Shown here one piece after another: positions 1 to 46,015 of a stretch of DNA of 46,015 bases (positions are counted from its first letter, which is position 1; each line of letters starts with the position of its first letter). The translations under genes and the position numbers were made by a program. The notes below the pieces were generated by a model. The model was not told where the DNA came from. It did no database searches and saw only the letters and a program-made list of their open reading frames with translations. Source of the DNA: Candidatus Aminicenantes bacterium (GTDB taxonomy: Bacteria > Acidobacteriota > Aminicenantia > UBA2199); assembly GCA_011049425.1 (NCBI GenBank), contig DSBM01000034.1:1-46015 (forward strand), written 5' to 3'.

Positions 1-166
1 TGCGGGAGTCTTTGGCTTCGGGTTCGAGCTGAGCGCTGTGTCCGGTGTGCTTTACTGCCAGTACCCGCAGACCCCGGGAACGGAACGCTTTTATGAGCTC
101 AGTAATCAAGCGGGTTTTCCCCGCCCCGGACCATCCGGAAACGGCAAACACGATCATTGCAATCAT
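1..166 (-). CDS. mobB: MobB-like molybdopterin-guanine dinucleotide biosynthesis GTPase, N-terminal fragment
   Basis: The first 55 codons of a gene that runs off the left edge. MobB is a P-loop protein that assists MobA in attaching GMP to molybdopterin for molybdoenzymes. Translation from ATG 166 (or the in-frame ATG at 157) gives a hydrophobic strand, a Walker A loop reading GWSGAGKT, a helix rich in Leu/Arg, then LRVLAVKHTGHS and a KDS triplet. This matches the family pattern of P-loop, 'VIKHxxH' and 'GKDS'. No good Shine-Dalgarno sequence precedes either ATG. It is divergent from pckA, and about 54 bp separate its start from the pckA -35 element. The family call rests on the N-terminus only; other SIMIBI-type P-loop proteins are less likely because of the KH-TGH and KDS signatures. 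Confidence 0.8.
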   Translation of the reverse strand, partial: MIAMIVFAVSGWSGAGKTRLITELIKAFRSRGLRVLAVKHTGHSAQLEPEAKDSR

Positions 167-219
167 GGTAATCTATCGCGCTTGCGCAGTCAACGCCCGG
201 AGGAAATCGGCGGGATTCC

Positions 220-248
220 TTGAAAAGCGGTAAGGCCGGGCCTATAAT
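220..248 (+). promoter_or_regulatory. Sigma70-type promoter of pckA
   Basis: TTGAAA (220-225), 17 bp spacer, TATAAT (243-248). The predicted transcription start is near 255, giving a leader of about 22 nt that contains AGGAGA (265-270). The promoter excludes the upstream in-frame start at 220 for pckA. Confidence 0.75.
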
Positions 249-276
249 GGGAGATTCATCATCCAGGAGAAAAGTC

Positions 277-1920
277 ATGAACGAAAGAGACCGCATCGAC
301 GCCGTGATTCGCCGGCACCCCGAAGTGTACGACAACCCTCCCAGGCAGGAAATGATCCGCCATTGCATCGATTACCGCGAGACCCTGGTCACGCGCAACG
401 GCGCCCTGGCCCTGTGGACCCGTCCGGAATCCACCGGCCGCAGCCCCAAGGACACCTATATCGTGCGTGAACCGGGCACTTCAGCCGATATTGACTGGGA
501 CGCTCCCAACAACATCCCAATGGATCCCGGCACCCTGGACATGATCCTGGAGGACGCCCTGACCCTGCTGGCGGAAAAGCCACGCGTTTACGTGACCGAC
601 CGCGTGATCGGCGCGGACTCCGGTTATGCCCTGCCCGTGCATACCGTGGCCGACAACTCCGTGACTGCCCTGTTCACGGACAACATGTTCCGGCCCATCC
701 CGCCGGACATCCATCGCAGCCGTCTCAACAACCGTCCCTTCACCCTGGTGGTGCTGCCCAACGACAAGCTGGACCCGGAACGCTACACCGGCCGGCTGCG
801 TGAACTCTCAGACGGAGCAACCTCCAACATGGTGGTGGCAATGGATTTCTCTCGTGACCTGGGAGTGATCGTGGGCAGCGCCTACCTGGGAAGTGTCAAA
901 AAATTGATGTTTACGGTGATGAACTACATGCTTCCCGGGATCGACGTGTTGCCCCTGCACACATCGGCCAACGAAGGCCCGGATGCGGAAATCGCCCTTT
1001 TCCTGGGCCTGAGCGGTACGGGCAAGACCACTCTGTCTGCGGACCCGGACCGCGCCCTGCTGGGTGATGACGAACACGGCTGGAGCGAACCGGGGATCTC
1101 GAATTTCGAGAACGGCTGCTATGCCAAGCTGATCAACCTGTCCGCGGAAAAAGAGCCGGAAATCCACCGCGCGGTCATGCACGACGCTCCCGCTCTTGAA
1201 CACGGTGCCATACTGGAAAATGTCATGATGTATCCCGATGGAACAGTTGATCTCTATGATAACCGCCTGACGGAAAACTCCCGCGGCAGTTATCCCCTGA
1301 CTTTTCTTTCCAACATCAAGACCTCTTCACAGGGAACCCACCCCTACCGCATCCTTTTTCTCACCGCGGACGCCAACGGGGTACTCCCCCCGGTGGCTCA
1401 ACTTACTGAAGACCAGGCCATGTTGTGGTTCCTGATGGGTTATACCAGCAAGCTGGCGGGAACGGAAACCGGAATCAAGGAACCGGTTTCCACGTTTTCA
1501 CGTTTTTTCGGCGCCCCCTTCATGCCCAGAAACCCAGATGTATACGCCGCCATGCTGGGCGAAAAACTCAAGGCCCATGGAACGCGGGTGTTTCTGGTCA
1601 ACACCGGCTGGACCGGGGGGCCTTACGGCACGGGCAGTCGCATGGATATCACCGTTACCCGCCACATCATCCGCCAGGTGCTGGATGGCAACCTGGAGGG
1701 GTTGGAGTTCCGCGAAGATCCCCGTTTTCACATCCTGGTGCCCGTTACTTTCCCCGGTGTGGACCCCGCGGTACTGCATCCAGAGAATTCCTGGCGGGAT
1801 CCCGAGGCGTTCAAACGCCGCGCGGACACCCTGGCAGCCGAATTCAGTGAACACTACGACAAGGCGTATGGTGAAAAACCGATCGCGGCGTCGATCCGCG
1901 CCTGTTGCCCCGGGAAATAA
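277..1920 (+). CDS. pckA: Phosphoenolpyruvate carboxykinase (ATP)
   Basis: 547 residues, close to the usual 530-550 of the ATP-dependent family. It catalyses oxaloacetate + ATP to PEP + CO2 + ADP in the cytosol, the entry step of gluconeogenesis, or the reverse carboxylation in some anaerobes. Diagnostic motifs are the kinase-1a P-loop GLSGTGKTTLSAD (residues about 242-254) and the following DDEHGW metal/ATP segment with ENGCYAK. ATG 277 is chosen because AGGAGA lies 6 nt upstream and a canonical promoter ends at 248; a longer frame to 220 would start inside that promoter. The gene converges on tsaD with a 22 bp gap and no obvious hairpin terminator. No missing motif was seen. Confidence 0.95.
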   Translation: MNERDRIDAVIRRHPEVYDNPPRQEMIRHCIDYRETLVTRNGALALWTRPESTGRSPKDTYIVREPGTSADIDWDAPNNIPMDPGTLDMILEDALTLLAEKPRVYVTDRVIGADSGYALPVHTVADNSVTALFTDNMFRPIPPDIHRSRLNNRPFTLVVLPNDKLDPERYTGRLRELSDGATSNMVVAMDFSRDLGVIVGSAYLGSVKKLMFTVMNYMLPGIDVLPLHTSANEGPDAEIALFLGLSGTGKTTLSADPDRALLGDDEHGWSEPGISNFENGCYAKLINLSAEKEPEIHRAVMHDAPALEHGAILENVMMYPDGTVDLYDNRLTENSRGSYPLTFLSNIKTSSQGTHPYRILFLTADANGVLPPVAQLTEDQAMLWFLMGYTSKLAGTETGIKEPVSTFSRFFGAPFMPRNPDVYAAMLGEKLKAHGTRVFLVNTGWTGGPYGTGSRMDITVTRHIIRQVLDGNLEGLEFREDPRFHILVPVTFPGVDPAVLHPENSWRDPEAFKRRADTLAAEFSEHYDKAYGEKPIAASIRACCPGK

Positions 1921-1942
1921 GGCATTGTGGGGGAGGTATCCC

Positions 1943-2980
1943 TCAGCGCGGACCGCGGCGACTGAAATCCGAGCGCGAATAGGCGTTGAGATATCCCGGA
2001 AAGTAATCCCTATCCGGAAAAGTGCTCCAGGTGTCATATCCCAGCCAGGCGATCATGGAAGCGTTGTCCGTGCAGTACTGTGGCTGGGGCAGGAAAAGGG
2101 GAATCTCTCTTTTGTGGAAGGCATTTTCCAGGCGGTTGCGCAACAGGGAGTTGCGGCTCACGCCACCGGAAACCACGATCCCGGCGGCCGGGTGTTGATC
2201 CGCCGCCTGCAGCAGTGATTCGACCAGGTAGTCCACCATCGATGACAGCAGGGAAGAGGTCAGGCCCGCCAGTTGCGGGTGGTCGGCGCGGATGCCGTGG
2301 CGCCGGACCAGGCGCAGGGCCGCGGCCTTGTACCCGGAAAAAGAGTAGTCGGCTGAACCATCACTCATACGGGGATGGGAAAACTCGAATTCCCGGTCGC
2401 GGCCGGGGTCGTACATGCGGTCCAGGAGCGGGCCGCCGGGATACCCCAGCCCCAGGTGGCGCGCCACCTTGTCCATCACTTCGCCCGCGGCATCGTCGCG
2501 GGTGCGGGCCAGCACCTCCAGGTCAAAACGCGATTCCAGGCGGAACAGGGTGGTGTGTCCCCCGGACACCACCAGGGCCAGGAGAGGGAATTCGATTTGC
2601 GGGTGAGTGATAAACGCGGCCTCGATGTGGGCGGCTATGTGGTCCACGCCCACCAGGGGGATGCCGGTCCGGTATGACAGGCCCTTGGCAAAAGAGAGGG
2701 CGATGAGCAACGAGCCGATCAGGCCGGGTCCCGTGGTCACGCTCAACAGCTCCACCTGTTGAAGGCCGATACCGGACTCTTCCAGTACCGCGGTGGTCAG
2801 CAGGTCGATGCTCTCGTAGTGGGTGCGCGAGGCGATTTCAGGCACCACACCGCCGAAGCGGGCATGCAGGTCCACCTGCGATTTGATCTTTTCACATACC
2901 ACGCGGTCGTTGCCGTCGCCCCGCTCCACCAGGGCTACGGCGGTTTCATCGCACGAGGATTCAAAGCCCAGCACCAGCAT
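1943..2980 (-). CDS. tsaD: tRNA threonylcarbamoyladenosine (t6A37) transferase subunit TsaD
   Basis: 345 residues, typical for TsaD/Gcp/YgjD. With TsaB and TsaE it transfers the threonylcarbamoyl group to A37 of ANN-decoding tRNAs. The N-terminus MLVLGFESSCDETAVALV is the ASKHA phosphate-binding signature. H114 and H118 (DHIAAHIEAA) are the iron-binding pair, and the C-terminal DNASMIA supplies the third ligand. VSGGHTTL and GEVMDKVARHLGLGYPGG are also conserved family blocks. It starts at ATG 2980, exactly 6 nt after a TAGAAT -10 box and without a Shine-Dalgarno sequence, so a leaderless mRNA is likely. tsaB and tsaE are not in the window. Confidence 0.96.
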   Translation of the reverse strand: MLVLGFESSCDETAVALVERGDGNDRVVCEKIKSQVDLHARFGGVVPEIASRTHYESIDLLTTAVLEESGIGLQQVELLSVTTGPGLIGSLLIALSFAKGLSYRTGIPLVGVDHIAAHIEAAFITHPQIEFPLLALVVSGGHTTLFRLESRFDLEVLARTRDDAAGEVMDKVARHLGLGYPGGPLLDRMYDPGRDREFEFSHPRMSDGSADYSFSGYKAAALRLVRRHGIRADHPQLAGLTSSLLSSMVDYLVESLLQAADQHPAAGIVVSGGVSRNSLLRNRLENAFHKREIPLFLPQPQYCTDNASMIAWLGYDTWSTFPDRDYFPGYLNAYSRSDFSRRGPR

Positions 2981-2986
2981 GGGCCC

Positions 2987-3015
2987 ATTCTACCCGACAA
3001 GGCCCGGCGAGGCAA
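2987..3015 (-). promoter_or_regulatory. Leaderless promoter of tsaD
   Basis: On the minus strand: TTGCCT (3015-3010), 17 bp spacer, TAGAAT (2992-2987), then 6 nt to the ATG at 2980. The expected start point coincides with the A of the start codon. The upstream stretch 3020-3110 is purine-rich and otherwise featureless. Confidence 0.6.
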
Positions 3016-3115
3016 TCAGGAAACATGGCGAGAGGCGATCGGCAAGTGGCGATTGGCAGGGGAAACGAGGAGAGAGGAGGAAGGGGAAAGGACAATGACA
3101 CTGGAATAAGGAATG

Positions 3116-3144
3116 TTGTCCATGTGGTTTCAATTCAGTAGAAT
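3116..3144 (+). promoter_or_regulatory. Leaderless promoter of the AmgK-like kinase gene
   Basis: TTGTCC (3116-3121), 17 bp spacer, TAGAAT (3139-3144), then GAGATC and the ATG at 3151. The geometry is identical to the tsaD promoter on the other strand; the two start codons are 170 bp apart. Confidence 0.6.
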
Positions 3145-3150
3145 GAGATC

Positions 3151-4047
3151 ATGAAAAAGTGGTTGCGGGAGCGGGTCGAGGGGATTGACCGGGTTACCAA
3201 GATCCGGGCCGAGGCCTCGACGAGGGCGTTCTATCGCCTGGAATTCAAAAACGAAACCCGGGTGGCCATGGTGTATCCGGGCCCGGAACCGGATGCAATC
3301 GAACGCATCCAACATTTCACACACTTGTACCTAAACCACGGCATCCCGGTGCCGCGAATTTACGCGGTGCTGGAAGATCGCGCCCTGCTGCAACAAGACC
3401 TGGGCGACCAGCGGTTGCAGACCGTGTTTACCCGGGGGCGGATGGCGGAGCGGCGATACCGGCTCTCGCGCGTGGCGGACATACTGGAAAAGCTGGCGCG
3501 GATTCCCCCGGAGGTCACGCTCGCCACTCTGGATCCCGACCGCATGCACTGGGAAATGGATTTTTTTATCCAGCATTTTGCTTCCCGCCTGATGGGCCTG
3601 GCCGACAGCCGCCGCCTGCAGGCGCGGCTGGTGGGCCTGGTGGAAACCATCGACTTTGCGCCGGGGTTCGCCCACCGGGATTTTCATTGCCGCAACATGA
3701 TGGTACACGACGGACGCATCGTGCTGGTCGATTTCCAGGATTCCCTGCGCGCCCCCCGCGCCTATGATGCGGTATCTTTTGCCTGGGACGCTTACATGAA
3801 CCTGGGCAAACTAAGAAAGCTCTTCTTGACGGACCTGGAAAAGCGGGGCCTGTTACCCGGCATGGACCAGGTGTACCTGACCGCCCTGCAGCGCAATTTG
3901 AAGGCACTGGGCACCTTCGGCTTCCAGGTCCATTCCCGCGGCAATAAAAGCTATAACCGCTACGTGGCGCGCACATTGCGTCACGTGGCAACCAATCCCC
4001 TGGCCAGGGATATGCTGGAAGACAGCCTGCCGAAGTTGACTGGTTGA
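3151..4047 (+). CDS. amgK: APH-family sugar kinase, AmgK-like (cell-wall sugar anomeric kinase)
   Basis: 298 residues of the aminoglycoside phosphotransferase fold. Brenner-type catalytic loop HRDFHCRNMM lies near residues 174-183 (catalytic Asp about 176) and the metal-binding LVDFQD near 191-196. The HxDFHxxN...DFQD form, followed by 'aPRAYDAVSFAWDAY', is the pattern of AmgK, which phosphorylates MurNAc/GlcNAc at C1 in peptidoglycan recycling. In Pseudomonas-type recyclers the partner is MurU; a MurU-like nucleotidyltransferase occurs here at 20393-21259, in a different operon. It starts at ATG 3151, 6 nt after a TAGAAT box (probable leaderless mRNA). Slightly shorter than classical AmgK (about 340). 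The substrate is inferred from family resemblance; a general APH-like small-molecule kinase is the alternative. Confidence 0.72.
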   Translation: MKKWLRERVEGIDRVTKIRAEASTRAFYRLEFKNETRVAMVYPGPEPDAIERIQHFTHLYLNHGIPVPRIYAVLEDRALLQQDLGDQRLQTVFTRGRMAERRYRLSRVADILEKLARIPPEVTLATLDPDRMHWEMDFFIQHFASRLMGLADSRRLQARLVGLVETIDFAPGFAHRDFHCRNMMVHDGRIVLVDFQDSLRAPRAYDAVSFAWDAYMNLGKLRKLFLTDLEKRGLLPGMDQVYLTALQRNLKALGTFGFQVHSRGNKSYNRYVARTLRHVATNPLARDMLEDSLPKLTG

Positions 4048-4112
4048 GATGTTTAAGGCGAATGGCCAGGGGCATGAACCTAAGTCGAAAGTCTAAAGTT
4101 GAAAGTCGAAAG

Positions 4113-4141
4113 AAAAAAACCGAGGCGACCAGCCGGTCGCC
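4113..4141 (-). terminator. Hairpin with T-run, probable terminator of the MFS operon
   Basis: A perfect 7 bp stem (GGCGACC 4124-4130 with GGTCGCC 4135-4141, loop AGCC). On the minus strand it is followed by TCGG and seven T. It resembles the GTAGGGGCGACC-type palindromes that recur in several bacterial phyla, so it may be a repeat recruited as a terminator. It lies between convergent genes. Confidence 0.5.
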
Positions 4142-4148
4142 CCTACGC

Positions 4149-4192
4149 CTGCCCTCCTGTCACCTGATACCTGTCACCTTCTTTTCAACTTT
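4149..4192 (-). repeat. Dispersed intergenic repeat R, copy A
   Basis: Minus-strand reading: GTTGAAAAGAAGG, then AGGTGACAGGTATC and a second AGGTGACAGG, then AGGGCAGG. The same block recurs at 9853-9895, 14249-14291 and, truncated, 10043-10063. This copy overlaps the 3' end of the MFS gene: its in-frame reading supplies VEKKVTGIR and the TGA stop at 4160-4162. Just upstream in + coordinates (4081-4112) is a related low-complexity run of AAAGTCGAAAGTC-like units. Confidence 0.8.
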
Positions 4193-5524
4193 CTTGATCC
4201 CCCCCGGCATCGCTTTCCAGATGCGGATCAACAATACCAGGCCGATGACGGCAAAGGGCAGGAGAAACCAGGGCCAGGCCGTCCAGTTGCGGCTGGTGAT
4301 CCAGCCCAGGGAAAAGGACTGCACCGCGGTGCCCAGGTAGACAAACCCGTCGATGATCCCCACCGCGGTGGCCGCTCCCCTACGGCCGCCGAAATCCATG
4401 GTGGCGGTGCCGGACAACAGGCCGTGGGTGCCGATCACGCACACGGAAACGCAAAACACCAGTGCACCCAGCATCCAGCCCCCGGAGAGAGAGAAGGCCA
4501 TGGCCACGATGAACAGCGTCATGGATGCGTATAGGAAACCCGCGGCCGGCGCGCGGCGGGATTGGAACACCTTGTCGCTCAGGATGCCCGCCAGGTTGCC
4601 GCCGATGATGCCGGCGATCATGAGCAGCAGTCCCCAGTTGTGAAGCATGAAATCCCACCCTTTCCCCACCAGCCCGGCGGCGACTTTTTCATTGGCCAGA
4701 ATGGGGAACCAGTGCATCACGCCGTTGCGCAGCACCCCGGTGCAAAATTCGATACCCGCCACGGTAAGGATAACCGGGTGGGTAAGGATGCGGCGCAAAA
4801 GCCGGCGAGTGGGGATGCGGATGTTCAGGTCTTCTCCCGATGACTCGTCTCCGGTGTCGAAATCCGCGAACCCGGCCCGGGAAGGTTGATCGCGCAGCAG
4901 GAACGTCTCTACCGCGAAAAGCAGGAAAAGCAGAACGGCGGGAGAGAAAAAGACCCACCAGGTGGCGTCGCCCCCGGCGTGGCCCTGGCCCGACACCAGG
5001 GGGGATTCCAGGATGCGCTGGGATACGTCGAAGGCGAGAAAGATTCCCGAAGAGATCATGATGCCGAAAATCCCGGAAAAGGTTCCCCTTTCCTTTACGT
5101 GGAACCAGTGGGCGTTCACCTTGACGATGGATACTGCGCCGTAGCTTTGAAAGTACATGTTCAGCGCGTAGAGCAGGGAAAAGACAAGTCGCAACGGGGC
5201 TCCGGAAGGGTCCTCCATGCCCATGACCCGCCACAGGTAGAAACCCATGGCCAGGTTGGCGCCCCCGGCGCCGAAAGCGGCGATGAGAATGCCGCGCTTG
5301 CCGCCGATGCGGTCCACGAGCGGGCCGTTGATCAGAAACGATACGGCGTAGACCGCGGCGCCGATACCAAAAATCCAACCGAAGTCCACTTTGGTCATCA
5401 AAGTGCCCAAAGCGTTCTTGGAAACCGTGAGGTTGTAGCGTCCCATGTAGAGGAGGGCGTAAGTCAGTCCCATGGGAAACCAGTTCCAGAAGCGGCGGGT
5501 GCGGAATCCCCTGGCGTGGATCAT
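4160..5524 (-). CDS. MFS permease of the organophosphate:Pi antiporter (GlpT/UhpT) type
   Basis: 454 residues with about 12 predicted membrane segments. The N-terminal signature GLTYALLYMGRYNLTVSKN matches the OPA family start 'Y..YYMGRYNL', and GPLVDRIGGKRGI is the MFS loop 2-3 motif. OPA members exchange phosphorylated C3/C6 compounds (glycerol-3-P, hexose-P, PEP/phosphoglycerate) for phosphate across the inner membrane; the substrate cannot be read here. The start ATG 5524 sits 1 nt after the stop of the P-loop gene, so the two are co-transcribed. The last ten or so residues (VEKKVTGIR) are encoded by dispersed repeat R, an added tail rather than part of the family fold. Confidence 0.85.
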   Translation of the reverse strand: MIHARGFRTRRFWNWFPMGLTYALLYMGRYNLTVSKNALGTLMTKVDFGWIFGIGAAVYAVSFLINGPLVDRIGGKRGILIAAFGAGGANLAMGFYLWRVMGMEDPSGAPLRLVFSLLYALNMYFQSYGAVSIVKVNAHWFHVKERGTFSGIFGIMISSGIFLAFDVSQRILESPLVSGQGHAGGDATWWVFFSPAVLLFLLFAVETFLLRDQPSRAGFADFDTGDESSGEDLNIRIPTRRLLRRILTHPVILTVAGIEFCTGVLRNGVMHWFPILANEKVAAGLVGKGWDFMLHNWGLLLMIAGIIGGNLAGILSDKVFQSRRAPAAGFLYASMTLFIVAMAFSLSGGWMLGALVFCVSVCVIGTHGLLSGTATMDFGGRRGAATAVGIIDGFVYLGTAVQSFSLGWITSRNWTAWPWFLLPFAVIGLVLLIRIWKAMPGGIKKVEKKVTGIR

Positions 5525-5525
5525 G

Positions 5526-6287
5526 TCAGCGCTCCGCAGCCAGTTGGTGAATCCGCTTCATTACTTCTTCCAGGTGGGGGGCGATCTTGGCGGGATCGTC
5601 GGTTTTTTCCGGCATGTTGCGGAACACGCCGAAGGATACCCGTTGTTCTTTGCATTGGAGGAAGCCGCTGTCACCGCTGCCGGCGAAAGCGGTCCAGTCC
5701 GACTCTTTGTAGAGTTTTTGCAGTTTGAGGTCTTCCAGGCCGTGTTCGAGAATGGAATCGGGTCGATCCGGATTGTAGCGGCGCCGGTTCTTGCGCAGCG
5801 ATTCTTCCCAGGTAACATCAATGTAGAGCGTAACCGCGCGTTCCAGAACGGTTTCAGACAAGTGAGAATAGGCCTCGCGAAATCCGCCGTGTTCACTTCC
5901 CCGGGCGAACTCGATAAAAACGGTGCCGCCGCGCTCATGAAACCCTGGATCGTCCCGGATCAATCGTTCATACCGCAGACACAGTTTGCGGATCAGAAAG
6001 TTCCAATACCATGGTTCGCGGAAAGTGTGACCGGCATGGCGCCGGCCCCGGTACTCAAAGGTCCGTTCCGTGAGGAGCCTGGGGTGACCCATGGCCTCCA
6101 TCAGGTCGTCGTCTTCGAACTGTTCCCAGAGGATGGGGAAATCGTCCAATTCGCGGAATTCTCCGATATGAAAACGTCGCATGCGTTCCGCCGGCGGCAC
6201 TGAACGCAGAAAATCGATGATTTCCGACTTTCCCGCTGCCGGGCGTCCGTTAAGGATAACGATATCAAATGTGTGATCCTGAGCCAC
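5526..6287 (-). CDS. P-loop NTPase/kinase-like protein of unknown function
   Basis: 253 residues. A Walker A loop GRPAAGKSE lies at residues 14-22 right after a beta strand (FDIVILN), as in small-molecule kinases of the deoxynucleoside/adenylate kinase class. An Arg-rich lid-like stretch (LRKNRRRYNPDRPDSI) is seen near residue 175 and a hydrophobic strand VTLYIDV before it. These support a kinase or NTPase that binds a small substrate, but I do not recognise a named family. It starts at GTG 6287, supported by AGGAGG 5 nt upstream and a TATAAT box at 6312-6307. First gene of a two-gene operon with the OPA-type permease, so it may act on the transported compound (inference). Cytosolic; no signal peptide or membrane segment. 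Confidence 0.7.
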   Translation of the reverse strand: MAQDHTFDIVILNGRPAAGKSEIIDFLRSVPPAERMRRFHIGEFRELDDFPILWEQFEDDDLMEAMGHPRLLTERTFEYRGRRHAGHTFREPWYWNFLIRKLCLRYERLIRDDPGFHERGGTVFIEFARGSEHGGFREAYSHLSETVLERAVTLYIDVTWEESLRKNRRRYNPDRPDSILEHGLEDLKLQKLYKESDWTAFAGSGDSGFLQCKEQRVSFGVFRNMPEKTDDPAKIAPHLEEVMKRIHQLAAER

Positions 6288-6306
6288 GATTGCCTCCTGA
6301 CGGCAT

Positions 6307-6335
6307 ATTATACCCGGGCTTTGGTTTGAAGGGAA
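6307..6335 (-). promoter_or_regulatory. Promoter of the P-loop/MFS operon
   Basis: Minus strand: a perfect TATAAT (6312-6307) with a weak -35 candidate TTCCCT (6335-6330), spacer 17 bp. It lies 19 nt before the GTG at 6287, leaving room for the AGGAGG site. Confidence 0.5.
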
Positions 6336-6354
6336 CCAAAGACGGTGATCTTCG

Positions 6355-6360
6355 TATGAT
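6355..6360 (+). promoter_or_regulatory. -10 box of the ABC transporter operon, start-codon proximal
   Basis: TATGAT 5 nt before ATG 6366, with no Shine-Dalgarno sequence. It resembles the leaderless geometry of tsaD and others, but no good -35 was found at 16-18 bp, so this is weaker. Confidence 0.35.
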
Positions 6361-6365
6361 TACAC

Positions 6366-7289
6366 ATGAGCGAAACCATCATCCAGCTAGAGGGGATCCA
6401 TTTCTGTTACAACGGTTTCCGGGCCATTGACGACGTGAGCCTGGCAATCAATTCGGGCGTATACGGTTTACTGGGGCCCAATGGCGCCGGCAAAACCACG
6501 CTGATGAAAATCATTCTGGGCCACTTGCAGCCGGCGCGGGGAAAAGGTCGCATCCTGGGGACCGACATGGACACCGGGCTGACCGAAGTACGCCGTCGCA
6601 TCGGCTATATGCCGGAGAGTCACTGCCTGATTCCCGGTATGGACGCGGTTACGTTGACCAGCTATATGGGAGAACTCTCCGGTATGCCCAGGCAGGAGGC
6701 CATCAAGCGAGCCCACGAAGTGCTCTATTATGTGGGCCTTGAGGAGTCACGGTACCGCTTGGCCGACACCTACTCTTCGGGAATGAAGCAACGCCTCAAA
6801 CTCGCCCTGGCCCTGGTTCACGATCCGGAACTGATGATTCTGGATGAACCCACGTCGGGCATGGACCCAGGAGGAAGAGAGGAGATGCTGCAGTTGATCG
6901 TGGATATCGTGGCCAAGGGGCGTATGAACATGATCATCTCTTCCCACATCCTGGCGGATATCGAAAAAACCTGCGCCCGCGTCTTGATCATGAATCACGG
7001 TCGCATTGTCTCCGAGCAGCAAACCCTGGATTTCGCCGGCCGGGAGACCAGCACCTTTGAGGTTGGTATCCAGGGTGAGTCCCGCCTCTTTCTGGAACGC
7101 CTACCCGGTATCCAGGCGGAAACGGATCGCCGCGGTTTGCTTCGGCTTCATTTGCCTCCGGATTTCCCCCCCATGAACCTGTTTCGCTGTGCCCTGGACG
7201 CCGGTGTTCAGATCCGGCACTTCCGGCCCAGCCGACTGACCCTGGAGGATGCCTTTGTGACCGCAATAGGAGAATCCCATGCCCGTTAA
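6366..7289 (+). CDS. ABC transporter ATP-binding protein (exporter, first pair)
   Basis: 307 residues, cytosolic ATPase of an ABC-2-type exporter. Walker A GPNGAGKTT (residues about 38-46), signature YSSGMKQRL (about 138), Walker B LMILDEPTSGMDP and the switch His in ISSHIL are all intact. The roughly 85-residue tail after the nucleotide-binding domain resembles the accessory domain of CcmA/NatA-like ATPases. It is the first of four overlapping or abutting genes (ATPase, permease, ATPase, permease). The 3' end overlaps the permease start by 11 nt. Substrate unknown; the operon lacks a periplasmic adaptor or binding protein. Confidence 0.9.
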   Translation: MSETIIQLEGIHFCYNGFRAIDDVSLAINSGVYGLLGPNGAGKTTLMKIILGHLQPARGKGRILGTDMDTGLTEVRRRIGYMPESHCLIPGMDAVTLTSYMGELSGMPRQEAIKRAHEVLYYVGLEESRYRLADTYSSGMKQRLKLALALVHDPELMILDEPTSGMDPGGREEMLQLIVDIVAKGRMNMIISSHILADIEKTCARVLIMNHGRIVSEQQTLDFAGRETSTFEVGIQGESRLFLERLPGIQAETDRRGLLRLHLPPDFPPMNLFRCALDAGVQIRHFRPSRLTLEDAFVTAIGESHAR

Positions 7290-8130
7290 AGAAAGAGGCT
7301 ATCACGGTTGGGAGGGGTCATTGGCACCGCGGCGATTCCCCTGGTTCCCCATCAGCGTTCATGGAATCCGCCAGGTCAAAGAGAAAAAACGCGCCAAGTT
7401 GCTTTTCTTTTTTTCCGCCTTTCCCTTTTTGTTTTTCCTGATCGCCGTGTACGTCGCCAGCAAGCCGGAATTGCGTTTTCTGGATGAGATCACCCGCTTT
7501 ATCAATGACGACTCCCGCTTTTTCGACCTCTTTTTCACTCGCAGCGGATTGATGTTCGTGCTGTTTCTGCTCAGCGTTTATGCCGGGTCGGACCTGATTT
7601 CGGCTGACTTGAAATTCAACTCCATCCAGCTCTACCTGTCCCGGCCCCTCAAACGGCTCGATTACCTGGTGGGCAAACTGGCGGTTGTAATGTTCTACCT
7701 GCTGATGTTCTCACTGGTTCCGGCATTGCTGCTGGTTGTGGCCAAGTTGCTGTTCAGCGGCACGTGGAGCATCGGTCTTTCCACGCTTGGGGCTATCCTG
7801 GTGTACCCGTTCCTGGCTTCCCTGGCCCTGGCATCCCTCGTGTTGTTGTTTTCCTCATTCAGTCCGAATACCCGGCTTGTGATTGTGGGATACGTGGGCT
7901 TTTTCTTTTTTGCCAATATGCTGGCGGGAATTCTGTCCGGAGTGGTGTTCAAACACTCGGCCCTGGGCTTGTTGTCACCGGAACGTACCATGCGCCACTT
8001 GTCCGCATTGCTCTTTGGTACAAAACCCGCGATGGCTGTGCCGTTGTGGGTGGCGCCTTTACTGGTTGTCATGGTCAGCCTGTTGGCCCTGACATGGACG
8101 CTATTGCGTATCCGCAGGGTGGAGGTCTGA
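7279..8130 (+). CDS. ABC-2-type transporter permease (first pair)
   Basis: 283 residues with about six membrane helices. A cytosolic N-terminus with many Arg/Lys is followed by a first helix (LLFFFSAFPFLFFLIAVYV). Then come an extracytoplasmic stretch, the LIS(A)DLKFNSIQLYLSRPL segment typical of NatB/ABC-2 permeases (cytosolic loop after TM2), and four further hydrophobic segments ending WTLLRIRRVEV. It pairs with the upstream ATPase, whose 3' end it overlaps by 11 nt; GGAGAATCCC precedes ATG 7279. The permease would form the membrane channel of an exporter; cargo unknown. Confidence 0.8.
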   Translation: MPVKERGYHGWEGSLAPRRFPWFPISVHGIRQVKEKKRAKLLFFFSAFPFLFFLIAVYVASKPELRFLDEITRFINDDSRFFDLFFTRSGLMFVLFLLSVYAGSDLISADLKFNSIQLYLSRPLKRLDYLVGKLAVVMFYLLMFSLVPALLLVVAKLLFSGTWSIGLSTLGAILVYPFLASLALASLVLLFSSFSPNTRLVIVGYVGFFFFANMLAGILSGVVFKHSALGLLSPERTMRHLSALLFGTKPAMAVPLWVAPLLVVMVSLLALTWTLLRIRRVEV

Positions 8131-8131
8131 C

Positions 8132-9061
8132 ATGGCACCCGTAATAGAGGCGGAAACCCTGTCGAAGTGGTATGGAAATATTCTCGGGGTTTCCGACATC
8201 AGCCTGCGCCTGATGCCGGGAGTCCATGGCCTGTTGGGTCCCAATGGAGCGGGGAAAACCACGTTTCTGCGTTTGGCAACCGGACAGCTGAAACCCAACC
8301 GCGGTCGTATCCGCATTTTCGGCGAGCCGGTATTCAACAACCCCGGATTGTTTCAGCGCGTGGGTTTCTGTCCCGAAAACGACGCTTATTATCGTGGTGT
8401 GAGTGGCGGGGATTACCTCGCCTTCCTGGCCCGCTTGCATGGAGCCTCAATGGAAAAGGCACGGGACCAGGCCCGGGAGGCGCTGCATCAGGTCGGGCTG
8501 GAAGAGGTGGCCGATAAAGCCGTTTCCGCATACAGCCTGGGCATGCGCCAGCGCCTGAAAGTGAGTGCGGCCGTTCTCCACGATCCGCAACTGGTGATCC
8601 TGGACGAACCCCTGAAGGGAGTGGACCCGTTGTGGCGGGCGCGTATCACGGACCTAATCCGTGATTTTGCGTCCCGGGGCCGCACGGTCATTGTTTCTTC
8701 TCATGTTCTGCCCGAGATCGAGGCCATGACCAACAACATCGTGTTGATTCACCAGGGCGAAATTCTGGCCGAGGGGGATATCCAGGAGATCCGCGGGCTG
8801 TTGGATTCGCACCCCCACATGATCTCCGTGCGGACCCCTCAATTCCGACTTATCGCGGAATGGTTTGTAGAAGATCACCACGTGCTCACGATCCGTTTTG
8901 ACAACGCCCGGCAGAAGGTGGTGTTCAAGACCGATAACCGTGACCATTTCTTTGGGCGCTTGAACCGGTTTGTGGTTGAAAACAACCTGGAAATAGAGGA
9001 AATCACCTCGCCTGACGATAACCTTCAGGCGGTATTCAACTACCTGGTAGGGAGAAAGTAA
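8132..9061 (+). CDS. ABC transporter ATP-binding protein (second pair)
   Basis: 309 residues. Walker A GPNGAGKTT, signature YSLGMRQRL, Walker B LVILDEPLKGVDP and switch VSSHVL are present. The D-loop reads LKGVDP in place of the common TSGLDP, a mild deviation. GGAGG sits 6 nt before ATG 8132, which lies 1 nt after the preceding stop. It resembles the first ATPase, suggesting a duplicated ATPase/permease pair. The two pairs may build one heteromeric exporter or two related ones. Confidence 0.9.
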   Translation: MAPVIEAETLSKWYGNILGVSDISLRLMPGVHGLLGPNGAGKTTFLRLATGQLKPNRGRIRIFGEPVFNNPGLFQRVGFCPENDAYYRGVSGGDYLAFLARLHGASMEKARDQAREALHQVGLEEVADKAVSAYSLGMRQRLKVSAAVLHDPQLVILDEPLKGVDPLWRARITDLIRDFASRGRTVIVSSHVLPEIEAMTNNIVLIHQGEILAEGDIQEIRGLLDSHPHMISVRTPQFRLIAEWFVEDHHVLTIRFDNARQKVVFKTDNRDHFFGRLNRFVVENNLEIEEITSPDDNLQAVFNYLVGRK

Positions 9062-9849
9062 TGGCTGCCCTGTATTCAACCGCAGTGGTGTTTGGGTTCT
9101 TTTTCCGCCTCAGCCTGCACAACCGCCGCACCTGGCTGCTCCTGGGCGCGGCTTTTATTCCGGTACTGGTGTTGCTGGTGGCTCGAGCAGTCACCATGGG
9201 CGGTACGGGAACAGCAATCGGTCCTGTCCTTTTCAACCAGATGGCGGTCCCTTTTCTGTTCACTCTGTATATCCCCCTGATGGGATTGCTTGGCGGCAGT
9301 TCCTGCGTCGGCGACGAGATCGATCAGCAAACCCTGGTTTTCCTGACCACCCGTCCAGTGAAAAAAAGCGCCGTTTTGATCGGGAAAGCGGGGGTGCAGA
9401 CAGTGATTTCCCTGGTCATCGTTTTCCCCGCTTTGGCGATCAGTTTCGCTCTGGGTTTCGGCATGTATCTGCTGAGCAGTGAAGGGCTTGCGCGTTTGGG
9501 CGGTTACCTGCTTGCGGGAATCTTGGCTACTCTTGCCTATACCGGCCTTTTTGTCATGCTGGGAACGCTGCTGAAGAAGCCGGTGATCGCGGGAATTATC
9601 TACATTTTCGGTTGGGAGTATGTGGTTCAGTTCATTCCCGGCTCCACCCAGCATCTGACCATCAGCCATTACGTAAAATCCCTGTTGCCCTACAAGGCGG
9701 GTGGGGAGGGGTTTCTCATGTTTCAGTTGGAACCTTCCCCGGATCTGCAAGCCGTTATCGTGCTGTTGCTTCTATCGGCTGTTTTTCTGGTTCTTGCCGC
9801 CCGGGTATTCAGCCGCAGGGAGTACGTGCTGTCGGAACCGAGGATATGA
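9061..9849 (+). CDS. ABC-2-type transporter permease (second pair)
   Basis: 262 residues with about six hydrophobic segments. GSSCVGDEIDQQTLVFLTTRPVKKSAVLIGK is the cytosolic amphipathic stretch after TM2 that contacts the ATPase in ABC-2 permeases (it corresponds to the 'Dl..gtl..lLsrPl.R' block of the first permease). The start is ATG 9061, overlapping the upstream stop in TAATG. The C-terminus is SRREYVLSEPRI. The stop codon is followed after 3 nt by dispersed repeat R, in the same orientation as the gene. Confidence 0.8.
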   Translation: MAALYSTAVVFGFFFRLSLHNRRTWLLLGAAFIPVLVLLVARAVTMGGTGTAIGPVLFNQMAVPFLFTLYIPLMGLLGGSSCVGDEIDQQTLVFLTTRPVKKSAVLIGKAGVQTVISLVIVFPALAISFALGFGMYLLSSEGLARLGGYLLAGILATLAYTGLFVMLGTLLKKPVIAGIIYIFGWEYVVQFIPGSTQHLTISHYVKSLLPYKAGGEGFLMFQLEPSPDLQAVIVLLLLSAVFLVLAARVFSRREYVLSEPRI

Positions 9850-9852
9850 ATA

Positions 9853-9895
9853 AAGTTGAAAAGAAGGTGACAGGTATCAGGTAACAGGAGACAGG
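9853..9895 (+). repeat. Dispersed intergenic repeat R, copy B
   Basis: Same block as 4149-4192 (minus): AAGTTGAAAAGAAGG, AGGTGACAGGTATC, AGGTAACAGG, AGACAGG. It begins 3 nt after the stop of the ABC permease and reads in the gene's direction. Confidence 0.8.
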
Positions 9896-9932
9896 AAATT
9901 CGCCACTCGCCATTAAAACAACTTGGGGGCGT

Positions 9933-10020
9933 CTGTTTTTCATCACAGAACCCGAAAATTTCTTCATCACAAACGCCGAAGTCGTTCTCATCACAAGCAC
10001 TCGTGAGTTGCCATCACAAG
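9933..10020 (-). repeat. Four-unit periodic TTGTGATGA array, copy 1
   Basis: On the minus strand TTGTGATGG, TTGTGATGA, TTGTGATGA and CTGTGATGA begin successive units. The GTGATG cores start at 10017, 9994, 9970 and 9946 (steps 23, 24, 24). The last unit ends as CTGTGATGAAAAACAG. Between the 9 bp cores lie 14-15 bp of unlike sequence. A homologous array is at 14026-14110. Confidence 0.75.
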
Positions 10021-10042
10021 AATGATGCCGGAGTAATTAAAC

Positions 10043-10063
10043 AAAAGAAGGTGACAGGTATCA
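10043..10063 (+). repeat. Dispersed intergenic repeat R, truncated copy D
   Basis: AAAAGAAGGTGACAGGTATC, then it diverges. It lies on the other side of the TTGTGATGA array from copy B, in the same orientation, so the array is bracketed by R sequences. Confidence 0.65.
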
Positions 10064-10073
10064 CTCGAGCGTA

Positions 10074-10089
10074 GCGAAAAATTTTTCGC
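10074..10089. repeat. Perfect 16 bp palindrome
   Basis: GCGAAAAATTTTTCGC lies 39 bp downstream of the stop of the minus-strand outer-membrane gene. It could be a weak bidirectional transcription end or a protein-binding site; it is too AT-rich to be a standard terminator stem. The rest of 9896-10127 holds no gene. Confidence 0.55.
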
Positions 10090-10127
10090 CCTATTTTTCC
10101 ACCCTCAACTCTCTCAACTTCTTTTTT

Positions 10128-12938
10128 CTAGAAAGACTCTCCAATACGGAAATAGATGGTTGGGTTGTCGGGCAGGGAATGATTTGCCGCCATTCCCAGG
10201 CCGATTTCCACGGATCCTCCCAGGTACAGGAGCATTCCCAGTTCCACGCCCCAGGTGACCGTCGGGCTGAAGTGCAGGCGTTGGGTCCACATGTTGCCGA
10301 TATCGCAGAAAAGCGCCATGTACAATCGCTCGAAACTGGGGCCCACGGGCAGTGCCCGTTCAATCTTGAGCAATTGCAGCCGTGTCTCAAGGTTAAACTG
10401 CCATCCCCCGAATCCAGAGGAATAACCCGCGGGGAAACCCCTCATCAGGGAAAACAAACGCCCTTCCACCAATCCGGCCCGGCCCGGTGTCCCGGCCCCT
10501 CCCATGTAGAATACACGGGGCGCTTCGCCCCAGGAGTGGGCCACGGCCAGTCGCATCGCCAGCACATTGGGATGGCGCAGGGTGATGTAGCGCCTCCAGT
10601 CCAGCGCCAGCGATCGCACCGCGGACGATCCATTCAGTGTGAGGTCCCACGATGTCATCAAGACAAACCGTCCACCATCCGTGCGTGTAAACGCATCGTA
10701 ATAACGCTGGTCTGAGTCGCAGATCAGAGTCAGTGAAAAACCATTGAGTTTCACGGTTTCAGCCGGATCATGTAGGAAACTGCGGTCTTGAATGCGGTTG
10801 ACGTGGATCCCCACGGCCAGGTCCCAGCGGTATTGGCGCCGCACCTTCAGCGGGAATTGGGCCTCCAGGTTCAGAAAGGCATTGGTCTGGATGAAATCAC
10901 CGCGGATCCGGTTCTCCAACACCTGGTGTTCACGTCGCCAGGTCAGGGTGATGCGGGGAAAGAAATCCCCCAGCATCAGGCGCAGGTCCGTGTTCCAGCG
11001 TTGGGTTCTCAGGCCGTAAAGCGCCCGCGCCATGTAGTCATAATGTCCGGGTAGATCCCGGCCGCTGATTCGGGCACCGATCTGGAGCTCTTTTTCCACG
11101 TAACTTGCGTCCGGAGACACAAATCGGGGGGCCAAATCCCGCCATTTGTTGTAGGGACGGCCAGGGGTGGCCGATTCCGGCCGGGGCCGGGGTTGCGCGG
11201 AAAGCCAATCGGCCGGGATGTCCGTCCACTCGGATTCGTTAATGGAAACCACGGCCAGGTCTTCTCCCCCTGCGTTTAAAAAAATCGTCAGCAGGCTGTC
11301 GTTGTTGGCGACGGCCAGGTAACGGATCTCGGGAGAGTGCAGTCCCTTCATTGTGCGTACGTTTCGGCGGGAAAGGTTGGCGATGGCGATGGTGCTTTTT
11401 TTCTGGCTTGAAAGCACGAAGGCCAGGCGGTTGTTGTCCAGCCAGCGGGGAACGCTGCAACGCTTCTCCGGTACGTGGATAATAAACTCCAATTCTCCGG
11501 CCGGAGTGAACAGGGCGATGCTCCAATTCCTTTCGCGCTGTTTCAGGGCCACGGCCACTTTATTCCCGTCCGGTGAAATCCGCGGGTGCGCCAGGCCGAC
11601 GTAGTTGGCGGAAAGCATGACGGGTTCAGACAGGGGGGCGTCCAAGCGCGCCAGGCGGAAACGGTCGCGATCCCGGGAGACGCAGATGAGGCCTGAACCA
11701 ATGGGAAAGGGATGGGGATGAAAAAGGCTCTTTCCCCGGCTCCAGCGGCGGCATTCACCGCTGTCCGGCGAACAGCTGTAGATGTCTGAGATCCAACGAA
11801 ATGAACGAAACACTTCCGGGGCGGAAAAAACCAACTCCCGGCTTTGGTTATCGTAAGCCAGGCTGGAGATCCCCCAGCGTCGCAGCAACCAGCCCGGTCT
11901 GCCGCTTCGTCGGTTTAGGATGCGGATACCGGGCCGGGAACGGTAGTTGTCGGATACCCACACCAGTCTATTGTCGTCCAGGACCTCCGGGTGCTGTTTG
12001 ATCCAGCCGTCGCGGGTCAGCAGCCGCAGCGGGACATCACTGTTTTCGCCTTGGCCGGCCGCCAGACCGAATTGCCGCCACAATTTCCTCAGGCGCAGGT
12101 GGTACATATGCTTGAAACGCAGGGATATGCCCAGTGAAAGGGGAACGCGGCTGAGGTGGGTCACCAAATTCTGCAGCGACTCCTGACCGTAACGATGCGC
12201 CAGGAAACGGAGAAACTCCGCTCCGTACATGAGCTTGGTGACCGGCCCCGGCCAGCGGGATGGGGATCCCCTGAGGGAAAGAAAGTGTTGAAAATCTCCT
12301 TCTGCTGCGATGTGTTGAAACATCTGCCGGTAATCCGGGGTGTTCAGGCGTCCGGAAGGGCAGATCAGGGATTCACTGAAAACGGCGAGGCCCTGGTGCA
12401 GCCATGAGGGGTACTGCATCATGGGGAAGGTGAACGGCAGGGGGCCGATCACTCGCCTGAGCTGCCTGAAAAAACCCGAAGACATATGCAGGAGCAGGAG
12501 CCGTGTGAGCTCGTGTGCCAGTACTTTATCCAGCCAGGGCTCCCTGCCTCCGCTGAGGCGGGAATCCGGGGAAGGCGGCGCCATATCGATGCGGATGGCT
12601 GGAAAGGGGAAGAGGGTGATGGAGCCTCCAGCCACATCGGAATCAGGCGCCAATAACAGGCGGACCTTAGACTCGATGGTTACATTCCACAATTCGACAA
12701 GCAGGTTGTATTGCCGCAGCGCGGTCTGCGCGATTTCATTGGCCTGATTTTCATATCCTTTAGGAAACACCACGACGAAGCGCGGGTTTTGAATTTCTTT
12801 CCACTCGATTGAGGGAGCCAGGCGATCCTGCGCGAATGCGGCAAAAGAAAAGAAAATCAGTAAGCTGAATAAGATGAGTTTCTTGACTTGAAATCGGTGG
12901 AACCCGCTTTTGAATTCAGCGTCATCTGTGGACTTCAC
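10128..12938 (-). CDS. Secreted pseudo-metallopeptidase / TolB-like propeller / outer-membrane beta-barrel protein
   Basis: 936 residues with three parts. The signal peptide (residues about 18-37, ending AAFAQ) leads into a gluzincin-like domain (about 40-300): the zinc motif HExxH appears as HELTR at 142-146, and the downstream 'P.W..EG.A.y.E' block reads PSWLHQGLAVFSE, with Gln182 for the zinc-ligand Glu. Both changes should abolish zinc catalysis. Residues about 315-590 contain repeated 'D..rlvWvSdn' and 'HPRISPDGNKVAVA' strands, a TolB/PD40-type beta-propeller. The last 300 residues are beta-barrel-like, with LMRGFPAGY (Omp85 RGF loop motif), GGWQFNLETRL, LFCDIGNMW and a terminal Phe. It starts at GTG 12938, 15 nt after the trxB stop, so it is co-transcribed with trxB. 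Likely outer-membrane scaffold or binding protein; exact role unknown. Confidence 0.8.
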   Translation of the reverse strand: MKSTDDAEFKSGFHRFQVKKLILFSLLIFFSFAAFAQDRLAPSIEWKEIQNPRFVVVFPKGYENQANEIAQTALRQYNLLVELWNVTIESKVRLLLAPDSDVAGGSITLFPFPAIRIDMAPPSPDSRLSGGREPWLDKVLAHELTRLLLLHMSSGFFRQLRRVIGPLPFTFPMMQYPSWLHQGLAVFSESLICPSGRLNTPDYRQMFQHIAAEGDFQHFLSLRGSPSRWPGPVTKLMYGAEFLRFLAHRYGQESLQNLVTHLSRVPLSLGISLRFKHMYHLRLRKLWRQFGLAAGQGENSDVPLRLLTRDGWIKQHPEVLDDNRLVWVSDNYRSRPGIRILNRRSGRPGWLLRRWGISSLAYDNQSRELVFSAPEVFRSFRWISDIYSCSPDSGECRRWSRGKSLFHPHPFPIGSGLICVSRDRDRFRLARLDAPLSEPVMLSANYVGLAHPRISPDGNKVAVALKQRERNWSIALFTPAGELEFIIHVPEKRCSVPRWLDNNRLAFVLSSQKKSTIAIANLSRRNVRTMKGLHSPEIRYLAVANNDSLLTIFLNAGGEDLAVVSINESEWTDIPADWLSAQPRPRPESATPGRPYNKWRDLAPRFVSPDASYVEKELQIGARISGRDLPGHYDYMARALYGLRTQRWNTDLRLMLGDFFPRITLTWRREHQVLENRIRGDFIQTNAFLNLEAQFPLKVRRQYRWDLAVGIHVNRIQDRSFLHDPAETVKLNGFSLTLICDSDQRYYDAFTRTDGGRFVLMTSWDLTLNGSSAVRSLALDWRRYITLRHPNVLAMRLAVAHSWGEAPRVFYMGGAGTPGRAGLVEGRLFSLMRGFPAGYSSGFGGWQFNLETRLQLLKIERALPVGPSFERLYMALFCDIGNMWTQRLHFSPTVTWGVELGMLLYLGGSVEIGLGMAANHSLPDNPTIYFRIGESF

Positions 12939-12953
12939 GGCAGGCGCTTGGAA

Positions 12954-13889
12954 TCAGTCTTCCAATGCCTCCAGGTAATGTTCGGCATCCAGGGCGGCCA
13001 TGCAACCACTTCCCGCCGCGGTGATGGCCTGGCGGTAGTGGGGATCCTGCACATCTCCACATGCAAACACGCCGGGAATACTGGTGCGTGTCTGGTTCTT
13101 TTTTTCCGCGGCTGTAATGATATACCCTTGGGGATCCAGCTCCAGTTGGCCTTCGAACAAGCCGGTATTGGGTGTGTGACCGATGGCCGCAAACACACCG
13201 TCCAGCGGCATTTCCCGGCTCTCGCCGCTGCGCTTGTTGAGCAGCCGGATTCCAGAGACCCTGTCTTCTCCGAGAATCTCTTCCACCACTGAATCCATGA
13301 TGAAGTGGATCTTGTCGTTGCGCCGGGCTCGTTCCACCATGTAGTGAGATGCCCGCAACTCATTTCTGCGGTGAATAATATGAACTTCGCTGGCGAAGCG
13401 GGTCAGGAACAAGGCTTCTTCCATGGCGCTGTCGCCGCCGCCCACTACGGCCACTTTGCGGTCTTTGAAAAAGAAGCCGTCGCAGGTGGCACAAGCGCTG
13501 ACCCCGCGTCCCATGAGGCGCTTTTCACTATCCAATCCCAACAAATTGGCTCTTGCCCCGGTTGAGATAATCAGCACCGGAGAACGGAATTCCTCTTCTT
13601 CTATCCAAATCCGCTGGTCTCCCGCGGACAGTTCCACCCTGGTTACATCAATTGTGCGCAATTCGGCGCCAAAGCGTTCGGCCTGGGCCCGTGAATTGGC
13701 CACCAGGTCGGGCCCGGTGATGCCTTCCGTGAATCCCGGAAAGTTCTCTACTTCAGTGGTGATCATGAGTTGGCCACCCGCCTGGTAACCTTCAAAGACA
13801 AGCGGTTTTAATCCCGCGCGGGCCGTGTAGATGGCGGCCGTAAGGCCGGCAGGTCCGGAACCGACAATAATGACTTGACGCTTTTCCAT
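12954..13889 (-). CDS. trxB: Thioredoxin-disulfide reductase
   Basis: 311 residues. It transfers electrons from NADPH through FAD and a redox disulfide to thioredoxin. FAD-binding GSGPAGLTAAIYTARAGL is at the N-terminus, the active-site CATC sits in GVSACATCDGFFF, the NADPH fold shows GGGDSAMEEALFL, and the C-terminal FAD motif is GVFACGDVQDPHYRQ. ATG 13889 is chosen because GGAG lies about 8 nt upstream; an in-frame TTG at 13907 lacks a site. A consensus-like promoter lies at 13971-13943. It is the first gene of an operon with the large outer-membrane protein. No thioredoxin gene lies nearby. Confidence 0.95.
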   Translation of the reverse strand: MEKRQVIIVGSGPAGLTAAIYTARAGLKPLVFEGYQAGGQLMITTEVENFPGFTEGITGPDLVANSRAQAERFGAELRTIDVTRVELSAGDQRIWIEEEEFRSPVLIISTGARANLLGLDSEKRLMGRGVSACATCDGFFFKDRKVAVVGGGDSAMEEALFLTRFASEVHIIHRRNELRASHYMVERARRNDKIHFIMDSVVEEILGEDRVSGIRLLNKRSGESREMPLDGVFAAIGHTPNTGLFEGQLELDPQGYIITAAEKKNQTRTSIPGVFACGDVQDPHYRQAITAAGSGCMAALDAEHYLEALED

Positions 13890-13942
13890 GGTGGTTTCTC
13901 CAGCCAAAATGTTGGCACGGGGCTTAACGGTAACCCGGCTCG

Positions 13943-13971
13943 ATTCTAGGAAAACCTCCGGGAAAAGTCAA
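13943..13971 (-). promoter_or_regulatory. Promoter of trxB operon
   Basis: Minus strand: TTGACT (13971-13966), 17 bp spacer, TAGAAT (13948-13943). Predicted start near 13937, giving a leader of about 48 nt before ATG 13889. Confidence 0.75.
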
Positions 13972-14025
13972 CCGCACGCGGAACCGGAAGCAACTGTTTC
14001 ATGCCACCTTTCTATCAACTGGCTC

Positions 14026-14110
14026 TTGTGATGAGAAATTACGAGCCTTTGCGATAAGGCGCAAAGCGCCCTGGTGATGAGGGAACGCTGGGCCTGTGAT
14101 GAAAAAACAG
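14026..14110 (+). repeat. Four-unit periodic TTGTGATGA array, copy 2
   Basis: Units begin TTGTGATGAG (14026), TTGCGATAAG (14049), TGGTGATGAG (14072) and CTGTGATGA (14094), with cores at 14028, 14051, 14074 and 14096 (steps 23, 23, 22). The first unit (ACGAG at its end) and the last unit (CTGTGATGAAAAAACAG) match copy 1 at 9933-10020. It lies in the gene-free stretch 13890-14306. The remainder of that stretch holds the trxB promoter, an imperfect CAGGAG/CTCCTG hairpin near 14133-14162, and repeat R. Confidence 0.75.
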
Positions 14111-14248
14111 AAAGCTCTATAGAAGGTAGGAGAACTCAGGAGTATCTGTAGAAGGATCTCCTGGGCGCAACAGTAGGGGTTTTAGGGAGAACTTGTAGAA
14201 CGCAGAAAGTAGAAAAATACATTCTTCGTTATTCCTTAAATCGGGAAT

Positions 14249-14291
14249 CCTTGTCTCCTGCCACCTGATACCAGTCACCTTCTTTTCAACT
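14249..14291 (-). repeat. Dispersed intergenic repeat R, copy C
   Basis: Minus-strand reading GAGTTGAAAAGAAGG, AGGTGACTGGTATC, AGGTGGCAGG, AGACAAGG. It begins about 16 nt beyond the stop codon of the last zinc-ribbon gene (14307), again co-oriented with the gene. Confidence 0.78.
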
Positions 14292-14306
14292 CTCCAACTC
14301 TATTGA

Positions 14307-14879
14307 TTAAATCATGGCCCCGATCGGATAAGACCAGCCCAGTATTGAGTCTATGAATTCTTTTTCCGCTTCGTAAAAAGGAACCCACACCAGCCGGGTC
14401 GAGTGAATGGTGATGCCTGTCACTCGTCGTCGCCGTGCCGCTTCTTTTTTGACGGCGTAAATTTCGGGGTAGATCGCGGTATGGGCTTCGCCCCGGTCAG
14501 CGGGGAAGAACGCGAGTTTCCGGCAACGCTCTGTGCTGGGGACCACATTGCGATTGGTGTAATACAAACCGATATCACCGAAATAGCTGATGTTCTTGAT
14601 AAAAAAGGCCGGAACCCAGAAACGGCCGTCGATTTCATCCGGGTTTTGTTTTTTTTCCGCAAGCGCCTGGTATCGGGCACGGAAAAGCCAGAAAGCAAAG
14701 TATCGTGGGGTCTCCAAGCGTTGAATCACTGGCGCCGCACATTCGAAATCGAATTCTTGTTCACGTCCACGACTCAGGTCAACACCGATGCGACAGCTTC
14801 GGCAGAAAAAGATCCAACTGTTGTTATCTCCTTCCAGATCCGCCCGGCAACGGGGACATTTCAGGCTCAAGAGTTTCAT
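14307..14879 (-). CDS. Soluble zinc-ribbon protein, last gene of the zinc-ribbon operon
   Basis: 190 residues. An N-terminal zinc ribbon has Cys8, Cys11, Cys26 and Cys29 (CPRC...CRSC). A long Arg/Lys-containing region follows without any membrane helix. It carries two copies of the aromatic-x-P motif seen in its neighbours: RFWVPAFFIKNISYFGD and RLVWVPFYEAEKEFIDS. The start ATG 14879 overlaps the stop of the upstream gene by 4 nt (ATGA), so translation is coupled. A longer frame upstream is excluded because it would run through the neighbour's coding sequence in a frame with no zinc ribbon. I do not recognise a named family; the ribbon resembles TFIIB/transcription-factor-type ribbons of unassigned bacterial proteins. 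Confidence 0.72.
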   Translation of the reverse strand: MKLLSLKCPRCRADLEGDNNSWIFFCRSCRIGVDLSRGREQEFDFECAAPVIQRLETPRYFAFWLFRARYQALAEKKQNPDEIDGRFWVPAFFIKNISYFGDIGLYYTNRNVVPSTERCRKLAFFPADRGEAHTAIYPEIYAVKKEAARRRRVTGITIHSTRLVWVPFYEAEKEFIDSILGWSYPIGAMI

Positions 14880-15883
14880 GGTTCCTTGCTTTCCCCGGAT
14901 TCTCCCGTCAGGGAATTGACAAAGCGGCGGCTGAACTTCAGCAAGGCGCCTTCCCGGTAGCTGATGGTTCGCGTGGATGTAAAATTTCCCGAGATACTGA
15001 TCTCCTCGCGGAAAGCGAACAGGCGCCACAGATAGGGGAACAATACGGCCCAGGTCAGGGCCGCACCGGCCACCAGGATCCCGGCTGTCAGCAGGAAAAA
15101 AATACCCGAGCGAATGCGGCCGACCATTTCGACGGCAACCCGGATCGTTCGGCCCAGCAGCAAGGCCAGGGAAAATGAGCCCAGCAGTGACAGTGATAGT
15201 TTGCGGCGGTGGTTGCGCAGACCGTTGACAAGTATCATGGTCCCGTCCACAGCGGAGCAATAGCTGTGAAACATGATGCCCCGGTAACTGTATACGATCT
15301 CCCACACGGGCAGATAAACCAGGCGCAGATGGTTTTCAATCGTATCCCGGAGGTCCGGCATCGCATTTGTGGATTTAATGATTGGGGTGGGCGTTGCGGG
15401 CAACACCACGCCCCGGCGGCGCATTTCCAGGGGACGAAATGGTACTTGGCGGGCTTTGAGCATGGCGGCCTCCACGATGCTGCGATCCAATACGTCCAGA
15501 AACAGGGCGGACAAATCATTGGCCGGTTCAAGGTACTCAAAAGAAACCATCGAGAAAGCGTCTTGGCCGGTGGGTTCCAACGCGGCGGCAGCCCAACCCG
15601 CCTTGATGCCCCGCACTTCGCTGAAGGGAATATAAAAAAGGGTGGCCCGCTCAAAAAAAGTGCCCTTGCGGAAACCCGGTTCAATACGGGGATCCCGTAA
15701 CGCGGTCAGCACCGCTATCCGGGCCTGGTCGGCAGTCAGCTCACTGGCCAGCACAACCGCGGGAGGCTGGTCATGGTCGAGGAAATATGGGTTGCGGCAG
15801 TATGCACAGCGGCAGATGCGTTGACCGTCAACAACCGGAAGCGGCCCGCCGCAATGGCTGCAGTTGATTAAAGAGACAGTCAT
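14876..15883 (-). CDS. Membrane-anchored zinc-ribbon protein
   Basis: 335 residues. An N-terminal zinc ribbon has Cys8, Cys11, Cys26 and Cys29 (CSHC...CAYC, with an extra Cys24). The central soluble region contains LFYIPFSEVRGIKAGW and later LVYLPVWEIVYSYRGIMFH, followed by YCSAVDGTMILVNG. Then come two hydrophobic segments (about residues 235-250 and 263-292) and a short charged tail. The order (ribbon, two Y-[IL]-P motifs, C-x-AV-x-G, membrane hairpin) is shared with the adjacent 240-residue protein, so the two are paralogues. ATGA overlaps join it to both neighbours. The ribbon would sit on the cytosolic side if both hydrophobic segments span the membrane. Function unknown. Confidence 0.75.
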   Translation of the reverse strand: MTVSLINCSHCGGPLPVVDGQRICRCAYCRNPYFLDHDQPPAVVLASELTADQARIAVLTALRDPRIEPGFRKGTFFERATLFYIPFSEVRGIKAGWAAAALEPTGQDAFSMVSFEYLEPANDLSALFLDVLDRSIVEAAMLKARQVPFRPLEMRRRGVVLPATPTPIIKSTNAMPDLRDTIENHLRLVYLPVWEIVYSYRGIMFHSYCSAVDGTMILVNGLRNHRRKLSLSLLGSFSLALLLGRTIRVAVEMVGRIRSGIFFLLTAGILVAGAALTWAVLFPYLWRLFAFREEISISGNFTSTRTISYREGALLKFSRRFVNSLTGESGESKEP

Positions 15884-16602
15884 CGGTAGAGTCGGTTCTC
15901 AATCCACGGCAGGCTGATCTGGTTGGCCAGCAGAAAGAGAAGCGCGTTCAGGGAAAGCAGCACCCAGGGGGTGTCCACGACAATATCGAACGCCAGGACC
16001 ACCAGAAAAATACCCGCGAACAAGCGAAACAAACGGGACGCACGCGGGTTCGGTTCCCGGGGGATGGAAGGGCCGTAGACGCTGCCGGAAACCGCGTTGC
16101 ACAGAAAATAATATTCTTTTTTTCTGTGGGTTACGGGGATTCGATAAAAGGGAATGTAGAGCAGGCGTCGTTCGGCACTTTCCCCGGGCTGGGTATCCAC
16201 CGCCAGAATAACACTTCCCGGCGGCTGTTGATCAGGAAGAAAAACCTGCCGGGTTGCGGCGGGTTTGTTGAGGGAAATCTCCGGGAACGTGGCGCATGCC
16301 CGTTGCAATTGCGAGTTGCTGTTCACTTCCCAGAAAGGAATGTACAGGCATTCCGCTTGGCCCAGCGCAATGCCTCTGTCAAGTGTCAGTTCCGCCAGGT
16401 GCCGGCGCACATGCAGTGGGGATTCCTTTTCCGGGATCGTGGGATGATAAGTGGCCACCGGCATTAAGGTGTCCAGGTCCAGGAACAGTGAACTGCCGCA
16501 ATGGGTACAGGCGATAAAGCAATCCAGCTGGCGTGGACTTAAAGGGGCTCCACATTGGGGGCAACTGAACGTGGATGCACCGGGCGGGGTTTCCCGTGTC
16601 AT
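15880..16602 (-). CDS. Membrane-anchored zinc-ribbon protein
   Basis: 240 residues. Zinc ribbon Cys14, Cys17, Cys32, Cys35 (CPQC...CTHC). The middle region carries CLYIPFWEVNSNS and LLYIPFYRIPVTHRK, followed by LCNAVSGSVYG, the counterpart of CSAVDG in the 335-residue paralogue. Two C-terminal hydrophobic segments (about 192-209 and 212-230) form a likely membrane hairpin. It starts at ATG 16602, 30 nt after the stop of the helical protein gene, and overlaps the next gene by 4 nt. Some bacterial zinc-ribbon proteins with 'YLPFW' repeats are loosely annotated as helicase-like; there is no helicase motif here. Confidence 0.75.
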   Translation of the reverse strand: MTRETPPGASTFSCPQCGAPLSPRQLDCFIACTHCGSSLFLDLDTLMPVATYHPTIPEKESPLHVRRHLAELTLDRGIALGQAECLYIPFWEVNSNSQLQRACATFPEISLNKPAATRQVFLPDQQPPGSVILAVDTQPGESAERRLLYIPFYRIPVTHRKKEYYFLCNAVSGSVYGPSIPREPNPRASRLFRLFAGIFLVVLAFDIVVDTPWVLLSLNALLFLLANQISLPWIENRLYR

Positions 16603-16632
16603 GGACCCGGAGTAGTGCGCCTGTACCTCGAT

Positions 16633-17154
16633 TCAATCATTTTTGGATTCCTCGTTGAGGTCCGATTCAGCTCCACGTTTTTTTCGCTCCCGGATCCGTT
16701 GCAGGAGCCGGTCCAATGTATCCAGCAGCAACAAGACATCATTGCGTTCAGGAACGGGACCGGGCAACTGCGCGATCCGGTCCATGAAAGCACTCAGGCA
16801 TTCCAGGTATTCACAGTCTTCGCGGTGCCATTCAGCCAGAAGACCGGGGGCAACCACGGTAGTGCCGTCCAGGGTTTCCGGGGGGGGCTCCAGTGCTTCC
16901 TGAAGTTGTTGCAGTGTGGAAAGCATGTGTTCGAAGTCGGACAGGAGGTCCAGGCGTTTTTCCTTGGCGGCGGAACTCACGAGTTGTTTTACCCGGGAAA
17001 TGACGTCGGCTGCAAGTTGATCCAGGTAACGGCGGAAGCGTTCATCTTCCCGCAAACGCTTTTCCGGGTATTCATAGCCTTGAAAGCCGTTGATGTGTTG
17101 CTGAATCCGCTCCAGCCAGGGGGTTTGTGTACGGGTTTGCTGTGATTCGTTCAA
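16633..17154 (-). CDS. Helical protein of unknown function, first gene of the zinc-ribbon operon
   Basis: 173 residues, predicted mostly alpha-helical: long stretches rich in Leu, Glu, Arg and Gln (e.g. LLSDFEHMLSTLQQLQEAL, LLLLDTLDRLLQRIRERKK) without glycine or proline. A short Pro-rich break lies at about residue 90. No membrane segment, no signal peptide, no zinc ribbon. It starts at TTG 17154, with GGAG 7 nt upstream and a TATAAT box at 17177-17172; the leader would be only about 11 nt. I do not recognise a family. As the promoter-proximal gene ahead of three zinc-ribbon paralogues it is likely a functional partner, perhaps a soluble coiled-coil subunit (inference). Confidence 0.65.
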   Translation of the reverse strand: MNESQQTRTQTPWLERIQQHINGFQGYEYPEKRLREDERFRRYLDQLAADVISRVKQLVSSAAKEKRLDLLSDFEHMLSTLQQLQEALEPPPETLDGTTVVAPGLLAEWHREDCEYLECLSAFMDRIAQLPGPVPERNDVLLLLDTLDRLLQRIRERKKRGAESDLNEESKND

Positions 17155-17171
17155 ACTTCCACTCCGGCGCT

Positions 17172-17200
17172 ATTATAGGAGAGGCGGAATGGAAATGCAA
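17172..17200 (-). promoter_or_regulatory. Promoter of the zinc-ribbon operon
   Basis: Minus strand: TTGCAT (17200-17195), 17 bp spacer, TATAAT (17177-17172). Predicted start near 17165, right at the GGAG that precedes TTG 17154. Confidence 0.55.
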
Positions 17201-17212
17201 TCGTCTCCTAAG

Positions 17213-17242
17213 TTGATCCCCCGCGGACAGGCATGCTATATT
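17213..17242 (+). promoter_or_regulatory. Promoter of the D-threonine-aldolase-like gene
   Basis: TTGATC (17213-17218), 18 bp spacer, TATATT (17237-17242). GGAGG at 17250-17254 precedes ATG 17259 by 4 nt. It is divergent from the zinc-ribbon operon promoter, with 12 bp between the two -35 boxes. Confidence 0.55.
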
Positions 17243-17258
17243 CGCCGATGGAGGCAGG

Positions 17259-18395
17259 ATGCTGATCACCCGACCCACCCTGATGGTAAATCCCCAGGTG
17301 GCCCGCCGCAACATCCGGGCCATGATGGAAAAATTCAGTCGCCTGAAAGTCCGTTTGCGGCCCCATTTCAAGACCCATCAATCCCTGGAGGTGGGGAGGT
17401 GGTTCAAAAAAGAGGGAGTCCGGGCCATTACCGTTTCTTCCGTTGAGATGGCGGCCCGTTTTATCGCGGATGGTTGGCGTGATGTGTTGATCGCTCTGCC
17501 CATGAATCCAAATGAGATACCGGTGATCAATACCTGGCCGGATGACCTTGTGCTTCATTTGCTGGTGGATCATGTCGCCGCGGTTGACCGTGCTGCCGGT
17601 CTGTTGAAACGCCCGGTGGAAATGTGGCTGAAGATCGACACCGGGGCCCGTCGCTGCGGGCTGGTTCCAGGGGAAAGCAAGGCAGTCATGGACCTAATCC
17701 GTCGCATCGAACGTCAACCCCGTATGCGCCTGCGCGGTTTGCTCACCCATGCCGGCCATACCTATGCGGCCGGCAAACCCTCGGGCATCCGCCGATGTCA
17801 CCGGGACAGCCTGGCCCAAATGGTTGCCGTGAAAAAATGGATCCGTGATGCCGGCGGGCCGGAACTAGAGATATCTATCGGGGATACTCCCGCGTGCAGC
17901 GTATGCAATGGGTTTCTTGGAGTCAGCGAGGTGCGTTGTGGAAATTTCGTGTTTTACGATATTATGCAATACCGCTTGGGAAGTTGCCGCTTACGGGATG
18001 TCGCGGTACGCCTGATCTGTCCGGTAATCGGCAGTTATCCGCAACGGGGCGAAGTGGTGGTTCACGGCGGAAAGGTGCATCTTTCCGCGGAGAACATCAG
18101 CGGTGATGACGGCAAACCGTTTTATGGGCTGGTGGCTGCCTGCCATGCGGACGATCCCTGGCCGGCACCGTTTCCCCGGGCCAGTGTGCGCTCGCTGAGT
18201 CAGGAACATGGAGTCGTGTACCTGGGGGGCAAACGCGCCGCCCGTTTTCTACCCGGAGACCTTCTGGCGGTTGTGCCGGTTCATTCCTGCCTGACGGCGG
18301 ACCTGTCCACACATATGATCGACCCGCGGGGGAGACTTGTCGAATCCACCCTTCCCGGCGGATCCGATTGTCACTGTGTTTCGCCCAGGAATTGA
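17259..18395 (+). CDS. D-threonine aldolase / D-serine dehydratase-like PLP enzyme
   Basis: 378 residues of the fold-type III (alanine-racemase-like) family. RPHFKTHQS places the PLP lysine at residue 38. LTHAGHTY and GDTPAC are further barrel motifs, and the C-terminal domain ends with VPVHSCLTADL, the His-x-Cys metal-binding pair of DSD1/D-threonine aldolase enzymes (about residues 342-344). Such enzymes cleave or dehydrate D-hydroxyamino acids using PLP and a divalent metal, in the cytosol. Substrate choice between D-threonine, D-serine and 3-hydroxy-aspartate types cannot be read. It overlaps the convergent yjbQ 3' end by 25 nt. Confidence 0.85.
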   Translation: MLITRPTLMVNPQVARRNIRAMMEKFSRLKVRLRPHFKTHQSLEVGRWFKKEGVRAITVSSVEMAARFIADGWRDVLIALPMNPNEIPVINTWPDDLVLHLLVDHVAAVDRAAGLLKRPVEMWLKIDTGARRCGLVPGESKAVMDLIRRIERQPRMRLRGLLTHAGHTYAAGKPSGIRRCHRDSLAQMVAVKKWIRDAGGPELEISIGDTPACSVCNGFLGVSEVRCGNFVFYDIMQYRLGSCRLRDVAVRLICPVIGSYPQRGEVVVHGGKVHLSAENISGDDGKPFYGLVAACHADDPWPAPFPRASVRSLSQEHGVVYLGGKRAARFLPGDLLAVVPVHSCLTADLSTHMIDPRGRLVESTLPGGSDCHCVSPRN

Positions 18396-18793
18396 ACCAG
18401 CAGTCGTCGACTTCTGGAGCGATTGTCGAATTCCAGGAAGACGATCTGTTGCCAGGTACCCAACACCAGTTTTCCGTCTACTACCGGAACCGTCAGGGAA
18501 GGTCCCAACAGGGTGGCGCGCAGGTGAGAGTGCCCGTTGCCGTCGCCCCAGGTCTTGTTGTGCTGATAATCCAGCTCTTCGGGGATCAGCTTTTGCATGA
18601 GTTCAGGGAAATCGCTTTGCAGACCCGGTTCGTATTCAATTGTGGAGAGGGCCCCAGTGGAGCCGATGACAAAGATCAGAACCATGCCCTCGCACATTCC
18701 GCTCTGGTCCAGCGCTTCCTCTACACGGGTCGTGATGTCCACCATGCGGTGATGCGTATCGGTCTGAAATTGAATCTGGATATGTTTCACCAT
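18371..18793 (-). CDS. yjbQ: YjbQ/UPF0047 family protein
   Basis: 140 residues, the standard size of this small beta-rich trimeric family, whose members show weak thiamin-phosphate-synthase activity when overproduced; the true role is unsettled. Family landmarks are the QTDTHHRMVDIT strand, EGMVLIFVIGSTGALST, the acidic segment YEPGLQSDF, and NGHSHLRATLLGPS, which supplies the conserved His pair. ATG 18793 is preferred over a GTG/ATG-like extension to 18835 because a TATAAT box ends exactly 6 nt upstream, predicting a leaderless mRNA. The 3' end overlaps the convergent aldolase-like gene. Confidence 0.88.
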   Translation of the reverse strand: MVKHIQIQFQTDTHHRMVDITTRVEEALDQSGMCEGMVLIFVIGSTGALSTIEYEPGLQSDFPELMQKLIPEELDYQHNKTWGDGNGHSHLRATLLGPSLTVPVVDGKLVLGTWQQIVFLEFDNRSRSRRLLVQFLGETQ

Positions 18794-18799
18794 GTCCGA

Positions 18800-18828
18800 A
18801 TTATAAGCCGGGTTGTACGGGTTTACAA
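18800..18828 (-). promoter_or_regulatory. Leaderless promoter of yjbQ
   Basis: Minus strand: TTGTAA (18828-18823), 17 bp spacer, TATAAT (18805-18800), 6 nt, ATG 18793. The -35 overlaps that of the divergent polyprenyl synthase promoter. Confidence 0.62.
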
Positions 18829-18851
18829 CAATCATTACCCGGTGCTAGAAT
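18822..18851 (+). promoter_or_regulatory. Leaderless promoter of the polyprenyl synthase operon
   Basis: TTTACA (18822-18827), 18 bp spacer, TAGAAT (18846-18851), 6 nt, ATG 18858. It shares five of its six -35 bases with the divergent yjbQ promoter, so the two polymerases should compete. Confidence 0.62.
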
Positions 18852-18857
18852 GTGCGG

Positions 18858-19799
18858 ATGGATTTGGCAGATATCCAGGCCCCCATTCGCGCCCAATTGA
18901 CATCCATTCACCGGATCATCGAAAACAAATTCATCGATCCCGTGCCAACGGTTCAGCGGATCCTGAAAGAATTCCCGGTATACCAGGGCAAACTCATTCG
19001 TCCCACGCTCATGTTCCTGCTGGCCGGGGTCAGAGGCTGCACCGATCCCCAATTGCCTCGTATCGCCGCGGAGATGGAGATGCTGCACCTGTCCAGCCTG
19101 ATTCACGATGATGTGATGGACCACTCCACCATGCGGCGGGGACGCCGTTCCCTGAACATGGACGAGGGCAACCAGATGTCGATTTTATGGGGGGATTACC
19201 TTTTTGTCAACGCTTTCCGCGGTCTTAACGCCACCGGGCGCATTGTGGCCGTAGGCGTGGCCATGGATGTGGCCGCCCGCATGATTGAGGGCCAGATGCT
19301 GGAGTTGGATCACCAGCATGACCTGGATACGAGTCTTGATGCGTACACGGAGATCATCTCCATGAAGACCGGTTCACTGTTTGCCGGTATCGCCCGAATC
19401 GCCGCCTCTTTAGAGGCTCCGCTCCCCGCGGATGCCGAGGCGTATGCCGATTTTGGAAACTCCCTGGGGATGCTGTTCCAGATCCGGGACGATCTGATCG
19501 ACATTATTTCACCGGAATCAGGAAAGGACCGCTACCGGGACCTGCAGGAAGGGAAAATTACTTTGCCGGTGATCCTCCTGTTGCGAAAGCAGGGAAGGCA
19601 GGTGCGGAAACTGCTCCGGGAGCGGAATTATGCCGCTATCGGAGATCTAATGCGCCGTTCGGGAGTGCATCGAGAAGTAGAAAACCGGATTGAATTTTTG
19701 TCCACGAGTTGCCGTAATTTCATTAGTCAATTTCCTGCTTCTCCTTTCCGCGAGTCCCTGCTGGGCATGGTCGCCTTTATGGGAGTGCGCAATTATTGA
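18858..19799 (+). CDS. Trans-polyprenyl diphosphate synthase
   Basis: 313 residues. It condenses IPP onto an allylic diphosphate to make the long isoprenoid chain of quinones or a related lipid; chain length cannot be fixed here. First Asp-rich motif DDVMD at 84-88 followed by RRGRRSLN, and the second, IRDDLID, near 205-211. KTGSLFAG and GKDRYRDLQEGKITLPVIL are further family blocks. ATG 18858 lies 6 nt after TAGAAT; an in-frame GTG at 18852 would fall upstream of the predicted transcription start. It is followed after 1 nt by the CYTH gene, so it heads an operon of three. Confidence 0.93.
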   Translation: MDLADIQAPIRAQLTSIHRIIENKFIDPVPTVQRILKEFPVYQGKLIRPTLMFLLAGVRGCTDPQLPRIAAEMEMLHLSSLIHDDVMDHSTMRRGRRSLNMDEGNQMSILWGDYLFVNAFRGLNATGRIVAVGVAMDVAARMIEGQMLELDHQHDLDTSLDAYTEIISMKTGSLFAGIARIAASLEAPLPADAEAYADFGNSLGMLFQIRDDLIDIISPESGKDRYRDLQEGKITLPVILLLRKQGRQVRKLLRERNYAAIGDLMRRSGVHREVENRIEFLSTSCRNFISQFPASPFRESLLGMVAFMGVRNY

Positions 19800-19800
19800 C

Positions 19801-20412
19801 ATGAACGATCTGAATTTTTTGCACAAAAACTCCCGTACTGCCGAACAGCGTGAAATCGAAATCAAACTGGCGCTGGAAAACATCGCGAACCTGCGCCGGG
19901 ATTTGTGTTCCCGGGGTTTTCGGATCGTGGCTCCCCGTTTCCATGAATTAAACCTCGTATTCGACACTCCCGGCAGGGATTTGGCGCGACAAGGGCGACT
20001 GTTGCGTTTGCGTCATGCAGGCGACCACAGCGTCCTGACCGCCAAGTCCCCGGTTACAACTGATCGTGACCACGCGGGGTACAAAGTGAGGAGCGAAATT
20101 GAAGTCCGGGTGTCCGATTTTTCTCTCACCCGGTCTATTTTGGAAAACAGCGGATTCGGGGTTGTTTTTTCTTATGAGAAATACCGAGAGATCCTGGAAA
20201 ACGCCGGCATTCATGTCATGTTGGACGAAACCCCGGTAGGGAATTTCATGGAAATTGAAGGGGATCCTCCCGCCATAGATCGCCTGGCAGCTGAGTTGGG
20301 GTTCAGGAAAAACAACTATATTACCGCCAACTACAGATCCCTGTTCCATGCCGGTGGTGGAACGGGGGACATGCTTTTCCCCGACTCGCCCCATGAGTCC
20401 GGCCGGGATTGA
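19801..20412 (+). CDS. CYTH-domain protein (class IV adenylate cyclase / triphosphate-tunnel type)
   Basis: 203 residues. The ExExK signature reads EIEIKL (residues about 18-23). It is followed by strands with alternating basic and acidic residues expected to line a triphosphate tunnel: NLVFDTPGRDL, GRLLRLRHAG, TAKSPV, YKVRSEIEVRV, FSYEKYREIL, HVMLDETPVGNFMEIEG. CYTH proteins act on triphosphate substrates (cyclic AMP synthesis, thiamine triphosphate or inorganic triphosphate hydrolysis); the exact one is not evident. ATG 19801 follows the polyprenyl synthase stop by 1 nt. The 3' end overlaps the nucleotidyltransferase start by 20 nt. Confidence 0.85.
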   Translation: MNDLNFLHKNSRTAEQREIEIKLALENIANLRRDLCSRGFRIVAPRFHELNLVFDTPGRDLARQGRLLRLRHAGDHSVLTAKSPVTTDRDHAGYKVRSEIEVRVSDFSLTRSILENSGFGVVFSYEKYREILENAGIHVMLDETPVGNFMEIEGDPPAIDRLAAELGFRKNNYITANYRSLFHAGGGTGDMLFPDSPHESGRD

Positions 20413-21259
20413 TGCCTTTATCCTGGCCGCCGGCCGGGGAATGCGCGCCAGGCCGTTGAGCCTGGTGCGTCCCAAACCCCTTTTTCCCCTTGGCAATGTT
20501 CCCCTGATTCGACTTCTGGCCGACCAGTTGGTGCAGTGGGGGGTCAACCGCACTTTTGTCAATCTTTATTACCGGGGAAATGAGATCCGCCACCATTTGC
20601 GAGACGTGGATCGGATCAAATTCGTAGAGGAAAATTCACTGAGCGGCAGCCGCATCCTGGCAAGCCCCCGGGGCGGGGTTTGCAGTCCCATGCTGGTGGT
20701 GAACGGCGATGTGTTCATGCAGATTCCCCTGGACGAAATGTGGCGGGAATACAAACGTTTTTCTCTTGATGGTGTTCTTCTGGTACGGCCGCGCACATCG
20801 GCGTCTTACTCTGCCGTGGACGCAAAATCCGGCTGGTATCGGGGTATCCGCCCCGACCTACGCGAAGGGGACCGCATGTATTGCGGAGTCGGCCTTTTTT
20901 CGCAAAAATTTCTTGCTTCCATCCGGCATGGCAGTTTTTTCCATTCTCTGGACGGCTCCGCTTTCCGGGTACGGCTTTTGGAATACGGGGGAATCTGGCT
21001 GGATCTGGGGACGCCGGCTCTCTACCACCGCGCCCAGTTTGATTACCTGGAATATGCCGGCCTTGCGGAATCTGCCGCGTGGTCCGGGCGTAGCCGCATA
21101 GAGAAAGCAGCCGACCTAGAGCGGTGCATCATTTGGGACGACGTCGAAATCGGCGCCCATACTCACCTGGTGCAGACCATAGTCACTGATGGTGTACGGC
21201 TGGCCGGGACCGTTGCGCGCCGCCGTGTCATCACGCGCGATACGAATGTTCCGTTGTGA
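20393..21259 (+). CDS. MurU-like sugar-1-phosphate nucleotidyltransferase
   Basis: 288 residues. The N-terminal Rossmann-like domain starts AFILAAGRGMRARPLSLVRPKPLFPLG, the GxGxR...KP nucleotide-binding signature. MLVVNGDVFMQIPLDEM holds the metal-binding Asp, and GGIWLDLGTPALYHRAQ is the 'W.D.GTP' block. A short C-terminal left-handed beta-helix (CIIWDDVEIGAHTHLVQTIVTDGVRL) follows. The closest groups are MurU and GDP-mannose/glucose-1-P-type transferases; with the AmgK-like kinase at 3151 it could make UDP-MurNAc from recycled MurNAc-1-P (inference). ATG 20393 lies inside the CYTH gene, a 20 nt overlap. Confidence 0.8.
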   Translation: MSPAGIDAFILAAGRGMRARPLSLVRPKPLFPLGNVPLIRLLADQLVQWGVNRTFVNLYYRGNEIRHHLRDVDRIKFVEENSLSGSRILASPRGGVCSPMLVVNGDVFMQIPLDEMWREYKRFSLDGVLLVRPRTSASYSAVDAKSGWYRGIRPDLREGDRMYCGVGLFSQKFLASIRHGSFFHSLDGSAFRVRLLEYGGIWLDLGTPALYHRAQFDYLEYAGLAESAAWSGRSRIEKAADLERCIIWDDVEIGAHTHLVQTIVTDGVRLAGTVARRRVITRDTNVPL

Positions 21260-21325
21260 CCGGCGGCAGAACTTTTCGCTCGCCCATTCGTATTTAGCTG
21301 TGAAACGGAAAGGAGGAGGTCCGGA

Positions 21326-22882
21326 ATGAGCGCATTCAAATCGGTGTTGATGTTTTTGCTGATTATCGGCATACAGGCAGGAATATGGGCGCAAGAGCGG
21401 GAAAAGGAACTCACCCTTCAAGATGCCATTGTCACGGCTCTGGATAACAACCTGGACCTGAAGATCGAGATCCAGACCCGGGATTACTTCTGGGAGTCAC
21501 TGCGATCGAATCAAGCCATTTTTGTACCCAACCTGAACATTGAGTATCAACGACGCGAGACGAACCGTCCTTCCAGTGGAATCCTCAGTGGCGCGGATGT
21601 AGAGAAACAGGGCAATGATACCTTGAATGTCGGTCTGTCTCAGCAGATTGCCCTGGGGGGCACTTTAAACGTCAGTTTACAGAATTCCCGTTCCACCAGC
21701 AACAGCGCTTTTACCACCATCAATCCCGCTCTCTACTCAACCCTGACGCTGTCGATCAGCCAGCCCCTGTTGAAAAATTTCGGAACCCTGGCCACCAAGA
21801 AAGACATCTATATCGCTGCCAACGAGTACCGCAAAAACGATCTCAGTCTGAAACAGGCGATGATCGACCTCGTTTACCAGGTGGAGGAAGCGTATTGGAA
21901 CCTGGTCTATGCCCACCAGAATCTGGATGCAAAAAAACAGTCGTTGCTACGCGCCCGGGACCTGTTGCGCCAGAACGAGAAAAAGGTGCGCGTGGGCGCA
22001 GCCGCGAGGATCGACATCCTTGAAGCCAAGGCGGAAGTCGCTTCTTATGAAAGTCAATTGCTGGAAGCGGAGAAAAACATCCTCACCGCCGAGGAACAGT
22101 TAAAGAAAATCCTCAACATCAGCCAGTCCGCTGAGGTCATCATGCCCACCGACTCTCCGGAGGTCCGCTCTATGGCCTTGGATTTCAACGCTTTTCTTCA
22201 GGAGGCGATGGACAGTCGTCCCGACATTCTTCAGGCCAGGATTGAACTGGAAAGCCACAACATCAGGGTAAAGTACGCCCGCAACCAGATGCTTCCCGAC
22301 TTGCAGCTGACCGCTTCTTACTACACCACCGGCCGTGGCGGTGACCAGCTGATTTTTGATCCGGATTCATCTCCTTTTGATTTGAACCGCCCCGTGATCG
22401 GCGTAATCAGCAAGGATGTGATAGATGCCTTGGAAGAAGTCGTCTCCAACCTGTATCGCAACTACTCAATCGGAATCAAGCTTTCCGTTCCCCTGGGTCA
22501 GGCACAAGAGAAAGCGCGCCTGGCCCAGGCTCGTATCGATATGAAGCGGGCCCTTTTGAATCTCCAGAGAGTTGAGAACACGATTTTTTCTGATTTAAAA
22601 CAAGCTTTGAAAGAACTGGAAGCCAATCGCAAGCTGGTGGAATCCAATCAGATCGCCCTGGAGCTGCAGGCACAGAAACTCAAGGCCGAAGAAAAAAAGC
22701 TGTCCGTGGGCATGTCGACAAACTACCAGGTGCTCAATTATCAGCGCGATTACGCCAATGCCCAGGCCGGCGCCCTGCAATCCACCATCAACTTCAATCT
22801 GACCCTGGCCCGAATCAATCGCATTATCGCCCGCAACCTGGAAGAATACGGCATCCATTTTAATGATTTTCAGCGGGATTAG
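21326..22882 (+). CDS. tolC: TolC-like outer-membrane efflux protein
   Basis: 518 residues. A Sec signal peptide (about residues 1-23, ending IWAQ) is followed by two repeats of the TolC/OEP pattern: LTLQDAIVTALDNNLDLKI starts the first, and FNAFLQEAMDSRPDILQARIELESHN the second. Long helical heptads (LRQNEKKVRVGAAARIDILEAKAEV) alternate with barrel strands (TLNVGLSQQIALGGTLNVSL). Such proteins form the trimeric exit duct of efflux or type I secretion systems. AGGAGGAGG lies 7 nt before ATG 21326. No adaptor or inner-membrane pump gene is adjacent; the ABC exporters at 6366-9849 are a possible but unproven partner. Confidence 0.9.
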   Translation: MSAFKSVLMFLLIIGIQAGIWAQEREKELTLQDAIVTALDNNLDLKIEIQTRDYFWESLRSNQAIFVPNLNIEYQRRETNRPSSGILSGADVEKQGNDTLNVGLSQQIALGGTLNVSLQNSRSTSNSAFTTINPALYSTLTLSISQPLLKNFGTLATKKDIYIAANEYRKNDLSLKQAMIDLVYQVEEAYWNLVYAHQNLDAKKQSLLRARDLLRQNEKKVRVGAAARIDILEAKAEVASYESQLLEAEKNILTAEEQLKKILNISQSAEVIMPTDSPEVRSMALDFNAFLQEAMDSRPDILQARIELESHNIRVKYARNQMLPDLQLTASYYTTGRGGDQLIFDPDSSPFDLNRPVIGVISKDVIDALEEVVSNLYRNYSIGIKLSVPLGQAQEKARLAQARIDMKRALLNLQRVENTIFSDLKQALKELEANRKLVESNQIALELQAQKLKAEEKKLSVGMSTNYQVLNYQRDYANAQAGALQSTINFNLTLARINRIIARNLEEYGIHFNDFQRD

Positions 22883-22892
22883 TTTCGCGGTC

Positions 22893-22920
22893 TTGCCTCA
22901 GAGGGTGTTTCTGCTAGAAT
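22893..22920 (+). promoter_or_regulatory. Leaderless promoter of pcm
   Basis: TTGCCT (22893-22898), 16 bp spacer, TAGAAT (22915-22920), 6 nt, ATG 22927. It fixes the start upstream of the signal peptide. Confidence 0.6.
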
Positions 22921-22926
22921 AGGAAA

Positions 22927-23631
22927 ATGCAACGTGTCGCCGCCTTCTGTTCCCTGATCCTGTTGAGTTTGACGGCTCCATCAGCCGAGAATCTGATTGG
23001 GGCCCGGCAGCGCATGGTTCAGGAGCAGATTCTGGCCAAGGGGATTGTGGACTCCCGCATTCTGAATGCCTTTAACCGCGTGGCCCGACATCTTTTCGTG
23101 GATCCCGAACTGCGCCACCATGCTTATGCAGATGTGGAAGTGCCCATTGATGAAGGTCAGACCGTCAACCGTCCGTACACCGTAGCCATAATGACGGCAA
23201 TTATCGCACCGGGCTTTGACAAGAAAGTGCTGGAAATCGGGACCGGATCGGGATACCAGGCCGCGATCCTGGCGGAACTGGTCAAGCGCGTCTATACCAT
23301 CGATATATACGGGAGTCTTACCGCCAAGGCCCGCAGCCGGATTCGCTCAATGGGGTACGACAACGTCTCTTTCAAGACGGGGGACGGTTACCTGGGCTGG
23401 GAGGAGCATGCCCCCTATGACGGTATCATCGTCACCTGTTCCCCGGATCACATCCCCGAGCCGCTGATCCGGCAACTGGCCGTGGGTGGGAGGATGGTGA
23501 TTCCCGTCAGCTTTTCCAGTCAGGTCCAGGAACTCATCCTGGTCGAGAAAGAGGCGGACGGCCGCCTGAAACGCACCAATCTGATCCCCGTTCAGTTCGT
23601 TCCCATGATTCAACGCCGCCATGTCGACTGA
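22927..23631 (+). CDS. pcm: Protein-L-isoaspartate O-methyltransferase with an N-terminal signal peptide
   Basis: 234 residues. PIMT methylates L-isoaspartyl residues in damaged proteins using SAM. The enzyme body shows MVQEQILAKGIVD, the HHAYAD/VPIDEGQTVNRPY substrate-binding block and SAM motif VLEIGTGSGYQAAILAELV. The oddity is a hydrophobic N-terminus (RVAAFCSLILLSLTAPSA|EN) ahead of the usual family start, with a plausible signal peptidase I site and no lipobox. The start is supported by a TAGAAT box 6 nt upstream, and there is no good in-frame start after the signal before residue 34 (inside the enzyme body). Export would take it away from cytosolic SAM, so it may remain membrane-tethered. 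It overlaps the helicase gene by 11 nt. Confidence 0.9.
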   Translation: MQRVAAFCSLILLSLTAPSAENLIGARQRMVQEQILAKGIVDSRILNAFNRVARHLFVDPELRHHAYADVEVPIDEGQTVNRPYTVAIMTAIIAPGFDKKVLEIGTGSGYQAAILAELVKRVYTIDIYGSLTAKARSRIRSMGYDNVSFKTGDGYLGWEEHAPYDGIIVTCSPDHIPEPLIRQLAVGGRMVIPVSFSSQVQELILVEKEADGRLKRTNLIPVQFVPMIQRRHVD

Positions 23632-25672
23632 ATGGCTGGAGAAAATGAACCCGCGGCAGCGGGAGGCTGTTCTCTACTTTGATTCACCCCTGATGGTGGT
23701 TGCGGGTGCGGGCTCAGGCAAAACGCGCGTCATTACCCACAAGATCGCTTACCTGGTAAAAGAGAAAGGGCTGAATCCCGGTAACGTTCTCGGGGTTACT
23801 TTCACCAACAAGGCGGCAGCGGAGATGAAAACCCGGATTGAGCAGTTGACCGGAATCGATGCCCGCCGTTTCATGATATCCACCTTTCACGCGCTGGGGC
23901 TGAGAATGTTGCGTGAAAGCGGTAAAGAAAAGGGATTCGCACCGGAATGGTCGGTTATCGATGATAACGAGCAGCGACGCATCATGGACCGCCTGGCCCG
24001 GGAGTATTTGCCGGGTTTGACCCGGGACCAACGGGATCAGTTACGTCGACGGATCAACCTGGCCAAGATGAATTCCCTGTATCCCAACAATCCGGATTTG
24101 CTGGAGGCACGCGGTTTTTCCAACCAGGAGGTTGGATTTTTCCGGCGTTACCACGATTGTCAGGTCCGCGAACAGGTCTGGGATTTTGAAGACCTGGTCT
24201 CTCTTCCCGTTAAGATGTTGCAGAGCGACCCGCAACTCCTGCGCTTTTATGGCGACCGGTTCCAATACGTTGTGGTGGATGAGTTCCAGGACACCAATCC
24301 CAATCAGTACGAAATGATCCGCCTTTTGTCCGGACGCCGCCATGGTGTTACCGTGGTGGGCGACGATGATCAGGCCATCTACTCCTGGCGCGGCGCCAGC
24401 GTTCGTTTCCTGACTGATTTCGAGCGCGATTTTCCCAACACCCGGGTGATCAAGCTGGAACAGAATTACCGCTCCACCAAGCCCATCCTGGATTTTGCCA
24501 ACCATATTATCGGTATGAACCGGGAACGGAAAAGAAAGTCGATGTGGACCGAACGCGAGCAAGGGCCTCCGGTGTGCGTACTGCACTCCGTTTCCAAGCA
24601 GGACGAGGCGCGCAAGATCGCGGATTTAGTCTCTTTGTGGAAAAAAACTTTCCCGGAACGCTTGCCTGTAGCCATTCTTTATCGAATCAATTCCCAATCC
24701 CTGGCTTTGGAAACCGCGTTTGCCCGGGGGCGGGTTTCTTTTCGCATTATCAAGGGGCAGCGGTTTTTTGATCGCAAAGAAGTTCGAGATGCCATGGCGG
24801 TATTGCGGCTGGCCCTAAACAAATCGGACAACCTGGCCTTTCGGCGCCTGGCCGACAGCCTTCCCCTGGGGATCGGTCCCCGCACATTGGACCAATTGGA
24901 AAGAGAATCCCAACACTCCGGCCAACCCCTGCTGGCCACCTTGTTTCGCATGATGCCTCAGAAAGCCCGGTCCAAGCCGTTTCTGCTTCACCTGGAGCAA
25001 CTTTCAGCCGATCCGCCCCGGTCCGGATACGCCGACGTGCTGCGTTCTTTGTTGAAGCTTTCCGGTTATCGAAAGATTCTGCGGCAACGGGAAGAGGAAG
25101 AACGCTTACTGAATCTGGACGAGTTGGAGGAGTTTGTGCGCAATTGGGAAGAAAACGAGACCAACCCCCAAATCACCGACTTGCTGGATCGTATCAATGT
25201 GGATGCGTTTGACAAGGATCACAACCATTCCGTTGATGCTTTTCTCTTAACCATGCACAATGCCAAAGGTTTGGAATTCAAGACCGTGATTGCGGCGGGT
25301 GTCAATGCCACTTACTTACCGTTTTTTCTGCGCAAGGGCCTGCATGAGTGGGAAGAGGAACGCAGGCTCTTCTACGTAGCCTCTACCCGGGCCATTCATC
25401 ACTTGATCGTGTCAACCGGTTCAGAGCGCTTGTCTCCTTTCCTCAGTTCGCTGCCCGCCCGCCTCTACCGCTTTGCGCACTCCCCGGAGGAAATCAGCGC
25501 CGGCCGGGACCCGCTTCCGGTTAGAGAAGCTTCCGGAGAAGAGGTCGTGCACCCGATATTCGGACAAGGACGGATTGAAAAGCGCATTGACACCCATCGC
25601 TTGCTGGTGGATTTTGCCGAGCGGGGAAGAAAAGTGATCGACACGTCGATCGTGCCGTTAAACCCGACCTGA
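23621..25672 (+). CDS. UvrD/PcrA/Rep-family superfamily 1A DNA helicase
   Basis: 683 residues. 3'-5' helicase used in excision repair, replication restart or recombination control. Motif Q/I GAGSGKTRVITHK, Ia TFTNKAAAEMKTR, II VVDEFQDTN, III GDDDQAIYSWRGA, IV KLEQNYRSTKPIL, V LTMHNAKGLEFKTV and VI RRLFYVASTRA are all intact. A C-terminal segment after about residue 635 (VVHPIFGQGRIEKRI...LLVDFAERGRKVI) looks like the Tudor-like RNA-polymerase-binding domain of PcrA/UvrD, which favours UvrD/PcrA over Rep. Start ATG 23621 lies inside pcm (11 nt overlap). Confidence 0.93.
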   Translation: MSTEWLEKMNPRQREAVLYFDSPLMVVAGAGSGKTRVITHKIAYLVKEKGLNPGNVLGVTFTNKAAAEMKTRIEQLTGIDARRFMISTFHALGLRMLRESGKEKGFAPEWSVIDDNEQRRIMDRLAREYLPGLTRDQRDQLRRRINLAKMNSLYPNNPDLLEARGFSNQEVGFFRRYHDCQVREQVWDFEDLVSLPVKMLQSDPQLLRFYGDRFQYVVVDEFQDTNPNQYEMIRLLSGRRHGVTVVGDDDQAIYSWRGASVRFLTDFERDFPNTRVIKLEQNYRSTKPILDFANHIIGMNRERKRKSMWTEREQGPPVCVLHSVSKQDEARKIADLVSLWKKTFPERLPVAILYRINSQSLALETAFARGRVSFRIIKGQRFFDRKEVRDAMAVLRLALNKSDNLAFRRLADSLPLGIGPRTLDQLERESQHSGQPLLATLFRMMPQKARSKPFLLHLEQLSADPPRSGYADVLRSLLKLSGYRKILRQREEEERLLNLDELEEFVRNWEENETNPQITDLLDRINVDAFDKDHNHSVDAFLLTMHNAKGLEFKTVIAAGVNATYLPFFLRKGLHEWEEERRLFYVASTRAIHHLIVSTGSERLSPFLSSLPARLYRFAHSPEEISAGRDPLPVREASGEEVVHPIFGQGRIEKRIDTHRLLVDFAERGRKVIDTSIVPLNPT

Positions 25673-25683
25673 GATTTTGTCTC

Positions 25684-25712
25684 TTTATTTCATTGTGTTT
25701 TTGGCGTATAAT
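25684..25712 (+). promoter_or_regulatory. Promoter of the 113-residue hypothetical gene
   Basis: TTTATT (25684-25689), 17 bp spacer, TATAAT (25707-25712). The ATG at 25722 follows after 9 nt with no Shine-Dalgarno sequence, so the leader is very short or absent. Confidence 0.5.
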
Positions 25713-25721
25713 ACCAACTCC

Positions 25722-26063
25722 ATGAACGCATCTGAGATCATTCAGCGGGAAAAGTTGGATAACATCCTGAATCCCAAAAAATCCAACCGCTGCTTTAAGA
25801 TCACCATCCGTTTCCAGAAGCAATTGACGCGGAATTTCGAGCGGGCGCTTGAACTGGCCAGGCGGAACCCCCATTTCATGGAAGAAGGCGAAGGTGATTT
25901 CTACAGGGTCTACGCCGGTTTTTCGCCGGACCGCGTGGATGAACTTTATGAGTTGTTTGAGCTGGTCAAGGGAGCCGAGACCACGGTGATCTTTCTGAAC
26001 AACAAACGAATTCCCTATATTCAGGACTTATGGATGTTTTTGATGTGGTTTTACCGCGTCTGA
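25722..26063 (+). CDS. Small conserved-looking hypothetical protein
   Basis: 113 residues, soluble, charged. The N-terminal half is basic (NPKKSNRCFKITIRFQKQLTR). The C-terminal half has alternating helix and strand patterns (DRVDELYELFELVKG, ETTVIFLNNKRIP) and ends with an aromatic cluster (YIQDLWMFLMWFYRV). I do not recognise the family. ATG 25722 is preferred over an upstream in-frame start at 25677 because the latter lies within the promoter and before its -10. It stands alone between uvrD and the TPR lipoprotein gene, which has its own promoter. Confidence 0.65.
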   Translation: MNASEIIQREKLDNILNPKKSNRCFKITIRFQKQLTRNFERALELARRNPHFMEEGEGDFYRVYAGFSPDRVDELYELFELVKGAETTVIFLNNKRIPYIQDLWMFLMWFYRV

Positions 26064-26098
26064 TAGGGCTGGAATTGAGTGGAACAACACATTTTGGC

Positions 26099-26127
26099 TT
26101 GACTTTTGCCAAGGGTTTATTTATATA
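26099..26127 (+). promoter_or_regulatory. Promoter of the TPR lipoprotein gene
   Basis: TTGACT (26099-26104), 17 bp spacer, TATATA (26122-26127). GGAGGAGG at 26136-26143 serves ATG 26149 and also contains an in-frame TTG (26134) that is rejected as a start. Confidence 0.65.
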
Positions 26128-26148
26128 GAAGACTTGGAGGAGGCTCTT

Positions 26149-27402
26149 ATGAGAAAAACGTCGATACTGCTCTTAATCGGCATGTTCGCTGCATTACTTG
26201 TGCTCTCATTCTCGTTTACCGGCTGCGAGAATCTCAAGCTGGACAACTTGAAGGCCAACGACCACCTCAATAAAGGCAACAAATACTACCGGGATGAGAA
26301 GTTCGCCAAGGCGGTAAAGGAATATGAGCAGGCCCTGGAATTAAACCCCAAGTTGGAATTGATTTACTTTCACGTGGGCACGGCGTACGCCAGCCTGTAT
26401 CGTCCCGGCCGCGGCACGGACCGCAATGAGGAGTACGCACAGGAAGCTGTGGAATACCTGCAGAAAGCCCTGGAAAACGATCCGGAAAATGAACAGATCT
26501 ACCTGGCTCTCGGCGACATCTTCGACAAGATGGAAAACGCCGAAGAAGCAGAGAAGTACTATTTGCGGATCCTGGAAAACGAACCGGATAATCCCAAATC
26601 CTACTACATTCTGGCCGACTTTTACTCTAAGTACGATCAAGAAGACAAGTCCGGGGAGATGTTCAAAAAACGCATAGCTCTCGATCCGAAAGATCCGGAA
26701 GGTTATCTGTACTACGCCAATTACCTGCAGAACAAGCGCAAATGGTATGAAGCCATGGACGCTTTTGAATCCATGATCATTGCCATGACGGCCCCGGAAA
26801 TCCAGATGGAACGCCTGGAAATCCAAGAACTTGAACGGAAGGTGTCGGATATTGAAAAGATCGAAGAATACCTTGACAAGCATGTACGCAAGAACCGTAC
26901 GATTTCCGCAGATGCGCGCAAGCAGATGATCGAGGAAAAAGAACAGCAGATCCGTGAAATCGGCGACAAAGAAGCCTTGGAAAAAGCGTTGGCCGAAAAA
27001 CGCGAAGCGGTCAATGCCAAGCTGGAGGGCTTAAAAGAGATCCAGGATCAGATGCCCGGGGAAAAAAAGACCAAGCTTTCTGAAGCCTATTATTCTCTTG
27101 GCGTGGTATGCTGGTTCAAGAGTTTCCAGACACCCATCGACATGATGAGCGCCCAGGAGCGGCGCAACGTGTTGGATCGCGGTTTCCAGGCCCTGGAGCG
27201 GTCGGTGGAACTCAACCCCACTTACGCGGAACCCTGGGCGTACAGCAACCTGCTGTGGCGTGAAATGATCAAGGTGGAACCGCTGAAACGCGAGGAATTC
27301 ACGGCCAAGGCACAGGAAGATGTAGAAAAATTCCAGAGATTGAGACAACGCCAGCTGGCCATGGAAGAAAAGATGAAAAAATTGGAACAACTGGGCGGCT
27401 GA
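26149..27402 (+). CDS. TPR-repeat lipoprotein
   Basis: 417 residues. A lipoprotein signal peptide ends in SFTGC, with the acylated Cys at residue 26. Residues about 36-215 hold five or so tetratricopeptide repeats ('KAVKEYEQALELNPK', 'EAVEYLQKALENDPE', 'EAEKYYLRILENEPD'). Residues about 225-310 are a highly charged coiled coil (LEIQELERKVSDIEKIEEYL, QMIEEKEQQIREIGD). A final TPR-like segment (ALERSVELNPTYAEPW) follows. It is probably a periplasmic scaffold anchored to the outer membrane; partners unknown. Strong Shine-Dalgarno GGAGGAGG and promoter upstream, a rho-independent terminator 32 nt downstream: a monocistronic unit, likely well expressed. Confidence 0.88.
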   Translation: MRKTSILLLIGMFAALLVLSFSFTGCENLKLDNLKANDHLNKGNKYYRDEKFAKAVKEYEQALELNPKLELIYFHVGTAYASLYRPGRGTDRNEEYAQEAVEYLQKALENDPENEQIYLALGDIFDKMENAEEAEKYYLRILENEPDNPKSYYILADFYSKYDQEDKSGEMFKKRIALDPKDPEGYLYYANYLQNKRKWYEAMDAFESMIIAMTAPEIQMERLEIQELERKVSDIEKIEEYLDKHVRKNRTISADARKQMIEEKEQQIREIGDKEALEKALAEKREAVNAKLEGLKEIQDQMPGEKKTKLSEAYYSLGVVCWFKSFQTPIDMMSAQERRNVLDRGFQALERSVELNPTYAEPWAYSNLLWREMIKVEPLKREEFTAKAQEDVEKFQRLRQRQLAMEEKMKKLEQLGG

Positions 27403-27433
27403 CCTGAAAAAGAGATACTCAAGATTCGATAAG

Positions 27434-27466
27434 CCCCGCGGTGCCCCCAGCCGCGGGGTTTTTTTT
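27434..27466 (+). terminator. Rho-independent terminator after the TPR lipoprotein gene
   Basis: Stem CCCCGCGG (27434-27441) with CCGCGGGG (27451-27458), 9 nt loop, then eight T (27459-27466). The clearest intrinsic terminator in the window. Confidence 0.93.
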
Positions 27467-27516
27467 GCCCCGATCCCGGCGGATTAGCATTCCCGGACCT
27501 GCGGTACAACATGGCG

Positions 27517-27963
27517 ATGAAGATCAATACCAAGTTGCGTTACGGTCTGCGCATGTTGCTTGCCCTGGCGGAAGAACCGGGTAAAGTGCGCAGCACCGCG
27601 GAACTTGGTGAGGCCATGAAAGTATCACCGAAATACCTGCGCAAACTGGCGGGTCCAATGGAAAAGGCCGGGCTGATTGACAGCGTGCAGGGGATTTACG
27701 GGGGTTACCGGCTGCAGATGTCTCCGGACCTGATTTCGATCCAAAAGCTTTTTTCCGCGTTTAACGAAAAAATCCGTTTGTCTGACTGCGTCAACGGGGA
27801 CACTTGCCCGCTTTTTGACACCTGCTATGCTCGGCCGTTGTGGGACTACCTGGTGGACCTGATCGAGTACCGCTTTGCCTCAATCACCTTGACCGATATC
27901 ATCCGGCATACCTTCGACCGTTCATTATCGTGCGAAAACGTTCAGCCCCTACGGCGGATGTAG
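27517..27963 (+). CDS. Rrf2/IscR-type iron-sulfur transcriptional regulator
   Basis: 148 residues. An N-terminal winged helix (MKINTKLRYGLRMLLALAEE, then VSPKYLRKLAGPMEKAGLIDSVQGIYGGYRL) matches Rrf2. Cys91, Cys97 and Cys103 form the CX5CX5C cluster of IscR, which binds a [2Fe-2S] cluster. ATG 27517 gives the family-typical start; the ATG 6 nt earlier (27511) is the alternative. A weak -10 (TACAAC, 27505-27510) would make 27517 leaderless. No isc/suf genes lie nearby; the targets are unknown. The 3' end overlaps the convergent DUF1232 gene by 22 nt. Confidence 0.88.
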   Translation: MKINTKLRYGLRMLLALAEEPGKVRSTAELGEAMKVSPKYLRKLAGPMEKAGLIDSVQGIYGGYRLQMSPDLISIQKLFSAFNEKIRLSDCVNGDTCPLFDTCYARPLWDYLVDLIEYRFASITLTDIIRHTFDRSLSCENVQPLRRM

Positions 27964-28433
27964 TTCAACAGCGTTCGTGGTATCTGGGCTGCAATTTCGT
28001 TTAGAACCGCAACGATTTCGCGCACTTTTTCAAATAATTCGGGATTTCCCGCCCAGCTGGTCAGGAGCCTGTTCTGAAAATCCGGGCCGCCGGAGTTAAA
28101 GGTTTTGTTCAGCAATACGGCTGTAACCAACAGGTCGTCAATCAGGCCGGCGCAGGGGATCACATCGGGAATGAAATCCAGCGGCATGATCACGTAGGCC
28201 ATGGCAATCAGCAGCCGTCCCTTAACTGCCGGGGGCACGGCCCGGTCCATGAGCAAGCGGATGGTCAGATGCACCAGGTCGGGAAAAACCAGCAGGTATT
28301 GCAGAAACCGGTCGCTCCAGCCGCCGGTACGTCGGCAGAGTTGCCTGGAGGCCGCCCATTCAGTGATGCGCTGCCTTACCCGGCGGTAAGCGTCTTCGTA
28401 TATTTTGGAGCGGGCTTCAATGGTGTGGTTCAT
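27942..28433 (-). CDS. YkvA/DUF1232 family membrane protein
   Basis: 163 residues. The family hallmark is present: a hydrophobic helix then MPLDFIPDVIPCAGLIDDLLVTAVLL (DxIPDxxPxxGxxDD). Function unknown for the family. Start ATG 28433 has GGAG about 10 nt upstream and a consensus promoter at 28514-28486. The C-terminus overlaps rrf2 head-on by 22 nt, so transcripts of the two genes are antisense at their ends. Confidence 0.85.
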   Translation of the reverse strand: MNHTIEARSKIYEDAYRRVRQRITEWAASRQLCRRTGGWSDRFLQYLLVFPDLVHLTIRLLMDRAVPPAVKGRLLIAMAYVIMPLDFIPDVIPCAGLIDDLLVTAVLLNKTFNSGGPDFQNRLLTSWAGNPELFEKVREIVAVLNEIAAQIPRTLLNYIRRRG

Positions 28434-28485
28434 GTTTCATTCTCCATTCCGCGGATCCAAGCAATGGAATCCGATTCTACTGACT

Positions 28486-28514
28486 AATATAGGATTCTCT
28501 GCGTGTGATGTCAA
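28486..28514 (-). promoter_or_regulatory. Promoter of the DUF1232 gene
   Basis: Minus strand: perfect TTGACA (28514-28509), 17 bp spacer, TATATT (28491-28486). Leader of about 45 nt. Confidence 0.75.
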
Positions 28515-28565
28515 CGTTCATGTCAAGAGGAAAACAGGGGAATTTGGACTGAACACCCGTTATTG

Positions 28566-28594
28566 TTGACAATATTTTTCCCCTGTGGTAAAGC
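28566..28594 (+). promoter_or_regulatory. Promoter of the HU-led operon
   Basis: Perfect TTGACA (28566-28571), 17 bp spacer, TAAAGC (28589-28594, a weak -10). AGGAG at 28601-28605 precedes ATG 28611. Confidence 0.5.
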
Positions 28595-28610
28595 GAGACC
28601 AGGAGTGCGC

Positions 28611-28889
28611 ATGAACAAACGAGAGATTTCGGAACTCATGGCCCGCCGGTTGGACATCAAGAAATTTGAGTCCTATCAATTCATCGATTTCATGATTCAG
28701 GTAGTGGTGGAGCAACTGAAAAGCGGACGCAAAGTACTGATCTCAAATTTCGGCACGTTCAAGATCATCCGTCGAGACAACAAGCGGGTCATCAATCCCA
28801 ATACTCAGAATCCCATGATTATCCCGTCCAAAAAGATCGTTAAGTTTATTCCATCAAAAAACCTGAAACAATCTATAGCGAAAAAGTAG
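28611..28889 (+). CDS. HU/IHF-family DNA-binding protein
   Basis: 92 residues, standard HU size. KREISELMARRLDIK and the second helix LKSGRKVLISNFGTFKI precede the DNA-clasping arm RRDNKRVINPNTQNPMIIPSKK (Arg/Lys-rich with the intercalating Pro region), then VKFIPSKNLKQSI. Small basic nucleoid protein that bends DNA. ATG 28611 has AGGAG 5 nt upstream; an upstream in-frame start at 28563 lies before the promoter -35 and is rejected. It abuts the Usp gene (no gap), heading a seven-gene run that includes topA and dprA. Confidence 0.9.
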   Translation: MNKREISELMARRLDIKKFESYQFIDFMIQVVVEQLKSGRKVLISNFGTFKIIRRDNKRVINPNTQNPMIIPSKKIVKFIPSKNLKQSIAKK

Positions 28890-29780
28890 ATGAAACAAAA
28901 ACACTCCTTTCAGATCCAGCGGGTTCTCTGGGCCACTGATTTCTCGAATGAGAGCATGTCCTGCTTATCCTGGATGCGATGGGTGCAAAACCGGATCCAA
29001 CCCGAAGCCCATGCTCTCTACGTCTTGCCGCGCTTTTCTGACTGGGTTTACGAAGCTGCTTTCTTTTCCCTGGAAGACTTGCGCCTGGAGATTGAGTCCA
29101 CCCGGGAAAAATCCGTTTCCAAATTGGCTGAGATCGCCAAGCACAAAGGATTGGACTTCGTCGCGGCCGTTCGAGAAGGAATCGCCAGTGAAGAGATCTC
29201 CAACTATGCCCAAGAGCATTCCATCGACATGATCTTTGCCGGACGTCGGGGTTTATCGGAGATCGAACAGATCCTGGTTGGATCCACGACGGCGCGGTTG
29301 GTGCGAAACTCACACGCCCCTGTGTTCGTGGTGCCAAAAGAAAAGCGCAAAGCCGCCATCAAGCGCATCCTGGCTCCGGTGGATCTGAACGAGTTGTCTA
29401 TGCGGGAGTTGTGTTATGCCATTGCCCTGGCACGGCAACTTCGCTCTGAATTGCTCGTGACCCACGTGGCGGAATTCTACAACTACAAGGTTCCCGCACT
29501 GAAACACCATCAGTTGATGGAACGCATCAACCGGCGCATTGCCGATGTCGCCGCCGATATGGACTACGAAGTGCAAAACATCATTCATGAGACCGGGGAA
29601 CCGGCACACAAGATCATTGAAGTGGCCGCCGATCAGGACATAGATGTGATCGTTATGGCAACCAGCCAGCGCAGGGGCCTGGAAAAGTTCCTGATGGGAA
29701 GCGTGACTCAGAAAGTGTTGCTGGCCACTTCGATCCCCCTGATCGTTCTTCCGCCGAACGGTGATTCAGCCGCTGAATGA
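28890..29780 (+). CDS. Tandem universal stress protein (two UspA domains)
   Basis: 296 residues in two Usp folds (about 8-147 and 150-290). Domain 1 begins RVLWATDFSNES and ends GRRGLSEIEQILVGSTTARLVRNSHAPVFVVP, keeping the GxxG-x9-GS/T ATP-binding pattern. Domain 2 begins RILAPVDLNELS and ends TSQRRGLEKFLMGSVTQKVLLATSIPLIVLP, where the pattern is similar but the first Gly is shifted. Usp proteins bind ATP and protect cells under stress; the mechanism varies. The start directly abuts the HU stop; the 3' end overlaps dprA by 20 nt. Confidence 0.9.
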   Translation: MKQKHSFQIQRVLWATDFSNESMSCLSWMRWVQNRIQPEAHALYVLPRFSDWVYEAAFFSLEDLRLEIESTREKSVSKLAEIAKHKGLDFVAAVREGIASEEISNYAQEHSIDMIFAGRRGLSEIEQILVGSTTARLVRNSHAPVFVVPKEKRKAAIKRILAPVDLNELSMRELCYAIALARQLRSELLVTHVAEFYNYKVPALKHHQLMERINRRIADVAADMDYEVQNIIHETGEPAHKIIEVAADQDIDVIVMATSQRRGLEKFLMGSVTQKVLLATSIPLIVLPPNGDSAAE

Positions 29781-30846
29781 TTTCCGGCTGCACACCATCG
29801 CGGCCCATCTTTTCTGCTGGCATCATGCTGCGGCCCGCCGGCGCATGTTGCGGCGCAATCTGGGTTTGCGGGATCTTTTGCGTATGGATCGCGCCGATGT
29901 CCGCTCCCTGGGATTTCCTTTCGACGCACTGGAAGGATTCCCGCAAAAATACCTGGCGGCCGCGCACGAGGAAATCGCAAAGTGCCGACAACTGCGAACG
30001 GCATTGATATTGCGCGATGATCCGGCTTATCCGCCATTGTTAAAGGAAATCTACGACCCGCCGGAAATTCTCTACGTACGTGGAGATGCGCGCCATCTCC
30101 AGGGCATGCAGTTGGCTGTGGTGGGATCACGCAAGGCGGACGCCTACGGCAGGCGCATGGTTAACCGTTTGATTCCTCCCGCCTCTATGGCTGGAATAAC
30201 GGTGGTTTCCGGTATGGCTTACGGCATCGACACCCTGGCTCATCGGGTTGCCCTTGACGGCGGTCACCCAACCGTGGGAGTCAACGCCTGTGGCATGGAT
30301 CACCTTTATCCGGCGGGCAATCGCAGCCTTCATGACCGCATCCAGAAAAATGGATGCATTATCTGCGAGGCCCCTTTGGGAACTCCGCCTCAGCCGTTTC
30401 TTTTCCCTGTACGCAATCGCATCATTTCCGGGTTGTGCCGGGCGGTGATGGTGGTGCAGGGAACATTGCGCAGTGGCTCGCTGATCACCGCGCGCATGGC
30501 CCTGGACCAGAACCGTGAGTTGCTGGCTGTCCCGGGTCCGGCCGATTCGCCTCTTAGTTCGGGTCCGCATCAATTGATCCAGCAAGGCGCCAAACTGGTT
30601 CAGCAACCGCAAGACATACTTGAAGAGTACGGTTTGAGTGCGGATGCGGGCCAACGGTCGCTTGCCGGTCTCTCTTCCCGGGAACGTCGCGTGCTTGACT
30701 TGATGAGCACGGATGGGGTAAAACATATTGACGATTTCGTGGAAACATTGAACCTTCCCGTTCCGGTAGTGGTTTCCCTGCTGCTTGAATTGACAATGAA
30801 GGGGTTTATCCGCGAGGAAGGAGACGGATACCGCAAGCAGTCATGA
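29761..30846 (+). CDS. dprA: DNA-processing protein DprA/Smf
   Basis: 361 residues. DprA loads RecA on incoming single-stranded DNA during natural transformation; it is also widely conserved in non-competent bacteria. The Rossmann-like core shows AVVGSRKADAYGRRM, VVSGMAYGIDTLAHRVAL, the EAPLGTPPQPFLFPVRNRIISGLC block and GSLITARMAL. A C-terminal winged helix (SSRERRVLDLMSTDGVKHIDDFVETL) follows. The start GTG 29761 lies inside the Usp gene and lacks a strong Shine-Dalgarno, consistent with coupling. The 3' end overlaps topA by 4 nt (ATGA), the common dprA-topA order. Confidence 0.93.
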   Translation: MIQPLNDFRLHTIAAHLFCWHHAAARRRMLRRNLGLRDLLRMDRADVRSLGFPFDALEGFPQKYLAAAHEEIAKCRQLRTALILRDDPAYPPLLKEIYDPPEILYVRGDARHLQGMQLAVVGSRKADAYGRRMVNRLIPPASMAGITVVSGMAYGIDTLAHRVALDGGHPTVGVNACGMDHLYPAGNRSLHDRIQKNGCIICEAPLGTPPQPFLFPVRNRIISGLCRAVMVVQGTLRSGSLITARMALDQNRELLAVPGPADSPLSSGPHQLIQQGAKLVQQPQDILEEYGLSADAGQRSLAGLSSRERRVLDLMSTDGVKHIDDFVETLNLPVPVVVSLLLELTMKGFIREEGDGYRKQS

Positions 30847-32972
30847 CAAAGAAAACCTTGATTATTGTTGAGTCACCCGCCAAGTCATCAACGATATCCC
30901 GCTATCTCGGCAAGGATTACCTGGTCAGCTCATCCATGGGCCACGTTCGCGACTTGAATCCCCATATCCTCAGCATTGATGTGCAGAACAATTTCAAGCC
31001 GCACTATGAAGAATTGAAGGATAAAAAGAAGGTCATCGGGGATCTGAAGGCACTGGCCAGACGCTGCGAACGAATTTTCCTGGCTCCGGACCCGGATCGT
31101 GAGGGCGAAGCCATTGCCTATCATTTAAAGGAGATTCTCAGGCCCTCCAATGAGCGGATATTCCGCATTCTGTTTCACGAGATCACGCGCCAGGCGGTAT
31201 CGGAGGCGGTGCAATGTCCCGTGGATATCGATCAGGATAAGGTGAACGCGCAGCAGATGCGGCGTGTGCTGGACCGCCTGGCCGGATACAAGATCAGTCC
31301 CGTGCTGCAGCGAAAGATCGGCGGTCCCCTTTCCGCGGGCAGGGTGCAATCGATCGCACTCAAACTCATCGTGGAGCGGGAAAAAGAGGTTCAGGCTTTC
31401 ATCGAGAAAGAGTACTGGACGATTGGCGCGGAGTTGGAAGGCAGCGCCCCACCGGCATTTCACGCGCGCCTGGAGAAGCACAACGGCAAAAAGCTTTTGA
31501 TTCCGGATGAAAAGGCCGCCCGGCACATACTGGATGAGTTGTCGCGAAACCCCTATATTTTGAAAGCGGTTCGCAAGCGGGTTCGCCGCCCCAAGCCGCT
31601 TCCACCCCTGATCACTTCCACGCTTCAGCAGGAAGCTTTTAAAAAACATCGTTTTCCCGTCAGCAAGACCATGAAAGTGGCCCAATCGCTTTACGAAGGC
31701 GTGAACCTTGAAGGAGGAGAACAAACCGGCCTGATCACTTACATGCGTACGGATTCGTTCCGCATTTCCACTTCCGCCCGGGAAGCCGCCGCTGATTTCA
31801 TCCGCTCAACCTGGGGAAAAGAGTACCTGCCCGACAAAGCCAATGTGTTCGGGCGCAAAGGCAAGATCCAGGATGCCCATGAAGCCATCCGTCCCAGTGT
31901 GCCACTCTACCACCCGCAAGACATCAAGGGCTTCTTAAGTGCGGATCAATTTAAAATCTACAGCCTGATCTGGGACCGCTTCATGGCCTCCCAGATGAAA
32001 GCCGCTCGCATCGATGTCACCACTTTCGACATCGCAAATGGTAACTATCTTTTTGCCGTAAAGGGCGAAGTAATCCGTTTTGATGGTCATTTAAAATGTT
32101 GGAATACCGACAGCGGTACGCCATTGCTGCCACCTTTAGAGGAAGGAGAGGTTCTGAATGCTCTGGCTGTTACCCCCAAACAGAATTTTACCAAGCCGCC
32201 GTCACGGTACACGGAGGCCAGCCTGGTCAAGATTCTTGAAGAGAAGGGGATCGGGCGCCCCTCCACCTATGCCAAGATCATCTCCACCCTGGGGAAGCGG
32301 GATTACATTGTTCGAGAAGAGCGACGTTTTGTCCCGACACAATTGGGGATCAAGGTGACGGAATACCTGGATAGACACTTTTCGGATATGATGCAGTATT
32401 CCTTTACTGCGGAGTTGGAAAAGCAACTGGACAAAGTATCCGAAGGTAAGTTGGACTGGGTGCAGGGAATTCAGCGTTTCTATCAACACCTGGAACAAAA
32501 CCTCGACCAGGTCCGCAATACGGAAAAAGTGGACCTGAAAGTGGGCCGGGCTTGTCCCGAGTGTGGCAAAGACCTGGTAAAAAAGTATTCACGCAAAACC
32601 AACGGCTGGTTCGTCGGTTGCAATGGATATCCCCAGTGTACCTATACGGAGCGGTTGGACAAGGATACTCCCCGTCCCAAGGACGAACCTCTGGATCGTT
32701 CATGTCCCCAGTGCGGCAAACCCCTGGTTCGTCGTTATTCACCCAAGACGCGGCAACACTTTGTCGGCTGTACCGGGTACCCCGAGTGCCGCCATATCGA
32801 GACGGAAGAGCCGGAACTGGGAGAGTGTCCTGTGTGCGGGAAACCCTTGCGCAAAAGCTATTCCCGCAAAACCAGGCGCTACTTTGTCGGTTGCTCGGGA
32901 TATCCGGAATGTACCTATATTCAGAAGTCACCTCCATCTGAAAAGACGGAATCAGGGGAGGATTCCGTTTGA
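30843..32972 (+). CDS. topA: DNA topoisomerase I
   Basis: 709 residues. Type IA topoisomerase that relaxes negative supercoils. Toprim domain LIIVESPAKSSTISRYLG with APDPDREGEAIAYHL (acidic metal-binding DxDxE form). The catalytic tyrosine lies in GLITYMRTDSFRIS (about residue 299), and EAIRPS is conserved. The C-terminus carries three complete four-cysteine zinc ribbons (CPECGKDL...GCNGYPQC, CPQCGKPL...GCTGYPEC, CPVCGKPL...GCSGYPEC). ATGA overlap with dprA upstream; the TGA stop overlaps the TTG start of trmFO. Confidence 0.96.
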   Translation: MTKKTLIIVESPAKSSTISRYLGKDYLVSSSMGHVRDLNPHILSIDVQNNFKPHYEELKDKKKVIGDLKALARRCERIFLAPDPDREGEAIAYHLKEILRPSNERIFRILFHEITRQAVSEAVQCPVDIDQDKVNAQQMRRVLDRLAGYKISPVLQRKIGGPLSAGRVQSIALKLIVEREKEVQAFIEKEYWTIGAELEGSAPPAFHARLEKHNGKKLLIPDEKAARHILDELSRNPYILKAVRKRVRRPKPLPPLITSTLQQEAFKKHRFPVSKTMKVAQSLYEGVNLEGGEQTGLITYMRTDSFRISTSAREAAADFIRSTWGKEYLPDKANVFGRKGKIQDAHEAIRPSVPLYHPQDIKGFLSADQFKIYSLIWDRFMASQMKAARIDVTTFDIANGNYLFAVKGEVIRFDGHLKCWNTDSGTPLLPPLEEGEVLNALAVTPKQNFTKPPSRYTEASLVKILEEKGIGRPSTYAKIISTLGKRDYIVREERRFVPTQLGIKVTEYLDRHFSDMMQYSFTAELEKQLDKVSEGKLDWVQGIQRFYQHLEQNLDQVRNTEKVDLKVGRACPECGKDLVKKYSRKTNGWFVGCNGYPQCTYTERLDKDTPRPKDEPLDRSCPQCGKPLVRRYSPKTRQHFVGCTGYPECRHIETEEPELGECPVCGKPLRKSYSRKTRRYFVGCSGYPECTYIQKSPPSEKTESGEDSV

Positions 32973-34297
32973 TCCCAACGGTTCAGGTGATCGGCGCCGG
33001 GCTTGCCGGCAGTGAAGCCGCGTTGCAAATGGCGGATCGGGGAATCCGGGTGAAACTGTACGAAATGCGACCGCAAACCGGCACCGAAATTCACGAAACG
33101 CCGTTTGCCGGTGAAATGGTTTGTTCCAATTCCCTGGGCTCAACGGAGCTTCACTCGGCTTCCGGTTTGTTGAAAGCGGAACTGGAGTTGCTGGGGAGTC
33201 GTTTCCTCCAAACCGCCGCCCAATTCCGCGTACCCGCAGGGAGTAGTTTTTCCGTGGATCGGCATCAATTGGCTGAAAACATGGAAAGCACATTGGCGGC
33301 CCATCCCGGCATTGAAATGATCCGCGAAGAAACGCGGGAGTTGCCTGAAACCGATGTTCCCGTGATTGTGGCTACCGGACCACTGACCAGCCCGGTGTTT
33401 GCCCGGCACCTCACGCGGTTTACCCAGCGCAGGCACCTTTTTTTTTACGATGCCACCAGCCCCATCATTCGTTCCGACAGCATCGATTTCTTCCGGGTTT
33501 TTCGCGGCACTCGTTACGATAAGGGCGAGGCCGATTTCCTTAATATTCCCCTGGCTGAGGGTAACTATCATGCTTTTGTTTCCGAGCTGGTCAAGGCGGA
33601 GACCGTAGAACTCCCCGATTTCGAGAAAGGGATTTTTTTCGAGGCCTGCCTGCCGGTAGAAGAGATCGCCCGCCGGGGACCCATGTCATTGGCATTCGGA
33701 CCGATGAAGCCGGTAGGATTAAAGGATCCCCGCACCGGGCATATGCCCTTTGCCGCGATTCAGTTGCGCCGGGACAATATCCGTGAAACCCTTTACCAGA
33801 TGGTGGGTTTCCAGACAAGGCTGAAGTGGAAAGAACAGAAGCGTATCTTCCGTACACTCCCCGGGTTGGAAGCGGCTGAATTTGAACGTTTCGGGCGCAT
33901 GCACCGCAATACGTATATCAATGCGCCCCTGATCCTGGACGCGACAGGGCGTGCCCGCAGAAGGGATTCGTTGTTTTTCGCCGGTCAAATCAGCGGAGTG
34001 GAGGGATACGTGGAATCGATCTGCTCCGGCCTGCTGGCAGGGCGCCAGATGTCGCGTCATCTTACCGGGCGGCCTCTGGTACCGTTGCCCGGGGAAACCG
34101 CCTGCGGTGCCCTGCTGGATTACGTTTCATCCGCAGAGTGGAAGAATTTCCGGCCCACCAAGTTCTCTTTCGGTCTTCTGGCGCCCCTGGAATTGTCCCG
34201 GGAAAGCCGGAAACTCTCGAAACGAGAGCGCAAAGAACAACTGGCCCAACGGGCCCTGGAGACCCTGGACCAATGGATTCGTCGTCAAGAGTTCTAA
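32969..34297 (+). CDS. trmFO: FAD/folate-dependent tRNA (uracil-5-)-methyltransferase TrmFO
   Basis: 442 residues. It makes T54 in tRNA using methylenetetrahydrofolate and FADH2. FAD-binding [18 protein letters not shown] at the N-terminus, then [22 protein letters not shown] with the first conserved Cys, and [16 protein letters not shown] with the second. YINAPLILD and [19 protein letters not shown] are further signatures. The start is TTG 32969 with GGAGG 7 nt upstream, overlapping the topA stop in TTGA. The topA-trmFO-xer order is common in several phyla. Confidence 0.95.
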
Positions 34298-35157
34298 ACG
34301 ACTACCTGGAATATCTGCGCGATATTCGCAATGTATCGCAACACACTCTGCGCGCATACGGGCAGGATATCCGCCAGTATCTCTCTTTCCTTAAAGAAAA
34401 CCGGCTCAAAGCCGACCGGCAGTCGGCACGCGACTTCATTACCTGGGCTTACCTGCAAAGCGGCAACAAGACCACGGTGGCCCGCAAGATCTACGCGGTC
34501 AAATCTTTCTGTGATTTTCAGGTTCAGCGGGGCCGCATCAAGGACAATCCTTTTGATGGTATCCAGTCGCTCAAGATTGATCGCAAAATTCCCCAGATTC
34601 TTACCGAGGCGGAAGTGCTGGGTTTTCTCGACCGCCTGCCCGAAGACACTTTTATCCGGTTGCGCAACAAGACGATCTTTGAGTTGCTGTACGCTACGGG
34701 GCTGCGGGTATCTGAGTTAACGGGGCTGACTCATGACCATATTCGCGTCAATGAAGGTTTGATCCGGGTAATGGGAAAAGGAAGAAAGGAACGAATCGTT
34801 CCATTCAATGCCCATGCCGGCCGTTTGCTGACACGCTATATGGATGCTTGTCGTGCCCGTTTTTCTTCTCTGCCTGACAGAGTGTTTCTCAACGTCCGGG
34901 GAAGCGGCATTTCGGAACGGTCCATTGAGCGTATTCTGCAGGCCACTTTCCAAACATTGACGCAGAGTACCCGCAGGGTTTATCCCCACCTGTTCCGCCA
35001 CAGTTTCGCCACCCACCTGCTGCAGAGAGGGGCGAACCTCAGGATTATCCAGGAACTTTTGGGCCACACGAATCTGGCCACAACGCAGAAGTACACCAGC
35101 CTGAATTATGGTGACCTCTTAAAGGTTTACCGCAAATACCATCCGCGATCGAAATGA
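34273..35157 (+). CDS. xerC: Tyrosine recombinase XerC/XerD
   Basis: 294 residues, the size of chromosomal Xer recombinases. The N-terminal SAM-like core-binding domain ([20 protein letters not shown]) is followed by the catalytic residues: Arg in [11 protein letters not shown], Lys in [23 protein letters not shown] (HxxR), His in [14 protein letters not shown], and the nucleophile Tyr in QKYT. It resolves chromosome dimers at dif; the C versus D assignment is by context (topA-trmFO-xerC order) and not certain. ATG 34273 lies within trmFO (25 nt overlap); longer upstream frames start deep inside trmFO. Not an integron integrase: it lacks the extra IntI helix between the second and third catalytic boxes. 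Confidence 0.88.
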
Positions 35158-36122
35158 AAAGAAAGTGGTTTTCCTGGTTGCTGCGGCTGACGGTCAGCGC
35201 TTTGCTGATCGGATATTTTGTTTTCAACCTGGCGGACAGATACGGTGGGCTTCACGGAGCCTGGCTCCAGTTTGTGCGCGTGTTTTCCATGGCCCGGCCG
35301 ATCTGGTTGTTGGCCGCCTTGGGCCTTATGATGCTGGGCTATTCCCTTCTGACCCTACGCTGGAAAGTATTGCTTGCCGCACAGGACCACTATCCCCCAT
35401 ATAAACGTCTCTTTCGCTTTTATATCATGTCCACCTTTTTCAACAATTTTCTGCCCTCCACCATTGGCGGCGATGCCCTGAGAGTGGTGCAAAGCCGCAG
35501 GGATTCGTCCCGGGGTGCCATGTCGCTGATGGTGGTTTTGGTTGAACGGTTGAGCGGACTTGCCGCCCTGATGCTGATCGCGGCTGTTGGTATAGTGGTG
35601 GACGGCCCTTTGCGAACGTCGCGAAACCGGTTGATCTCCGTGGTGATTCTGGCATTGACGGCGCTGGCCGTGCTGTCGGTTGTGTTGGGCCACCCCCGTA
35701 CGGCGTCTCGATGGCTTCCCCGTCTGCGCAGGCTGCTGCCGACCGGTATGGGTAGTCGTATCCAGGCCGCGGTTGAAAGCCTCTGGGCGTATTATCGCCG
35801 GCCGGCCAGCTTGGGAGCCTGCCTGGGAATCAGCCTGGTGTTCCAGTTCAACATGGTGGTTTATTACTGGGTGATTGCGCGCACCCTGAACCGTGTTCCC
35901 GATTTTGTTGATTTCGTGCTGAATGTTCCCATCATGGTGTTTTTGTTGATGGTTGTACCGGCCATTAACGGGTTGGGGGTTCGCACGGCTGGATTCAGAA
36001 CCCTGATGCGATTTCCAGCCGCATTTGCCCTTGCGGCAGAGTTTGTGGATTTGGGTTTTCGCATTATGGTGGGTCTGCTTGGCGGCCTGGTGTTTGTTTT
36101 TTACCGCCGCTCAAATGAATAG
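35154..36122 (+). CDS. Flippase-like membrane protein (LPG-synthase TM/UPF0104 type)
   Basis: 322 residues with about eight membrane helices, ATGA-coupled to xer[22 protein letters not shown] is the conserved UPF0104 block ('FFN..LPg..GGD..R...l'), followed by [13 protein letters not shown] (VleR..gl). Members include the flippase half of MprF and other glycerophospholipid/sugar-lipid transporters; the substrate is not evident. The C-terminal part ([19 protein letters not shown]) matches 'P.s..GlG.rE..f'. The last ORF of the long operon; the next gene has its own promoter 12 bp downstream. Confidence 0.85.
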
Positions 36123-36133
36123 AATCGATGGGT

Positions 36134-36162
36134 TTGGCCCTGTGGGGAACATGCATTATAAT
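36134..36162 (+). promoter_or_regulatory. Promoter of the envC-like gene
   Basis: TTGGCC (36134-36139), 17 bp spacer, TATAAT (36157-36162). Predicted start near 36169, leader about 12 nt. Confidence 0.65.
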
Positions 36163-36180
36163 CGCGGTTGGATCGTGTCC

Positions 36181-37329
36181 ATGACCAAGAGGCGTCCATG
36201 GTTGTTTGTTTTTTTGGTTGGTTGGGTCATGGCCGGTGGAATCCCGGCCCCCGGCGCCGCCCCGGACCTGCATAAAGAACTCGATTCCCTTCGCAAGCAG
36301 ATCGGGCGTGTCAACGAGCGCTTGAATTCCCTGGATGCCGTCCGCCAACCCATCCTGGCCGAGTTGGCGCGGATCGACCTGAAAATTGAGCGTGAGCAGC
36401 TGGGGATTCAACGCATTCATTTGGGACAACGCCAATTGCAAGATCAGATCCGCGCCAACCAGGAACGCCGCGGTCTGTTGGAAACAGAGTTGGAACTCGA
36501 ACGTATCCGGGTACGAAAGGTGGCACGGTACCTGTACAAGTTGGGGGGGCAATCTTATTTAAAACTGTTTTTGCGGGTCGAATCACTGGATCAGTTGTTT
36601 CACAACTATCACCTGTTCATGATCCTGATCCGCCACCATCTGGATCAGATCCACTCCGTGCGCAAGAAGACACAAAAGCTCGAGCAAGTGAACCGGGAAC
36701 TGGATGGTCAGCAACAACAGTTAAGCCGCCGCGAACAGGCGCATCAGGAGGCCATCCAGCGACTGGATGCATTGCGTTCCCAGCAGAAAGAGGCGGTTTC
36801 CCGGGTGAATCGGGATCGCAGCACCTATCTGCGTTTACTCAATGAACTGCGTGCCCGGGCCGGGGAGCTCGAAGACCTGATCCATCGCGCCGGGACCGGA
36901 GACACGCTGACCCCCATGAGCCACCTGAACGCCTTGAAGGGCCGTCTGCCATGGCCGCTGACGGGGACGATCTCATCGCGCTTCGGGCGACAGCGCAGTA
37001 CTCGGTTCAACACGTTTATCATGAACGACGGCATTGAAATCAAACCAAGCGGCAACCGCAGCATCAGGGCGGTTTATCCGGGGAAAGTGATTTTTGCCGA
37101 TTATTTTAAAGGATACGGCAACCTGATCATTCTTCAGCATGCCAAGAACTTCCATTCACTCTACGGCCATTGCGCGCGATTCGCAAAAGGTCAGGGTGAG
37201 CGGGTAAAGTCGGGAGAGGTGATTGCCGTGGTAGGAGACAGTGGTTCTACTTCGGGGCCGTCCCTCTACTTTGCCATCCGCACGGACCTCAAGCCCAGTG
37301 ACCCCCTCCAGTGGCTATCTTCCCGCTGA
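36181..37329 (+). CDS. envC: EnvC-like murein hydrolase activator (degenerate LytM/M23)
   Basis: 382 residues. A signal peptide (about 1-27, WLFVFLVGWVMAGG...PGAA) is followed by a long coiled coil to about residue 225 (LHKELDSLRKQIGRVNERL; QLSRREQAHQEAIQRLDAL) and a C-terminal LytM domain (about 280-378). Zinc-binding residues are mostly lost: the HxxxD site reads NDGIEI, and the HxH-type 'HLHFEIR' reads SLYFAIR, while SLYGHC keeps one His. This matches EnvC, which activates amidases rather than cutting murein. ATG 36181 fits the promoter; a longer frame reaches into the flippase gene. Followed by an S41 homologue and a divergent polysaccharide deacetylase, a known neighbourhood for EnvC. 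Confidence 0.87.
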   Translation: MTKRRPWLFVFLVGWVMAGGIPAPGAAPDLHKELDSLRKQIGRVNERLNSLDAVRQPILAELARIDLKIEREQLGIQRIHLGQRQLQDQIRANQERRGLLETELELERIRVRKVARYLYKLGGQSYLKLFLRVESLDQLFHNYHLFMILIRHHLDQIHSVRKKTQKLEQVNRELDGQQQQLSRREQAHQEAIQRLDALRSQQKEAVSRVNRDRSTYLRLLNELRARAGELEDLIHRAGTGDTLTPMSHLNALKGRLPWPLTGTISSRFGRQRSTRFNTFIMNDGIEIKPSGNRSIRAVYPGKVIFADYFKGYGNLIILQHAKNFHSLYGHCARFAKGQGERVKSGEVIAVVGDSGSTSGPSLYFAIRTDLKPSDPLQWLSSR

Positions 37330-37337
37330 TCGGCGGC

Positions 37338-37366
37338 TTGATGCCTCAGGTGCTTTGGGGTAAAAT
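37338..37366 (+). promoter_or_regulatory. Promoter of the S41-like gene
   Basis: TTGATG (37338-37343), 17 bp spacer, TAAAAT (37361-37366). Predicted start near 37373, 8 nt before ATG 37381; no clear Shine-Dalgarno. Confidence 0.6.
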
Positions 37367-37380
37367 AGCGGATCGGTCCC

Positions 37381-38481
37381 ATGCGAAGGTCTACACTGGT
37401 TTTTCTGGTCCTCTTGGCCACCGTGGTCGTTGTGCGCCTGTGGGTTTTGCATCCGCCGGCTGCGAATAAAGAGGATCCGGTTTCCGCACGCTCGCTTTAC
37501 GCTGAAGTGTCCAGGTTGATTCAGGAGCACTATGTGGATGTGGTTGATCCAGAGAAAGCCTGGCCGGGAGCGTACGCAACCATGCTGCGAAGACTGGATT
37601 CCTTTGCTTCCTACATTCCGCCCGACCTGGTTCCGGCATCGAGATCCCGGAGGCAAGGCCGGGGTTTCTGGGCCGGAATCTGGATTCTCCCCACTGAGCG
37701 GGGTTTTCGTGTTTCCCGTGTCCTGCCCGGTTCCCCTGCGGCGCGATCCGCCGCGCAAGTGGGTGACATGATTGAAGGTATTGACGGCATAGGCCTGACG
37801 GGGCGAACTTTAGAGGAGGCTCAGCTTTTGCTGTACGCCACTGCCGAAAAGACGTTTCACCTGGCCGTAAATCGTGCCGACTCGCTCAACCCCGTAGAAA
37901 TCGCTGTTTCCGCGATTCCCATGCTTTCAGACGTGGAATTTCACAATCTCGCCGGTTCCACTATACACCTGGATCTGCGGCGCCTGACCCCGGCAGCGGT
38001 AACAATGGTTTCGTCGCTTTTTCAGTCGCGTCCGGGGCGGAACTGGATCGTTGACCTGCGCAATTACCAGGATGGTGAACTGGGGGCTTGCCTGTCCCTT
38101 GCGGACCTCCTGCTGCCGCCTGTCGCAGGGCTGACCCTGCACACACGCAATGGCGCCCAACGCATCCGTGCCGGGAAACTCAGCGCTGCACAACCGCGCA
38201 TGGCCGTGTTGATTGGTCCGGCAACCGTCATGTATGCGGAAATACTGGCACGATTTATGCGGTCGGCGGGCACAAAGCTGGTGGGAGAAAAAAGTGCAGG
38301 ATTTAACGCTCATTTGCGCCGGATTGCCCTGCCGGATGGTGGTGAACTGGTGCATGTGGATGGATTTTTCTGCTGGGACGGCAAAAACATCCAGCACGAA
38401 TCTCTGACTCCGAATGTCAGAACCTCGAAAGATGACGCGACCCTGGCCCGGGCGCAATCCATGTTACAGAGAGAACAATGA
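37381..38481 (+). CDS. S41 (C-terminal processing) peptidase homologue, catalytic dyad absent
   Basis: 366 residues. A signal anchor (about 1-24) is followed by a CtpA-type helical region (LYAEVSRLIQEHYVDVVDPEKAWPGAYATMLRRLDSFASYI), a PDZ domain (about 95-165; GFRVSRVLPGSPAARSAAQVGDMIEGIDG), and an S41 core. The catalytic Ser of 'SASASEI' aligns with Met284 in ATVMYAEI. The general-base Lys of 'GExTFGKG' aligns with Phe308/Asn309 in GEKSAGFN. Both catalytic residues are therefore replaced while the fold signatures (VDLRNY, MAVLIG, LVGEKSAGF, SLTPNV) remain. It may bind EnvC or another murein factor as a scaffold. ATGA overlap joins it to the deacetylase gene. Confidence 0.85.
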   Translation: MRRSTLVFLVLLATVVVVRLWVLHPPAANKEDPVSARSLYAEVSRLIQEHYVDVVDPEKAWPGAYATMLRRLDSFASYIPPDLVPASRSRRQGRGFWAGIWILPTERGFRVSRVLPGSPAARSAAQVGDMIEGIDGIGLTGRTLEEAQLLLYATAEKTFHLAVNRADSLNPVEIAVSAIPMLSDVEFHNLAGSTIHLDLRRLTPAAVTMVSSLFQSRPGRNWIVDLRNYQDGELGACLSLADLLLPPVAGLTLHTRNGAQRIRAGKLSAAQPRMAVLIGPATVMYAEILARFMRSAGTKLVGEKSAGFNAHLRRIALPDGGELVHVDGFFCWDGKNIQHESLTPNVRTSKDDATLARAQSMLQREQ

Positions 38482-39668
38482 GCGCAAGAAAAATCCGCCG
38501 TAGAAAAAGCAATGTGTTGGCTTATTTTCTGCTGTTTGCCGCCCTGGCCCTGGGGATCGTTATCGTCCTGGAATACTTGGATCATCGCAACGGCAAGCCT
38601 ACCTTCCTTTTGTCTCGCGTTCTGGGTCGGCCGCATGGCGGAAAAGCGGTTGATGCCGGTAAGCCGAAGGATTCGTTTCACCACAAGTTGATGCGACTCA
38701 TGGATTCCCGGGATCCCAACTACAGCCTGGTTCAGGATTCCCGCGGGCGCTATCATGTCAAATGGAAACTGGGGGATGAAAAGCGCAAAAAAGTGGTGGA
38801 CGAACTAGAGAAACTGGCGAAGGTTCACGGCCGCCACTGGAAAATTGAGGAAGTCCAGCACCTCAACGGGGAGCATCTTTACCTGTATTCCATCCACTCT
38901 GATGCAGGAGAAGCTTCCCACCTGATGCTCATTACCACGGGAGCCCCAGCTCCTGAGGCGGCACCGCTTCCGGATTCCGGCAAGCCCATCAAAGGACGCT
39001 TGGCAGTCATCATCGATGATATCGGCTTTAACGAATTGGGGTCCCTGGAGTTGAAGCGGTTGGGCGTTCCCGTCACGGCAGCCGTGATTCCCCACGCCCC
39101 CTACGCTTATGACGAAGCCCGCCAGCTCCATATGTACGGCATTGAACAGATCATTCACCTGCCCATGCAGGCCGCCAATCGCAACTTGGAACCCGATCCC
39201 GACCAGTTTGTTCTCAAAGGTGCGGATTTGACCACCATACGTCGTTTGATCCATCGCTCCCGCACCCTGGTGCCCTATGCCCGGGGGATCAACAATCATA
39301 TGGGCTCACTGACTACCGGCGATCCCCAAACCATGAGTCGGGTATTGTCCGTATTGAAAGAAGAGGGACTGTTTTTCGTGGACTCCCGTACCTCCGTATC
39401 CACGGTGGCCTACAGCATGGCCAGGAAGATGAACGTGGCCGCGACGCAGCGGGATGTCTTTCTCGAAGACATCAACAACGATCAAGTCACCTATCATTAC
39501 GCACGCAGTCAAGTGATAAAAGGGGCCAAGCTGGCCCGCAGCCGCGGATACGCCGTGGCTATCGGACATCCTTACCCCACCACGCTCAAAGCCATCCGGG
39601 ATGCGGTCAACGAGGTTCGCGGCATGGGCGTACACTTTGTCCCGGTTTCCCGGTTGCTGGAGAAATAA
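38478..39668 (+). CDS. Divergent polysaccharide deacetylase family protein (YibQ-type)
   Basis: 396 residues. One N-terminal membrane anchor (about 14-33) precedes a charged linker. From about residue 175 there is a NodB-like barrel: RLAVIIDDIGFN (the family IDDxG), VTAAVIPHAPYA, HLPMQAANRNLEPDP, GINNHMGS, FVDSRTS and AIGHPYPTTLKAI. This matches the 'divergent polysaccharide deacetylase' group that follows envC and ctp genes in many diderms; its enzymatic role is not established. The start ATG 38478 overlaps the S41-like stop. Confidence 0.88.
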   Translation: MSARKIRRRKSNVLAYFLLFAALALGIVIVLEYLDHRNGKPTFLLSRVLGRPHGGKAVDAGKPKDSFHHKLMRLMDSRDPNYSLVQDSRGRYHVKWKLGDEKRKKVVDELEKLAKVHGRHWKIEEVQHLNGEHLYLYSIHSDAGEASHLMLITTGAPAPEAAPLPDSGKPIKGRLAVIIDDIGFNELGSLELKRLGVPVTAAVIPHAPYAYDEARQLHMYGIEQIIHLPMQAANRNLEPDPDQFVLKGADLTTIRRLIHRSRTLVPYARGINNHMGSLTTGDPQTMSRVLSVLKEEGLFFVDSRTSVSTVAYSMARKMNVAATQRDVFLEDINNDQVTYHYARSQVIKGAKLARSRGYAVAIGHPYPTTLKAIRDAVNEVRGMGVHFVPVSRLLEK

Positions 39669-39714
39669 TGGAGTCAATCCGGATCGGGGAAACGAGTTGC
39701 ATTGAGGAGGAAGC

Positions 39715-41580
39715 ATGAGTAGCGAAAAAGACAAAAAACAAACCTTTGAATTTCAATCCGAAGTCCGGCAATTGCTGAATATCCTGGTTTACTCATTGTA
39801 TCAGAACCCGGAAGTGTTTTTGCGGGAGCTCGTGTCCAACGCCGTGGATGCGTTAAACAAAGTTCAATTTCAGCTTCTGACCCACCCGGAGCTTGCCGAT
39901 AAAGAGGAAGAGTTGGCCATTCACATTTCGGTGAACCAGGCTCAGAAAGCGTTGGTCATTGAAGATAACGGTATCGGCATGACCCGTGAGGAGTTGATTG
40001 AAAATCTTGGCACGATCGCCCATTCAGGCACAACCGAGTTTCTCAGGCATTTGTCTGACTCCGCGTCCGATCGTCAGGTCGATTTGATCGGCAAGTTCGG
40101 CGTGGGATTCTACTCCGCGTTCATGGTTGCCAAAGAGATTCATGTGACCACCCGAGGGTTGGCTGCCGATGCCAAAGCCTGGTTATGGAGTTCAAAGGGA
40201 GACTCGGCCTACTCCATCCGGGAAGCTGTGAAAAAGACCCGGGGCACGCGCATCGAGTTGCGCCTGAAAAAGGATGCCCTGGAATTTCTTGATCCCACGC
40301 GGATTCGCCGGGCGCTGCACAAGCATTCCCGCTTCGTCCCCTTTCCCATTTACCTGGAAAACAGAAAATTTGACAGTGCGGAAGCCATCTGGACCCAACC
40401 CAAGTCCAGTCTGACTGAGGAGCAGTACCGCGAGTTTTACTCGTTTCTGGATCATACACCGGAGAAACCGTTGACCTGGCTCCATCTTTCATCCGACGCC
40501 CCGGTTCAGTTCAACGCCCTGTTGTTTGTTCCCGGAATCTCGTTGGAGTCCATGGGGTTGGGTCCGACGGAGCCGGGCGTTGACCTCTATTCGCGCAAAG
40601 TGCTGATCAGCAAGGGCAATCGTGACATCCTGCCGGAGTATTTGCGTTTCCTGCGCGGTGTGGTCGACTCCGAGGAGATTCCCCTCAATATTTCACGCGA
40701 ATCAATTCAGCACAATGCCCGAATCGACCGCATCCGTCAACATCTGGTCAAGAAGTTCATCTCCCACCTGGGCGACCTGCAACGCCGCGATCGTGATCTC
40801 TACCTAAAGGTATGGGATTTGTTTGGCCGGCATCTGCGTGAGGGCGTGGCCACGGATCCAAATCACAAAGATGCGTTGGCTCCGCTTCTGCTGTTTCATT
40901 CCACCTACGGCGATGGAGAGGAGTGGGTGGATTTGGAATCGTATGCGCAACGCATGAAACCCGATCAGAAAGAGATCTTTTTCATATCCGGTCCCGACAT
41001 GAAATCTCTGCGCAAGAATCCCGCTCTGGAAGCTTTCCAGCGGCGAAAGATAGAGGTGCTGTTGCTGGTGGATCCCCTGGATGAGATCGTGTTGGATCAT
41101 CTGCGCAAATTCAAGGAGCACCCTTTCAAATCCGCTGAAAGCGCGGATATATCCCTGGAGGCGAAAGACGACTCCGGCGCCGGTAAAGAAGATCCCGACC
41201 AGGCACGGGAATTTGCGGCTTTCCTGAAAAAGTTGTACGGGGATCGCGTGTCGGATGTCCGTGTGTCCAGCCGCCTCGTAGATCATCCCTGCATGCTGGT
41301 TCGTCCGGGAGACGGACCCTCGGCCCAGATGGAAAAAGTCATGCGCATGATGAACGAAGAGTACCGGTTCACGCAGCGTATTTTTGAGATCAATCCCGGG
41401 CATGCCCTGATCCGAGAGCTGGTGCGCATGCATAGCGAGTCACCCGACTCCGAGGAGTTGGCGGAGTTGTCCCGTCTTCTGCTGGACAATCAATTGCTGG
41501 CTGAAGGTATGGCGGACGGTATGGATGAGCTGGTGCCGCGTATCCAGGCGGTCATGCTGGCCGCGGCCCGCAAGCAATGA
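39715..41580 (+). CDS. htpG: Molecular chaperone HtpG (Hsp90)
   Basis: 621 residues, normal for HtpG. N-terminal GHKL ATPase: LRELVSNAVDALNKV with catalytic Glu, IEDNGIGMTREELIENLGTIAHSGT and GKFGVGFYSAFMVA. The middle domain contains RKVLISKGNRDILPEYLRFLRGVVDSEEIPLNISRES, with the conserved Arg that contacts ATP, and a C-terminal dimerisation region follows. Good Shine-Dalgarno (AGGAGG, 5 nt before ATG 39715). ATGA overlap with malQ. Confidence 0.96.
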   Translation: MSSEKDKKQTFEFQSEVRQLLNILVYSLYQNPEVFLRELVSNAVDALNKVQFQLLTHPELADKEEELAIHISVNQAQKALVIEDNGIGMTREELIENLGTIAHSGTTEFLRHLSDSASDRQVDLIGKFGVGFYSAFMVAKEIHVTTRGLAADAKAWLWSSKGDSAYSIREAVKKTRGTRIELRLKKDALEFLDPTRIRRALHKHSRFVPFPIYLENRKFDSAEAIWTQPKSSLTEEQYREFYSFLDHTPEKPLTWLHLSSDAPVQFNALLFVPGISLESMGLGPTEPGVDLYSRKVLISKGNRDILPEYLRFLRGVVDSEEIPLNISRESIQHNARIDRIRQHLVKKFISHLGDLQRRDRDLYLKVWDLFGRHLREGVATDPNHKDALAPLLLFHSTYGDGEEWVDLESYAQRMKPDQKEIFFISGPDMKSLRKNPALEAFQRRKIEVLLLVDPLDEIVLDHLRKFKEHPFKSAESADISLEAKDDSGAGKEDPDQAREFAAFLKKLYGDRVSDVRVSSRLVDHPCMLVRPGDGPSAQMEKVMRMMNEEYRFTQRIFEINPGHALIRELVRMHSESPDSEELAELSRLLLDNQLLAEGMADGMDELVPRIQAVMLAAARKQ

Positions 41581-43109
41581 ACGATCCTCTGGGCAGGGAA
41601 CAGCGTTCCAGCGGCTTGTTGCTGCACATTACTTCTTTGCCCGGCCGTTTCGGTATCGGTACGCTGGGAAGGGAAGCGGAAGCATTTCTCGAGCAACTGG
41701 TCCGGGCCGGGCAGAGCGCCTGGCAGGTTCTTCCCCTGAATCCAACCTCGTCGGTATTCGGCTACTCGCCCTACGCATCCCCATCCGCCCTTGCCGGCAA
41801 TCCGCTCCTGATCGACCTGGAGTCGATCCAGGCTGAATCCTGGTGTCCCGACTTGGAGTTATCCAGCCTGGAAGTGCCGGCTGCGGGCCGGGTCGATTTC
41901 GCTGCCGCGGAACGATGTGGTTGCCGCCTGGAAACGGCGTTCAGGGGCTTTTGTAAATCCGCTCCTCTGCGGGACCGGGACGCGTTCAATGAATTCAAAA
42001 AAAACCAGGCGGGCTGGCTGGACGATTACGCTTTGTTCACCTGTTTTTGCCGGCGCTTCCAAACAGGGCACTGGTTGGACTGGCCGGAAGAAATCCGCGT
42101 TCGGGATCCCCGGGCTCTCGCCGTCGCGCGTCGTGATCATGAGGCGGAAACGGAAACCGTGGTTTTTCGTCAATTCCTGTTTGAGCGGCAATGGCTGAAG
42201 CTGAAAGAGTCGGCTGAGCAGCATGGAGTTCGGCTCATCGGCGATATTCCCATCTACGTCAATCTGGACAGTGCCGATGCCTGGGCCCACCCGGAAATCT
42301 TTGACCTGGACCAACGCACGCGCAAGCCTGGAGCCGTTGCCGGCGTACCTCCCGATTATTTCAGCGCCACCGGCCAACTCTGGGGCAATCCGCTTTACAA
42401 CTGGTTCAATGGTTCGAGTTTGAACCAGGCCGTGCTGCACTGGTGGGAGAACCGGATGCGGCGTATGCTGGAATGGTTTCACCTGGTCCGTCTGGATCAC
42501 TTCCGCGCCTTTGCCAAGTATTGGGCGGTCCCCGCGGATTCGCGAACTGCTGAATGCGGGCAATGGCGGCCCGGCCCGGGCAGTGCTTTTTTTCAATCGA
42601 TGCAGAAGCGGCTGGGGCCGCTACCGCTTATTGCCGAGGACCTGGGAGAGATTACGCCCGACGTGGAGGCCCTGCGGGATGAGCTTGAATTGCCGGGCAT
42701 GAAGATCCTGCAGTTCGCCTTTGACGGGGATCCAGGTAACATCCACCTTCCCCACAATTACTCCTCTCCCTGTTGCGTGGTCTATCCGGGCACCCATGAC
42801 AACAACACGGTGAACGGATGGTTCTACGGCCCGGAGCTCGATGACGCGTCGCGCAAACGGGTAATGGAGTACGTGGGTGCCGGGAATCCTCACGACATGC
42901 ACTGGAATATCATCCGTCTGGCGCTGCAGTCGATCGCCCGCCTGGCCGTGATCCCGGTGCAAGACGTGTTGGGGTTCGGTGCGGATTGCCGCATGAACAC
43001 CCCCGGCAGGGCAAGCGGCAACTGGGCCTGGCAGTTGAAACCACAAGACCTGAATCCAGGTGTTCTGGACTGGTTGGCTCACCTGACCCGCGTGTACGGT
43101 CGCGCCTGA
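41577..43109 (+). CDS. malQ: 4-alpha-glucanotransferase (amylomaltase)
   Basis: 510 residues, GH77. It disproportionates maltodextrins or processes glycogen chains. HITSLPGRFGIGTLG starts the fold. GDIPIYVNLDSADAWAHPEIF, VRLDHFRAF (catalytic nucleophile Asp), IAEDLGEITPDVEALRDEL (acid/base Glu), and YPGTHDNNTVNGWF (third acidic residue) are all present. It is coupled by ATGA to htpG, an unusual but plausible operon. No glycogen phosphorylase or synthase lies in the window. Confidence 0.95.
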   Translation: MNDPLGREQRSSGLLLHITSLPGRFGIGTLGREAEAFLEQLVRAGQSAWQVLPLNPTSSVFGYSPYASPSALAGNPLLIDLESIQAESWCPDLELSSLEVPAAGRVDFAAAERCGCRLETAFRGFCKSAPLRDRDAFNEFKKNQAGWLDDYALFTCFCRRFQTGHWLDWPEEIRVRDPRALAVARRDHEAETETVVFRQFLFERQWLKLKESAEQHGVRLIGDIPIYVNLDSADAWAHPEIFDLDQRTRKPGAVAGVPPDYFSATGQLWGNPLYNWFNGSSLNQAVLHWWENRMRRMLEWFHLVRLDHFRAFAKYWAVPADSRTAECGQWRPGPGSAFFQSMQKRLGPLPLIAEDLGEITPDVEALRDELELPGMKILQFAFDGDPGNIHLPHNYSSPCCVVYPGTHDNNTVNGWFYGPELDDASRKRVMEYVGAGNPHDMHWNIIRLALQSIARLAVIPVQDVLGFGADCRMNTPGRASGNWAWQLKPQDLNPGVLDWLAHLTRVYGRA

Positions 43110-43168
43110 TTGGACAATCCACTCCGCCCGCAGTACAACCATGGCGGGAATTCCCGCGGGAGGTTACC

Positions 43169-44866
43169 ATGCCTGATTTAAGAATTGTTGTGCTGATTTG
43201 CCTGTTGTTCGCCGCCGGTTTGTTCGCGGCGGACCGCATCACGGGACCGGAGTGGGCCACCCGCTCGGAAGTGGTAGCCCGGAACGGCATGGTGGCCACC
43301 AGCCATCCCCTGGCGGCCCGGATCGGGATCGATATCCTCAAGAAAGGCGGCACCGCGGTGGATGCCGCCATTGCCGTTGACGCGGCACTGGGTTTAATGG
43401 AACCCACGGGAAGTGGAGTCGGCGGCGACCTTTTCGCCCTGGTCTGGGACGCCGAATCCGGCAAGCTGTATGGATTGAACGCCAGCGGAGCGGCACCTTC
43501 CGGTCATAGCCTGCAGATGTTTCGTGAGCGTGGACTCGAACAGGTTCCCTATCGTGGTCCCCTGAGCTGGACTGTTCCCGGATGCGTGGCCGGCTGGTTT
43601 GCCCTGCATGAGCGTTTCGGCAAACTGCCTGTCAAAACCCTTCTTGAGCCCACAATCGCCTATGCCAGGGCGGGGTTCCCCCTGACCGAACTGATCGCCC
43701 ACTATTGGGAATTGTCCGTGGCGGCATTCAAGGATTACCCTAATTTCCAACAACTCTATGCCCCGGACGGCAAAGCGCCCGCCAAAGGAGATGTTTTCCG
43801 CAACTCCCAATTGGCCGACACATTGGAGTTGATCGGGAAATCCGGTGCCGACGCCTTTTATCGCGGCGCCATCGCGCGGCGCATGGTGGATTATTCCAAC
43901 CGCGTGGGCGGGTATTTCACCATGGAAGATCTGGCCGCCTGCACTCCCCGCTGGGAGGAACCGCTATCGGTGGATTACCGCGGCTACCGTGTCTGGGAGC
44001 TTCCCCCCAACGGGCAGGGGATCGCCGCGCTGCAGATGCTGGCAATGCTGAGTGAAATGGACGTGGCCGCCCTGGGTCACAACACCGCCGCGTACCTGCA
44101 CGCCCTGGTGGAAATCAAGAAAATGGTTTATGAAGACCGGGCGAAGTTTTACGCGGATCCCGCTTTCGTGGACGTCCCGGTCCGGGAAATGATTTCGCGG
44201 GACTATGCCCTGCGCCGCCTCAAACTGTTTGATCCCCAAAGAGCAGCGCGTACCGTATCCGCGGGCAATCCCCGCCTGGAAACGGGAGACACCGTTTACC
44301 TAACCGTGGTGGATCGCCATCGCAATGTGGTCTCGTTAATCCAGAGCAACTACGGCGGGTTCGGTTCCGGAAACGTTCCCGACGGACTGGGATTCTGCAT
44401 CCAGAACCGCGGCGCCCTGTTCTCCCTGGAAAGAGATCATGCCAACGTCGTGGCTCCGGGTAAGCGACCCTTTCATACCATCATCCCCGCCATGGTGACC
44501 AAAGGGGGAAAGCCTGTTTTCAGTTTCGGCGTGATGGGTGGGGCCATGCAGCCCCAGGGTCACGTGCAGATTCTGTGCAACATCATCGATTTCGACATGA
44601 ACGTTCAGGCCGCCGGAGATGCCCCCCGCTTCCGTCACAGTGGCTCTTCCCAGCCCAACGGCGGCACCATGACCGATGGCGGCGTGGTGCACCTGGAGTC
44701 GGGCATTTCCTGGTCCGTGGTGCGGGAACTCATGGATCGGGGGCACCGCATCGTGCCCCGGCGCGGGGGGTACGGCGGTTACCAGGGCATCTGGATCGAC
44801 CATGACCGCGGCGTGCTCCTGGGCGGATCGGAATCCCGCAAAGACGGCTGCGCCCTCGGCTATTAG
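43169..44866 (+). CDS. ggt: Gamma-glutamyltransferase-family Ntn-hydrolase, secreted
   Basis: 565 residues. Signal peptide (about 1-21, LICLLFAAGLFAA), then NGMVATSHPLAARIGIDILKKGGTAVDAAIAVDAALGLMEPTGSGVGG, the Ggt hallmark (given here in parts: NGMVATSHPLA, GTAVDAAIA, EPTGSGVGG). The autocleavage site normally reads TTH; here it is GDTVYLTVVD, keeping the nucleophile Thr but with Val-Tyr after it, as in YwrD-type members. GGFGSGNVPDGLGF and GGAMQPQGHVQ complete the second subunit. It probably acts on glutathione or other gamma-glutamyl/acyl amides in the periplasm. GGGAGG lies 5 nt before ATG 43169; the frame upstream to 42986 overlaps malQ and is rejected. Confidence 0.88.
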   Translation: MPDLRIVVLICLLFAAGLFAADRITGPEWATRSEVVARNGMVATSHPLAARIGIDILKKGGTAVDAAIAVDAALGLMEPTGSGVGGDLFALVWDAESGKLYGLNASGAAPSGHSLQMFRERGLEQVPYRGPLSWTVPGCVAGWFALHERFGKLPVKTLLEPTIAYARAGFPLTELIAHYWELSVAAFKDYPNFQQLYAPDGKAPAKGDVFRNSQLADTLELIGKSGADAFYRGAIARRMVDYSNRVGGYFTMEDLAACTPRWEEPLSVDYRGYRVWELPPNGQGIAALQMLAMLSEMDVAALGHNTAAYLHALVEIKKMVYEDRAKFYADPAFVDVPVREMISRDYALRRLKLFDPQRAARTVSAGNPRLETGDTVYLTVVDRHRNVVSLIQSNYGGFGSGNVPDGLGFCIQNRGALFSLERDHANVVAPGKRPFHTIIPAMVTKGGKPVFSFGVMGGAMQPQGHVQILCNIIDFDMNVQAAGDAPRFRHSGSSQPNGGTMTDGGVVHLESGISWSVVRELMDRGHRIVPRRGGYGGYQGIWIDHDRGVLLGGSESRKDGCALGY

Positions 44867-44937
44867 CTTAAGCTTAAGAATAATCGCCTATTATACTCAT
44901 TACAGAATACAAAGCGTGTCTGGACATGTGATTCAAG

Positions 44938-45068
44938 GATTTACGGCTTCGAGTTGAGCTGCGTGGCGGCCCAGGCGGTCACCCCCTTGTTCAGAATCTT
45001 GACGGCAAGCCCAATCCAATTTCCGTAGGCTTCATGATAGCCACGTCAGCTCCAGCGCATTGTTAGAT
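44938..45068 (-). repeat. attC-type integron recombination site, distal (131 bp), one core degenerate
   Basis: Read on the minus strand. R'' core ATCTAAC (45068-45062, fits RYYYAAC), L'' arm GAGCTGACGTGG (45052-45041), about 75 nt loop, L' arm CCACGCAGCTC (44966-44956), then the R' position GTAAATC (44944-44938). The arms are complementary except for one extra A in L'' (45046), the extrahelical base expected on that arm. R' lacks one base of GTTRRRY, so it may be inactive or mark the array end. R'' begins 18 nt past the stop of the CPBP cassette gene. The remaining stretch 44867-44937 contains only a short AGCTTAAGCTTAAG run. Confidence 0.75.
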
Positions 45069-45832
45069 GAGCTTCCCTCGTCTCTTTAGAGTGGCAGCGG
45101 CGGCAACAACGGCACAACAATCAACAGTATCAAATCTGTCAAGAAATGGGCAACGATGTTCAAGGTAAGGTTTCGTTTCCACATGTATAGCCCAGTAATA
45201 TCAACCCTATCGGCAGAACGACACCTATGCTGTGCCCCCATCCCCATCCCGGCACATGCAAGATCGTGAACACGACCAGTCCCATTAGCGCGCCTACCCA
45301 AGTCTTTCCCGTCAAGCCTTTCATTCTCTCCGTCGGATACGCCCGATAGAGAATCTCCTCTGTAACCCCTGCTCTGAGTGCCAAAAGGATACGCAGCACG
45401 ATTGACTGTTCAGCCAACTCATCCAAGCCTGCCATTGTGCTAACTGAACTCCCAATCACACGCCCCACTATGATCACCAAGATCGGTGCCAACACAAACA
45501 AAACCATGCTCAAGAGTAATGCCAACAGCCCCTCTTTCCAGGTCAGACCGTGAGCCCCTACCGAACTCCAGAGGCTGACGCTCCCAAAACACCACCACGG
45601 CTATTACACCAAAGGCCAATCCCCAAAAAACTACCTCGCCAGCTATCATAAAAGCTTGTGAGTTCAATAAGGGTTTCACCAACGGGGAGATGATGAACAC
45701 CCATAGCAACGGTACAACCAAGGTTAATAGAAACCCCACAAGAACAGGGACCGATACCTTGGCTTTGGTTTGGTCAGGGGTTTTTGAAGTCATCACGCTC
45801 CTTTTCCAAGTTGCTTCTAAAAGCTCGCCTAA
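44943..45832 (-). mobile_element. Integron gene cassette carrying the CPBP gene
   Basis: Between the recombination points of the two attC-type sites: GTTAGGC at 45833-45827 (entry) and the degenerate core at 44944-44938 (own attC). It contains one gene on the minus strand, in the usual cassette order gene then attC. No integrase is in the window. The cassette reading direction places any attI/intI to the right of the window edge. Confidence 0.72.
45086..45793 (-). pseudogene. CPBP-family (CAAX-like) intramembrane protease, two frameshifts
   Basis: Three open frames on the minus strand join into one CPBP protein of about 236 residues. 45793 to about 45567 encodes the first helices, ending FWERQPLE. 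After a +1 shift near 45563-45570, the middle frame reads SVGAHGLTWKEGLLALLLS and carries the glutamate motif TEEILYRAY and FTILHVPGWGWGH. After a second shift in the opposite sense near 45190-45195, the first frame returns with LYMWKRNLTLNIVAHFLTDLIL, the third motif (HFLTD). All catalytic motifs remain, so the loss is recent, or the indels are sequencing errors. ATG 45793 has AGGAG upstream. CPBP proteins are membrane glutamic-type proteases, often linked to bacteriocin immunity. It occupies an integron cassette. Confidence 0.75.
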
Positions 45833-45898
45833 CGACCAAGCTCATTGGCAGCTATGGAGCGCATCGGAATAGCCGTCCAATGCAGCGCCTTGTTAGGT
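45827..45898 (-). repeat. attC-type integron recombination site, proximal (72 bp)
   Basis: Read on the minus strand. R'' ACCTAAC (45898-45892), L'' GCTGCATTGG (45886-45877), L' CCAATGAGC (45848-45840), R' GTTAGGC (45833-45827). The arms pair over nine bases with one extra G in L'' (45883), which orients the site. Pairing continues inward as TTGGACGGCTAT against ATAGCTGCCAA. The stop of the preceding cassette gene is 1 nt from R'', the usual cassette arrangement. Confidence 0.85.
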
Positions 45899-45899
45899 C

Positions 45900-46015
45900 T
45901 CATGGTTCGATACCGATCAGCACAAGGGGAACCGCTGGAACGCCTCGGCCTTGACGAACAACGTTGTAAAACTCACCTTCATAGTAAGCAACTCCGGAAC
46001 TCATCTGACTCTGAA
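45900..46015 (-). CDS. 3' end of an integron cassette gene, unknown product
   Basis: A minus-strand frame enters from the right edge and ends at TGA 45902-45900. The last 37 or so residues read ...SSGVAYYEGEFYNVVRQ, then GRGVPAVPLVLIGIEP. The fit to the attC site (stop 1 nt before the R'' core) supports a real cassette gene. No family recognised from this short fragment. Confidence 0.55.
   Translation of the reverse strand, partial: QSQMSSGVAYYEGEFYNVVRQGRGVPAVPLVLIGIEP

Follow-up and report, generated by a model that had tools for sequence, protein, structure and literature searches.

Organization of the locus

The window, a 46,015-nucleotide stretch of DNA from a Candidatus Aminicenantes genome (Acidobacteriota), encodes four minus-strand genes, here named g1 to g4, at positions 14307-17154 (Table 1). 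The g2/g3 and g3/g4 junctions each have a 4-bp overlap, and a gap of 30 bp separates g1 from g2. An alanine-racemase-like gene is the divergent neighbour of g1, and a gene resembling thioredoxin reductase (judged by sequence) lies downstream of g4. Promoter or terminator signals above chance were not found at the locus. Comparison with the nearest genome gave dN/dS values of 0.12-0.22 for g1-g4, indicating purifying selection, and of 0.08 for the thioredoxin-reductase-like gene.

An initial annotation described three proteins with N-terminal CxxC...CxxC ribbons and aromatic-P motifs, plus a helical partner (g1) that lacks a ribbon. This description is confirmed, and g1 is now seen to belong to a conserved g1-SPFH pair. 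Searches of Pfam, NCBIfam and PADLOC with the single proteins returned nothing above cut-off for g1-g4 (generic ribbon hints only). The absence of any match to a characterised family in these collections agrees with the earlier statement that no nuclease, protease or transporter is apparent.

Table 1. Genes of the locus and neighbouring genes in the window.
Feature	Position	Strand	Length	Description
g1	16633..17154	-	173 aa	TTG start; soluble, probably helical; remote relative of LIMLP_15305 (via homologues)
g2	15880..16602	-	240 aa	Ribbon C14/C17/C32/C35 and beta domain; two aromatic-x-P motifs; C-terminal membrane hairpin ~186-239
g3	14876..15883	-	335 aa	Paralogue of g2; ribbon C8/C11/C26/C29; two aromatic-x-P motifs; C-terminal hydrophobic hairpin ~228-286, then ~50-aa tail
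g4	14307..14879	-	190 aa	Soluble; ribbon C8/C11/C26/C29; aromatic-x-P motifs; no membrane segment
Alanine-racemase-like gene	17259
Thioredoxin-reductase-like gene	12954-13907
936-aa protein	10128-12938	-	936 aa	No Pfam match at 1e-5; by eye, beta-propeller-type middle and outer-membrane-barrel-like C-terminus
253-aa protein	5526-6287	-	253 aa	P-loop-like start GRPAAGKSE; no Pfam match at 1e-5

Conserved residues and predicted structures

All twelve ribbon cysteines of g2, g3 and g4 are invariant in phylum-wide alignments (21-23 sequences each). Outside the ribbon, the invariant residues in these alignments are P89 and P151 of g2, G158 and P192 of g3, and F92 and P167 of g4; P86 of g3 and position 62 of g4 are conserved at 90% or more. 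Since invariance is limited to the cysteines, the motif prolines and a single Gly or Phe, the chief constant element of these proteins apart from the ribbon is the aromatic-P motif. The motifs read LYIPFWEV and LLYIPFYRI in g2, LFYIPFSEV and LVYLPVWEI in g3, and FWVPAFFI and LVWVPFYEA in g4. The g4 segment RYFAFWLF is Y-x-PFW in most relatives, the proline having been lost in the window copy. The C-x-AV-x-G sequence that the initial annotation placed ahead of the membrane hairpins survives in its glycine (invariant or 90% conserved); the cysteine is genus-specific, and relatives mostly have [ND]-A-x-x-G or a similar sequence without Cys.

By hydropathy, g2 and g3 have C-terminal hydrophobic stretches, which g1 and g4 lack, supporting the earlier prediction of a membrane hairpin in two ribbon proteins and a soluble third. 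The AlphaFold model of g2 (mean pLDDT 88.5, pTM 0.77) also supports it, as it terminates in two membrane helices (186-208 and 212-239). Both this model and that of g4 (mean pLDDT 93.2, pTM 0.89) consist of a ribbon and a beta-rich domain, with the aromatic-P motifs within long strands. Foldseek found no match at E <= 0.001 for the g2 model in PDB or BFVD, or for the g4 model in PDB. Neither predicted structure thus matches a solved structure in PDB, and we make no claim of a new fold. No signal peptide was seen by eye, and on this basis we infer that the ribbon domains are cytoplasmic.

Paralogy of g2, g3 and g4

Profile comparison firmly places g2 and g3 as ancient paralogues (hhalign 99.7%, E 4e-27, 212 columns). 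The g4 protein, which aligned to g2 and g3 at 97.2% and 96.3% over 67-68 columns confined to the ribbon and first motif, is likely a third. The proposal of three paralogues therefore stands for g2 and g3, which the tree also supports, and for g4 it depends on these two elements. The internal duplication that was also proposed initially found no profile support beyond 13 residues: when the two halves of each protein were compared, the alignments were limited to a motif of that length.

In the tree, g2, g3 and YdjG-like proteins form one group apiece, with several mirrored sub-groups between g2 and g3; long branches on some rows make the fine detail unsure. This topology indicates that the duplication predates the sampled families. 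The sequences cluster by host family.

Distribution and gene order of the trio

Genome profile searches centred on Acidobacteriota identified g2-g3-g4 as consecutive genes in identical order in 36 genomes of 10 Acidobacteriota families (HMM reading), so the gene order is conserved among relatives. Genomes with the trio include that of the window (G000), G001, G007, G008, G011, G014, G018, G003 and G010, and further G233, G260, G143, G102 and G290; thirteen trio loci are in L120-L126, L128-L130, L132, L134 and L135, and nine in L166-L174. G003 and G010 are included in this count; a contig ends inside their g3, and g3 and g4 resume on another contig. Contig ends also cut g2 in G132 and G175 and stop the loci of G098, G183 and G344. 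In G366, g2-g3 is present and g4 was not detected. The trio members of family f12 are weak matches, with that of g4 covering ~65 residues. In G014 (L012:2218-3909), g2 and g3 occupy one 563-aa frame, an apparent fusion for which an assembly indel is the alternative.

Single-sequence searches reach g2 and g3 in the same GTDB family only, and profiles reach the whole phylum. Likewise, strict patterns for g4 found eight loci in 84,980 genomes (seven Candidatus Aminicenantes and one Acidobacteriota bacterium), and the wider family surfaced with profiles only. The named relatives are metagenome-assembled genomes of Candidatus Aminicenantes or Acidobacteriota. Relatives of g4 were not found in viral contigs, nor distant g2 on plasmids. 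On a Novosphingobium plasmid (L214:4971-7920), an SPFH gene precedes a pair of overlapping ribbon genes. These lack aromatic-P motifs and are perhaps DUF4178-like, and the locus was rejected as unrelated to the trio on present evidence.

The neighbours of the trio vary by family and include Mpl-like, acyl-CoA-synthetase-like, LapB-like TPR and thioredoxin/Sir2/LarC-like genes (mostly read from sequence, in part profile-tested). The trio of family f11 sits between the Mpl-like and acyl-CoA-synthetase-like genes. In family f37 (L128, L132, L134) it follows genes for RlmH-like, DksA/TraR-like and TPR membrane proteins; one of these TPR proteins has a weak match to the LapB rubredoxin.

Association of g1 with SPFH

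An SPFH gene adjoins the trio in 5 of the 36 loci, with the gene order g1-SPFH-g2-g3-g4 in G327, G190 and G275, and g1-SPFH-g2-(g3) up to the contig end in g3 in G003 and G010. The window is not among them. No adjacent SPFH was seen at the other 31, some of which are cut by contig ends. The SPFH proteins of the five-gene version match PF13421 (Band_7_1; E 4e-63 and 2e-61) and have C-terminal ribbons; a membrane segment was not found in the SPFH proteins checked. The g1-type SPFH proteins form a separate, lower-scoring PF13421 group, encoded directly after the g1-like gene. Among relatives found with NF047596, a g1-like gene is directly upstream of SPFH in 26 of 30 loci. Trio genomes in which the modules are separated often carry the g1-SPFH pair at a different place. 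In an Aminicenantes genus (labelled g6; L065, L067, L076), g1-SPFH is kept beside a diacylglycerol-kinase-like gene and no trio was detected. G239 encodes a 409-aa two-ribbon protein adjoining SPFH.

A g1-family hit occurs in 15/22 trio genomes vs 30/297 overall (p 3e-12, uncorrected for shared ancestry and taking all 22 strict trio genomes as within the 297-genome sample). Counted by family, the values are 8/10 vs 16 of roughly 60-86 (p ~1e-5 to 2e-4), the family total being estimated from the labels seen. In the remaining 7 of the 22 strict trio genomes no g1 reached the search threshold; G000 is one of them, owing to the divergence of its g1. Elsewhere in the Acidobacteriota, g1 relatives match NCBIfam NF047596 (LIMLP_15305; E 8.9e-13 and 4e-6). 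The g1 of the window does not, and the best relative in the phylum sample scores 60 bits, under the curated cut-off of 210 bits. This family is named after a Leptospira protein, all g1-type relatives fall below its 210-bit cut-off, and we found no function for it.

The single Band_7_1 gene of the window's genome (C107) belongs to the other, YdjI-type group, and the gene after it encodes a YdjG-like protein with a double ribbon. A g1-type SPFH was not found in G000 (96% complete) and is likely absent. PspA (PF04012) was not identified in G000, G001, G003, G008, G010, G011 or G014; G007 and G018 have one match each.

Predicted function

SPFH proteins are membrane organisers in all domains of life. 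To our knowledge, the way in which soluble bacterial SPFH proteins are held at the membrane is known in few cases. We predict, with a probability of roughly one half, that the gene products form a ribbon-headed complex at the membrane, of the SPFH-associated (stomatin/flotillin-like) kind, with g2 and g3 as anchors working with an SPFH scaffold. Given its conserved order across the Acidobacteriota and, in some genomes, an operon in common with a flotillin-like SPFH gene, the trio probably represents a variant, so far undescribed, of the membrane-care apparatus of which Bacillus YdjG/YdjI is the known example. A heteromeric g2-g3-g4 membrane complex is plausible because the trio is conserved, g2 and g3 are apparently fused in G014, and the g2 and g3 sub-trees mirror one another.

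The complete system would comprise five genes, g1-SPFH-g2-g3-g4. The C-terminal hairpins of g2 and g3 would anchor cytoplasmic ribbon and beta domains, g4 would be the soluble third ribbon subunit, and g1 would be a helical adaptor usually paired with the SPFH scaffold. In Bacillus, YdjI and PspA need YdjG and YdjH for membrane recruitment (PMC8581546). By analogy with what YdjG/YdjH do for YdjI, g2 and g3 may tether the soluble SPFH scaffold to the inner membrane, and such anchoring could involve the complex in membrane organisation or envelope stress. The trio of the window's genus may act without a dedicated SPFH, or may use the YdjI-type SPFH encoded elsewhere.

The greatest obstacle to this prediction is that the window's genus is missing the dedicated SPFH. 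Given that no adjacent SPFH was seen at most trio loci and that searches of G000 yielded no SPFH of the g1 type, the dependence on SPFH may be weak or lost. The strict trio genomes without a g1 hit, the change of neighbours from family to family and the restriction of g4's similarity to the ribbon and first motif also count against it. Moreover, with no PspA identified in G000 or in most of its relatives, the scheme known from Bacillus cannot apply unchanged. More tentatively, the trio could form a phylum-wide heterotrimeric ribbon-headed complex, with a fold that lacks solved relatives, that replaces PspA/TPM as the SPFH membrane partner in Acidobacteriota. A conserved unit of three ribbon proteins that is joined to or travels with SPFH, in a poorly studied phylum and without PspA here, would be a separate test case, and the lack of a match to the g2 and g4 models among solved structures adds to its interest.

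The scarcity of adjacent SPFH would also fit a trio that works on its own as a complex for assembly or quality control, serving an envelope enzyme or a lipid or peptidoglycan step, with an incidental link to SPFH. The placement of the trio in f37, after a TPR membrane protein (one with the LapB rubredoxin match), and in f11, between the two enzyme-like genes, is consistent with such a role. However, no neighbour is common to all families, and g1-SPFH is the only recurrent partner across distant families, so we consider this rather unlikely.

Binding of nucleic acid by the ribbons, which would make the trio a membrane-tethered regulator, is improbable. In its favour, TFIIB-type ribbons often bind DNA, certain relatives are entered in databases as 'TFIIB-type zinc ribbon-containing protein', and the idea has been raised for the TF_Zn_Ribbon of YdjG (PMC9239133). 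Apart from the ribbon, however, Pfam and NCBIfam searches found no DNA-binding domain, the most conserved non-ribbon residues are prolines of the aromatic strands, and the hairpins are hydrophobic.

SPFH and ribbon proteins are found in some conflict systems, and the trio is patchy in its presence, but a role in anti-phage defence is very unlikely given that PADLOC searches with g1-g4, with SPFH and with a distant g2/g1 were all negative, that viral contigs yielded no g4 relative, and that the tree clusters by host family. It is just as hard to regard the trio of Aminicenantes without SPFH as a decaying remnant: several genera keep it without SPFH beside it, g1 has diverged and one g4 motif proline is lost, yet all four genes are under purifying selection and retain every ribbon cysteine and the 4-bp overlaps.

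Comparison with known systems

The SPFH-associated membrane complex that we favour draws on the relationship of g2 and g3 to YdjG. The initial annotation recognized no described system of this makeup. We found no description of the g2-g3-g4 trio in the open-licence papers searched, but g2 and g3 are remote homologues of a YdjG-like SPFH partner, and the fuller operon has an SPFH gene, so a related system does exist. Comparison with a YdjG-like profile (hhalign) gave 98.8% for g2 (179 columns, E 5e-17) and 98.4% for g3 (249 columns, E 1e-14), the homology spanning the ribbon, both aromatic-P strands and the next G-containing stretch; g4 matched in the ribbon alone (85%). The g2 and g3 profiles recover the YdjG-like protein of the window's genome (G000:C107, E 8.5e-11) and match that of Enterococcus (E 7e-18 and 2e-19). 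In Enterococcus gallinarum, the YdjG-like gene is flanked by an SPFH gene and a TPM gene, as expected for YdjG. These comparisons used YdjG-like proteins, and B. subtilis YdjG itself was considered by its description, which gives it two ribbons, an NTF2-like domain related to YpeB, and a membrane segment (PMC11237479).

The YdjG-like family is characterized by two tandem ribbons, Y-x-P-Y-W, a later P-[IV]-W strand, N-x-x-[ST]-G-E-V-Q-G and one predicted membrane helix. Unlike these proteins, g2, g3 and g4 have one four-Cys ribbon apiece, and g2 and g3 end in a hairpin. The partners also differ: those of YdjG-like proteins are a YdjI-type SPFH (with TPM and PspA in Bacillus), whereas those of g2 and g3 are g4, g1 and another SPFH branch. 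A TPM (YdjH) domain was not identified in g1-g4 or in the flanking genes run against Pfam. Of the PspA-YdjGHI system, neither PspA in the window's genome nor TPM in the operon was thus identified. In Acidobacteriota, band-7 genes have been reported near pspA (PMC9239133).

Common to YdjG-like proteins and g2/g3 are the N-terminal CxxC...CxxC ribbon, Y-x-P-[YF]-W, the later P-[IV]-W strand with a G-E-V-like stretch after it, the C-terminal membrane segment and, in 5 of the 36 trio loci, adjacency to SPFH. The likeness includes the scaffold, as YdjI (PF13421) carries a C-terminal zinc-finger motif (PMC8581546) like that of the SPFH protein in the five-gene version.
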